In this document: one piece after another, positions 1 through 64,000 of the stretch
How positions within the stretch are numbered: the first letter of the stretch is position 1
How the letters are laid out: each line of letters opens with the position of its first letter
Assembly: GCF_026151205.1 (NCBI RefSeq)
Contig: NC_087072.1
Coordinates: 14,112,169-14,176,168 of the forward strand
Source of the DNA: Bolinopsis microptera
Lineage: Eukaryota > Ctenophora > Tentaculata > Lobata > Bolinopsidae
Reading direction: 5' to 3'
DNA length: 64,000 nucleotides
Notes under the pieces: generated by a model
Told to the model about the DNA's origin: nothing
The model's input: only the letters and a program-made list of their open reading frames with translations
Databases searched by the model: none
Position numbers and translations under genes: made by a program

Positions 1-3000
1 CATCATCGTAAGCTGACTTAGCGGATCCAAGACAGATAATCGCATCTAGTTCAGTAGTGTTTTCTAAAGTAGGAATATCACCGTCAATGGGACGAAAATA
101 TCTTAACTCTCCGTCCCCCTCACGATGAAAACATCTGAAAATAGTTGTTTGAATGTTCGTACTAAAAATGAATATGGGAGCGTTCACATATATGACGTCA
201 GCAGCCGAGAGGGTTTGGAAATGCTGACAAAGGGGGGAGGGGGTTGCTGACGTCAAATCAACAAAAATACCTGAATTTTGGCAAAAATTGTTGTTTCAAA
301 CTATTTTATTAATCTTTCTTCTCTCACTTCGTCACAAACTATCATCAAAATCTATTTTATTAACGATAAGACTTCGCTAATCTATGCTAATAATCCCAAT
401 AAATGTGTGGGTGAGTAGGTGGGTACTGGTATGTGTGTGTCCCCCCTCAGCAGCTGTCATCGCATCAGAAATCCGAAAAAGACACCAACATCGTCCTCCA
501 CTTGATCTAACACATCCGGTAATGATTCCGAGTCACTGTCTTAAGGACATTCTAACTACCCCAGTGTCCCTTAAATGAGTGTTCGAACTGTTTTCATTCG
601 GAGTTACAGTTGCATAATTTACGCCCGTCTTTGAGTTTGTGTGTAATCTTTCTTGATAGTGTATTTTTGACTTTTGGAGTAACTTTGTGAATTTTATGAA
701 CCTCTCCTGCATAATTTATTACCTTATCGGTGCATTACCCACTTTAATCCGGTTAAATTACTATATTTGATCTTGTTTCCTTTTCGTACAGATTGTAGTG
801 AAGTTAATTTTTTTACGTGTTTTGGGTCTTATTTATGATTTTTTTATAATTATGTTATTTATTTCATTGATGTATTGTCACGACGGGTTCGTTAGTGTTC
901 CCTCTGACTATTTAAGTTTAATTCCAGTTTAATTCCAGTGTGTACTGTGTACGTGTGTATTAATTTCCGAGCGGATTATTCTTAATCAAGAAAACGGTAA
1001 GAGTTATGGGACTAGTTTTTTCGGTAAAGTTTTGACTAAACTCTGACGAAGCCAGTAAGCAATTTTTTTAAATCGGCTGTTGGTAAGTCATGGTTTAATT
1101 AATGGTTTTGTACCCCAAATGTAATACTAATATGTGAACGACCCCTTACTTTAAAATCCAACAAGAAATGTGAGAAGGAAAACCGACAGAAGAATGACAC
1201 TTACCCTTTGGATATCTGAACAAAGAAAGGCTCCCATTTAGGTGAATTGCTGCATATTATAATCCCAGTTCTCATTCCTCCGACAATTGATTTGGAAGTC
1301 CACTTCGGTACTACGTCCACCTACTCAAAAACTGGCGTTTTAATGGCTTTATTAAACTTCGCTAAAAATAGGAGAGAAGATCAAGTTCAGTAGAATATGA
1401 GAGATTTCCTCTAGAGTTGTTTAAATTCAAATTTAGTTTTATGGAATAAGTATAAGGGATTTTATCAATCAGGGAAAACAACAAATAACAAAATTGTTTA
1501 TTATTGGTAAAAGAAAAATTGGATTTTTTGCTGTACAGGTCTATATATATAATATAAATTTCAACTTAATCGAAGCCAATAGTGATATCACGATAAGTTA
1601 AGTTAACTTTAAGCAACTAAGTATTTACTCGAGCTCAAATCACAACTTTAAAGTTTCCATGACGCCTGCATGCACGTATCGTTTGCTAACGCCGAGTGAT
1701 GATACTACTATTATTATCTCGAATATGGGGAGGGATATAACAGTGCCATAGTGTACGTAAAGTGGGGAAAAAGCCCCCACAAATTATCAAGTAGAATAAC
1801 TGAAACATCGCTGAATCTCCCGTTTGGTTTCTGCAGCTGTCTCATACTAATACTAATACTAATAGGACATGTTTGCTCCATAAAAACGCTTCATTCAGTC
1901 TACCCGCGATCGATTTCACATAGACATTTCAGATAGAGCTGTTGCTGTGATTTATCATTAATGACAGCAGGCTAGCCTTGCATTATGCACTGAGCTTGAG
2001 GAACCGCTAAAACTCTTCTGAACATTTTAGAAACTCACTTATAATCTGGCTTTCTTAGCGTATTGGCGGCATTATCAATTATACCGAAGAAACTGGTCCC
2101 AAAGCTCTTACCCATTTCATGATAAATCTGTATGTTAATGTGAACATAACCAGAACACAGAACAACCAATACAAAGATTAAGAAGGTAATCCCGGTGCAG
2201 CGCCAGTTTTACTTTTATTTTAGTAATAGTATTACACATATCAAATGATTGTGCCAAATTTTGTGCAGACGTCACTGTAATATATACAGCTCTTTCTAGT
2301 CCCCTGCTACACGGCATGTAAACAGGGATTGGCTAGTTAGAGGCGGTCCGTGTAGGCCTTACACTGTGCTTTCAGCAATACTCATATATATATAATTATC
2401 GATAATTTTGTCAAATTGAATTTAATACTTCTCTGATCACGTAGAAAATTATTGTCAAAACTCAAAAAAAAAATAAATGAGAATACTAACATACGAATCA
2501 ATATGAAAAGAATCCCCTCAGATTTTATAAGAATAAGAAAATACTCAGCAAAAAACTTTTAATCATTTTCGAAAAAATAACATTAAGCTCCTTCTTCTAT
2601 TCTGACAGAGATAAATAATACTAATAATCAGCAACTTCAAAACGAATTGTCTCCCGTCGTAGACAGATATTTCTGAATTGTTCTCCTAATCCTATGTAAA
2701 AATTGTCGGTAAAAATCAACAAATAAAAACGTCCGAGTTACATGTCATTATCATCTTTTGGCCAGTAAATCTCTTAATGGCGAGCCTGCTAATCTGAAAA
2801 AGATGACGTTAATTTTTCTGATTAAATTTAAGACGGTGAGTAGAAAAAATATTTTAAATGAAAGTGTTCAGAGAAGCGCAGTCAGAACTTTAGAAAAGTG
2901 TGAAAAAATCGACACTTGTTATTTATAATGTAGTGCTAACAGCTAAGCTAGTATTACATTAAAATTCGCCTCCAGATTTGTTCAGATAAACCCCGATTTA

Positions 3001-3447
3001 TCGTACAGTTTGGAGGAAAGGGAAAATAGTACGGTAAATCGGAGTTTTGACGTAAATCGGGGTTTTGACTCCGCACAGTATGGTTCCCAATTATGAATTA
3101 TGGGTTATGGTTCACAGGTATTCGAGTAACGGGTGACGACTGACGAGGGGAAGAAACAAGCCTGACAAGGTCGCTCAACCCATGGGGACATGCACCCATT
3201 TATGAGAATATGAGCTGTATGTAATGCTAATGTAAGCATTTTTTCCAAAATTTTAGGGGAAAGGAAGAGCTGCACGGTCAACTGGGGTTTTACTGTATCA
3301 GACTTCTTAGCAAATATCAGCATTCAAATAAAAGCAAACATTTTTAGAATTTTCATTACGAAATCAAAATGAAAACCAGCGAACTATACAGCGATAACTC
3401 TAATAAAGTAAAATAGTACGGGCACGTCTGAACAGGCAGCTGGACAA
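1..3447. other. Gene-free AT-rich stretch
   Basis: I see no convincing exon here; the open frames are short, with no recognisable domain and no paired splice sites. An inverted repeat built on TGACGTCAGCA lies at 193-203 and 245-255, enclosing a G-rich spacer. A second, imperfect inverted repeat around AACCCCGATTTATCGTAC lies near 2989-3006 and 3030-3047. Both look like remains of small DNA transposons, which is an inference. Confidence 0.5.
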
Positions 3448-5400
3448 ATCAAGCAACCTACTCTCTTTCATTAAGAGGTTTATCATCCAAGAGCTTTCTA
3501 GCTGATCCCGGACCGGATATGTCCATTTTAACGTTGTCCCGCGTTGTCGCTTGTAACGCTTTAGGACCACTGCAGGTTGTGGCGAATTTCGTTATTGACT
3601 ACAGAAACTGATGATTAAGCAAGCATATTATATGAAGCTGAAGTGCATTGTGCAGCAATCCCGTCATGCGAATGGTATTTTCGGCGTCTAATTCTGTTGT
3701 TCACATCAACATAATTACAACACCACAAAGTATATGACTCCTTTGATAGAATTCTAAACGAAATATGACAGATACAGTGTTAAAACAAACTTAAAAAACT
3801 TAAGCGGATGTATTAAAACGTACTGACGACAAAACGAGTAGCTTACACGAAGAAAACAACAGCTTGATAAACAATCACGCACAGCAGTAAAGAGGCACAG
3901 ACATGGCGCTTATATTAATTACACCGTTACAGTGTACGGGTTAATTAGTATAATTACATCGTTACAGTGTACAGGGTTAATTGACCCACCGGTGTGCTGC
4001 TGGTACGGACCTACTAGGGGGACCAAACGTGTGCAAATTCCTGACAAATAGAGCTGAATACAGTTCTCACCCTAAAACTTTAAAACATACAGTCAGCAAA
4101 TGAGCAGTCAAAATAAAAATGAAAATGAACAATCGAAAATCGTGCACCATAGCTGGGAATTTGGATAGTATGAATGATGTTAAGATGCTTCAAAACAGGC
4201 ACAAAATATGTTTAAAAAGATGAAAATTTTTTCAGGTTCTCCTGTCAAATGACTGCTCCTGGTCTTCTCACATACAGCAGATGGCTAAAACAGCAAGGAC
4301 GATGACGTCATGGGTCCTTAGCGTATTCAGAGATAGGTCACGCTTCCTCGTGCTCACACTCTACAAAACCATGGTGAGAAGCAAACTCGAATACTGCTGC
4401 CCGGTGTGGAACCCTGACAAGATCAGCGATATAGAAGCTATTGAAAGCATCCAACGTCACTACACTCGTCGAATCAGTGGCTGCCAGAACCTTGATTACT
4501 GGGAACGCCTGCAGAACCTGAATCTTCTCTCATTACAGAGACGCAGAGAACGATACATCATTATCCATACATGGAAGATGATGAATGGATTAGCTCCGAA
4601 CGACATCAACATGCAGTTCAAGGAAAGCTCCCGGCACGGTGTAAAAGCCACTGTGCCTGCATTTAACAAAAAGGCACAATGCTCAATCTCGATTATCGAC
4701 CCATTACGAAAACTCTTTTGGAGTAAAAGCAGCCAAACTATGGAACCCGCTCCCCAAGGAAGTTAACACAATCCAAGTCTTGGAAACTTTCAAATCCTCC
4801 CTTGCTAAATTCCTGAAAGGCTTCCCGGATACCCCGCCCACAAAAGGGTATACCGCCATCACAAAAAATTCTCTTCTGGAATGGACTCAAAAACATCTAA
4901 GCCAGGAGTGATTGGAGGACGTACTTGATACTGTTGTCCAGAAGCGATCCCTGCCGAGTGCCGAACCTACCTAAAGTAACCTAAAGTAAGAAACTGATAT
5001 AGTGATATCAACTCAATCTTACATTCAATTTGAAAATTCCAAATGTGAATGCATATCTATAAGGCTAACGCAGTAAAATCGACACTAAATAACTGTAAAC
5101 TTTGAGTTTGAAAACCAAATAAAGCAAAACCCAGAACGGCAATCCCTGAGCTTGACGGCCCTTACCGCAGGGGTAGTCTATTCAGACTGGAACTGCTCAG
5201 ACTACCCAGACTGATACGGGACCCGCTGCAGGCCCGTCTGTGGGCAGAGCGTACCAAACAGATGCGCCCTATCTCACTGAGGGTGCGACCCTCATTGAGC
5301 CCTCGTTCATACTTTATTTGTCTCATTCCTGACACATCACTCGCGCTTCTCTTGTTCGCTAGCGGCCTTCCGTTTAGTTGGTTAATAATAAATCACGCCA
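3448..5400. repeat. Tandem duplication, unit A
   Basis: This segment, starting ATCAAGCAACCTAC and ending AAATCACGCCA, recurs at 5409-8251 in the same orientation with few base differences. Unit A has only about two copies of the 36-bp minisatellite (near 3913-3985) and carries a LINE fragment at about 4226-4989 that unit B lacks. The two units meet within eight bases, so this is a tandem segmental duplication rather than two independent insertions. Confidence 0.85.
4226..4989 (+). mobile_element. 5'-truncated CR1-like LINE fragment (RT C-terminal part)
   Basis: The frame at 4281-4766 encodes the region after the reverse transcriptase palm of a non-LTR retrotransposon, with the landmarks LEYCCPVWNP, IESIQRHYTRRI and LNLLSLQRRRERYIIIHTWKMMNG. 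The match to the LINE at 36.5-38.4 kb (LEYCVQLWNP, LESVQRRFTRLI) places it in the same broad clade. The element ends in a short CCTAAAGTAA repeat tail, like the AAAGTA tail of that LINE. The equivalent site in unit B (near 7829) is uninterrupted and serves as the empty site, so the borders are well defined. It is dead on arrival: most of ORF2 is missing and the frame is broken after 4766. Confidence 0.85.
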
Positions 5401-5862
5401 GAATATTTATCAAGCAACCTACACTCTTTCATTAAGAGGTTTATCATCCAAGAGCTTCCTAGCTGATCCCGGACCGGATATGTCCATTTTAACGTTGTCC
5501 CGCGTTGTCGCTTGTAACGCTTTAGGACCACTGCAGGTTGTGGCGAATTTCGTTATTGACTACAGAAACTGATGATTAAGCAAGCATATTATATGAAGCT
5601 GAAGTGCATTGTGCAGCAATCCCGTCATGCGAATGGTATTTTCGGCGTCTAATTCTGTTGTTCACATCAACATAATTACAACACCACAAAATATATGACT
5701 CCTTTGATAGAATTCTAAACTAAATATGAAGGATACAGTGTTAAAACAAACTTGAAAATCGGATGTATTAAAAAGTACTGACAACAAAACGAGTAGCTTA
5801 CACGAAGAAAACACCAGCTTCATAAACAATCACTCAGTGAAGCGTCACAGACATAGCGTTCT

Positions 5863-6500
5863 ACTAATTAGTATAATAACACCGTTACAGTGTACAGGTT
5901 TAATTAGTATAATAACACCGTTACAGTGTACAGGTTTAATTAGTATAATAACACCGTTACAGTGTACAGGTTTAATTAGTATAATAACACCGTTACAGTG
6001 TACAGGTTTAATTAGTATAATAACACCGTTACAGTGTACAGGTTTAATTAGTATAATTACACCGTTACAGTGTACAGGGTTAATTAGTAAAATTACACCG
6101 TTACAGTGTACAGGGTTAATTAGTATAATTACACCGTTACAGTGTACAGGGTTAATTAGTATAATTACACCGTTACAGTGTACAGGGTTAATTAGTATAA
6201 TTACACCGTTACAGTGTACAGGGTTAATTAGTATAATTACATTGTTACAGTGTACAGGGTTAATTAGTAAAATTACACCGTTACAGTGTACAGGGTTAAT
6301 TAGTATAATTACACCGTTACAGTGTACAGGTTTAATTAGTATAATTACACCGTTACAGTGTACAGGGTTAATTAGTATAATTACATCGTTACAGTGTACA
6401 GGGTTAATTAGTATAATTACACTGTTACACTGTACAGGGTTAATTAGTATAATTACACCGTTACAGTGTACAGGGTTAATTAGTATAATTAACAATAACA
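5863..6500. repeat. 36-bp minisatellite, array 1 (about 17 copies)
   Basis: The unit reads TTAATTAGTATAATTACACC plus a 16-base remainder (GTTACAGTGTACAGGG). Copies are head to tail with no spacers and vary at a few sites (ACAGGT/ACAGGG, ATAATA/ATAATT). Because 36 is divisible by three and the unit lacks stops, open frames appear on both strands; they are by-products of the repeat. Confidence 0.97.
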
Positions 6501-7046
6501 AGTAGTCTCCATTCTACTCTACAACTGCAACTCCTGGGCTGCACCACTAGCTTCGTTGAATGAACTTGATATTGCTCATCGCAAACACCTCCGAAGAATC
6601 CTCAACATCAGATGGCCTACTGGGGTTATTTCTAATGAGGCACTCTATGCTCGTTGTTATGTCACTCCCTTGTCTGTGAGAGTCTCTAAGTTTCGATGGA
6701 GAATGTTAGGACATATCTTAAGAGGACAGGAAGACTCACCAGCATACACCTCTATGTTATTTGCTATAAATTCTGATATTTTTATGGAAGGGAGACGGGG
6801 TAGACCATGTTTAAACTTATTAGATGTTATTAGAAAAGACTTGACTAGTAGAAATCTTGATATTAGACTTAAGAATTTGACTGATTTCGAAGACCTTAGA
6901 TTTTTAGCTTTAGATAGGGAGGAGTGGAAGAAGTTAGAAGATGGTTGATGTTTTGTTTTCTTTTTTATGCGTTTTGATATCTATAAGGTGCCTAGGATGC
7001 TCTTTTAAAGAGATATTTCGTACTTTGAAAGATTTTCTACTACTAC
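6501..7046 (+). mobile_element. LINE fragment (RT C-terminal region) inside the minisatellite
   Basis: The frame at 6556-6948 reads LDIAHRKHLRRILNIRWP, SKFRWRMLGHILRG and RRGRPCLNLLDVIRKDL, the typical end of a LINE ORF2 protein after the reverse transcriptase (the RWRxLGHxLR block). The closest relative in the window is the fragment at 20.84-21.18 kb, which shares RSRWRMLGHVLRG. The fragment splits the minisatellite, so insertion came after at least part of the expansion. Only the last quarter of an ORF2 is present. Confidence 0.8.
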
Positions 7047-7607
7047 TACACCGTTACAGTGTACAGGGTTAATTAGTATAATTACACCGTTACAGGGTAC
7101 ATGGTTAATTAGTATAATTACACCGTTACAGTGTACAGGGTTAATTAGTATAATAACACCGTTACAGTGTACAGGGTTAATTAGTATAATTACACCGTTA
7201 CAGTGTACAGGGTTAATTAGTATAATTAAACCGTTACAGTGTACAGGTTTAATTAGTATAATAACACCGTTACAGTGTACAGGTTTAATTAGTAAAATTA
7301 CACCGTTACAGTGTACAGGGTTAATTAGTATAATAACACCGTTACAGTGTACAGGGTTAATTAGTATAATTACACCGTTACAGTGTACAGGGTTAATTAG
7401 TATAATTACACCGTTACAGTGTACAGGGTTAATTAGTATAATTACACCGTTACAGTGTACAGGGTTAATTAGTATAATTACACCGTTACAGTGTACAGGG
7501 TTAATTAGTATAATTACACCGTTACAGTGTATAGGGTTAATTAGTATAATTACACCGTTACAGTGTACAGGGTTAATTAGTATAATTACACCGTTACAGG
7601 GTTAATT
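7047..7607. repeat. 36-bp minisatellite, array 2 (about 15 copies)
   Basis: Same unit and orientation as 5863-6500, continuing on the far side of the inserted LINE fragment. One copy carries ACAGGGTACATGG instead of the consensus, and the array ends in a truncated unit before the unique part resumes with TTGACCCACCGG. Confidence 0.97.
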
Positions 7608-8249
7608 GACCCACCGGTGTGCTGCTGGTACGGACCTACTAGGGGGACCAAACGTGTGCAAATCCCTGACAAATAGAGCTGAATACAGTTCTCACCTTAA
7701 AACTTTAAAACATCCAGTCAGCATAAAAATGAACAATCGAAAATCGTGCACCATGATAGCTGGGAATTTGGATAGTATGAATGGTGTTAAGATGCTTCAA
7801 AACAGGCACAAAATATGTTTAAAAAGCTGAAACTGATATAGTAATATCAACTCAATCTTACATTCAATTTGAATTCCAAAGACCAAATGTGAATGCATAT
7901 CTATAAGGCTAACGCAGCAAAATCGACACTGAATAACACTAAACTTTGAGTTTGTTAAACCAAATAAAGCAAAACCCAGAACGGCAATCCCTGAGCTTCA
8001 CGGCCCTTACCGCAGAGGCAGTCTATTCAGACTGGAACTGCTCAGACTACCCAGACTGATACGGGACCCGCTGCTGGCCCGTCTGTGGGCAGAGCGTACC
8101 AAACAGATGCGCCCTATCTCACTGAGGGTGCGACCCTCTTTGTCATTGAGCCCTCGTTCATACTTTATTTGTCTCATTCCTGACACATCACTCGCGCTTC
8201 TCTTGTTCGCTAGCGGCCTTCCGTTTAGTTGGTTAATAATAAATCACGC

Positions 8250-8327
8250 CATAATAAACAGCTTCAGACAGCGCGAGGAGAAGAAAATAATCAAATCATA
8301 ACATTGCAATATATAATTGCGGGAACC
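8250..8327. other. Region after the ADAM stop
   Basis: The ADAM reading frame stops at 8328-8330, but the stop lies in AAAG|GTGAGG, a near-perfect splice donor. A further terminal exon downstream is therefore possible; I could not find one before the duplicated repeat begins. Confidence 0.3.
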
Positions 8328-11300
8328 TCACCTTTGAGAGATAGGAGAGTCGTAGGACTGTGAAGAAGGTCTGGGAGCTGTGGAGACCCCACCAGGACGA
8401 GGTGGAGCTGGCCGAACAGGGTGCATGTTTAACGGCACGTAGCTAGCCGGCTGGTCACCTTCCTAGCAGCAGTGAGTGTGTCAGTGTGTTAAAAGGAGTT
8501 GGGGGCTGGGAGAGTGCTGTCATGTAGAATGAGGGATTTATCAGTGAGTCATTGAAATCATTGAAAGTATAATCATGATAAATCAATCAAAGCAATCAAC
8601 GCAGTAAAAACAAGGAACACGAATTGACAAGAATCACACGAATATATCATTAAGTTTGTCATGATAAAATCAATCAATTTTATTAATAAATCATTGAAAA
8701 AAAGAGTAAAATTTAAAATATATACTAAGATGTCACAAAAACACAGCTGTACACATATTTAATATTGATATAAAATAACAAAAATCTGTAAAAAGGACTT
8801 TCTTACACTTAATTGTGCATTTTATAAGCGATTGTAAATATTAACTCAGTTTATATAAGGGCCAGTGTAATTAAGGGTCGGGCGTGAAGAAGATTTTTGA
8901 AAACTCCTGCACACAATTATTAGAGACTCTTTCAGTTCTAAACGATTCCTTATTAATCACTGCACGATTCCACGTACATTGTACGATTACAGACACACAA
9001 TTTGCTGCATGCATTAAAATGGATCAGACAAGATTTATCTAGCTTGCGACACGATGCAACATAAATATTTTACGTGCCAGCTGGTGTTAGAGGTAGTGCT
9101 AAAAAGAAGAACAGCAGAATAAACCCAGGTAGATAGTGCTAAAAAGAAGAACAGATTAGCAGGTCAAACCCAAAACCCCATCACTATAGTCACCGCTCTT
9201 CGCTATATACCTGACAGACAAGAGGCTCCGGTCGATATATAACTGACACAGGGGCAGAGTTTTGCTGGTAGGTAGCGGCAGGACGAGAGGGCGGTGCCCC
9301 ACTGATAGTGGAGGAGCGAGGGGGTGGTCCCCCACTAGCTGTAGAGGGGTGTCGTGACCCTCCGCTGGTGGAGGAAGGCCTCGCTCCGGCGTTGAAAGCA
9401 GATGTTGTCCAGCCTGTGCTGGTGAGGTAGCTGCCAGGAGGTCGAGGTGGGGGTTCGTTGCCAGTGCTGCTGGTACTGGGCAGCTTCACCGGCCGAGGGG
9501 GTGGGTTTGTGGTTCCCGGCTGTTCAAAATAGGCAAAGCTATATCACACACAGTTAGTAACACAGTAACACGGTAAACACTAGCGGGTACAGACATTTAT
9601 CACCAGTTTTTAAAAACAACTGTGGTTTTACCTTACACTTGCAGCTACGACAACTGTTTGATATGAGAAACCTACCTTGGCTGTTTTGCCATTAGCTGTT
9701 TTACTGCTGTCAGGGTTGCTTCTTTTAGAACTCCTCCTCAAATAGGAAGGTCTTCGACTAATTGAGGGTAGGTGTATCGAGAACCGTCTGAAAATTCAGA
9801 ATTATCCGTACCAACCTTTGTTAAGATTACCTGCCTGTGATTAGGGACCGACCGGTCTGGGGTTTTGGCTGCCGGACCGGAACCGGGTGTTTAGAAGGTT
9901 ACTACGTAATCCGACATAGTGTGATTTAGCCAAAACTTGTGATTAAGCCATGCCAGAACTTGTTAAACAGCATCAGATCTCGAGATCAGACTGCAAAGAC
10001 CCGACATGTTACCTGAGTACTCAAAATCATATTTTTTTAAATGAATATGTCCTGTACATTCTTTAAATTTCCGGTTGATATCCGGCCAAGCACCTTCAAA
10101 ACCGGACCGGAACCAGAACCGGATACCGAAGCTTGATATCCGGTCGGTTCCTATCCATAATCTTTGCATTCTCGGGCGGGTAGTATTTTTATTAAGCAAT
10201 GGAAATTCAACATATCAGTCATCAAGTCAGCATTAGTATTATTACCCAATATTTACGTTATTAATAGCAGCACCTTGTAAAGGGTGCGATTCTTTATGTG
10301 TATGGTCACCTAACTAGGAGAGGTTGCAAGTTCCATTATAATGTCGACTTAATTATCGGAGCTACCCAATTTTTAAATGGCGTGACAGCAATCAATCATC
10401 ATTGCAAAGTCCTAGACGAACGTTATTCATTTGTCCCAGAAATCACTTACATTTGAGTGTGATGATCGAAGAATTCTTTAACTTTAGGGTTGTATCTTCT
10501 ACACAGTAATAAAGTTATGATGCCACTGGGTATAACAACTAGAACGATTATCATAACCGCTATCAGAATCGACTTCAAATCCCATCCGGCTACCTCTATA
10601 AAAATGTATCAAAATTAGAGGAGAAAAAACGTAACAACTAACACATTTTCTCAAATGGTTCGTAACACATTTCAAGCATTTAAAAGCAGTACAAGCATTA
10701 AGTATCGTAATTGGACAAGGATGCTATAACGAAACTGTTACTACAGATCCAAATATTAAAACACTCCCACAATATGACTAACGGAGGAGCACAGAGCAAT
10801 TAAACTCAGGATCATATCCAGCATTGCAGTGACACTGGTTGAGATCGTTACAGTTCCCTTGTCCGCCACACTCCACGCCACCCGGGGAGGGACAAGCCAC
10901 TTTCTCAAACTCCACGCATTGTCCCGCAATACACCACTGAGGGGTGGGCTGGTCATCCTTTACAATTCTCTTATCTACAATCTACCTTAGTTTTTTACTA
11001 TACCATCGTTGAAATTTTTCAAATAAACTTTAAAATAATAGGAATACAAAACGGCTTACCTTAGAGTCGCCGCACTTAGTGCCGTCGTACACCATGGCAA
11101 CGTCCTGACTCTCGATGGAGCGCGGTCCAGCGGCCAGTGTGCACTCGTAAGTCGAGTTGTACGTCAGATCATTGCGGTAAACATGCCGGAGATTGGTGGT
11201 CCGTCCCTCTGGAACCTCGCAGTACAGCTTACCGCACAAAACGTCACTAGTGGGTGTGAGCCGGGTTAGTTAGTAGCTGATGGTGGAACTGAAGTTTTGC

Positions 11301-14300
11301 TGGTGAACTAAAAAATATTAGGAGTATTAATATGATTTACAATTTATAAATAGGACTGCCTCATGCATGAAGAACATAAGGTCATATTGCGTGGGTGGCT
11401 CGGTGCTAACCACTCACAACACCATCAACAGGTTTACAACTCATGGATCTGGTATTGGAATAATTGTCGAATATAATAATATCATTACGAAGAAGCCACG
11501 CCACTAGCTGACATATAAAGGAGAAATTTGAAATACTTGTACCACGTTTTAGAGAATTTAGGATTTGTTTCACTGTCAACTACACATGAAATTGCTTAGA
11601 GCTTCTACATGTAATATACATTACATACATTAATACATATTACAAACTGAATACTATACATGTAATATATCACGGGAACCGTGCGAACAACCGTAGATAG
11701 CAGATTCAACTTTCACTGTCGTTATGTTAGTGAACATTAAAAATAATTGACGAAACGTAACTCAACAAACTCACCGATCCATACAAGCAAGGAATTTTCT
11801 GTCGCCCAGAGAGCCACAATTGCCGTACCATTCACCCTTCCTGTTGAACCGTTCATAGCACACATTATCACTAACTGCCACACCTTCACCCCACAAACTA
11901 GTACACTGAGTACCCAGAGTCTGACAGCTGCCATAGTTACAAGACCCGCTGCCTTCCCCACACAGCGTACCGTCTTGGGTGTACCGGTTTGTTGGACACT
12001 GACATATTTTATTAATGTTAGGACGCTTTTTAAAACGGATCATCTAACTTAGAATTAGAAAAATTGTTTATATCATAACGAACAGATTACAGAATTACGT
12101 TGTTGATAATACACTCAAACAGTTTGATTTTAACTGAACTAAACCTGAGAGTTTGTTCCGGTGCAGAACTCCACGAGATCGCACTCTGAAGAGGCGGGGC
12201 GGCACATCCTTTTGTAGCTTACAAACTGGCATTCTTCACAGCAGTCACCAGAGTAACACTGGAGAGGGTGATGTAGTAAGTTGTAGAACAATCACTCTAA
12301 CCTTTATTTACCAACCAACGAATATACCTGAATATTACAACTACGTTGTAGATAAATATATATTTGTACATACCTTTGCTCCGGGTTTCAGTTTACAGCC
12401 GATCGGCTCGCAGCAAGGGTCACTGGCAATACATTCCTGAAATGGAGAGCATATTTAGCAGTCTAGAAAAAGCAAGAATTCTTTAAAAGTTTAAATTTGC
12501 ATGTTTTATGAAAATTGTAATCCGAATTAGAATACTCTAACACTCTCCTCTCACTTACCTCCTCAGTCCCACAGTCACACTCCTCAGTCCTCACCCTCCT
12601 CTCACTTACCTCCTCAGTCCCACAGTCACACTCCTCTCCCTCCTCTCACTTACCTCCTCGGTCCCACAGTCACACTCCTCACCCTCCTCTCACTTACCTC
12701 CTCGGTCCCACAGTCACACTCCTCACCCTCCTCTCACTTACCTCCTCAGTCCCACAGTCACACTCCTCTCCCTCCTCTCACTTACCTCCTCAGTCCCACA
12801 GTCACACTCCTCACCCTCCTCTCACTTACCTCCTCAGTCTCACAGTCACACTCCTCACCCTCCTCCCACTTACCTCCTCAGTCCCACAGTCACACTCCTC
12901 ACCCTCTTCCACAAATCCGTTCCCGCACACCGGGTCCCCGTAAAGAGTTTTGGGCTGGTTGTTGAGACACGTTCCAGTAAAGGAATCCAGGACTAGCTGA
13001 CTACAGTTACTAAAGACGGAGGCTGCTTTACCCATTGAATCGGACATCAAACAGTCCCAGCTGATTTCTGGTGGGCACACACATTCATCTGATAAGATTA
13101 AGGAGTTAAAATCAGTTTTACCCAGATAATCAGCTAAGTATTTACTTTTTCTACAGAGCTAATTTTCTCCGTGAAATTATCTGATAGCAGCGGAAGATAT
13201 TTTTATGATATAAGGTATTTTATTGTGTATTCGTCACGAATTATGAATTAAATTAGGAATTATAGTAACTGTTACAGAGAAGACAGCTCTATTTCATGAC
13301 ACAGATGTTTCAATTTTTCTAAAACACAATTCTGCTAAAGAAGGTATCTGTGCTCTCACCACTGTCATGGTACATTCCAAAGTTATGACCCATCTCGTGA
13401 GCTATGACAGAAGCGTAGAAGCCTACTGACTTCCTGGAGTTGAAGTTGACGCTTGCACAGCTGCTCCGACACATAGTGTCAACTCCAGCGTATCCTATCA
13501 CTGCTCCGTCAAAATCTACTGCCCTGAAACAATTAACATGTTATATTTAATCATTTATGCGTATCTGTATAATAGTATAATACACTGATAATGTAGTTAT
13601 GAATAATATAGTTATAATAATTTATTCGACTCGATTTATCAGACAACCTAACATGACTTGTCTGGAAGGAGACAATTAACATAAAAAAGATACTGATCAC
13701 AACATACTGATCACTGATACGAAACAAGAGCTGATGAACAGGATACTGATAATCAAGATACTGAAGATAAGAACGATAAGAAACTCACGTCATGAGTATA
13801 CTGACATCATGTTGTTTATACACGTTAAGAAGCTTCTCCTGTCTGTACATTGTAAAGTTTCTCAGAACAGCGGAGTAACTGGGGGTGACTGTTATCATAT
13901 CTGCTACTCTCCAGTTCTCCATCCCGACCAGGGCTATTCGTACACCGTACTTCTTGTAGATCTGCAAATATTTTATTAGTTATAAATAATATCATATTAA
14001 GGACCCATGTACATTTCTAAGCATTGATTTCGACGTTTCACTGTATCCAATGAAAAGATGTCGCTCTAGTGTCAGCTGTCTGTGTAAAGACAGTCTTAAT
14101 AACGTCAAGTCTCGCTTTAACTGTCTAGCGGTAATGATATTTGACGGAATACAACCAACTTGTGATTAATCTCCATTTAGATCCAGGCTTTTTAAGAGCA
14201 TCTGGATCGATTAATCACGTAACAGCATGAGAAACTCCGGCACTATTTACATCTTCAAACAAGAATCACTGTATTATTCGGACAGTGCTTTTGTACCTTT

Positions 14301-17300
14301 TGTGTGATGTTACTTCTGAAATTGACTACTCTACTCATCTTCAGGACTAGAGTTGAAGCAGGTTTGCTAATAAATGATTTAGTTACCTGATAACCAAATA
14401 ATCAATGTAGGGAATATATAATAATCATGGTACTCCGATGACTGGAAAGAGGGAATAAGAAATCTACACAATGTTTAACATAACTTCACAAATTTTAATC
14501 ATGTAGAGCCATTCTATTATTTTATAACATATTATTTTCAGATTCCAGTTTTAGACTTGTAAAAAGCAGCGGAGAATATATGGATATAATGAGTGAAAAA
14601 CTAGGTCTGTTGCTTTACCAAGAGGCAAAAGTTTGCGACATTAACCACACTTTTAACATCAAGTCTGCTAATGCTATCTGCAAAGAGATGGGCTATGCTA
14701 GAGCTATAGACTGGAATGTGGACCATATATGGGATGTGCAATACGAGTTTGAAACGAAAATAGGAACAGTCCAATGTGAGACTGATGACTGGTCCACGTG
14801 TAGCTACGATATACTATATAAGTGTGGATATGAAAATGACGTCTTCCTTAGTTGCGAAACACCAGGTTATGAGCCAAATATTAGGTATTCTTAGAGAGGA
14901 AACGAGAGATATGGTATGCGTGTTTTAAGTTTCGTTTCGCACAACTTAAAATTTTAACTTTGGAAGTATGTCCTGCCATGTTAGCATTTTCAAACATTAA
15001 TTATTTTCAGATTTCAGTTTCAAACTCGTGAACAGCGGCGGAGAACAAATGGATATGGTTATAAATCCAGGTCTGCTGCTTTACCAAGGGAGAAAAGTTT
15101 GCGACTATTACCACACTTTTAACATCAAGTCTGCTAATGCTATCTGCAAAGAGATGGGCTATGCTAGAGCTATAGACTGGAATGTGGGCCATATATGGGA
15201 TGTGCAATACGAGTTTGAAACGAAAATAGGAAAAGTCCAATGTGAGACTGATGAGTGGTTCACATGTAGTTACGATATTGTAGCAGATTGTGGATATGAA
15301 AATGACGTATTTCTCGGTTGTGACATATTCCCATCATGTCCACCAGGCAAGTTCCGGTTTTACGAACATTGTGAGTCTTGTCACCCTAACACCTACAAGG
15401 CAGTCGAAGGGAGCCAAACCTCCTGTACAGATTGTCCTGATGCATCCACTTCAACTGCAGGTGCAGCATATTGCTCCTGTCAGATAGGAATGTATTGGAA
15501 TGGAGTAGCATGTAAGAAGTGCCCACAAGGCTCCGTCAGCCGTGAAGGATCTAGAGAATGCACAGAATGTCCTTCTGACTCAATTGCTTCAGACGAAGGT
15601 TCATCCTGTAGTTGCGGAGCAGGGGAGATATGGAACTGGGAGGGAGAAGATGGGTCGTGTAAGTTATGTCCTTCAAACACCTTTAAAAACCAGTATGTAC
15701 AGACCTGTACCAACTGCCCAGACTTCACGACATCTGTTGCAGGCTCCGAACACTGTTCTTGCAAGGCAGGTATGTTCTGGAACAAGGCAAGCTGCATAAT
15801 CTGCCCGGAAATCTCTGCTAGCAATAGAGGTGCTCTAAAGTGCACTGAATGTCCAGCAGGCTCGTCTCCTGAAAACAATAGTACCTCCTGCAGCTGCCCC
15901 GCTGGGACTGTGTGGAAATGGGATGAAGAAGGTGGTAGTTCCTGTAAACCATGTCCAACAGGCACATACAGGAACAACCAGATGGAACATTGTGAAAGTT
16001 GCCCCAATCTATCCTCCTCTATAATCGGGTCTGAGAGTTGCTCCTGCTTACCTGGAACGTACATGGACCGTGATGTGGGATTGTGTATGATATGCCCTCT
16101 AGGAACAACATCCAGGACAGGGTCTGAGATCTGCTCTTGTCCAGCCGGAATGTTCTGGAACGAGAACAGGTGTTATAACTGTGCCAAAAATGAGGCTAGC
16201 CAAGCAGGTTCCCTCCAGTGTTTCCCATGTCCCGGTGATTATACGACATTAAACAACAGTACTTTTTGCATATGTCCAGCAGGCTTGGAGTGGACTTGGG
16301 ATGATTACAAGTCTGGTTCATGCAGGCTCTGTCCATGGGGCTCTTATAAAACTGAAGAAATGGAGTCTTGCGAAGCTTGTCCAAAAGGAAAATTTCCAGA
16401 AGTAGGTTCTGAGCATTGTATTTGTCCTGCAGGCAAATTCTGGAACAATACAAGCTGTCAAGAATGTGGTGTGAGCTCTGCCAGCCAAGAAGGTGCTTTG
16501 CACTGTTCATCGTGTCCGTTAGAATCTGCTTCATTAAACGAAGGGTCAGAGTGTACATGTCCAGTAGGTATGAAATGGAGTTGGGATGAGCAATATCTCG
16601 GTACTTGTAAGCCCTGTCCACCAGGATTCTACAAGAGTAAGCAGATGACAGCCTGCTCTACTTGTCCTCTGGGAACAACATCTGCTGTGGGCACTGACCA
16701 CTGTTCTTGTAAAGCAGGTATGTTCTGGAACCAGACTCGATGTGAGAACTGCGAAACGGGTTCTGTAAGTCAAGAAGGTGCAGTTCACTGTGAGGCTTGC
16801 CCCCCAGATTCAATCTCAAACACAGGAAATAGGGTTTGTAACTGTCTAGGTGACGCAACATGGAGTTGGGATGAGCTTGGGGTGGGTTCTTGTAACCCTC
16901 TCTCAAACGGCATCACGCAGAATCTTCAACAGAACCTTCAGCAAACTCTACCATTGGACCTGACTTCTGTTGAAATACACGCTTCCATCTCAGGTCTCCT
17001 GATGGTACTCAATGTTATCCTAGCTACACTTCTCATTCTAGAGAGGAGGAAAGCTAAGAGGTGTGAAGCCGAGGTTGCATATGATGCTGTTGCTGGAAGA
17101 GTTCAAATAATTAAGGTTGAAGTGAACAAAGACCAGAATAGTAAAATACAACACCCAAAAGAAGATCTGCCAGGAAAAGAAGCATCTCTTGATATAGACG
17201 GTGATGTTGCAAATGATACTGTTGCTGCAGGTGTTCAAATAATTGAGGTAGAAGTGAACGATGACCAGAATAGTACAATACAACACCCAAAAGAAGATCT

Positions 17301-20300
17301 GCCAGGAAAAGAAGCATCTCTTGATATAGACGGTGATGTTGCAAATGATACTGTTGCTGAAGGTGTTCAAATAATTGAGGTAAAAGTGAACGATGACCAG
17401 AATAGTACAATACAACACCCAAAAGAAGATTTGCAAGGAAAAGAGGCATGCTGTGATAAATACTGTGATGTCCAGGGCTCACACGAAACGGAGAACATTT
17501 ACGAAACAATGGACATATAGTAACCATGTTACTGGAATACTTTGATGCGAATATTTACTTTATCCTTTCTACAATTTAAGTTTGCTATTTGATTCTTTGA
17601 CACTTTCCATCACACGACGATTGATCATTATTCATTATTCATGTACTCAAAATTCTGTCCCTTGAAGTTATAATATTCCCGGAACCACCTGTTCTATAAC
17701 TTTGTGTAATCCAAACGAACATGATAATCTCAAACCTCGTCTATTTTAGCGACAGTAACGAGAACGAACATGATAATCTCAAACCTCGTCTATTTTTGCG
17801 ACAGTAGCGATAACGAACATGATAATCTCAAACCTCGTCTATTTTAGCGACAGTAGCAAGAACGAACTCTTCCACCTCCTCGATCTTAGTGTCGAACTGC
17901 TGCCAAAAGGATCTGTCAGTCACCACTACCACTTCTACTGTCTTGTGTGTTGCTATTATTGGGTCAGTGGACAGACCTCTTTTGTATAATGGGTGATAAG
18001 GGACGGGTCGGGAAATGCTGTGGTTTAACTCTATACCGTTATACTCTGAGGAAAGTATTACGTTAGATCCTGATGCGATTATAGCTACATTTGATGGCTA
18101 AGCAAAACTATACAGTATTTATTTGAGAAAAGTACACTGTCAACTGATAAGATATATGATGTTGTAGACATACCGCCGGTAGCTATTTCGTAAGGGTTGG
18201 GGAGGTCATTATCAGAGAACATTACATAGGTTTCCTTATCATACACCACATACCATGTGTTATTCACATCAGTTAAACTACCTCTGAAATATATTAAGCA
18301 AGAGTTCAGGAAATTTTATTGCAACGATTATATCGACTTGATTTTCATATTCCCTGAAATGTGAATTAATTTAAATCGGAAAAAAAAAGAAAAACTTCCC
18401 CACTGCACAATAAATATAAAACCGATTAATTATATCGAGAAACAGATGTGACACGACCGTTTGCCAGTTACCTGATTCTTCCAGAACAAGTACTGAGCAT
18501 AACAAGATATTGGGGCTTATCCCTTACGGTACCCCGGTAGTGACAGTCAGTCTTCAACTCATGTTGTATTCGTGTGTTGTGAGTTACAGTGTGCCTCTTA
18601 GCGCCGGCTATCACTGCTTCCCTGGTAGATTTGGAGGTAAAATATGAGATAATAACGGTTAGGTTATCATTGTAATCGGTGACTTAATTTAATACCAGGC
18701 ACCACATTTCAATGTAAATTGAACATCTCGTCATATTATGTATCATCATTGGTGATTCAACTTACGAATATTTGCGAATAGTTCACTACTCAATTACCTA
18801 GAATACTCACTAATCGATTACCTAGAATCCTTATTATTCAGTACTCATAACTCACTACAACTACTTTATCGATAGTCTAGCTTATTTAGCTATATCCGTA
18901 TATAATGTATCCGATATAATATATTATATACTGGCTCGCGCGCATGCAATTCAATTATTTAATTAATAAGAACACTCGTGTTGCGCGACAAGTCACATCT
19001 CGTTTACAGCGCGCGTTACAGTATCCTAAATAAGTAGACCCTTTCGAAGCATGTGGGAATCAGCGATGAGGCGATTATTGTCAACAGCTCAAGATTTAGG
19101 AATCAGGAAGTCAAATGGAAATACACCAGATCAGCATGTTCTACTCGCTCTAAACAGCCGCCAGGAAGCAGGTCTCGGTACATAAAGGGATTTATCTTAT
19201 CCCGCAATGTGCAGTAAGTGTATGGATGTTTAACCAATGACAAATAAGTTATGTCCAAGTCAAGAATTAGCCAATTCCTTTCTGTCTTATTCATTGATTG
19301 TCACAAATACTAGGTTTAATTACGGAGATATTCAATTTGCATTATAGCAACGTATAGCAGCCATGTGCTAATGTGCGGGTATGTGGTGGTCACCCGTTGT
19401 GAAAATATCCACTTCAGTAAGAGCTGCTTCCTTGACCAAAATAAACATTTTAACAACTGCTAATGTTCAATTACCTGTTGATTCTGGCGTCTAAAATTAG
19501 TCTGCCGAGAGATTGGGAGTGTAACTTACTTCTAAACTTGACGCGTCCTGAAAATCCATTACTTTGTTCTCAACTCAAAACGTCATGATCACGTCTTGTT
19601 ATATAGAATTGTATTTCTGGATATTTGTAATGATAAAACAGGAAACTAAACTATGCATACCAGTATATCATTGCCAACACGAGATTTAAGTAAATAAAAT
19701 AAGTAAAACTTACCCTAGTGTCGGCTGATAACTGTATAACTTCTCTTGTTTTAGGTATATCTGAAACATAGTCAATTATTCGGCAAAAATGTACACTCAG
19801 TTTTAACTTTTGAGTATGAGAGTGTTACAATGATGTCATCCTATCATAGAGTACTTATCATGCAGAATGCTAACATTCACACATCTACATACCTTCCTTA
19901 AATACATTCCGGTACCTTACTAATATAATATATAATGCAGATTTGGGACACATTATAAACTACTCGCTTTTTCTATGCTTGTCGCTTTTGTCATGTCACT
20001 TAAAATATACGGAGATATGTTTCACATTTACATAACGTTTAATTTGATTTTTCCCAGCGAATGCCACCATGACATTATCATATATTATGCACTAGAAATT
20101 AAGCATAAATACAGCTTATCATATTAACAAGTTTGTAAAAGTTAAAAAGGTCTTAGAGTTAAACTTTGTGTTTAACAAATACAAGAAAGCTTGGAACCAT
20201 AAGATCCCTCTGAGCAAGAGGCTACTGTTGTATGAGGCTCTGGTAGTATCCGTTTTAATGTACAATTCATCTTGCTGGGCTGCCCTTAAATCAGTGTTGG

Positions 20301-23300
20301 AAAAACTAGATATTTAGTGTAATATGGTAAGCTAAGTGCAGCAGGGTTTAGGCTTTTTGGATCTTTTAGAATATTCTAGTATAAGTGTTAATTAACCGTT
20401 AGGATTAGTGTAAGATTAGATTAGATTAGTGTAATAGATTATGGATGGTTTTGCGGAGGTAGACACGTGTTAGTCAGGTTAGCTAGTTAAGTTAGGTTAT
20501 TGGACAGACTGGGCCGCGCTGTGTCACGTGGTTCGCCATGTGATGTCACGTGAGTCGTGACCCAGTGCTGGTAGTGTTTGCTTGCCCCGTTACTCGTTAG
20601 CGGCAGTTCTTCGAGGAGCATTTAACGGTAAGGTTGTAAAAGTTACCGCTTCCGAGAACAGTGTAGCGTGGCCTTCGAGTCGCTAGTCTTGGTATATTGA
20701 TCAAATAGTAATATATTGCCCTTCGAGACTTATTGTTCGAATACCCTGTTTCCTTTGTTCTTACCTAACTTAGGACTCGATAAAGTCATATTTTTTTAGA
20801 AAAACTAGATATTGCTCACAGACGTCATCTGCGATCAATTTTGAATTACAAATACCCTCACATCATTTCCAACAAAAACTTGTATAAACGCTGCAATAGC
20901 GAACCATTGTCAGCTAAAGTGGCTCGTAGTCGGTGGAGGATGCTCGGACATGTACTGCGTGGGCCTACAGATGGTCCAGCCTATTCGTCGCTTGTTTTTG
21001 CTGTTAACACCTTACACCTTCAAGGGTGGCGTGGAAGACTGCAGTCAAACCTTTTCTCACTGATTCTACAAGACCTTAGTGTTCGAAAATTATCGTTGAA
21101 TAATTTATGTGATTTGAACTATTTAACGTTAATTGCTCAGAATAGAGTTAAATGGAGAAGTATGCAAATTGCATGACTTTTGTTTGAGAAAAATTAGGGG
21201 ACAGAAATGTTTACTTTGTTTACTATCTGTTTCTTAGAGCTTTTGTTTATAAGAGTTAAAATAATTACAACACTTACTTTACATGTAACACAATGAGTGG
21301 AGCCTAACAGCTAAGCTGTGTGTTGTGAGTACAGTACAGTATCTGTAAACAATGATTTTATTGCTGCTGCTTACTTTCTTCATTAAGCCTTGTATTTAGC
21401 CTATAAAATTACATTTTTAAGACCTACACTTACCAAGATTTTTTTAAATGTGTCAAATATTGTATGTTATTGTAAATTCAATTACAGGCTAACAGTTTTA
21501 TAGAAATATTCCACCAATGTTAAACATTACACGGTGACCACATGTACCATTACATTAGGTCCACAGGAATGCAGCCTGGCTATTAGGTTCATCAGGGTGC
21601 TTTAACTGGTGCTAAGATAGGTGCTAATATATTCAACAATTAGCAACCCACTACAACGTAACATTCCAGTACAGAGTGAACTTGTGAGACTTCACTTTCC
21701 ACAGAAATCAGTAGTATCTGTACCTTGATAGCTGACAGCTGTAGAGTCTAGACGCTGTATTGATCTAAACATATCCATTATTGATGGGTATTGGGTATTA
21801 ATGCAGATATTGACAGTATTTAATCAAGGTTGGTGATATGGACAGTGCCAGTACAAAGACACAGGTTTTGATTTATAATCCAAGCTGTAATGCATTCTTT
21901 ACAAATCGTTTGATTTTGAACAATGAACAGTGAATATAATATGTAATATTAATAGAGAACAGTGATATTCATTGTGATTTATATTACGATGAGAGTTACA
22001 GTGATAAGATAAGAAGACAATGCTACATTACTCAATATACACATTGCAGTGTTTATATGAGCAGCATTATTATCAAACTATAGCTCAGCATCTGCAGTGC
22101 AGATGCTGAGCTATAGTTCTGCACCGTGTAAAACTAGCCAACAAAAGAGAAAAAGACACAATTCTCTAATTTGTTGAGAGTTTACTTTGTTTGTATCATG
22201 GAGACCAGCTTCGTGTACTGGACCATGTTTACTCAAACTTTATATGAAATATAATTAAAGATACAACATTACTTCAGAAGTAACGTTAAATATATAGTCC
22301 CTTCTAACCTAATGATATATAGTATTATACATATAATATATTTATTTTAAACTAATTACAACACTACAAATCTATTACATTTATTGAAAATTATGTAATG
22401 TAACGCGATGGAAGTATTCTAAGCGGGCATATCCTGTCCAAACCCAGGATGCACGACATAAAGAATTTGTTTTAACTTGTTTGTATGAAAAGCATCAATA
22501 TACCTGATTACTGTGATTGTTTACAAACATGAAATAAAACTTGTTATTGAAAACCTTTTCCCGAGAGGAACACCAATTTGGTGGGCCAGTCAAAATTAAC
22601 TATGTTAATTAGGTTCTCGAATAATATTCAGTCCGGTATGATCACTCGAAAAAGCAAAATAATGAACGTAAAATGTGCAGCAAATGCTCATACCAGCAAA
22701 ATCGCATAGAAACAAATAGTTCGTCAATAATACTGTTACACTAGACCTTATTGAATGACAATAGAGTCTAGAGAATTTACAAATTCTGTTCATTTACCCA
22801 GCCTATAGATTATAGCTATAATGATTAACTTTTATCAGATTTTCCGCAGTAAAACATGTGATATATTGCGACCTACCGTTAATTATGGATATTATTAAAT
22901 TAGCAATTAAAACCCAGTGCACACACAGCGTGGTTACTAATTTTAGCAGATTGTATACGCTGGTGCTGAATAACATATTTCCGTGTATGTGACACATTCC
23001 ATAATGTGCACTGCTTGTAGCTGCAGCAGACACAGGTATTTCTATCCTGGTTTTAGCGCCAAAAATACTAAAATCTTAAATATATCAGTCTGGAACAATC
23101 ATTTATAACCTATTGTAGATGAGCTAATATTTGAATAGAATGTAATGATAACGCTTTATCAGCAATGAATGCGGTCATTGGTCATCAACAGTGGTATTTG
23201 ACGTGCATTCTTGTAACCAAATACAGTAACCTACTGTACAGTGTACACAATGCTGGTACAGTACCTTCAGTAAAAATAAATACAGTCAATGGTAGCGTAA

Positions 23301-24506
23301 TAGCCGTAGTAATAGCGGGTAGTAACTAAGTAGTGTAATAGCAGGTAGTAACTAAGTAGTGTAATAGCAGGCAGTAGTAGTAATAGCGGGTAGTAACTAA
23401 GTAGTGTAATAGTAGGCAGTAGTGTAATAGCAGGTAGTAACTAAGTAGTGTAATATAGCAGCCAATACCACAGTTGAGTAGTCAGATAAGAGTCTAGTGT
23501 TTTAATATGGGTAAAATCAGCAAGCTTCTTTTAACCAACACATTATTACACACAACTAGTACTTGTCACCATTCTGTAACTTGCCAATCACACGTACTTG
23601 TGATACTTGTGATACTTGTGATTGATTCATATCAACCACACACCACCATGAGCATACTACATTATATTATATCGGGTATGCACTAATCACTATACACTAT
23701 ACAGTATACACTATACAGTATACATTGGTCACACCTTAGCAGTTATCACCCAACAATATCTCTAGTAGCGTCTCTATTTTAATTCCCCTTGGGACCACCA
23801 TAATACATTATACATGCAACTCCAGTTATTAATCGCTCAAATAATGTGTTATTTTAGGTTTTAACATGTGTATGTACATACTGTTGAAGGTTATGTAATT
23901 AAGGCGTTTTTCTGGTTTTATTTTCACGAAACCAGATTGTATTTGTAATAATTTATGCGTTTAATGATTCGGAGCTGTCACAATTATATAATTTGATGGT
24001 AGAGCTACAAATATCATAATATGCTTAGATAACAATAGCAAACCTCATTATTCTGCCAAGTGACCTTGATCTACTATTAACTATCATGAAATAATTGGGT
24101 AATATATAGTGCAGCTGTTTCGATGTAAGACTAATAATTGCTTAAAATAGGAAGACTAATAAATCGACTGTTTCTAATTAAACATTTCGTTAATACAGTG
24201 AAACATCAATAAAATCACCCGACCAGCCAAGTGAGCTAACTCCGGACCAAAAAATTATCGGAAATTTTTAAAAGCCAAAACTGTGATGGTAAAATTGTAA
24301 ATCTCCCAGACCAACTTACTCTTATCTGGCCATTTATGTTCCGGTCTTCGGACCTTTTTAAACAAATGGCCTAACGAACAGTCTCAATCTAGTTCGGAGA
24401 ATGAAGTTTCACTGTTTATAATTTAAAACTCACCACCCCAGTAAGAGCCTAATGTTGAGGATAACAACGTTATCAGGACTATAATAGCAGTGCATCTTAT
24501 CACCAT
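8328..24506 (-). CDS. ADAM family metalloprotease-disintegrin (18 coding exons)
   Basis: Membrane-anchored zinc protease for ectodomain shedding and adhesion. Coding exons, 5' to 3': 24506-24434, 19760-19714, 19430-19394, 18682-18472, 18283-18174, 18084-17834, 13961-13789, 13523-13360, 13088-12874, 12436-12374, 12258-12145, 11998-11775, 11246-11060, 10969-10783, 10595-10451, 9787-9676, 9519-9211, 8462-8328. All phases agree; total 2757 nt, about 918 aa. Visible: signal peptide (MVIRCTAIIVLITLLSS), propeptide with CHYRGTV and STCSGRI, a possible convertase site at YKRG, metalloprotease from about residue 207 with HEMGHNFGMYHD (zinc ligands and catalytic Glu intact, so active) and Met-turn DCLMS, disintegrin (CRPASSECDLVEFC, no RGD), Cys-rich, EGF-like (CGGQGNCNDLNQCHC), TM helix near 693-716 and a Pro-rich tail with likely SH3 ligands. 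The family is clear; the paralogue is not. Weakest points: the acceptors of exons 3 and 4, and the last exon, whose stop overlaps a good donor. Confidence 0.9.
9842..10153. mobile_element. Possible small inverted-repeat element in an ADAM intron
   Basis: TAGGGACCGACCGG at 9842-9855 is mirrored, with one mismatch, by CCGGTCGGTTCCTA at 10140-10153. The interior is rich in ACCGG/CCGGT motifs. This resembles a miniature DNA transposon, but no target-site duplication is clear. Confidence 0.4.
12550..12905. repeat. 44-bp tandem repeat duplicating an exon end and donor (8 copies)
   Basis: The unit contains, on the minus strand, the last codons of ADAM exon 9 (ECDCGTEE) followed by GTAAGTGAG. The donor-bearing motif ACTTACCTCC recurs near 12553, 12603, 12647, 12691, 12735, 12779, 12823 and 12867. 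The copy nearest the exon (donor at 12873/12872) gives the frame that continues into exon 10; the others lie in the intron. As 44 is not a multiple of three, use of most alternative donors would shift the frame. Confidence 0.92.
14542..17520 (+). CDS. SRCR-GCC2/GCC3 single-pass receptor-like protein (5' exon missing)
   Basis: Two exons are clear: 14542-14865 and 15011-17520, joined in phase (G from the first, AT from the second). Each begins with an SRCR-like domain: KVCDINHTFNIKSANAICKE and KVCDYYHTFNIKSANAICKE, then QCETDDWSTC / QCETDEWFTC and GYENDVFL. Residues after the second SRCR form an array of GCC2/GCC3 (ephrin-receptor-like) repeats with the recurring pattern CxxCPxGxxS, CSCxAGMFWN and CxxWxWDE. 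Then come a TM helix (ISGLLMVLNVILATLLIL), a basic stop-transfer (ERRKAKR) and a cytoplasmic tail with three 44-residue repeats starting VQII at about 17101, 17233 and 17365. The C-terminus IYETMDI contains a YxxM motif, in other proteins a PI3K-type SH2 ligand. The first exon starts mid-codon, so an upstream exon with a signal peptide should exist; I did not find it. The gene lies within the ADAM intron 17833-13962, on the opposite strand. Function unknown; recognition or adhesion is an inference. Confidence 0.85.
17715..17845. repeat. 49-bp tandem repeat duplicating an ADAM exon end and donor (3 copies)
   Basis: CATGATAATCTC recurs at 17720, 17769 and 17818, giving a 49-bp period. On the minus strand each unit holds the end of ADAM exon 6 (VAKIDE) followed by the donor GTTTGAG. 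Only the copy ending at 17834 is used in the model. Reading past any donor gives GTT TGA, an immediate stop, so downstream copies are probably not translated. Confidence 0.92.
19395..19545 (-). other. Candidate ADAM microexons in the propeptide
   Basis: Between ADAM exons 2 and 3, on the minus strand, two tiny segments are bounded by good splice signals: 18 nt encoding DASSLE (TTTTCAG before, GTAAGTTA after) and 27 nt encoding TNFRRQNQQ (TCTCGGCAG before, GTAATTGA after). Both are multiples of three and in phase with their neighbours, so they could be included or skipped without a frameshift. The space between them is only 28 nt, unusually short for a spliceosomal intron, so at most one may be real in any transcript. 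Confidence 0.35.
20130..21240 (+). mobile_element. LINE 3' fragment interrupted by a 484-bp insertion
   Basis: From about 20200 (KIPLSKRLLLYEALVVSVLM-like frame) and again at 20841-21176 the sequence encodes the end of a LINE ORF2 protein: YPHIISNKNLYKRC, SRWRMLGHVLRG, WRGRLQSNLFSLILQDL. It is the same family as the fragment at 6.5-7.0 kb. The two halves are separated by the insertion 20315-20798. No complete reverse transcriptase remains. Confidence 0.75.
20315..20798. mobile_element. 484-bp insertion with 15-bp target-site duplication
   Basis: GAAAAACTAGATATT occurs at 20300-20314 and again at 20799-20813, exactly flanking this segment and interrupting a LINE coding frame that is continuous once the segment and one copy are ignored. 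A 15-bp duplication is typical of target-primed reverse transcription. The right end is T-rich (CATATTTTTTTAG). I see no ORF and no tRNA-like head; a SINE-like or processed-RNA insertion is the best guess. Confidence 0.75.
22077..22117. repeat. 41-bp perfect palindrome
   Basis: ACTATAGCTCAGCATCTGCA (22077-22096), one G, then its exact reverse complement (22098-22117). It lies in the first large ADAM intron and could extrude as a cruciform or form an RNA hairpin. Confidence 0.95.
23300..23465. repeat. Degenerate tandem repeat (TAGTAACTAAGTAGTGTAATAGCAGG)
   Basis: About five to six irregular copies of GGTAGTAACTAAGTAGTGTAATAGC, some truncated. It is intronic to the ADAM model and has no coding potential. 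Confidence 0.8.
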
Positions 24507-25500
24507 CGCATTCTAGAAACAATGTTTTATTATCAATATCAAGATTTTATTGTATCATGTAACATGAGTTAAAGTTAGTATCTCTGTAATAGCTTACTCT
24601 TAGGGTAGTAATCCACTAGGTGATCAAAGATCAACCCTGACCGTTTTTAAGGTTCAGAGTTTTTCGAGGTGAAGAATGTCGTGATGATTAACTATGGAGA
24701 CTAATTAACACCTAGTTTGATCATGCTGCAAAACGTTCCGACTTTGACAGCATGGAAGAGGAGCTAACATCCAGTCTGAAGGAAACTATTAAAAACGTGA
24801 AGGTCAGGACTGCCAGAGTCAAAGACATTGATCCACACCTATGTGCTGGATACTCCTATCCTTTTCTCATGTGTGGAACAAACGATCTACGATGTGATTA
24901 TGTGAAGAAAGAATCATATATGCACCAAACTGTGTTTCAACTTAAAGATAAACTACATGAAATAAGACACCTTGGTCCAAAACAAAAACTTTTGTTGTAC
25001 CTGTGTACGTAATTAACCTCAAGAATTCTTAAGATGACCAATGAAATTATGCTTTATAATAACCGAGTTCACTGTTCAGGACATGATGTTGGCAATCTGT
25101 TTTCTTAATATTTTGTGTGTTAGAGGGAGAAATATGGATAATAATGATAATGAAATCGATTGAGGAATAAAGAGGTCTGTTAGCCATGCTCAAAGCCCAT
25201 CAAAATTGGGCTGTGAGTCCTGCCAGACAGCTATTTATACCGGGTTCCACCCCACCAATTAACGAGCTTTGTGGAAAAAATCAAGAGCCAGCTTATCCAT
25301 AGGGGAGCAGGGTCTAACCAGAGTTAAGCCACATACCCATGGCTGCGGCTGTTACATAACTCCAATGTCAATTGTAATTGTAGGAAATTTTAATTAACAT
25401 TAGAACCCATTTTTACTGAGACACGGAAGTAATTTTACCTAAGTCCCGAAGTTGTTACCACACTAAAATATAGTTCATTTACAAAAATATACAAATTACA
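24507..25500. other. Stretch upstream of ADAM, with a small LINE-derived frame
   Basis: The region directly upstream of the ADAM start codon should hold its promoter, but I recognise no core element. At 24752-25012 on the plus strand, an 86-codon frame reads PHLCAGYSYPFLMCGTNDLR and LKDKLHEIRHLGPKQKLLLY. The GTNDLR block resembles the SGNH-hydrolase-like motif found in some LINE and transposon proteins. It has no start context or splice partners, so I treat it as a fragment of a mobile element. Confidence 0.4.
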
Positions 25501-25599
25501 TGACTACAAGAGTCCATCTAAAAATATATAGAGTCCATCTACTGTGGCCACAATGTGCCCCATACAGAGAATAGAGCCCACAGGTATCAGATCTCTAAG

Positions 25600-25625
25600 C
25601 AGTGGCGTAACAAAGGGCCCCGCCG
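25600..25625. mobile_element. Possible hAT-type terminal repeat
   Basis: CAGTGGCGTAACAAAGGGCC is a very common start of non-autonomous hAT elements. A matching inverted end (…TACGCCACTG) was not found downstream, so only one end, or a decayed element, is present. Confidence 0.35.
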
Positions 25626-25840
25626 ACCCCACTGTGCGCAATCTTAGGCAGCTACAAATTAGGCAGCTGCAGAAAAGATGCCAAGCGCGCTCAGCGTACG
25701 TCTTTTCGTTTTTGATTTTACAAATGACAAAGCAACTTTTAATGATTATTAATGGAACTATCGGATATTTATAATTCAATATGTATTGATTCTTCTGTGG
25801 AAAATAAAAATTGTATTTTACTTAAATTGTATTTTACTTA

Positions 25841-25858
25841 GGGGGGGGGGGGGGGGGA
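25841..25858. repeat. Poly(G) run of 17
   Basis: Uninterrupted G run after ACTTA, preceded by a duplicated ATTGTATTTTACTTA. Such runs are unstable in assembly and sequencing. Confidence 0.95.
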
Positions 25859-26079
25859 AACTGCGCGTTTTGCTCTAAAAACACACTTTTTTAGAGATTA
25901 CACCAGCGTATCCTCTAAAATCATCTAATTCGTTCAATTTTAGGGAGGAGCGCCAAAAGGGGAGGGGGCGCCAACAGGGAGGCACTTTTTAAACGGGGCG
26001 TGCCAACAGGCCAACTGCTGAAATCGACACCTAATGAATTGTTGAAAGCAGAATAATACCTACACCAATATGATCTTAC

Positions 26080-27060
26080 TGGGCCGCGCTCAGCCTGTCA
26101 TTCCGCCTAATCTCTATTCTATCATTGTTTATGAACATGATAGCCTGAGGTCCCAGGTAAATATGATCTTGAAGCATGCCCTGTGCTGAGCGAGTACGTT
26201 TGCCTACAGTGTAGGCTGTGATACAGTCAACAATGCAAGTAATGTGCAACATGGTGGGCTATACCGTTAGCAGTTATCCCATCCATATTAAAGATTGAAA
26301 ACGTAAATCCAGTCTTTCACATAGCCATGTGTCTACGCATACTGCTTGACGCGCTTGTTTCACAAGTAGAATAGCCCGGTCGCGCGCTACTGCAAGCGAG
26401 AGGGCTCTGGTTAGAGCAAATCCAGTCTACAAGCAGCTCTATACCTTTTTTACTACTAATGACATTCTCAATGAGGAACAATTTGTTTTTAGGAAAGGTC
26501 ACTCAACCCTACATGCACTCCACAAATAAGTTGATTCGATCACGACATCCAGTGCCCCATTGGTCATCTAAGATTTAGGAATCTTCATTTATCTTTGCAA
26601 AGCTTTTGATACTCTGGCAGACTTCATTTCTCAATACAAGATACCACATCAGAGTCTATGTATGTAAAATAAGGTTCCATACTAAGTCCACTGCTTTTCT
26701 TGTTCGTGTAATATATGAATGACACAATGAACTGCGACGATTTTGTGCTTTATGCTGATGGTACAAGTATATGTTTGATACATGTAATACGTAATACGTA
26801 TCACAAACATCAGAGACATTATTTTCCGCCTTCGCGAAAAGTGGCATGCAACGTACGTCAAGTATATACTGAGCGGCGCTCAGCCTGTCATTTCGCCGAA
26901 TCTTTATTATATTATATTATGTTTATGAACATAATAGCCTGGGGTCCCCAGGTAAGTCAAGTTTACTGGGCGGCGCTCAGCCTGTCATTCCGTCGAATCT
27001 TTATTATGTTTATGAACATAATAGCCTGGAGTCCCCAGGTAAGTCAAGTATATGTATTAT
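26080..27060. repeat. ~90-bp dispersed repeat with internal hairpin, three copies
   Basis: The block GCTCAGCCTGTCATTCCG … TTTATGAACATAATAGCCTG … CCCAGGTAA occurs near 26092-26155, 26877-26955 and 26967-27045. The core TTATTATGTTTATGAACATAATA is self-complementary, and GGGGTCCCC is palindromic. The last two copies are direct neighbours; the first is older and more diverged. Confidence 0.8.
26450..26800 (+). pseudogene. Decayed LINE reverse transcriptase fragment
   Basis: Fragments in shifting frames resemble RT motifs: NEEQFVFRKGHSTLHAL (motif near the fingers), CKAFDTL (equivalent of the SKAFDT block) and FVLYADGTSI, where FADD has become YADG and so lost a catalytic Asp. Stops and frame changes throughout mark it as dead. 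Confidence 0.7.
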
Positions 27061-27336
27061 TAGACCTTCAATAGTTCAAAAAAGTGACATACGACACACC
27101 AGTATACAGAATGCTAATAAATTTTTTGTACGCAAATTCACGAAAACTGAAAAGTAATTTCTTTGTTGCGTTCGTGCGCGGCGGGCCTACAACGGGAGGC
27201 CGAGGCAAGCGAGCTAGGTAAATCACCGGCCAGTAATATAATTGTAAATAGTTTTTGTCAACTAAGTGCCTCAATTTTGTTCAATACACGTCATTTTAGG
27301 GGGTGCACAATAAACTTGCTCAGATTTTAAATTTTT

Positions 27337-27792
27337 TTGTACCATTGTTTTCTAGAGACTGTGAAAATTTTCACAATACCAAATTTGTCATACCTTTTTG
27401 AAAAGATCAGTGAGTTCTATAAACGAGAATCAAGTAAACCCCTTCTCAGCAGAAACAAAATACTCTGCGTGCACAATTTGTATAAGTACCACTGTCTACT
27501 TGAAATGTTTAAAATAATCAAACTTCACACTCCAATACCGATGTACAATTTATTTCAAAAGTCACCCCGACGTGATAACTACTTTATTAACCCCGCTGCA
27601 ACCAATTGGTTTGTATATAAAACCTTGAATATGTGGAATAAATTCCTTAAACTTTCTAGTAAGATTGACTTCTCGTCCCCAATTGCACTTGTTAAAGGTC
27701 GCATTAAAACTATGCTACTCAATGCTCAAAAAGCTGGAAACACTGATGAATGGTCAGAACTCAACTTTGATGGAAATGACATGTGCCTATAA
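27337..27792 (+). pseudogene. LINE ORF2 C-terminal fragment
   Basis: The frame reads NLYKYHCLLEMFKIIKLHTP and WSELNFDGNDM, parallel to the end of the LINE fragment at 32.29-33.39 kb (NLYRYRCLMELFKIIKSRVP, WCDRNFTEF). It is 5' truncated, with no RT core. Confidence 0.75.
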
Positions 27793-29280
27793 TAAGAACA
27801 AACAAACTAGTCCATATAGATTTCATACTACACACACAAAATAACACACACAATACACACCACAGTCAAACATAGAAACTATATATTCACGCATATACGC
27901 AGAACACTGATCAGCTCATCCGCTTTAAACTAGTGTCTGGACTTGTCTGGAGTGTGTGTCTGGAACGTGGGACGGACTCACAAATATATTGTGTAAACGT
28001 AGCGCGCGAAACTTAAATATTGTATAACTCTATCATTTCATTACCCAGCTTGATTTACCGCGCCAGAAAAATGAAATATCGCCGCGCTATATCCGTGAAC
28101 CTACAGTCACTTATATCTTATATTTTATATTTTGTATCTCTTACTACGTAACGCAAAATTAAGTTGTATCACACTCCCGGTTTTGGACCCCAATGTTAAC
28201 CTTGCAGCAACTGTGTCAGCCCAATATACTCTAGAAGTATGATCACACTTATTTTAATGAACAAAAGACCCATAATTAATATAATCAGATACTCATCAAC
28301 AGCAGCAGTTTCCGTCCGTGTGATGTGTTGTCCTTCTCCTTTCTGTGTCCCCGTCGTTTTGTTTTGTGAAATGTATTGTAGTAGTGTTTTAATATTTAAA
28401 TCGAACGCAACTCAATAGTTAATAATAACAAACACAAATACAAATACTATTTTAAATAATTGATTAATATCGATTTATACGAACCAAACATTAATTATTC
28501 TTTAATAACCTTTTATATGTGTTAAACGATCCAGGGCATATCTAAAATTCGATAATGAACTTCATATAATATTATTAGTGCCGCGTGCTGATAAATATTC
28601 TGGGAATCAATCCACTCAATCGTGGCGATAACATATTTTTGTGCTTGGCCGGTTTTAGGTTTGAGTTTGTGCTCCAAAAGTGGTAAATCGGGTGCTAGTA
28701 AAGCTCTTGCAGGCAACTGGCTCCTTTTGCCAACTGCTTTTGGTTTAAACGCTGACTCATATTTGGAACTGGCACTGGTATAATTGTAATATCCTACGAA
28801 GTCAGCATGCTATATTATTTTGCAAAACTCGTTTAATATCTTGACAATATTTAAAGTTTATGGTTTTATGTTTAGGCGCGGCGCACCGCTTATATGTTAT
28901 AGCTCATTCAGCTTCTGTTTTCAGCGATGTGTTGTTACACACTGTATAGCATGTGGGTCAAGCGCGGTGCCGCGCCTAAGCAGCAAAAGAGTTATTTATT
29001 TTAAAATTTATTTTTATATCTCAAAAATGATGTAAAGTTTTTAATATGACGTAGAATTAAAACTATTTCCGTACAGCCTAAGTGCTAAGCGTGCTCGTTA
29101 GAAAAACTATGAACAATGAACATAACATGCTAGCTTTCTTTATTTTTGTAAGTCGCGTCGGCTGACATCTTGGGTTGTACTGGATGTAACAAGTTTATTA
29201 TCGGATGTCTACTTATATTTATTATGATATCATTATTCATTGTAATGGCAATAAAATTAAAATTTTGTTTTACTTAAATT
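27793..29280. other. No gene recognised
   Basis: AT-rich sequence without a supported exon. CA-rich low-complexity DNA lies at 27825-27860, and a GGCGCG-flanked segment near 28873-28980 is weakly self-complementary. Confidence 0.5.
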
Positions 29281-29616
29281 TTGTTTTACTTAGTTTCGCC
29301 AAGGTGCTATATTTTTGTCCTTGACAGACTGAAATGGCCATCTCCTTATTGCTCCTGTGGTCATGAAGAACAAACTGCAATTCATATACTGACTAGTTGT
29401 GGTCATGTTGACGAAGACCTTAGGGACCAAGCCTCATATCTTCTCAGTATTGGTAACGAGGTCTCCAATCTGGAAGATCTGGGTACTCCACACTTGGCGA
29501 TCCTAAACTGCTCCAGAGATCCAAAGTTCATCCAAATCTGCAGTGAATGTGTGAATAATGATGACCTCAAGCTAAGAAAAAAGATCTGTATTTCTACAGG
29601 GCCCACCCACGCCTAG
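29281..29616 (+). pseudogene. LINE ORF2 C-terminal zinc-finger fragment
   Basis: WPSPYCSCGHEEQTAIHILT followed by SCGHVDEDL is the Cys/His motif that follows the RNase H or RT region in several LINE clades (I, Jockey and related). Only about 110 codons remain, ending at a stop within the same frame. Confidence 0.6.
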
Positions 29617-30960
29617 CTGGGGAGTCTAGTCCCTACACTAGACGGCCAATGCTCTATCCATTGGTATGTACGCGGCCTTACCCAGGCCTGTAATAAATGG
29701 GGAGTCCCTCTAAGGACGACCAGTGCTAGACACTGTTTACTACTGAATGAATGGAAACCTACTTTACTCTTCGGATTGGTAGAACCTGTCTGGTTACATG
29801 AACATTGGAGCTAGTTTTATATTAACTCACATGATATTATTGTCGACTTAGACTGCTTGGATGTATCACATCTCAACCATTGTTGGGTGTGTTACTTTGT
29901 TTTGGGCTTCACTTTTAAGCTTTATTGATTTTATCTATAAAATTGCATCTCCATTGATATTTATGTAACTCGAAAAACTTTTTCTACCAAAAACGTTTTT
30001 GATCGGGAATCGTCTTTAAATTATTTTGGGGAATATTTGACTTGATATAACGACGTCGTCGTAATGACACAAGTGACTGATCGACCACCTTATTTGATAG
30101 TGTTTTTAAAAATAAAGTATTTATATTTTTAACTTGGGGTGTAAATATTTTTAGGGTTTTTATTTTTTAAATTTCAGATCTTTCATACTATTTGTAACTA
30201 AAATGCTCATTGTAGCCTATAATATTTAGATTTTCATCATCATATATTTGATGGTGCGCGGCTTTTGGAGCAAAATTAGCTGTAAAAGTCGCGTAATTTG
30301 ACCAAATTCGTTGATTTTTGTCGTATTATTCGGATATATTTTCGGTTCATTGGATGAAATCATTCTGAAAATTGGCGACGACCTTCCAATAAAGCTTTCA
30401 CAACTGTCCGAAAAATTTGGTTGCTATCGGAGTTGTCATACGTTGTATGACCCGCCGCGCACGAGTGCGCGGCTCCCCATGTATCGTCGAAACTATAGTG
30501 AAGCGACCGTGGGGGTCACTACGTGATACAATATCGGAGTTGATAAAGTGATCAAAATGGAAAAAAATACGCTGCTTTTAGCTGTAACATAATGTTTGAT
30601 AGTTGGATATGCTTTAAATTTTTCGGACACTTTCCTTGTAAGTCTATGAGTAAGCTTACCAATTTTTGTTGCAATCAGAGGTCGGAGAGAATTATCAATA
30701 TCTATGATCTATTTGTTTGAAGAAAATTGTGCTGGCCGAAATTAGCGCTAAAAAACCATCCTACAGTCGGCACGCGCGGCTTACTGTCGATGGCGCACTA
30801 CCAAGTCATTTTATTCATTATTGCAGAATCAAGCAAATTGTAAAATTATTTCATATTTATCAAATTGAGCGTGCTTTCTGTAAAATGTAATATGCGTCAT
30901 ATCAACGATTAAGACTAAAATCAAATTTGGATTATTATATTATTCGCAAAATTAAAATTA
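29617..30960. other. No gene recognised
   Basis: No ORF with a recognisable domain and no clear splice pairs. GC-poor, with scattered GCGCGGC motifs. Confidence 0.5.
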
Positions 30961-30964
30961 ACAC

Positions 30965-32012
30965 ATGTTAGACTGATAGCAGGTGTAGAGTTTATAACAT
31001 ACAAATTCTAAATTTTTGACGGCTGACGATGGTAAGTCGCTACGTTTAATTCGGGACTTTTATAGTCTTAAGTCTTGGAGCTCAAAATGTCTCGTGCTGT
31101 GGGCCGTATAAACGGCGCACACCACCGCCCCGCCTTACTTCACGGTTGCGGAGCGGAGCTGGTGCCGTTTGTCTCGGCCTCAAGTGGCGAGTGCTTGCCC
31201 ATCGAATACACGATTGAAACACTAATTATTTATTGGAATTCTACAGTTTCCAAAACGAAGTACGAAGATATATTAACTTTGAGCTTTGTTTTGGCGACTG
31301 CTTCATCGATGGGCGAGTAGGTATTTGTTGTTTAGCAGTGTTGAATATTGGAGCAATTATATAATGTATATCTCCATCATAATATAGGCTAGTGTAAAGA
31401 TATATAATCAAGAATACAAACAAACGCGAACGGTATTAGTAACTCGCTAGATTATAGATGTTATTTAAACACATATGTTTACGTCAATTATTACTAAAAT
31501 TAATATTCTTGTTGCTTTAATATAATTACATTGTACATGTCACATGGATTAATGGATTAGTTGAATGAAACGTGTGCTACAAATGTCTACGCCTCACGCA
31601 GAACTGCGTACTGCTCAGTACTAATTCATGCTTGAGCGGTACTGCTGTTCACAGTGGCGCGCACTCAATTTAATCACAATAAATAACGAGCGCGCGGTTT
31701 TTTGGAATCTCTCCATTATTATATTAATTAGATCGCAGTGCTCACGGCCTGTACTGCGTGAACGACAGAAATATCTTTTAAATTATTTTGCTTCTGAAAT
31801 TTTGGCTCTAGTAATTAAGAAATGTGACATGTAATTGTAAGTTAACAATTAAATAGATCCTGTGCGCGGCGCCTACAGCTGACCTACGAATTTCTGAACA
31901 ATTTTAAATTGTGGCTGTGTGCGCGGCGTACTGTATATGTGTTTGAAATTGAAATTTGAATTTATTTATGAATATAACATTATGTATTGATTATTTGTGG
32001 TAAATAAACATT
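30965..32012. repeat. ~1.05-kb direct repeat, copy 1
   Basis: Nearly identical to 34149-35196; I see only a handful of differences (for example GTTAGACT/GTTATACT and GTTGCT/TTTGCT). It starts TGTTAGACTGATAGCAGG and ends near AATAAACATTTTTCTTTCC. An AATAAA lies close to the right end and a TATAAA near 31107. The short open frames inside (31075-31320, 31628-31834) are conserved only because the copies are recent. It could be a retrotransposed transcript or a non-coding mobile element. Confidence 0.85.
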
Positions 32013-32104
32013 TTTCTTTCCTAACATTTTTCTTTCCTAACAAAGCAACGATCTCGATACGAAGCGAAGTAAGATTTATTGTTTGCGCAAGTGTCAGAGT
32101 AGTT

Positions 32105-33389
32105 CAGCCATGCTACTGAACTACTCTGTAGAACATATAGAATCGTTAATTAGTAAAAAGCAACATGTCCTAGGGGTCTTTATCGATCTCTCAAAAGCCT
32201 TTGACACTCTAGACCACTGTAAACTAAACTAACTACAAAATTAAACAACTATGGCATAAGAGGAAATGCTCTGAATCTTATCTCTAGTTATTTGTCTAAT
32301 AGGAAACAATTTGTAAACGTTTTGGATACCAAATCTGATGAATTACCGGTTGAATTCGGGGTCCCTCAGGGTAGTGTATTAGGACCTCTACTTTTCCTAC
32401 TGTACATCAATGACATATGCAATATAACTAAAAAGGGTAAATTTGTCTTATTTGCAGACGATACTAATATATTTGTCGCTGCCGATTCGAGAAATAAAGC
32501 ATATGAATTGGCTAATGAAGTACTACAGGCCGTAAACAAGTATATGGGAGTTAACCTACTGCACATTAATGTAAAGAAGTGTTGTTACATGTATTTTTCT
32601 CCCTCTAAACGTAATAATAACGAATTAGATGCCGATATAGATAGCCAAAACTTGTCCATTAATAACAAAATAATTAAACGTGTAAGTCAGACAAAGTTTC
32701 TCGGAGTAATCATGGATGATAAATTGAGCTGGAAACCACATATATCATCCCTCAACAAGAAACTAAGAAGTGCTTGTGGACGTATCTACCGTATTAAGAA
32801 ATGCTTACCAGAATCACTATATAAACAAATATATCATTCTCTCTTTGAATCACACCTAGGTTATGCTATTTCTGTCTGGGGAGGTATTCCCAATAATCAG
32901 TTAAAACCACTATTTATTACTCAAAAGAAGTGTATCAGGATTCTATTTGGAGACTATGAAGCTTATGTAGACAAATTCAAGACATGTGCTAGAGCAAGAC
33001 CAATTAATTCTCAACGTCTAGGATCTGAATTCTATGTTAAAGAGTCCACTAAGCCTCTATTCACAAAACATGAATTACTTGTTGCAGAGAACCTGTACCG
33101 ATACCGTTGTTTAATGGAACTTTTTAAGATCATTAAGTCACGAGTACCAATTTCGTTATACTACTTATTCAACATATCAAATAGGAAAGATAATCTGTTC
33201 ATTACACCCTCTCCAACTAATCAATTTATTTATAAATCTGCATGGCTGTGGAACGAATTCCGTAAAGTTGGCCCGTTAACTTTCACCTCCACATGCGGAT
33301 CTGTCAAGAATTTACTTAAACAGTCACTTCTAAGAGCTCAAAACCGGTATGGAACTGAGTGGTGTGACAGAAATTTCACTGAATTCTGA
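32105..33389 (+). pseudogene. LINE reverse transcriptase fragment
   Basis: A non-LTR reverse transcriptase, 5' truncated. Before a break near 32220 it reads GVFIDLSKAFDTLDH; from 32292 it continues with VPQGSVLGPLLFLLYINDI, LFADDTNIF (catalytic FADD intact), then the thumb and C-terminal region (SQTKFLGVIMDDKLSWKPHI, NLYRYRCLMELFKIIK). The frame is open for 365 codons to a stop at 33389, so it is fairly young. The break and missing endonuclease make it non-autonomous. It lies between the two 1.05-kb direct repeats. Confidence 0.88.
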
Positions 33390-33399
33390 TTATGAAGTG

Positions 33400-34148
33400 A
33401 TATTCATTTGCCTGTTATTCCCACTTAAGCACTTACTGACTGACAAGCTTATCTATGAATACCATGCTTGAATTTAGGTAAACAACATACAACTCATTCC
33501 CAGTAACGCTGAGCGCAACCGCCGAATGACACAGTAATATGAGACCGCGCATAGCATTGCGCGCCCATGCTGTGCGCGTTGTCGGCCGAAACTTGGGAAG
33601 TTCCCGCTCTAATATTCAGACGACAGTGATGACTCATTAAGAGCACTAATTTCGACCACTTTCCCGGTCGAGCCATACCAAATCAAACTAATTGACCCAC
33701 GTGTATAGCCAATGTCCTGGCGGTGCTGAGCCGATGTAAAACTCTTCTGTAAACTCTTTTGTCTCTTGTAACTTGTTTATATTTTATATTTTAGTTATAC
33801 TGTGTACTGTGTACAATAGTTATAGCGTATAGTGTGTGTAGTGTGTAGTGGTTATTTTGTTGTGACGTGTCACTTTATACTTTGCTACCAACGTCAGCCT
33901 TGACTTACCATTTATTGTAATTGGTACAGCATATATCCAAACTAAAACACTGTTTTCGATCTGACGGGTGATGGGCTCTCTCTGATGGGACACAGTTCTA
34001 GGGGGTACCCGGGGTACGAGTTAACGAATAGTGTTCGTGTCCTTCCACAATCCCCTCTCATTGTGTTTTTGACGGAGGAGAAGCCTAGTTCATCCGTCTG
34101 CATCGCTTAATCGAGTTGAAAATTTAGCCAATAACAAACTAAATTACA
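33400..34148. other. No gene recognised
   Basis: Spacer between the LINE fragment and the second 1.05-kb repeat. I see no coding region; GTGTGTAGTGTGTAGTG at about 33833 is low complexity. Confidence 0.5.
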
Positions 34149-35196
34149 TGTTATACTGATAGCAGGTGTAGAGTTTATAACATACAAATTCTAAATTTTT
34201 GACGGCTGACGATGGTAAGTCGCTACGTTTAATTCGGGACTTTTATAGTCTTAAGTCTTGGAGCTCAAAATGTCTCGTGCTGTGGGCCGTATAAACGGCG
34301 CACACCACCGCCCCGCCTTACTTCACGGTTGCGGAGCGGAGCTGGTGCCGTTTGTCTCGGCCTCAAGTGGCGAGTGCTTGCCCATCGAATACACGATTGA
34401 AACACTAATTATTTATTGGAATTCTACAGTTTCCAAAACGAAGTACGAAGATATATTAACTTTGAGCTTTGTTTTGGCGACTGCTTCATCGATGGGCGAG
34501 TAGGTATTTGTTGTTTAGCAGTGTTGAATATTGGAGCAATTATATAATGTATATCTCCATCATAATATAGGCTAGTGTAAAGATATATAATCAAGAATAC
34601 AAACAAACGCGAACGGTATTAGTAACTCGCTAGATTATAGATGTTATTTAAACACATATGTTTACGTCAATTATTACTAAAATTAATATTCTTTTTGCTT
34701 TAATATAATTACATTGTACATGTCACATGGATTAATGGATTAGTTGAATGAAACGTGTGCTACAAATGTCTACGCCTCACGCAGAACTGCGTACCGCTCA
34801 GTACTAATTCATGCTTGAGCGGTACTGCTGTTCACAGTGGCGCGCACTCAATTTAATCACAATAAATAACGAGCGCGCGGTTTTTTGGAATCTCTCCATT
34901 ATTATATTAATTAGATCGCAGTGCTCACGGCCTGTACTGCGTGAACGACAGAAATATCTTTTAAATTATTTTGCTTCTGAAATTTTGGCTCTAGTAATTA
35001 AGAAATGTGACATGTAATTGTAAGTTAACAATTAAATAGATCCTGTGCGCGGCGCCTACAGCTGACCTACGAATTTCTGAACAATTTTAAATTGTGGCTG
35101 TGTGCGCGGCGTACTGTATATGTGTTTGAAATTGAAATTTGAATTTATTTATGAATATAACATTATGTATTGATTATTTGTGGTAAATAAAAATTT
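34149..35196. repeat. ~1.05-kb direct repeat, copy 2
   Basis: Second copy of 30965-32012, same orientation. Its right end differs: TTTCTTTCCTA is followed by an A-run and a second TTTTTCTTTCCTAA, whereas copy 1 has TAACA between the two TTTTTCTTTCC blocks. The A-run hints at an RNA-mediated origin. Confidence 0.85.
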
Positions 35197-36010
35197 TTCT
35201 TTCCTAAAAAAAAAAAAAATTTTTCTTTCCTAAGTCATCCAACAAACTTTAAGCTTGTACCATAAATTTTATATGGTCTACATTTTTACAAAATTTGTTA
35301 CAAAAAGGATTTTTGAAGAATTCTACTCAGATTTTAAAATGTTGACTGTCAATTATAATATTCAGTTTACCAATTGATTTGTATCAATTGGTAAACTGAG
35401 GATACACCATAGCTAAAAAACACCATTTTAATATACGCCTGATTTTTGGCTCACTTATGTCAATACTTTGAAAATACTAAACGCAAACTTCCTTTCATCT
35501 TAATTTCATCTTAATTTACAATACTCAGACAATGACCATTCATTATCTGACTATGTTGCTTGAATAATTTACTAATTTTCCTTTCTTCTAGTCACTAGTG
35601 ATATTAGCTCTATCAATATATGCATCACTGACAAAGGGTCAATTTGATGGAATGCCTGATTCCTGTTGTACTCTGTATACCAACTGCTACTATCAGCACT
35701 TATCATTGATATCCCCAAACCTTGCTGGTGTTGGCTTAAATAATTATTATTAACAATTGTTAAAAGTCTAATTAGTGAATATTGTTGTTTTATTGTAGCC
35801 TGTGATGATCTACAGTTATCCTTATTTAGAAAATATGATGGGGCCATTACTGTTACTATGTCTTGCCTTTGCTTCTTCCAGAAAGAAAGCTGCAGTGTCT
35901 CTTATGGCACTATGGTGTATGAAAATTGATCCACCTAATTTACAATTAAGGGCGTGGTAGACACTGCTCATATCTCTGCAAGCATATTTATTGCGTAGAC
36001 ATATCGGTGC
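35197..36010. other. Non-coding stretch with a perfect hairpin
   Basis: CAGTTTACCAATTGAT at 35363-35378, a four-base loop, then its exact reverse complement at 35383-35398. No gene is recognised in the rest. Confidence 0.6.
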
Positions 36011-36146
36011 TTCTATTACAGTAATCGACCGGGATTGGCAATTTTGAGCTATCCCTGTCCTGGTCAAGTCACATTTTTCATCCCGGTCCCGGTCAAATGC
36101 TGATTTATGATCCCGGTCCCGGTTAATTCAGGATTCTTGGTCCCGG

Positions 36147-36280
36147 TGTGAGGTTCTTGTACTTGTTTACTATTCAATGAAACCAGGTAATGAATGTAGA
36201 ACAACTTACAATGAACTGTATTACATGGAATAACCTAAAGGGGGATGTCGTTAGATAACAGCATATAAAATAGGCTGACA
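36147..36280 (-). mobile_element. Gypsy 3' LTR
   Basis: 134-bp LTR, TGTGAGGTT … GGCTGACA, matching 47105-47237 except for one extra G. The purine-rich tract GAGAGGGTGTGA lies just inside it on the minus strand, as expected for the polypurine primer next to a 3' LTR. CCGG precedes it (36143-36146) and follows the other LTR (47238-47241) as the target-site duplication. Confidence 0.95.
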
Positions 36281-36456
36281 TCACACCCTCTCTTAAAGTA
36301 AAGTAAAGTAAAGTAAAATTTATGACATCACATCATCACACATGTCTACAAACTATCATCGCACTGTGTGAAAAAATATATAATAAATATTTCCCCACCA
36401 ACATTAATTAATTATCAAATACAATATTTAAAAACAATTTCATCAAAAACATTATC

Positions 36457-38370
36457 CTATTTTAAAAACTTCCCAGTGGAATAAAGATTTATAAAACGCT
36501 TCTTTGCCACATAAGGATGGAACCAAAGATAATTGTTATGTTTCTCTTTATTACTGACATAACTGGCTCCCTCAATTCTTAATAAAACTTCATTAGAAAC
36601 ATTCCAAAAAAAGCAATCATTTGTAATACTTTTAGAAATCATATCTATCTTATATCCTTCTAATTTAATTTTAAAACCTAAAACTGTCACAGAGTTCTTG
36701 ACGTCCGGAGGGAGTTTGTTCCAATATGGAATAACTCGCTCCGGGAGAAAAGACTTCTGGATATTCTTGACCTTTGTCACACTTTTACTACATCTATTGG
36801 ATGAAACCAGATTAAGACCTGATCTGCTTGGTCTGAACAAGTCTGAACCATAATCAGTCATACCATTAATAACCTTAAAAGCTTCAATAAGGTCCCCACG
36901 TATTCGCCGCTCTGCCAGCGTTGTCAAATTGAGGATTTCCAGTCTACGGCTATAAGGAAGAGTACCCACCTCATCAATCAGACGGGTAAACCGCCTCTGG
37001 ACGCTCTCCAGCTCCAAAACAGTCCCCCAACTTCCATGAGCCGCAGGTGGATTCCACAATTGGACACAATACTCAAGATGAGGTCTTATTAAAGCTTTAT
37101 ATATAGCAATCATAACAACCTTTTCTCTAATAACTAAATTCCTTACAATCCAACAAATCATACGATTTGCCTTAGCGATACATGCTTCGATCTGTTCGTT
37201 CCAAAGCAGGGAGCTATGGGTAATAACCCCCAAATCTTTTTCCTGTGCAGATACTTCAAGTTCTATACCATTTACCTTATAATTTAAATTAGGATTGTTG
37301 TTAAAATAAATGTGCACTACTTTGCACTTGGCAGGATTAAATTGTAAAAGCCAAATACTTTCCCAAACTTCTAATTCTTTGATATCTTCAGCAACACTAC
37401 CGTGGTTAGCTGCATTACCAATTAATTTAAGATCATCAGCAAATAACTTTATCTTATTTTTTAGTAGGTCAGGCAAATCATTAATATACAGAATGAATAG
37501 GAGAGGGCCTAGAACTGACCCCTGATGAACACCAGATAAAACATGTTTAACCTCGGACCATTGTCCTTCTACAGAAACCCTCATAGTCCTGTCTGTCAGA
37601 AAATCTTTAATAACATCTAAAACCTTTCCTTTGACACCAAAGCCTTCCAATTTAGACAGAAGTCTAAAGTGGGGGACTGTGTCGAATGCCTTACTAAAAT
37701 CAAAGTATAGAAGATCAACCGGGGCACCTTCATCTAAAATGTCAAGAATGTCATCAAATGTCTCTAAAAGATTAGATAAACACGATTTACCCTTAACAAA
37801 TCCATGCTGATGCTTCGAAATTCGATGTTCTAGAAAATTTAATACATGTGCTCTCACCAACTTTTCATACACTTTGCACAAAATACAAGTTAATGAAACT
37901 GGTCTATAATTTAAGGGGTCCAATTTAATACCCTTTTTAAACAATGCTACAACAGATGCAGATTTCCACACTGCAGGTAAAGATCCTGTATCTGAACACT
38001 TTTGAAATAATTTAGTTAATGCTTCAACAAAATTGTTGTCATAAGCTAGCGATTTCAACAACTTCGGATGAACACCATCCGGACCAGAACTCTTAAAAAT
38101 GTTAAGCTTTAAAAGTTGCTTTTTTATATCAGAACTGCTGACTTCCATATCATCAATATCATCAATACTCTCATTGTCAGGTCTTAAATTCTCAGTTTTA
38201 GGGAGAGGGCCAGGTGGTTCACGCACAAAAACAGAGCTAAAGGCACTTGCGAGTACCTCAGCTGACTCAGTCGAACTATCTGTGCGTGTACCATCTCCTC
38301 TATCTAAAGAAACCACACTTGATTTAATTTGACGTTTATTTCGTAAATAAGAGTAAAAAGACTTGTACAA
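36457..38370 (-). pseudogene. CR1-like ORF2, reverse transcriptase part
   Basis: 637 open codons. Motifs in order: NYRPVSLTCILCKVYEKLV, QHGFVKGKSCLSNLLE, LLYFDFSKAFDTVPH, SGVHQGSVLGPLLFILYIND and KLFADDLKLIG (FADD intact), then thumb and C-terminal segments LEYCVQLWNP and LESVQRRFTRLI. The protein would make cDNA by target-primed reverse transcription. It is separated by a frameshift, in the overlap 38304-38370, from the upstream endonuclease part, so ORF2 as a whole is probably inactive. Confidence 0.92.
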
Positions 38371-39164
38371 TTCTGCTTCAGATTAGATGTAATTTTCTTT
38401 TCATAATTTACTTTAGCTTTAATTTCTGCTACTTCATAAGTATGTTGTTTGCTACTTGCATAACTAAAATTAACATCAGATGGATTAATATCAAACTCAG
38501 CCCATGCTTTATCTTTATTCTTTCTCATTCGTTTAAGTGCAGATGTACTCCATGGCAACTTGACAGGTCTGTTGTCGAGATAAACCGAAGCAGTCGGAAC
38601 AGCTGCAGCAACAGTCTCCAGTTTACCATGTGATTCAGCCCACATATCTTGAACATCATTGGTAGAACTATAATCCCAGTCGATATTTTTCAAACTAAAA
38701 TTTAATAACTCTTCAGAGGAAATCTTACCCCATATAGGTTTGATAATCTTCTCTTTTAAACATTTGCTAGTATCCGGCGAAACAACTAGTTCGACAAGTA
38801 TCCCAACATGGTCACTCTTACCAAGCGGAGAAACGATCTTACAACCGTTGACAAGAGCATCATTTGTATACAGGACCTGATCAAGAAGACTCTCCTGGAG
38901 AGTATCCTTCACAAGCCGTCTTCTAGTTGTCTCGTTGGTGAAATACCAAGTTAAACCACTGTCATTGAAAACATCCATGAATTTCTGTTGAGTAACTAAA
39001 AACTGGTTCTTGCTAGCAATATTACTATTTATGCTACCAGTTTCCCATAAAACATTTGGTAAATTAAAATCTCCTAAAAGGAGTGTTTCAAAGTCATTCC
39101 TTTCACTACAAATGCTCTTGATACAAGATATTAATGCATTGAACTTGTCATGTCTAATTTTCAA
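38304..39164 (-). pseudogene. CR1-like ORF2, endonuclease C-terminal part
   Basis: Contains LLLGDFNLPNVLW (GDFN block), DQVLYTND and GKSDHVGILVEL (SDH block), the catalytic signature of apurinic/apyrimidinic-type endonucleases in LINEs. It lies between two frame breaks: about 85 bases upstream it loses the frame of the N-terminal part, and downstream it overlaps the RT frame. Confidence 0.9.
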
Positions 39165-39249
39165 TTAAACTAAGCTCAGTTAATGTAAGAGCCGCTTTAG
39201 AAAGCACTGGAGTTTATCTCCAGGATTAAATTATATCGAGTTATATGAT

Positions 39250-39846
39250 TTAGCTATAAGGCGGTTTATAAAAGTTGTATTTATTATTATTATTCTGTTC
39301 TAAATTCAATGATGTGGATCTGTAAATACAACAAATACTAATCAGTCCACCTGATGTGTTGATATTAACAGCTAAAGAATCCGGTGCCTTTATAAAAGAG
39401 TTCACTAGTGAAGCATTACAACAGTTTTTAACATAAATTATAGAGCCTCCTCCACCACTTATACTGCCAGTGGAATTGTCAATTCTAAAATCTCTATCTT
39501 TTCTAAACATACTAAATCCTTCAATATAAATTTCGGCATCTAATATATCACTACTAAAATGAGTTTCTGTTACACAAATTACCTCAATAGATTTATACAT
39601 TGATAAAATACATTTTAGTTCATCAACTTTATTAAATAGGCCGTTAGCATTGGTATAAAAAATATTTAACGGCTGGGCACTGCGGCTTCCGCTTTGTCCT
39701 CTGTCTTCTCTGGCTCTCTTTTCTTTGCTTCCTCCTTCGTCTTCTCTGTCTCTCTTTTCTTCGCTTCCTCCTGCCTCTTCTTCCTCTCCTTTCTGGCTAA
39801 AAAACGAATATCTCTGTCTGCCTTGCAGAGGTCCAAGTTGATCCAA
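39250..39846 (-). pseudogene. CR1-like ORF2, endonuclease N-terminal part
   Basis: FYTNANGLFNKVDELKCIL and VICVTETHFSSDI are the first two endonuclease motifs (Asn and Glu catalytic residues). The frame overlaps the end of ORF1 by about 180 bases in another phase; the highly charged beginning may be untranslated shadow, with ORF2 really starting near QPLNIFYTNANGL. It ends at a stop before the GDFN block. Confidence 0.88.
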
Positions 39847-40637
39847 TAAGTTGACTCTTTCCAGCCCTTACCATGGTCAGCGTAGAAATTTACTGACTCT
39901 TCATCTCGTGTCTGGATGATGAGCGGGCGACGGTGATCTGGCTTGTCAGCATCAAGCTTGCCAGAGCGATGGCAACTTATCATGTCGTCCTTCTTAATCT
40001 TTAGGGTCTCCCTGCAGAACTTGGAGTCGTCCTCCTGGCGTTGCTTAGAGATAGTCTTTTTGCTCTCTGGAACCTTGAGCACACACAGATTGAGTTTTCG
40101 TTTGTTTCGCTCAAATGTATCAGTGTGCATCTTCATTTGCACTTCCGTGATAACAGTTTCAGAAGCTTGTTCACGACTCATGTCATCGAGAACCTTCTTC
40201 TGGGTTTGTGCTGTTACCTCAGAATAGAGACGAACAGCTTTATCAACTGTTTTTTCTGCGCTGCCTTTGAGGGCTTCTTTGAGAGAGTTTGTCAGAGCTG
40301 GTGTAATAAGCTTGATCTCTTCTTTGAGGATAGCCCTGATTGCTCTGTTTTCAACAGAGTCGGGTGAGGTGTTGGGTACCACGAAACAATACGGACACTT
40401 CCAGTTGATAAGAAGTTGAAGCATTTCCTCCTTTAAACCTGTCAAGCCGACACAACTCAGATGCCAGTAAAGTTTACAGGATTCACACTCTACTGAAAGC
40501 TGCTCCGGAATGTAATCTTCGCACTGACAATATTTCTCTTCAGACTCTGGAACATTGATGGTAGAATCCTCCTTTGGGGGGCTCATCTTCACTTTGCTTC
40601 GTGTCGACGCCCTTTCGGGTACATTCTTTGGCTCCAT
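39666..40637 (-). CDS. CR1-like ORF1 with PHD finger
   Basis: 323 codons, intact. Near residues 37-84 is a PHD-type zinc finger (YCQCEDYIPEQLSVECESC, LYWHLSCVGL, WKCPYC). A coiled-coil-prone middle follows, then an RRM-like strand segment (KLNLCVLKVPESKK) and a Lys/Glu-rich C-terminus. PHD fingers in ORF1 are known from CR1-clade elements and are thought to help chromatin or RNA binding. The intact ORF1 beside a broken ORF2 suggests a recent insertion. Confidence 0.85.
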   Translation of the reverse strand: MEPKNVPERASTRSKVKMSPPKEDSTINVPESEEKYCQCEDYIPEQLSVECESCKLYWHLSCVGLTGLKEEMLQLLINWKCPYCFVVPNTSPDSVENRAIRAILKEEIKLITPALTNSLKEALKGSAEKTVDKAVRLYSEVTAQTQKKVLDDMSREQASETVITEVQMKMHTDTFERNKRKLNLCVLKVPESKKTISKQRQEDDSKFCRETLKIKKDDMISCHRSGKLDADKPDHRRPLIIQTRDEESVNFYADHGKGWKESTYWINLDLCKADRDIRFLARKERKKRQEEAKKRETEKTKEEAKKREPEKTEDKAEAAVPSR

Positions 40638-41086
40638 CCCTCAAATTATTTGTTATATAGTAGTGTTGAAAGTATTAAAACTCTTCAAAAGTTTAAAAAC
40701 CCAATTCTATATGAAAATTTCAAACCCAGTTAAAATCGTACAAGGTTAACAATGTTTAATAAATTAAATGAATTAATAAATAGCATCAGTAAGATTGAGT
40801 CAATTTCAAATATCCCAAAGATATCGAACAAATACAATAATTTTAAAATATGTTGATAAATCTCTCAAAAAGTAAACATTTTCTCATTCATTCTCGAAAA
40901 CGTTTTCAATAAACACCATATCAAAATAGTTCAAGAACAATCATAAATAATTCAATAACTCCCCTAAAAACCATATAAATCTGGCGGTACAAACAGGTTA
41001 AGAAAACTATTAAGGTATCATCTAATAACATTAAACACTATAATCGATAACCGTCATAATAAACAAGTGCTTATAAATATGAAAGT

Positions 41087-41586
41087 CTATTCAATCTGGT
41101 CAATGAGTCTATTACCTATTACAGCTTTAGAGACTCTGCCTGAGCGTGTAGCATTAGATGAAGTAGGTATAACCTCTGCAGTAGCGACCTCTTCCGTAGT
41201 TTCGGTACTCTCCTCAGTAGCGATATCCGTCTCATTAATGGTATCCTCAGGATCCCTTAGGCAATCCTCTATTGCTTCAGGGCTTTCCGACAGAACGTGT
41301 TCCCTAAATCTCCGCATATCAAGGGTGTCTATTAGTGTTTATCCAAAAGGTTTTCCACCAGCGATGTAGGTGTAGTAGATATCAGTAGTGTAGGATCAGG
41401 AGCCTTTATAGTACTGGTAGTGGGTAACGAAGGCATAATATGGAGTCTTGGTGTGTTTGTTGATTCCACCTCTTCAGTATCTGTAGATGTTCTGCTTGCA
41501 ACAGGTTCTTTTCTGGTGCCTGCGTCCATCATCAGGTTACTGTGATAAATTCTATGTTTACCCTTCGAATCAGTGATTTCCCAGTT
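41087..41586 (-). pseudogene. Gypsy pol, C-terminal tail
   Basis: Continuation of the integrase C-terminus after the 1132-bp insertion: NWEITDSKGKHRIYHSNLM, then a Thr/Glu-rich tail ending RSGRVSKAVIGNRLIDQI, a typical gypsy pol ending (RSGR … P/I). One frame change occurs near 41320-41332. Confidence 0.8.
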
Positions 41587-42718
41587 CAGTGAAAGCAGGA
41601 TTAATGAACGAATAGTGTGACATTGGGTTCTCAACCATGGAAATTTAAAAGTCTCTACATGCTGTTCTTTCTGGCTCCATGTGCTAGTTAGGGATCTGAG
41701 GTATCCGAAAAATCATGTTTTGAGTACCCAAAGTGTTCTGGGTGCCAAGAATGAGGTTATTAAAGCGGCGAAAATGACCGGTTTTGGACTATTTATGAGC
41801 TTTTTTGCCCATTTTCATGAGATAAAGAATCAGGAAAGCTGCTCTAGATGATTGAAATGGTTGATACCAATGAGGATACACCCTACACACATAAATATTC
41901 GTGATATATGTGATTTTAATGAGAAAAATATGATCTCAGGGCCCATTTTATACCAAAATTTGCCAAAACCACTCGCACTTGTCAAAGCTTCCTCATTTTA
42001 GACACATTTAATGATTATTATGGTATCTAACTTATGGTGGATCTGATAGGAGTATGTCTTAGCTTCATTTTAAGCCATCAATGAGCATGCTGGTGTGTAT
42101 GAAAGTACTTTAATCCTCCCGTCCATTGAACTTATAGTTTGGGCCATGCGCGCGCGCGCGCGCGCTTGTTACAAGCATGAATTTTCGCCCTCAGTATCTA
42201 TCTAAAGCTTTTAAAGACATGATTAGAATGCTATCCTACTCAGCACATGAGTGCTACAGGATAGTGAAAGAATTTCCATAAAAAATCATTAAATGTGGAA
42301 GATATGAGGTCATATGTGTGTGCGCGCGCGCGCGCGCGCGCTTGTTACAAACTTGATATCCTCAGAACCTTCACATTTACTGAGATTTTGTTTCAAACTT
42401 AATTGACTCTGAACCGAAATTGCCAGAGGAAACAGATAGTGTAACTCAGAAAGACCACAAATGGATAGTTTGTGAGATATTGAGGTTATACTTCAAAAAA
42501 TTTACAATGATGTCACACCAGAAAACCCCTATTTTTGGTATATTTAACCTCATATCTCGAACGCGCAGTACTGGATTGAGCTAAACTTGGTCAGGTTTTG
42601 TAGCCCTGACTATCCTCGATCATATGGAACAGGAATAAAACTGTTTAGATGTTATATCTTAATTATATTAGGCACTTAGTTCTGAAAAGTGAGAATGTCA
42701 TTAATACTGCTTTCACTG
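41587..42718. mobile_element. 1132-bp terminal-inverted-repeat element in gypsy integrase
   Basis: Ends are inverted repeats: CAGTGAAAGCAG then G, ATTAATGA on the left, and the reverse complement CAGTGAAAGCAG then T, ATTAATGA on the right. AGTT flanks both ends (41583-41586, 42719-42722), a 4-bp target-site duplication. The inside has no ORF but two (GC)n tracts (about 42147-42166 and 42322-42341), each followed by TTGTTACAA. Non-autonomous DNA transposon; the 4-bp duplication and CAGTG ends would suit the CMC/Chapaev group, but that is a guess. Confidence 0.85.
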
Positions 42719-44292
42719 AGTTGACATCGCTGAGTTTCCTAACGATGTGGAATGGTCCATCAACCCATTTAGGCGAGATCTTTTTATGTTTACCATGTGT
42801 ACGCTTTATTAGCACTCGGTCTCCTTGCTTCCACTCCTTACTCTCCTTTGAGGCGTTCTTGTCATGTTGAATCTTGTATGCTTTCTTGGCCATGTCACGA
42901 TTGTGATTAGCTGCTACTAAGATCTCTTCTTGACTGAGCTCATTGGTAATACTTGGTAGTTGGAAGAAATTATCAACTGCTAGTCTAGCATCTTTACCAA
43001 AAGTACACGAGAATGGTGACGCCTTAAGCGACTTGTTCATTTGACTGTTCATCTCTAACACAGCTTCTGGAAGAAGGGTATCCCAATCTGTCACAGGTGT
43101 CTGCCTGGCTATTATCATAGCACGCAGTCTGTCTTTAACGGTTTGAATTGATCTTTCAGCCGATCCATTCCCCTGTGGGTGGTATTGGCTTGAGTGGCGC
43201 TTCTCGATACCAAGCTCATCACACAGTTCTTTGATGGCTGATTTGTCTACATTAGGGCCTTGGTCAGAGACTAGAATCTTAGGTACTCCATAATAGGCAA
43301 TATGTTTCTCCCAAAATGCTTCTTTGAGGACCTTAGATGTCTGATTGGGCAGAGCCGTAGCGTTTATCATTTTTGTACATAAGTCGACACACAGTATGAA
43401 ACAACAATAACTTTTGTGCGATTTAGGCATTGAGCCTATATCAAAGGAAATCATCTCGTGGGATTTAGGGACATCAGCGATAATTATTTCAGCCTTATCA
43501 GGTCTACTCTTGGCTTGAATACAGGTTCTACAGTCTTTGGTGAAAGCATCTACCTGTTTAGATAAACTTCTCCACCAAAACCTAGCCCTGATTTGGGTTG
43601 CGGTTATCTCTGGCCCAGGATGGCTTTGGCAGTGGTACTCCTGAATTATTTTATCTTGAAGGCTTGGTGGCACTACAATACGTCTTCCCTTATATAACAG
43701 CCCTGAGCTGTCAACACTTAGATATTTAGTGTTTTTATAAGGTCCTCTAGAGATAACCTTGTTGTTCTGTATTCTAGATGTAGTCCACTTAATCCAGGCA
43801 TCGTTGTCTTGGGCATTTTTCAATGAGCTGTCATTCTCTCCACCTTTACTCAACTCAGCATAAATGTGACTTTCTGCTTCAGCATCGCTTCTTTCCGTTT
43901 TAATGTCATTCTTTACCACAATTCTGCTCAGACTGTCAACTACTCCATTCAATTCTCCAGGGATGTACCTAACTTCATACTCAACAGCCTCGAGTTCATT
44001 TAACCATCTCATTATCTTGTTCCGGGGGTCTTTTCGGTTGCGGATATTTTTCAGTGGCTCGTGGTCTGTATGGAATGTTACTTTTCCTTCACAGCAATAC
44101 ACTCTCCATTTATTTAGGCAGCTGATAATAGCCCAAAGTTCTCTATCAGTAGCGTCCCATCTTGTCTCCGCCTTGGTAAGTGTCTGGGAATGGAACGAGA
44201 TGGGGCAGATTTGACCAATTTTATCCACCTGATAGAGCATACCTCCCACCGCAATGCCAGAGGCATCAGTCTGTATGTGAAACGGTTCCTTC
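42719..44292 (-). pseudogene. Gypsy pol, RNase H and integrase part
   Basis: Begins within RNase H (TDASG near 44255, then ATDRELWAI and FHTDHEPLKNI). It continues with the integrase: HHCC zinc motif (HCQSHPGPE … CRTCIQAK), then core residues at FDIGSMPKSH, VSDQGPNV and HPQGNGSAERSIQTVK (D, D, E all present) and a C-terminal chromatin/GPY-like segment (WKQGDRVLIKR, KKISPKWVDGPFHIVRKL). Cut on both sides by later insertions: a solo LTR upstream and a TIR element downstream. Confidence 0.93.
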
Positions 44293-44610
44293 TGTTAATA
44301 TGTGTTCACAGGACTTGAGTTGTTTACAAGAGAAACTCGCTGGGTTTGAAATAGAAACAGAACCTGTAATAAATAGGATTTATTACACCAATAATATAAA
44401 CTCAAATAGTTATATCAAGTTCCAATTATCCATTGTAAATATATAATAGTATATAGATCATTGTAAATATATAGTTTAAAGGAATACGTACCGGTTGATA
44501 CTCTACAATAACATAAATCTTCTTTCTACAAACTTAATCTTCTTTCTACAAACTTCAACCGGTTCTCATGCTATGAATATATAATGATTAGTATTCTGCT
44601 AAGTCTAACA
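44293..44610. mobile_element. Solo LTR between gypsy RT and RNase H
   Basis: 318 bp, beginning TGTTAATATG and ending GTCTAACA (TGTTA … TAACA termini). CCTTC at 44288-44292 and 44611-44615 is the 5-bp target-site duplication. It contains direct repeats (CTTCTTTCTACAAACTT twice; ATTGTAAATATATA twice) and no ORF. It is unrelated in sequence to the 134-bp gypsy LTR, so a second LTR family is active in this genome. Confidence 0.9.
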
Positions 44611-45715
44611 CCTTCCACTTTGGTAGGTAAAGGTTGTTCACATTGCCGAGCTTGTCCTTTAACACTGTGAAAGCTTCCTCTTGAGTTGCACCCCACTCGA
44701 ATTGCACTTTCTCTGAAACAAGGGAGGTTAATGGTTTAGCCAGTGTGGAATAATTCTTGATGAATCTTCTGTTGAAATTAGCTAACCCCAGAAATCGTTG
44801 GATTTCTTTCTTGTTTTTAGGTTTAGGGAACTGCTTGACTTTATCTATATTAGCTTCAGAAGGACCCACACTAACTCCGTCAATAACAAATCCCAAGAAG
44901 TCAATCTTAGTGTAGCAAAATTCACATTTGTCAACTCTGAGTGACATGTTCATTTTCCTCAATTCATTCATGACGATCTTAAGCATACTCACATGATCTT
45001 CCAGATTCCTGGAGAATAGTATCAGGTTGTCAGAGTAATCGTCCAATCCAGAACCATCTTGAGTCTGCTCCTTAGTCATGTTCTTCTTAGCACTCTTCAC
45101 AATAGCATCCATATTCCTCTGAAAAGTAGGACCTGAGTTTTTGAGTCCAAATGCCATTCTTAAACATTGGTATTTACCGCGCGGCACGCTAAATGCTATT
45201 TTATGTCTATCTTCTTCAGCGATAGGCACACACCAGTAACCAGCCGCAAGGTCAAGTTGCGTAAAGTATTTTGCGCCTTGGCATTTGTCTATAAGCTCGT
45301 CTATGTTTGGTAAAGGATACGAGTCTTTAATAGTGCCCTTATTTAAAGAACGATAATCAATTACAAAGCGTTTATCCCCATCCTTTTTATCAACTATGAT
45401 TACATTGCTGTTGTATGGCGATGCAGACGGTTCAATGATCCCATTCTCCAACATTTCGTCAATTTGGCGGTTGATGTGTCCCATCCATTTTTCAGGGACT
45501 CTCCTGGGTTTATCAAAGCTAACTCTATTAGTTTCGCTTACAATATAGTGTTGAGGACCCTTGTATTCGCGAGGGGCTTTGGGGTTAGATGCAAAAACAT
45601 TTTTGAATTCATCTACCACATTTTTAAGATTACCTACTTCTTCGTTAGAAAGCTCCGGGTTGATGTTGTATGTAGGTTGTTTGTCCTCGCTGAGTAGGCA
45701 GTATACCCACTGCAC
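44611..45715 (-). pseudogene. Gypsy pol, reverse transcriptase part
   Basis: Ty3/gypsy-type RT: VDKKDGDKRFVIDYRSLNK, YFTQLDLAAGYW (first catalytic Asp), FSVPRGKYQCLRMAFGLKNS, then YSDNLILFSRNLEDH at the position of the usual YxDD box, so the second Asp reads Asn, and FLGFVIDGVSVGPSE. The frame differs from that of the protease upstream (overlap 45645-45715). It is cut downstream by the solo LTR. Substituted catalytic box, frame change and insertions together indicate an inactive copy. Confidence 0.93.
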
Positions 45716-46049
45716 TGTTCACCCAGCTTAACGCGACCCTTCTCCCAATCAAATCCGGTCCAAACTTCTGCATAAAGTCCGTACCAAGGATAACCAAGTC
45801 CGGCTGGGCGGGTAAGAATGTAGGTTTCATCCAGTGAGTCTGGGTCCATCCCGAGTGAAACATCACATCACACTGCACTGGGTCCCCTGTTTTCTGCTTA
45901 CCACCAATCCCATTAATAGAGCCCCCATCTTTAATTTTATCTTCTAGTTCAGGAAGCAATTCAGCACTGATGAGGGATGTGTTTGCTCCACTATCAAGTA
46001 GTATTCTCGCTGCAACTATTTTACCATTGTACTGAATCTGTCCGTCTAG
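45645..46049 (-). pseudogene. Gypsy protease domain, in frame after the gag UGA
   Basis: LLDSGANTSLISAELLP is the retropepsin active site (DSGA), followed later by DLVILGTDFMQKFG, the second conserved strand. The frame begins directly after the gag stop codon, with no frameshift: UGA then CUAGAC. It ends at 45645, overlapping the RT frame in another phase. Confidence 0.88.
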
Positions 46050-46052
46050 TCA
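46047..46052 (-). promoter_or_regulatory. Candidate UGA-CUA stop readthrough site, gag/pol
   Basis: The gag stop reads UGA CUA G. UGA followed by CUAG is the best-known leaky stop context in animal mRNAs, and the protease domain continues in the same frame. This would yield a small proportion of gag-pol fusion. The motif and frame are seen; its use is inferred. Confidence 0.6.
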
Positions 46053-47054
46053 TAAGTTTGCTCTTCTCCCATTGTCTTTCTGCTGCGGACGTTGTTTGTT
46101 TCCTCTAGACTGCCCCTCTGGGTGTCCCATTGAGCTTGAGGATCCTCTCGAGTATCCTCCTGATCCTGAGTATCCTCCTGAGTATCCTCCTGACTTCTTC
46201 TTCTCACATTCATGAGTACTGTGACCCAGCTTACCACATGCCTTGCATTTACGTTTAAAACATTGAGTGGCAATGTGACCTTGCCTGTCACATGTATAGC
46301 ATCTTCTTGTGCTTCTTTGCCTGTTCTCTGTTCCATAATACACCTCTTCAGTTTCATCCCATTCTCTTTCCTCTGTCCAGTTCTCTTCATGCTGGTCTAA
46401 CAGGTAGTGCTTAATGGAGTCCAATTCACCTTTCAAGGCATCCAACTCTCCGGTGTAGTCTGTGGGTCTCTGATTCTCTTCCAAATCTGCTGCGAAGACG
46501 AAACCATCCTCTTTCTCTTGCTTTATGTTAATCTGCAACTCCTGCTTAGTATGGTTTTGGGCTTTGTCTAGCTGTGGCTGTAGCAACGCAAACATTTCCA
46601 GTAATTCCACATCCGTCATATCCGCTTTTATCTTTGCCTTGTTATCTTCATGAAACTTAACTCCTGAGGGTATGAGACTTAAGAATCTCAGCAGTACAAC
46701 ATCATTTGAAAATACTGCTTCTTTCCCTAATTTCTTCAAGATGAAGAATGTAGTCTTGAGCTCCCCAGTAACAGGACAATCAAAGAACTTTTGAGCCGCT
46801 AGAACCCGTGATGGTTTACCATCCACAAGCTCGCTCAACCTTTTGAGTGCTTTATCTAGATCATCATCAGTATTTTCTTCTACAACCAGTAATGCGATCT
46901 CCACTTCTCCTTCATTTCTGCAAACGTAAACCGGAAGAGAGTCAATTTTCTGTTTCTCTGATGCAAATAGTGCCGTTGCTCGCTTAAACAGTCTTCCCCA
47001 ATCTAGAATAGACTGACCCGGCATCAGCGCTGGAATAACGTTGACTGGTGCCAT
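46050..47054 (-). CDS. Gypsy gag with two zinc knuckles
   Basis: 334 codons from ATG (MAPVNVIPALMPGQS) to UGA. The capsid-like part has no sharp motif. Near residues 255-290 are two CCHC knuckles, CYTCDRQGHIATQC and CKACGKLGHSTHEC, followed by Gly/Ser-rich repeats (SGGYSGGYSGSGGYS). It packages element RNA into particles. The start lies about 50 bases inside the 5' LTR, as expected for a compact element. Confidence 0.92.
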   Translation of the reverse strand: MAPVNVIPALMPGQSILDWGRLFKRATALFASEKQKIDSLPVYVCRNEGEVEIALLVVEENTDDDLDKALKRLSELVDGKPSRVLAAQKFFDCPVTGELKTTFFILKKLGKEAVFSNDVVLLRFLSLIPSGVKFHEDNKAKIKADMTDVELLEMFALLQPQLDKAQNHTKQELQINIKQEKEDGFVFAADLEENQRPTDYTGELDALKGELDSIKHYLLDQHEENWTEEREWDETEEVYYGTENRQRSTRRCYTCDRQGHIATQCFKRKCKACGKLGHSTHECEKKKSGGYSGGYSGSGGYSRGSSSSMGHPEGQSRGNKQRPQQKDNGRRANL

Positions 47055-47104
47055 ATCTCAACACTTCTGTAGGATAGATGTTAAAAAATAATTTGAGGTT
47101 ATTA

Positions 47105-47237
47105 TGTGAGGTTCTTGTACTTGTTTACTATTCAATGAAACCAGGTAATGAATGTAGAACAACTTACAATGAACTGTATTACATGGAATAACCTAAAGGG
47201 GATGTCGTTAGATAACAGCATATAAAATAGGCTGACA
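47105..47237 (-). mobile_element. Gypsy 5' LTR
   Basis: 133 bp, identical to the 3' LTR apart from one G in a run of G. A GCATATAAAATAGG block near its outer end could be a TATA box. Near identity of the two LTRs means the element inserted recently. I could not identify a tRNA primer-binding site just inside it. Confidence 0.95.
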
Positions 47238-47454
47238 CCGGTCCCGGTCCCGGTCAGGCTTAAAATCATGTCCCGGTCGATTACTGTTCTATTAATAGTT
47301 GTACCAATTTTAGTTCCAGTCTCAGGTTAAGTCCTAGTCCAGAACTTTTTCATGATTTATAAACTAAAACTGTCCCAATCATTTCTTCTTTTTTAGTTTG
47401 AACATTCAAGATTTTTACATAGCACAATTCAGCTTTAAATTCTTCATTTACAGG

Positions 47455-50400
47455 ATGTCTGATAGTGATGAGTATCAAAAGCAATTAGACAGGCTATCCA
47501 AACTTGAAGAAGATGTCAATGGGGCAGAAGATGAAAGTTCAATTGTACCTAATGGTAGTCTTAAGTTAATCAAAACTGAAGAAGTGTCACAGGAAAATGT
47601 ATCTCCACCGAAATCTGATGAGGAGACTACCTCATTATCACAATCTGATCAGGAGAGCACTACACTACCACCATTAAAGCAGGATACAGATGATAAAGAC
47701 ACAGACATTAAAGACGCAGAGGTTAAAGACACAGACTCTAAAGATGCAGAGGTTAAAGACACAGACTCTAAAGACACAGACTCTAAAGACACAGACACCA
47801 AAGAGACAGATCCAGTTTCTAAGCAGAATGACTCACCTGCATCTGATGATACGGACAGTGACAGCTCTACATACTATAAGAAAAAGAATGGTTTCTACAA
47901 TAAAAGAGTAACTAGGAATGCTACAGGATCTCTGCCCAAAGAGACAAAAACATTGTTAATGGAGACAACTGAAGTATTTAATCCTTCTAAAAGCAAGAAG
48001 CGACCAAATGCCCGCCCTGGATTTTATAATGTTCTTGCTCCAGAGTGTACTTCATGTGGCAGTGATGTTATTCTTAGACCATTTCAAAGACGTATGTTGG
48101 TTCATCCTTACTTGAAAACTGCTGTTTGCAGGCAGTGTCATGAGTTTTATCATTCTGATACATTTGGAATAGATGAGGAAGGCTCTCAGATATATTGCAT
48201 CTGGTGTGGTGAAGGGGGTGAACTTATATATTGTGACAAATGTGAGAAAGCATTTTGTACAGACTGCATTAAACGTAACTTTGGAAAGAAAGTCAAAGAA
48301 GAAATCTTGGCTAAGAGTAAGTGGGAATGTTTAGTTTGCATACCTGAGATGACAGAAGACTTACGAAAAGTTTCTCAAATGATTGTAAAGTATCAAAATT
48401 TATGCATAAAGGATCCATATTTGATTGAAAAGTTTGAGCATGAAGTAACTAAAGCAGAACTTCAAAAAGAAGATTATCAAGGTTTAGTGTCCACCAGAAT
48501 AAGGGAGAGAAATACTGCTAAGCTGCTGTCCTCATCTCAACAAAAAGAAGAATCCCAGCTTGAGTCGGAAGATGGTGAGCAGTCAGAAGATGAGGAATCT
48601 GATAACAAGGGCGAAGATGGTGACAAAGCATCATCAGGCTCTGAGTATTCAGCTAGTAAGAAAGCAGACAGTAAACCAAAGCAAAAGCGTTCTTCTAAAG
48701 AAAGAGTAAATGGTAATAGTAAAGAGTCAGATTCTGATGATTCAAGTGACATAGATGATGCAGCATTTTTGAAGTGCATCCGTAAAAAGGCCAAAGATCG
48801 CCAAGATAATAATACTGGTCATTCAAAAAAATCTGAAGATAAACCAGCATCACTTAAAGAGACAGAGATAAAGAAAACAAACAAGAATGAAGATACCAGC
48901 TCAGATGATTCACTATTTGATACAGGCAATTCTAAAATCAAAGCAAAACACATTCGCAAACAACTTGATTCATCAGATGGTGATGATGAAGAACCATCTG
49001 ATGACAATGATGAACTAGTGCAGAAATATCGAAACAAGTTATCGAAATACAAGGAACCTTCTGACAAGGAAAGTGTACATTCAAACTACAGTGAAGTGAG
49101 TTCCGATGAAAGCTCTGAAGCAAAATCAAACTCAGAAAGCTCTGACAGTTCCAAAGAAGGTGAATCAGGATCAGAGGTTGAGGACAAAAAAGATAAGGGT
49201 AAAGATGATGAAAATCAAGAAAATGACAAGAAAGGAAAAAGTAAGGTCAAAAAGAAGAAAGCAGCTAAAAGCGGGGACGAAAATTCTGAAGGAGATGACA
49301 AAAAACGTAAAAAGAAAGGAAAGAGGAAGCGTAAGAAAAAGGAGTCTTCTGAATCAGAGACTGATGATGATGATGATGATGATGATGAGGATGAAAATGG
49401 AAAAAAATCCAAGAGCAAAAGAGGTAAGCGCAAAAAGATTAGAAAGATCATGGGTCAAAACCAACTTCAGAAAGAAACAGTAGCTGCACAGGAAGCTGAA
49501 GATAAAAGGAGGAGTCACCTGAAAGAAAAGTCACTGCCAAGTCAACAAGGAAAAATTCTCAATTTCATTCTTGAAGACCTCCGCAAAGAAAAGTACAGGG
49601 GAAAGCCTCCCACCATAGACGATGAGGAGAAGGGAAAGGTCATCGAGGTACATAAGCATTTAAAAAAACGATTAAAACCTCACCAGCTTGATGGAATACA
49701 GTTTATGTACGATTGCTGCATAGAGTCTGTAGAGAAATGTAAAAATGGCAGCCCTGGGTCAGGTGCTATTTTAGCTCATTGCATGGGTTTAGGAAAAACA
49801 TTCCAAGTAATCACATTTCTAACCACAGTCTTGAACTATCATTACATATTTGGATTCAAGCGAGCCCTTGTCGTATGCCCTTTGAACACCATTCTAAACT
49901 GGAAAGCAGAGTTTGATAAGTGGGTGAAAGATATAGATGATGCACCTGAAGTAAGTGTGCTGACTGATAGTATTCATAACAACGACAAGAGAGCTGAAAT
50001 AGTTGAGAATTGGTTTGAGACATCTGGTGTTCTTATTATGGGATACTCTCTCTTCAGATTATTGTCTACAGGAAGCAACATAAGGAAGAAGCATCTGAAA
50101 GAAAGGTTTATGAAGTATTTGGTTGATCCTGGGCCAGATATCGTTATATGTGATGAAGGTCATGTCATCAAGAACGAAAAGACTGGTATTTCCAAGTCCT
50201 TGAATTCTCTTAAAACAAAACGTCGAGTCATTCTCACTGGAACTCCTCTTCAGAATAACCTTGTCGAGTACCACTGTATGGTAAGTTTTGTTAAACCCAA
50301 TCTATTAGGTACAACAAAGGAGTTTAAGAACATGTACGAAAATCCAATCAACAATGGCCAGTGTGCTGATGCCACAGATTTTGACATGAAGTTGATGAAA

Positions 50401-53400
50401 GAAAGATCTCACATTCTATATGAACAATTATCGGCTTGTGTCCAGCGAAGGGATTACCATGTATTGAAGGCATTCCTCCCCTTAAAGTTTGAGTATGTTC
50501 TTTCAATTAAACTGTCTGACCTTCAAGTTAAGTTATATACGAAATACCTTGACAAGGCTAAGGCTTCAGGTGGAATGATGTCAAAGCTGTTTGAGTGTTA
50601 TCAGACTTTGAAGAAAGTTTGGACTCATCCTTGGCTCCTTGAGATAGATGCTCTGAAAAACGAGAAGGACAGCATAGAGGACTTTATAACCGACAAGGAG
50701 ACATCAGAGGAAAGTTGGGAAGCCAGTAGTGATGATTCTGATTTTCGTCCAAACAAGAAAAAGAAAAATAACAAGAATGGCGATGATGAGGAAGAAGGTA
50801 AAAAGGACCCAGAAAAGCAAAAAGAAGCTAAACCAGAAAATATGACAGGTGCTCCAGACCCAACAATGGTATCAGCCATTGCAGACACAATCATACCAAA
50901 TTCTGGTGGAGTCGACTACAACTGGTTCAAAGGAGAGATGACCGACAAAGATGAGAAAATGTTGGAACATAGTGGAAAGTTGTTGGTCACTCTGGAAATA
51001 CTGGACAAAGCTTCTCAGAAAGGAGACAAAGTCTTACTTTTCAGTCAGAGTCTTCTAGCACTAGATTTTCTTGAAACCTCTATAAATAGAGTGGGATGGT
51101 TGAAGGGGAGAGATTACTTCCGGATGGATGGCTCCACAAAGACTGCCCACCGTCAATCTTTTCAGAAACAGTTCAATGACAAGTCAAACAAACGATGCAG
51201 ATTATTCCTTATCTCCACTAAGGCTGGAGGATTGGGTAAGATATTTTGGCTTTCGTCCTTCGATTCTGTGCCCTATTTAATACTGTCCGATTTTTGAGTT
51301 GCATCTTATCCCATACTTCCACTATGATCTAAAATTTAACCTTATTAAAATGATGACTTTCCTCAGGTATCAACCTCGTCTCAGCTAACAGAATTATTCT
51401 GTTTGACATGTCTTGGAACCCGAGTGACGACACTCAGTCACTGTTCAGAGCCTACAGATACGGACAACAGAAGAATGTTTATGTCTACAGATTGGTTGCC
51501 AGAGGTACAATGGAAGAGAAGATATACGATAGGCAGGTTAGGACCAGCTTGGATTTATAAATTTGGACTTTATCGAGTTGTGGGAAATTGTTTTTCCTAC
51601 ATAATTTGAAGCTTAAGCTGTATATTACATTATATGTATTATAGGGGGGGTGTCACGTCCGTCTATGTCCGCTTGTCTCATAGAATCCAAAAAGGACTGG
51701 ACAGGACAGGACAGGACAGGGCATAGACGGACATAGGCGGACATAGACGGACATATATGGACATAGACGGACTTTGGCGGACATAGACGGACATGTACGG
51801 ACTTTGGCGGACATTAGCGGACATTAATGGACACCTAAATTGTTAAACAAAATGTTCAATTTTTGCTGTTATAGGGTGATCATGTTTTTTGTCCGTTCGA
51901 TACCGTATATTTTCAAAACGGACAAAAAATAGAGCGGACAAAAATGGACAAAAACGGACAAAAATGGAAATTCTTCACCCTCCTCCTCCTGGGTCTTCCT
52001 GATCTTCCTGAGTCCTCTTCCTCCTCAGTCCTCCTCCTACTCCTCCTCCTCGTCCTCAGTCCTCCTCATCAGTCCTCAACAGTCCTCCTCCTCCCCAGTC
52101 CTCCTCCTCCTCCTGAGTCCTCCTCCTGGGTCCTCCTCCTCCTCTTCATCCTCCTCCTCTTCCTCCTCAGTCCTCCTCAGTCCTCCTCCTCATCCTTCTC
52201 CTCAGTCCTCCATCCTCCTCCTCAGTCCCCCCCCAGTCCCCCTCCTCCTCCTCCTATTCAGTTCTCATCCTCCTCCTCGGCCTCAGTCCTCCTCAGTCCT
52301 CCTCCTCCTGAGTCCTCCTCCTCCTCCTCCTCCTCCTCCTCCTCCTCCTCCTCCTCCCTCTCAGTCATCCTCCTCAGCCATCCTCCTCAGTCCTCCTCAG
52401 TCATCCTCCTCAGCCATCCTCCTCAGCCATCCTCCTCAGTCCTCATCCTCCTCAGCCATCCTCCTCAGCCATCCTCTTCAGCCATCCTCCTCAGCCATCC
52501 TCCTCAGTACTCTTCAGTCCTCCTCCTTCTCAGTCCTCCTGAGTCCTCCTCCTCCTCCTCCTGGGTCCTCCTCCTGGGTCCTCCTCCTGGGTCTTCCTGA
52601 TCCTCCCCAGTCCTCTTCCTCCTCCCCTCCTCAGTCCTCCTCCTACTCCTCCTCCTCGTCCTCATCAGTCCTCAACAGTCCTCCTCCTCCTCCCCAGTCC
52701 TCTTTTGTACAAAATTATAATACATAGAAGTTGCGAAAAATTCTCAAAATGTTTGTCCGCTAATGTCCACCAATGTCCGCCAATGTCCGTCCGAGTCCGC
52801 CAATGTCCCAAAAAACACGTCCGTTGTCTCATAGAATCCAAAAAGGACAGGACATAGACGGACGTGCACCCCCCCCCCCCCCCCCCCCCCCCCCATTAAA
52901 TATACAATATGTACATTTAAATACTCAATACATATCTATCTACATTCTACTAAATCATAATTATTCAAGTTTTTGTACTTAACTTCTGGCTTAATTGTTC
53001 AATCTATCATGTTTTAAAGCACTAACTTTTATCTCTCATCATATTTTAGGTATACAAGGAGTCTCTATCAAGTAGAGTGGTGGACGAGAAGCAGATTACT
53101 CGTTACTTCTCTGCTAATGATCTACAGACCTTGTTCGCTTTCGACCCCTCAGCCCAGACGTGTACTACATCAGTATTAGCCAATCACAATCCGCCAGCTG
53201 ACGATGTGTTAGCGTCCATCTTGGTTGACTTGGACCCTCCACTTGTCCTGGAATATCACGAGCACGACTCACTGCTTGAGCATAGGCCAGGTATGTACAG
53301 CTGGGTCGTGTTTAGTCAATTGTCAGTGGAACATTTTTTATATCTAGATAGCAAGTTATTGAGTTTTTCATATTTTTTTCCATTTGACGGTCGAACTTGT

Positions 53401-55986
53401 AATTTTTAAGGTGCTGATGATTGAACATTTTTCAATTTATTGGTTGTCGTTACAATAACTCTGGAACATTTATCAAATTTATACGTCACACGCTATTAAT
53501 GTAAATTATAAGTCTTATCTGTGCTGTTAGGAAGCTATCATGATAAGGAAGCTATCATGCTAACCATCTCATTAACATCTCCAAATAAACAGAACAGCAG
53601 CTGACAGATGAGGAACGCAAGGCAGCTTGGGCCAACTTCAAGATGGACAAAGAGCGCAGGAATGTGGTGAATGCCCCAACAGGCCAGCAAAGTGTGTTCC
53701 AACGTTTAGCAGCCCACACACAAGCCTACTCTGGCCCAATCATCACACCCATTTACTCCAACCAGCAGGAACTGATCCTGGGAGGGTTCACTAACGAGCA
53801 GATCGTTTCTATCCAGCATCAACTGGAACCTGTAGTCCAATCTGGCAGATTGCATGTTAAAGCACTGGGAGGAGGTGAGTGTTGTTAGTTGGAAACTTCT
53901 AATTAGGGAATGTTGTGAGTACAGAGTAACAGGGAGCCTCTGTAATGTTAGCACTGACAAGTGACCGGCTGTTTGGAATTACTTATGCTATTTCTACTAA
54001 GTTCTGGTATAAGATCTTGCTATAAGGTGCCTACGTGATATGTGAACTGTCCCTACGGTACCATTTACCGTTATTATTAGCTTGATTTACATTTTATCAT
54101 TAAAAATAAAGTTGTTAAATCTTGGATAAATGATTCGACACTAAAAGTACAAAGTGTACGTCATCCTGGTATGTATGTCATCCTGGTATGTATGTCTCTG
54201 TACCTCGTGTCTCCCAGGTCAGCTCCATATAGAGGGACTAGGACCTGAACAACAACAAGTCTTCATCAACTCTATCAAAGAACAGCAAGCTCAGCAGATA
54301 CATGCTGCCCAAATGGCCAGGGTGCTTCCTCAGCAACATCTTATCAATCAGGTACATACCTATGTATGATTATCACGTGCTGTAAAAAAGTTGGGTTTCT
54401 AGAGTCTTGAAAGAAACCAACAAAATTTGTCCGTCTCAAATCGATGGACATAACTTTCTGGAACAAGTTTAAGTTGGCTGTCTGGAATCACGAGTACAGT
54501 ATGCGGTCTTCTTTGTGAGTTATTAGGCCGTTTCCAGAACTCCTGGAATCTCATTTAGTGTACATACTCTGTATAGTGTATACTGTATAGTGTATACTGT
54601 ATAGATGAATCTACTCAGACCTGTGGCTGGCAAAATGTAGGAGGTTACAGCCGCTAGTAAGTAGGATTAGGAAAAACACTATACAGTCATACTCAGTATT
54701 GTAATACATAACGTGTTCGGCAATTATCATATGCAATAATGTAAGTGTCCTTATTTGTGGATGAATTGGCGGTTCCTTTTCCCATCCCGTCAAGTTACAG
54801 TTAGCTTTTAAGTTACAATGATTGCGAAGTGATACCTACTATTCTATACATTCTGTAAAATGTACATTCTATACATCCTACTGACAGCTTGACATCTCAC
54901 AAAGTGAAGGATAATCGGGTGTAACCGTTAACAAATTGAGTACAGGGTATATTGAAGCCGGTTCATCCACAAGGTCACAGCTCATTATATGGTTCCAGCC
55001 TATATGGTCACGGTTTATATATAAGCATACAATCTAGCTTAGGTACAAAAAATGGAGTAAAAATAACTGATTAAATGAAGAACCATTACAAATTTAAACA
55101 GAATATTACAGATAAAAGTACTGATTTTGAAATTCTTGTTAGCATGTACAGCTTACGAGTTATGTGTAACCGATATTATTGCATGTGGTAAATGCAGAAC
55201 ACTTTATGTAATGTATTAAAGTACTGAGTATGACTGTATAAAGAATTATGTACTCAGTCTGTGGTCTCTTTTTTCCTAACTTACGTCCAGATCAGAGACG
55301 TTTCATTCAAACACTCATTTTGATTCCGGAAACTCTGTTAAAAGCCTTGTAAGCGGGTTTGAGACTATCATATGCCTACATCTGCCATGTGTTGATTGTG
55401 GTAATTTTAATGGGATTGTTTATCCCAAAACTCCTGCCACAGATCGGGATAAAAAAGTTCGTGAAGTCGTGACTTGAAATAGCTCAATAACAATTGCGGT
55501 CATTTAAATGAGTAGCGTCTCCTAAAACTCCTGGCACAGGACAAATTGGCTACCGGACAACCTTACCCAATTCGGACTTTTCCTTGACAGGGTAGCTTAG
55601 GAAAATAATAAAAGTGGTTGTCAAGACCTTATAGAACCTACCTACGTTGAGAAACGATATTTTGCGCAGATGTTTCTAGATATATCTTATTTCTTTTACA
55701 CCATCCGAACTAGAGTAGCAGCTCGCTAGTATGCTTTATCTGTTATCTGATAAAATACTTACTGTTCCTTCTCCAGCTCGCACCAGCAGAGAGGGCACTA
55801 TTCCAGCAGCGCTTAGCACTCCTAGTCCAACAACAGCAACAAGCGCAACAGTTAGCGCAGCACCAACAAGCTGCTGCAGTGCAACAGCCCTCGGTGCCAC
55901 AACCACAAGCACCCAAACCATTGACTATAAACTCTGCTAATAGCAGTGCTGCCCCGATACCTGTACCAGATTCCCCAGCCAGGTAG
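47455..55986 (+). CDS. ATRX: ATRX-type SNF2 chromatin remodeller (6 exons, about 1605 aa)
   Basis: Nuclear ATP-dependent remodeller, in animals partnered with DAXX for H3.3 deposition at heterochromatin. Exons: 47455-51235, 51367-51536, 53050-53290, 53593-53874, 54218-54351, 55777-55986; all phases fit. The start is [10 protein letters not shown], just after a CAG acceptor. Domains: acidic N-terminus; ADD domain from about residue 185 (GATA-like CTSCGSD … [28 protein letters not shown] … CLVC); long Asp/Ser/Lys-rich linker; SNF2 helicase with [17 protein letters not shown] (motif I), [13 protein letters not shown] (motif II as DEGH, as in ATRX) and LTGTPLQNN (III); helicase C-lobe with [23 protein letters not shown] and [16 protein letters not shown] across exons 1-2; Gln-rich C-terminus. 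The final codons overlap a possible donor (CCAG|GTAGTA), so a further exon is possible. A tandem [12 protein letters not shown] repeat sits near residues 80-120. Shorter than vertebrate ATRX, mainly in the linker. Confidence 0.96.
51644..52894. mobile_element. Fold-back repeat element in ATRX intron 2
   Basis: Left end: seven G then TGTCACGTCCGTCTATGTCC. Right end, inverted: GGACATAGACGGACGTGCA then 26 C. Next to each end is CTCATAGAATCCAAAAAGGAC (same orientation) and arrays of CGGACATAGACGGACA. The middle (51977-52700) is a (TCC)n-type low-complexity array, with a 45-bp-scale repeated TCAGCCATCCTCC. The long open frame 51944-52600 is a by-product of this array. No coding capacity. Confidence 0.75.
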
Positions 55987-56602
55987 TATTTCTTCACCAG
56001 ATATCTCCGTATTTTATTTGTAATATTCTCTGGAGTGATTCTTGTATTTACAATTTTCGATGTGAGATAGATCGAAGAGGTATTTAATGATCAGCAAGAA
56101 AAATTTCACGCTTGCTTTTATTGAGGAAATAAACTTGTCACCCAAAATTCATCCCAAGTTCAACCACCATCACGAATTTTAGAGTCTCTCGGTCTTTTTA
56201 CTATATTTTTGTTTCAGACAAGTTTTAAAATGCTTTCCAGGGCTGGGACTTTGTGACATAGAATCTCATTCAGCTGAAATATTTAAAGTTAAAATCGTTT
56301 TTAATAAAAATTTTATGGCCGAATGACATGTTGCGTTTGTATTTGGAAATTGTTTTAATGTCTTTATTTATTGTAATGCTTATATTCATTACATTGATGT
56401 CATCATTTTCAAAGGCTGTCTTATAATTTTTTGTAGGTTTTATTTCGATTTTCAAGATAGCTTCAGAAATCGAGTCTTGTTGAATGTAGCCACTCAGTTC
56501 AGATTGGCACTTGAACCGTTTCGATCCTGTGTAATGTTTTTTATGAATTAATCGTGCTACTCTTGATTATATCTGACCATTCATGATTTTATAGTAGCCA
56601 CT

Positions 56603-59600
56603 ATGGACGATGACATGGACATAGAGGCGATGTTGGACGCGCCCTTGGAGAAGAAAAAACAGGAAGATTCGGTGAGTGAACACTTTAAAGCACCATATTG
56701 TCAGGCATATTGACGTCGCGCGCGCATCACCAAATTATATTCTTCTGTAGCAATCAAACATTGTTAGCGTTTAGACAGCCGTTTTCACCAAATATGGAAT
56801 AATTCGTCCCTCCGGCCCTGGCCCAGTACGATTTGAACCCACCATTTTCGTTTGCTACAAACACATGACATGCTGTAGGAATATTTCATGAGCGTGGTTC
56901 GTATGTACACGGCAGTTGACACGGTCTTGTAGAGTAAGCTGCGTGCCTGGCCGGCTATAAAGCAATGTCTTGCTTAGTCCTAATCGTATGCAATGACATC
57001 GAGTAATTTGACGATGGCCACGTGCACATTTACTCTACACCCGTTGATATGCTGGTATGTACTAGCCGTTTAATTTTATATCATATCAAGAACTCTAACA
57101 TTTGTCTTATTTAGACTACACGGCGTTTCTCCCCTCCTGTATGAGTGTAATGGTAAGGTGCAGGTTCCACATTTTGGTCGAATAAATGTCCCCAATGTTG
57201 CGGTCGTTTCACAAGTATATCGTGACATGTGTATCTAAGCATACATTCTCAATTGACATTGTACTGATAGATATTTCTTTCCAGGACGCCCCATGAAGTG
57301 CAGTGTGTCACAGCTAATTACTCGATAGATCCCCGAGCTTTTAAAGCTCGATTTGTGATCCATTCGATTTGTGATTGATTCGATTATAATCTTCTAAAGT
57401 TTAAACCTTCAAAGGAATGCTGGATGTTTAAACTTTATAACTGGTTACTCTGCGCAGTTGCGTAACTGATAAAGTACCTCGTGCGAAAAATTTTTAAATT
57501 AGGCTCTGTCTGATCACTCTTTTAAACGGTTGTACAAATGATGCTCCTCATCATCGTTACACTAATTCAACATAGATATATAAGAATAAACTCAACATTC
57601 GTGCCTTGATGTTAGCGAGATTAAAGATAAAATACCTCTTTTAACAGGACTGTGCAGGGAAAAAGGCAACACAGGATGCATTCGATCCCTGAATTCATCC
57701 TTTTTTTCGGGCATATTTTATGGCTGCCGTGAAGTTACGAGCCTTTTTAAAGTATCAGAGTTTGATGAGAAAATAAATACTAGAGCATTTTCCTGTGAAT
57801 AACTCAGTAAAACTAATGAGGTATCTAAATTGCAGGCCGTGAGGATCGAGACATATGAGGATCAGTGGCTTCATCTCAATATCAGAGTCATCTGCTCTGC
57901 TACTCGTTGACTGATATTTTGTCGCCAACTCTTTTACCTTGTAGTGTGGCTGTCCCCACTTTTAAACTACTGCAATTTCGCCCTTCTTATATTAATCTTA
58001 TCTTTTCAGGCAGATAAGAAGGAAAGTGAAGGCCACAAGAAATCTAAGTAAGTTCTTACTAACCACATATTTACAGTTTCAACAAATGTTAGATAACCAG
58101 ATTAAGATTAACTTATTATTTCTTAATTCTTCATTATTTGACCGCTAATAGACATGAAGTTAAACATGAACTTTGTTTGTCAGAAAGCACAAGAGAAGCA
58201 AGAGTAAGAGCAGGAGTAGAAGCAGGAGTAAGAGTAAAAAACGGCGGTCCAAGCACAGCAAGTCTCGTTCTAGATCCCGGGACAAGAAACACAAGAAGAG
58301 TAAGAGCAGAAGAAGAAGTAGGTCACGCGGCAGAAAGAGCAAGTCTAAAGAAAGGTCGTCTCGTCACAAGAAACGGGGAAGTCCGGGCCACAAGAGCGGA
58401 AGAGGCAAACGAAGTAGATCCAGCAGTCTTCATTGGAGATACGGCGCAGGGTAAGGCATTTAGTGCACAATAAAACTATATTGCCTAGTTCACATTTTAC
58501 TTTCTCCACTAAGTTTAAACGATATTACATACTGTGGGCTGTTGCTAACTGTTCCATCTCCATTAGTGGTGCAGATCATGGGTTTGCAAGAGGGTACGAT
58601 GTTGAAGTGCCTCCAGAGGAGAGAGATAAGAGGACTGTGTTCTGCATGCAACTCCACACTCGACTTAGAGCTAGAGATCTTGAGGAGTTCTTTTCTCAAG
58701 TTGGCAAGGTAAGTCTAGTTTTTTAAATAAATGTCGACTTTTGTCTCATCAGGTTACATTGCTGTACAAACTGCAGATATTGCTTTTGTTACTTTGTTCT
58801 ATTGTGAAGCAGGAAATGGAGGATTTCGGTCTGTTATTACCGCAATATTCATGCACAAATCTTTCTAAGGTGCGAGATGTCAGAATCATATCAGACAGAA
58901 ATAGTAGAAGATGTAAGGGAATTGCTTACATCGAGTTCTTTGAAGAGGATTCAGTCGCACCGGCCCTTAAACTGTCTGGCACTAAAATCATGGGCATTCC
59001 CATACAAGTCCAACATACGCAGGTGAGAGTTAACTTTATGTGACATGAATTTCAATTAGTAAATCTTGATACCAATCAAAATGACTATTAATTTAGAACC
59101 TGCTAAAACGTTTCATATCTAATAATAATACAGGGTGGGCCAAAAGTCAGTACCCATACGTTGGCCTTTATAGCTCAGTCACTGAGTGCCCAATTTAAAT
59201 ACTTCATTCTGGTATGACTTAGTACCACCACTGGTTCGAGGAATTTGTCAACTCGAAAAATATTCGCGTTCATTTTTTTCAAATAGAGGTTCATTTTCAC
59301 ATTTATTTGATAGTTTGGATAGTCGGATCAAGCTAAATGTTATTGAATTGTGTTTGGCCATTCGAATTACGTTTGTCCTGAAAGAATTAGAACTGTAGCT
59401 TCTCAGATGACCGAGATATGAAGCATAACGAGTTTATTCATTACGTGTGATCAGGTGATTGGTTTACCTAATCACGTGATAAGGTGACCCCGTTAACTAC
59501 CCCGTTAAACATTATGGGAATTGTTAAGGGTGCCCAATTAAGGTGTCGTGTCACGGTGTCACATAATCAGGGTTGCCGGGGGACCTTAAAAACCTTAAAA

Positions 59601-62007
59601 AACCTTAAAAACCTTAAAAACGGCAATTTTGGGCAAAAAACCTTAAAAAAGACGTGAAAAACGGGCAAATTTTCGGGTTTTTAAGGTTTTTTAAGGTTCC
59701 ATACCTAAATTATACCTAGCTTGATGTAGATCTAAATGGATTTTCCGGATTAGTGAGATTTTCTGAAATTATACCTAGCTTGATGAAGATCTGATAAGAT
59801 TTTCTGAAATTATACCTAGCTCGGTGTAGACCTGATAAGATTTTCTGAAATTATACCTAGCTCGGTGTAGATCTAATTGGGTTTTTCTGAAATTATAATT
59901 AGCTCGGTGTAGATCTAATTGGGTTTTTCTGAAATTATACCTAGCTTGTTGTAGATCTAATTGGGTTTTTCTGAAATTATACCTAGCTTGTTGTAGATCT
60001 AATTGGGTTTTTCTGAAATTATACCTAGCTTGTTGTAGATCTAATTGGGTTTTTCTGAAATTATACCTAGCTTGTTGTAGATCTAATTGGGTTTTTCTGA
60101 AATTATACCTAGCTTGTTGTAGATCTAATTGGGTTTTTCTGAAATTATACCTAGCTTGTTGTAGATCTAATTGGGGTTTTCTGAAATTATACCTTCCCCC
60201 TTTAGATATGTCATATGATTGCAATTTCTGTAGCGGAAAACCTTAAAAAACCTTAAATTTAACTGTTTTGGACCTTAAAAATGGGTCAAAAGGGGCCTTA
60301 AAAGACGTGAAAAAACCTTAAAAATGTCACTCAAAAATGCCGGCAACCCTGCACATAATCACCCAGTCAATTTTGTTAACGAGATACAGAACATGCTTGA
60401 TAACTTCGTCATTTCTAATCCGTTTTGCCTCATGTTTTCAGATCATATGCAACATTTGACAATCTACCGTCTCTGAAAAAATTAGGCGTTCAGCATGTTC
60501 AGAGAAAACAATATAGGTGTTTTAATATTGAATGGGCGTGGTCTAAAATATTCGAATTTTCAAATTTTGACGACGGAATCCTCGAACCAGTAAGTACAGT
60601 ATGCCATCTGCAAAGCAACAGCTCTCAAATATAAAACACGGCGGAGCTATTAAGGCCAACGTATGGGTACTGACTTTTGGCCCACCCTGTATAATTACAG
60701 TATAGAATTTGAATTGTGTACCCAATCATCAACTTCTATTTCCTGCAGGCGGAAAAGAACAGGGCAGCTATGTTAGCCAACTTGGCAAAGGAACAGGGCC
60801 CCACTCGTCTTTACGTGGGATCTCTCCACTGCAACATCACCGAAACTATGCTCAGAGCTATCTTCGAACCTTTCGGCTACGTAAGTTTATTGCTGTTCAT
60901 CAAATCTCCCTTGATTTTTCGTGATAGACTGAAGAAGCTAGCAACTTTACAGTTAATGGTTTGTTAATAAAAATCATTTTCTTCAGATTGATACACTACA
61001 GCTGATGATAGATCCAGAAACCAACAGAAGTAGAGGGTATGGATTTGTTCAGTATCGCGAGGCTGAGTCAGCCAGACGAGCCAAGGAACAACTGAACGGA
61101 TTCGAGCTTGCTGGAAAACCCATCAAGGTGGGAGAAGTCACTGAGAAAATGGATCATTCCATTTCCAACATGGGATCAGTTCTGGATGACGAGGAAACTG
61201 ACAGAGGTGGAATTGAAATGAACGCTAATGCTAGAGTCCAACTGATGGCCAAACTGGCGAGTGGTAACCAGATGCGACCTAATAAGAAGACAGCACCCGC
61301 TGCTGAGCCAGATGCGGATATAGGACAGAAAGTTCGAGAAATGTTGGGCGGCAGCAAATCGAGTTCTTCTGATCCTTCTCCTTGCTTTGTCCTCCGCAAC
61401 ATGTTCGACCCCAGCACGTATGTATAGTTAGTTTCTTTTGGGACCACACCAACCTCATATAATTCCTAATTAAGCATGCAAATAATATGTGTACACTGTA
61501 CACTATACATACTATTTTACATTCTCATGCAACTTTGGTTGACATTTAATTGTCCTCATTGCATGGTAGTTTAACGACTGAATATCTGCAGAGAAACTGA
61601 CCCATATTGGGCGGAAGAGATAAGATCAGATGTTATTGGAGAGTGTTCCCAGCTTGGAGGTGTGGTTCACATTCACATTGACAAAGACGACCCTAACGGT
61701 TGTGTTTATATTAAAGCTATCAACGGCTCTATTGCTAATGCTTGTGTCAACTCTCTGCAAGGACGGTGGTTCTCAGGTATAGTAATGATTTAGCTATTAA
61801 GCTGCTACCGATGTACTTTGTAGTCACTATTCAAATAGTTTCTACCGATTTAAGATAATTTGCTTTGACTTAAATTGTGTTTAAAACGGCATGTCTAACG
61901 ATCATGTTATTTCAGGCAAGATGATCAAGGCATCCTACATGCAACCTTCGGAATACAGCAAAAAGTTCGATGGATCAGAATATCTTCGGGACAAGCTTGA
62001 TCGCTGA
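56603..62007 (+). CDS. RBM39: RBM39/CAPER-alpha splicing factor (9 exons, about 502 aa)
   Basis: Nuclear SR-like splicing factor and transcriptional coactivator, a U2AF65 relative. Exons: 56603-56671, 58010-58047, 58184-58450, 58567-58708, 58870-59022, 60749-60880, 60987-61417, 61592-61776, 61916-62007; all phases agree. It begins MDDDMDIEAMLDAPLEKK, very close to the vertebrate start. Next is an RS domain (SKSRSRSRSKSKKRRSKHSK). RRM1: RTVFCMQLHTRLRARDLEEF … KGIAYIEFFE. The AEKNRAAM linker leads to RRM2 (RLYVGSLHCNITETML, YGFVQYREAE, QLNGFELAGKPIKVG). C-terminal UHM-type RRM3: VLRNMFDPST … GGVVHIHIDK … GCVYIKA … LQGRWFSGKMI. Compared with vertebrates, the Ala-rich linker before RRM3 is short and the tail replaces TYHNLFPD with SEYSKKFDG. 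The gene starts 617 bp after the ATRX stop, same strand. Confidence 0.97.
59568..60351. mobile_element. hAT-type element nested in the mariner-type element
   Basis: Starts CAGGGTTGCCGGGGGACC and ends GCCGGCAACCCTG. CACATAAT occurs directly before (59560-59567) and after (60352-60359), an 8-bp target duplication. The ends are rich in CCTTAAAAA repeats, and the centre is the 42-bp minisatellite. No transposase. Confidence 0.93.
59715..60195. repeat. 42-bp minisatellite (about 11 copies)
   Basis: Unit ATTATACCTAGCTTGTTGTA followed by GATCTAATTGGGTTTTTCTGAA; the first copies are more diverged (GATAAGATTTTC). The 42-bp period keeps a minus-strand frame open (RYNFRKTQLDLQQA repeated), which I treat as a by-product. 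Confidence 0.93.
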
Positions 62008-64000
62008 AACTTGACCCGCATTTTAATTATATGTTTTGTCATTCAATCCGGATAAGATTTTGAACTTTTTAACATTTTGTATACGTTCAAGCTGAAAGTT
62101 AAAACTCCGCTATAACTATTGAATTTTTATTGCCGCTGATTTTGCCGCACTTAAACGGTACCAGCTTTGTGTATGGGATTACAATATATGGTGTCTGTCG
62201 AGTTGGCACGATTGAATGTCAACTCGGAAAGTTTAAAGAAGTTATATTATCCGACATTTTGTCAACAATTGGAACTATATTTAACAACCCCATTTCGATC
62301 AAACTTCATTTGACGTGTGGTTATTTTTCCAGTTAGTAACGAATCATAGATGTTGGCTGCACTCCAAGATCATAACTTTCCATATCCGGATAATATCAAC
62401 ACTCCCATTGGGTCAAGTCCCGCCCAATTATCTAATTGTCCAATGTTAATGGACTGACCCGGCACTTGATCTTCATAATAAGCCATTGCATGAATGGTGC
62501 CAAAAATAGTTGTAAATGAGGCTTTTAGTTATAATGTTTGCCTAGGGGCCTTCGGAATTCGCACAAAATTACCCAGATTCATGGAATGAATGAAAATGAA
62601 CATTTTCCTCAAAGGGCTCAGAATTGGTCGGAAAGAGTTTGTGTTGGTCCTAGGAACACTCCAGTTTGGGAATCATTGCATGTCTAAAAGCGATGTAAGG
62701 GTGGTCCCAATAGACAATAATCCTCCTGAGTACCTAGATTTTAGGGGACATCAAAGCATTGGCTGTATTTGAGTGCTGGGAAGCCTCAATTTGATTTTTA
62801 TGATAGATATAGTAATAGGCGATGCATGCCTTCGAAAGTCACACAAAATGACCCAGATTCATGGAATGAACGGAAATAAAAGAAAATTAACATTTTCTTC
62901 AAAGTGCTCAGAATGGTTCAAATTTGGCCGGAAAGAGTTTGTGTCATGTATGATGTTGGTCCTAGGACCACTCCAGGGAATCAAGGCTGTCTAGAAGCAA
63001 TGCACTGTAAGAGTGGTTCCAATTTTGTTCAGGATGCTGAGCAGTCCGCAAGCAGGATTATTGGGACAAAATTGGAACCACCCTTACATCGATTCTAGAC
63101 ATGCAATGATTCCCAATACAAACTTGGCTGGAGTGGTCCTAGTTCCAACACAAACTCTTTCCGACCAAATGTATATTTTCACTCATTTCCGTTCATTCCA
63201 CGAACCTGCAACCTGGGTCATTTTGTTCGACTTTCGATGACTCCTGGGCCTAGTTTGTAACTATATCCATCATAGAATACCAAATTGAGGCTCCCCAGCC
63301 TTTTATAACTACTATCAAGGAGTGGTCCTGCCGTATTTTGAGACCAAAAGCAAATAAAGCAAAAGGTAAAATCATGTTTTTAAATTTGTGCATAGTACCA
63401 AGCGCGCGCACCATTTGCGCGCTGACTATAAGATATTTTAAGGTAGCGCTTTCCGACATGTTTGCTAAGTAGACCTCTAAAGCACGTGACGGTGAGATTG
63501 GCGCTCGTAATCGAACAAAACAAGGGAAATGATGCATTGTCCTTCACTCCTTCTCCACAAAAGAGAACATATCAGGTATTTAGCGAAAGAAGTAGAGGAA
63601 GAAAAGTTTTTCAGGGTAAAAGGCACTTATGATTGGGAGCGAAGCTTCCAGTAGAAGAAGACTCGCTTAAGGAAAGCTAGCTTAAGGAAGCTAGCGGAAA
63701 GGAAGCTTTCAAGTGGAAAGGAACTTGGAGGTTACCAGCAAGTACAATTCTTCCCAGAGGGGCTTTGAGCATCTATTTTTATGTCAAAATTTAATCTAGC
63801 ATTGTTCAGCAGGAGGCTTTCGGCATTTTGTTATGATGAAGTTTAATTCTGCATGGTAAAAACATTACATTTTTTCGACAGTGTGGACTGTGGGCCCTGG
63901 AGAGAGGTAAGCGGACAGTAATTTCAAATTTGCAGCCATCAACCTACCTATTGAGAGGTTTAGAAGTAGGCATCTTCACGGTCATCACGCAATCTGCGGA
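62008..64000. other. Downstream of RBM39: fold-back repeat, no gene
   Basis: No exon is supported after the RBM39 stop. A long inverted repeat has arms at about 62774-63028 and 63065-63299 (outer ends GCTGGGAAGCCTCAATTTG and CAAATTGAGGCTCCCCAGC, inner ends near GGTTCCAATTTTGT and ACAAAATTGGAACC). A third, diverged direct copy lies at about 62545-62760. Near 63640-63715 are short repeats of GCTTAAGGAAAGCTAGC-like sequence. Confidence 0.7.

What the first reader, a model, noticed from the sequence alone, without database searches (positions are those of the whole stretch)
12550..12905. Eight tandem copies of an exon end plus splice donor in the ADAM gene
A 44-bp unit containing the last codons of exon 9 (ECDCGTEE) and its GTAAGTGAG donor is repeated eight times into the intron. 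Every copy offers a consensus donor, and 44 is not a multiple of three, so donor choice decides the reading frame of the disintegrin domain. Only every third copy would keep the frame. This could be a natural splice-site competition experiment or a polymorphic regulator of isoforms.
Basis: partly seen in the sequence, partly recalled or inferred. Interest (0 to 1): 0.75.

Follow-up and report, generated by a model that had tools for sequence, protein, structure and literature searches.

The report
Tandem splice donors in ctenophore ADAM
In a comb-jelly gene for a membrane protease, the end of one exon and its splice site have been copied eight times in a row into the intron; only the first copy gives a whole protein, and similar arrays sit at exon edges of several unrelated genes in the same genome, which makes them a natural test of how cells choose between identical splice sites.

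Summary
The repeat is real: window 12541-12906, minus strand, eight copies (six spacings of 44 bp, one of 51), each with the same GAG|GTAAGT donor. The host is an ADAM metalloprotease gene (Reprolysin, Disintegrin, ADAM_CR) of a ctenophore, probably Bolinopsis microptera. The isoform-switch idea is not supported by the sequence: only donor 1 is open into the next exons; donor 2 frameshifts to a stop, donors 3-8 meet the same TAA 15 codons after the normal exon end. It is not unique: of 15 donor arrays examined (of 16 listed), 9 are clear exon-end arrays, one with 44 copies; three loci show repeated acceptors. In 7 of 8 loci joined across the intron the first donor is the only one, of those tested, that keeps the protein. 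Best reading: minisatellites grown from exon edges, tolerated because the exon-nearest site is used, as exon definition predicts. The kind is known (human IFI6 minisatellite, Turri 1995, seen as a citation). No RNA or population data were available.

The parts
13360..13523 (-). ADAM metalloprotease exon (HEMGHNFGMYHDS), donor GTGAGA at 13359
12874..13088 (-). ADAM exon ending ...CGNGFVEEGEECDCGTEE (215 nt with donor 1); its last 33 nt are the start of the array
12541..12906 (-). 44-bp tandem array, eight copies: 33 nt of exon end, the rest in the intron
12868..12876 (-). donor 1 GAG|GTAAGT (GT starts 12873), the only donor that keeps the protein open
12553..12832 (-). donors 2-8 (GT starts 12829, 12785, 12741, 12697, 12653, 12609, 12558), each GAG|GTAAGTGAG
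12437..12873 (-). intron as spliced from donor 1 (437 nt); from donor 8 it would be 122 nt, like neighbouring introns of 115 and 146 nt
12374..12436 (-). next exon ECIASDPCCEPIGCKLKPGAK, acceptor TTTCAG|GAATGT
12145..12258 (-). ADAM exon CYSGDCCEECQ...CTGTNSQ
11775..11998 (-). ADAM cysteine-rich exon

Best explanation
A minisatellite grew in place from the exon-intron junction of an ADAM gene, copying 33 nt of exon end and the first 11 nt of the intron into the intron (anatomy shown; slippage or short-homology repair as the cause is inferred). The intact protein requires the donor nearest the exon, donor 1, because every other donor leads to a stop (shown on sequence). The most likely rule is pairing across the exon (exon definition): the upstream acceptor pairs with the nearest downstream donor, and the seven further donors are decoys in the intron (inferred, no RNA seen). 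The same rule would explain why, where acceptors are repeated, the last one is the correct one. The array is then close to neutral and is one of a number of exon-edge minisatellites in this genome.
For: Only donor 1 of 8 is open and in frame. Joined there, the protein gives Pfam Disintegrin over the whole profile (75.6 bits, 1-75 of 75), Reprolysin and ADAM_CR, and runs through the junction in alignments to solved relatives with a two-residue gap just after it (the two alignments shown are to snake-venom members of the family). The paralogue L043 has the same spacing, CDCGSEE-DC. The homeobox gene joined at its first donor, QIQVQ|VWFQNRRAK, gives the whole Homeodomain (81.3 bits, 1-57 of 57). 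Of 8 loci with exon held on both sides the first donor is open in 8; it is the only open in-frame donor in 7: ADAM 1 of 8, L051 1 of 44, L052 1 of 43, L053 1 of 5, L059 1 of 4, L063 1 of 5 tested, L064 1 of 5 tested (misread L052 by two bases and counted the gene's own stop in L064, one search corrects both). At L063/L069 the last of 4 acceptors is the only open one. GT is intact in 8/8, 44/44, 43/43 and 35/35 copies at ADAM, L051, L052 and L065, and in 9/10 at L062, so decoys are not being eroded.
Against: No RNA reads: use of donor 1 is inferred from the protein. The four introns measured in this gene are short (115, 146, 271 and 437 nt), a size at which pairing across the intron is plausible and would favour the last donor. 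L065 is an exception: 8 of 36 donors in the stretch held stay open. The arrays were found with exact strong-donor words, so the sample is chosen. Pfam support is below cut-off or absent for L052, L053, L058, L059, L060 and L063. A paper on exon skipping ties the larger shift to exon definition to bilaterian ancestors, not to ctenophores (passages of PMC6142364).
Confidence: 0.75

Rival explanations
1. Regulator of dosage or isoform: some transcripts use donors 2-8 and are truncated after the metalloprotease or decayed, so that copy number tunes ADAM output.
For: Donors 2-8 match donor 1 from -3 to +6 and in predicted U1 pairing; human IFI6 uses downstream repeat units as donors (a sentence of PMC4526556); at L065 in this genome donors 1-8 could be used in frame.
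Against: Seven of eight ADAM donors give premature stops, so they cannot give an isoform with the disintegrin domain; I saw no trend in the decoys (no statistical test).
Confidence: 0.1
2. Intron gain by tandem duplication of an AGGT-bearing exon segment (Rogers model): the intron itself was born from the duplication.
For: The paralogues L043 and L046 read through this place without an intron; the unit holds AGGT; multi-copy cases are described in fission yeast (passage of PMC4974935).
Against: The acceptor lies 104 nt outside the array; the best AG inside the array has 7 of 20 pyrimidines upstream against 14 of 20 for the acceptor. In the homeobox case the intron position is an old one (recalled), so arrays also arise at existing introns. 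Absence in paralogues can be intron loss.
Confidence: 0.08
3. The cluster of U1 binding sites has a function of its own, such as guarding the intron from early polyadenylation or slowing splicing.
For: Donor bases are slightly better kept than the rest of the unit at ADAM, L051 and L065 (means 1.0, 1.0, 0.994 against 0.975, 0.982, 0.970).
Against: At L052 they are worse kept (0.951 against 0.988); the differences were not tested and young or homogenised arrays would look alike. The intron is short.
Confidence: 0.05
4. Assembly artefact: copies created or miscounted by the assembly.
For: The B. microptera genome was assembled from long reads with wtdbg (passage of PMC10232365); an exact 171-bp duplication in L053 looks suspicious.
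Against: The copies carry different private and shared changes, and comparable arrays occur in other genes. The exact copy number stays uncertain.
Confidence: 0.03

Closest known systems
[quoted passage not shown] seen only as a title in reference lists and through one sentence of PMC4526556; the paper itself is not held)
   Same: A minisatellite whose repeat units supply splice donors at an exon end.
   Different: In IFI6 two downstream units are reported to serve as donors, giving three messages; here each downstream donor gives a stop, the unit is 44 bp and not a multiple of three, and the arrangement recurs in other genes of the same genome.
Intron gain by tandem duplication of AGGT-containing exon segments (Rogers model; potato RdRp and fission yeast cases, passages of PMC4974935; Drosophila cases, passages of PMC2891723)
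   Same: Tandem copies of an exon segment with AGGT; in fission yeast an intron that spans several duplicates.
   Different: Here the copies carry an existing exon-intron junction into an intron whose acceptor lies outside the array.
Engineered duplicated donor region in C. elegans unc-73(az100) (passages of PMC8865678)
   Same: The same donor region placed twice in a row; the upstream original is used more than the downstream copy.
   Different: Two copies 18 bases apart, made in the laboratory; here natural arrays, 4 to 44 copies in those counted.

Membership tests
Minisatellite providing multiple splice donors (IFI6 kind) | Tandem repeat of minisatellite unit size spanning an exon-intron junction | tested here: met
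   44-bp unit, eight copies, starting 33 nt inside the exon
Minisatellite providing multiple splice donors (IFI6 kind) | Each unit carries a consensus donor | tested here: met
   8 of 8 copies GAG|GTAAGT, predicted U1 pairing -11.5 to -11.8 kcal/mol
Minisatellite providing multiple splice donors (IFI6 kind) | More than one donor used in messages | not testable with these tools
   no RNA reads; on sequence only donor 1 is productive
Minisatellite providing multiple splice donors (IFI6 kind) | Copy number varies between individuals | not testable with these tools
   one assembly; no second copy of the locus found
ADAM metalloprotease | Reprolysin domain with HExxHxxGxxHD, then disintegrin and cysteine-rich domains | tested here: met
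   HEMGHNFGMYHD; Reprolysin 61.7, Disintegrin 75.6, ADAM_CR 52.1 bits, all above the curated cut-offs
Rogers-type intron gain by tandem duplication | Both splice sites of the intron come from the duplicated exon segment | tested here: not met
   acceptor at 12437 lies 104 nt outside the array; AGs in the array have poor upstream tracts

The most novel reading that the evidence does not exclude
Exon edges of many genes in this ctenophore genome (dozens at least, perhaps a few hundred) carry minisatellites that multiply complete donors and acceptors, and the proteins survive only because splicing picks the outermost pair, first donor and last acceptor. That is the choice that exon definition predicts and the opposite of what intron definition predicts. 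The arrays would then show, in many genes at once, that exon definition operates in a lineage at the base of the animals and can pick one site out of more than 40 identical ones.
Probability: 0.45. Interest if true: 0.75.

Novelty: new member of a known kind. Interest (0 to 1): 0.52.

Why it matters
How the spliceosome chooses between equal donors is commonly studied with a few engineered copies. Here nature offers series of 4 to 44 copies in unrelated genes, in an animal lineage whose way of pairing splice sites is little studied. RNA data of the species, if they cover these genes, could answer it directly. It also shows that minisatellites can sit on the exon edges of conserved genes, a homeobox among them, without destroying the reading frame.

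Tried and rejected
Homology of the array to dispersed purine/pyrimidine repeats: 54 other genome matches are 67-77% identical; of the seven other loci returned (L002-L008) I scanned two, L002 and L004, which are GAG-rich arrays without a 44-bp period; taken as composition. Splicing inside the array: its AGs lack pyrimidine tracts. A second acceptor (CTAG at 12463) would add 26 nt and shift the frame (read from the sequence). Selection to weaken decoys: no trend that I could defend; at L052 the +3 base varies (26 GTAAGT, 10 GTGAGT, 7 GTTAGT of 43). In one search the mean values printed for L062 are faulty (the donor sits at the unit's edge), only its counts were used.

Match counts as a measure of enrichment: rejected, because one long array gives dozens of matches. 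Triple-word matches, with the mirrored word in brackets: AGGTAAGT 1426 (12), CAGGTAAGT 450 (0), AGGTGAGT 1361 (197), AGTGAAGT 357 (575), GTAGATAG 178 (46), TTTTCAGG 369 (90). Arrays counted by eye in the rows shown, which are cut at about 100: AGGTAAGT 7 in the first 14.1 Mb of C1; AGGTGAGT 9 in the first 17.7 Mb (the L052 array is in both); controls AGTGAAGT 9 in at least 80 Mb and GTAGATAG 7 in at least 101 Mb (the length of C3 is a lower bound; all rows shown for GTAGATAG are plus-strand, so its rate may be up to twice as high). That is roughly a four- to seven-fold excess, on two control words. Against a simple extrapolation: CAGGTAAGT shows 9 arrays in a listing that runs from C1 to C10, about 190 Mb, fewer than a quarter of the C1 rate of AGGTAAGT would give, so I claim dozens at least, not a firm number. 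Three of the seven AGGTAAGT arrays on C1 (L054, L066, L055) show no exon.

Ten paper searches were made. In the rows listed none reports donor minisatellites in ctenophores; the closest were 'ctenophore, minisatellite' (2 papers), 'Mnemiopsis, splice sites, tandem repeats, introns' (1), 'ctenophore, exon definition, splice' (3) and 'splice donor, minisatellite, exon-intron boundary' (1). PMC12221973 (passages) has no mention of tandem repeats or minisatellites among the terms searched.

Full report
Observation. On the minus strand at 12541-12906 there are eight copies of a 44-bp unit, GAGGAGTGTGACTGTGGGACTGAGGAGGTAAGTGAGAGGAGGGT (TRF: period 44, 8.2 copies, 94% matches, score 620). Copies begin at 12900, 12856, 12812, 12768, 12724, 12680, 12636 and 12585; the last spacing is 51 because of 7 extra bases. 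Each copy has the donor GAG|GTAAGT, GT starting at 12873, 12829, 12785, 12741, 12697, 12653, 12609 and 12558. These are all eight GAGGTAAGT 9-mers of the window on both strands. Donor 1 reads GTAAGTGGG, the other seven GTAAGTGAG. A search of the assembly found the array once; 54 weaker matches are 67-77% identical.

Host gene. The exons around it code for an ADAM: metalloprotease motif HEMGHNFGMYHD, disintegrin and cysteine-rich domains. Joined at donor 1, a 260-residue stretch gives Pfam Disintegrin 75.6 bits over the whole profile (1-75), Reprolysin 61.7 and ADAM_CR 52.1. In the two alignments printed to solved relatives (both snake-venom members of the family) the sequence runs through the junction, ECDCGTEEECIASDPCC, with a two-residue gap just after it. 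The paralogue L043 reads CDCGSEEDCPILDPCC without an intron there, and L046 also reads through.

Species. A glutamate-receptor reading frame of this genome (L050) has as best solved relative the Mnemiopsis leidyi receptor ML032222a (407.5 bits, 256-residue chain). The assembly has 264.65 Mb in 232 contigs; Bolinopsis microptera is reported with 13 chromosome-scale scaffolds and a genome of about 254 Mb (passages of PMC10232365). I take the genome to be a ctenophore, probably B. microptera; the species name is an inference.

What the donors would do. I joined the upstream exon at each donor to the next exons and translated. Donor 1: open. Donor 2 (+44): frameshift, stop 30 residues after the normal exon end. 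Donors 3-8: each reads GTEEVSGRRVRSVTVRLRR and stops at the TAA inside donor 2, 15 residues after the normal exon end. Donors 4, 7 and 8 keep the length modulo three, yet only donor 1 makes a disintegrin domain. Predicted pairing to U1 is -11.8 kcal/mol for donor 1 and -11.5 for the others, against -8.1, -8.2, -6.9 and -9.4 for four other donors of the gene. The intron is 437 nt from donor 1 and 122 nt from donor 8; the three others measured are 271, 115 and 146 nt.

Not a single case. Three copies of AGGTAAGT spaced by 18-48 bases match 1426 times in the genome, the mirrored word 12 times. One array gives many matches, so I counted arrays by eye in the rows shown: 7 in the first 14.1 Mb of C1 for AGGTAAGT and 9 in the first 17.7 Mb for AGGTGAGT, against 9 in at least 80 Mb and 7 in at least 101 Mb for two permuted words. 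That is roughly four- to seven-fold. The single words differ much less: 10,758 AGGTAAGT against 7,965 mirrored. Two things weaken this: there are only two control words, whose matches (357 and 178, mirrors 575 and 46) vary widely; and CAGGTAAGT (450 matches, mirror 0) shows only 9 arrays in a listing that covers about 190 Mb. I therefore say dozens at least.

Of 16 arrays listed (7; 9) I examined 15 (the 11-bp array at C8:17904441 was not fetched). Nine are clear exon-end arrays: ADAM; L051 (sushi repeats, 54 bp, 44 copies); L052 (Img2-like, 44 bp, 43 copies counted); L053 (dynein-like, 5 donors); L059 (unnamed, 41 bp, 4 donors); L060 (WD40-like, 29 bp; the next exon was not reached); L063 (Ig-like, 32 bp); L064 (homeobox, 35 bp); L065 (unnamed, 27 bp). 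L058 is probable: the array starts at a donor, the exon is only weakly recognised. L062 is on the acceptor side: its 37-bp unit ends TTATTTCAG and the last copy runs into an open frame. L061 is unclear. L054 and L066 (one dispersed 32-bp repeat) and L055 (22 bp) show no exon. Pfam is above the cut-off for ADAM, homeobox (81.3 bits, whole domain) and sushi (36.5 bits); below it for Img2 (32.4 of 34.4), WD40 and dynein AAA_9; no significant match for L058 and L059, and no match for the Ig-like piece. 'Ig-like' and 'dynein-like' are my own reading of the sequence.

Which site preserves the protein. In the eight loci where I hold exon on both sides the first donor is open in all eight. It is the only open in-frame donor in ADAM (1 of 8), L051 (1 of 44), L052 (1 of 43), L053 (1 of 5), L059 (1 of 4), L063 (1 of the 5 tested) and L064 (1 of the 5 tested; donor 2 is open but out of frame). 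L065 is the exception: its 27-bp unit leaves donors 1-8 of the 36 held open, each adding nine residues (one search misplaced the L052 donor by two bases and counted the gene's own stop in L064, and one search corrects both). L069, the far end of the L063 intron, has four copies of acceptor plus exon start, of which only the last is open; L065 has three such copies before its exon; with L062 that makes three loci with repeated acceptors.

Reading. First donor and last acceptor are the pair nearest to the exons. Pairing across the exon chooses these; pairing across the intron would choose the inner pair. The proteins therefore ask for what exon definition predicts. In C. elegans a duplicated donor region is used less than the upstream original (passages of PMC8865678), which fits. 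From memory, work on mammalian extracts reports a preference for the intron-proximal of two strong donors, which would go the other way; I did not see those papers. A survey of exon skipping finds somewhat more of it, and of frame-preserving kind, in Mnemiopsis than in unicellular relatives, but ties the large shift towards exon definition to bilaterian ancestors (passages of PMC6142364); the question for ctenophores is open.

Origin. In ADAM the unit joins GTAAGTGAGAG of the intron to GAGGGTGAGGAG of the exon; the exon upstream and the intron after copy 8 share short AGAG and GAGG stretches. In L064 and L060 the exon holds TAAGTCCC or CAAGTGGGG, like the donor that follows. Short-homology slippage at the donor is a reasonable origin, but an inference. 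GT is intact in 8/8, 44/44, 43/43, 35/35 and 9/10 copies at ADAM, L051, L052, L065 and L062, which fits young or homogenised arrays without selection against decoys. Tandem repeats are common here: 8.6% of the window by TRF at score 50 or more and period 9 or more, in 39 merged arrays.

Known kind. The human IFI6 gene has a minisatellite that provides multiple donors (Turri 1995; title seen in the reference lists of PMC2572611, PMC4526556 and PMC2915984; one sentence of PMC4526556 says that two downstream repeat units serve as donors and give three messages). The ADAM array is a new member of that kind. What my searches did not find described is the recurrence of such arrays at exon edges within one genome and the need for the outermost site.

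Limits. No RNA reads, no second individual, no orthologue; copy numbers depend on one assembly. Verdict: real and worth a quick RNA check; the isoform-switch idea is not supported.

Noticed in passing
window 51709-52894; also L002 and L004: A purine/pyrimidine-rich core beside short tandem repeats; in the window and in L002 the flanking arms (GGACAT... and ...TGTCCGCC) are inverse to each other, and rich cores match at many places of the genome. It looks like a dispersed non-autonomous element.
   Followed up: partly
L065 (G000 C10:17037700-17039000): An exon with three acceptor copies before it and 33 exact AGGTAAGT donors after it in the stretch held; the 27-bp unit keeps the frame for donors 1-8 and would add nine-residue CCQC-containing repeats. 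Here alternative donors could really make isoforms.
   Followed up: partly
L069 (G000 C10:1537000-1538400): Four copies of acceptor plus exon start separated by GTGGTAACTAG repeats, in the same intron whose 5' end holds a donor array.
   Followed up: partly
L053:1860-2186: An exact 171-bp in-frame duplication inside a dynein-like exon, directly before its donor array; real or an assembly error.
   Followed up: no
L054 and L066: A 32-bp donor-bearing repeat (GAGGTAAGTACCTGAGTAAAGAGCGCTATCAT) at two distant places of C1 with similar flanks and no exon: a dispersed repeat family.
   Followed up: no
G000 C1:401054-401945: An AGGTGAGT array with 34-bp unit (CCCCAGATACACTGTCAGGAGAGAG|GTGAGT) about 27 kb from the L051 sushi array and similar to its exon end: perhaps a second array in the same or a related gene.
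   Followed up: no
window 15001-17520, plus strand: An 839-residue open frame (stop to stop), cysteine-rich, with a 132-bp repeat of three copies at 17074-17471.
   Followed up: no
window 5865-7599: A 36-bp minisatellite of about 48 copies.
   Followed up: no
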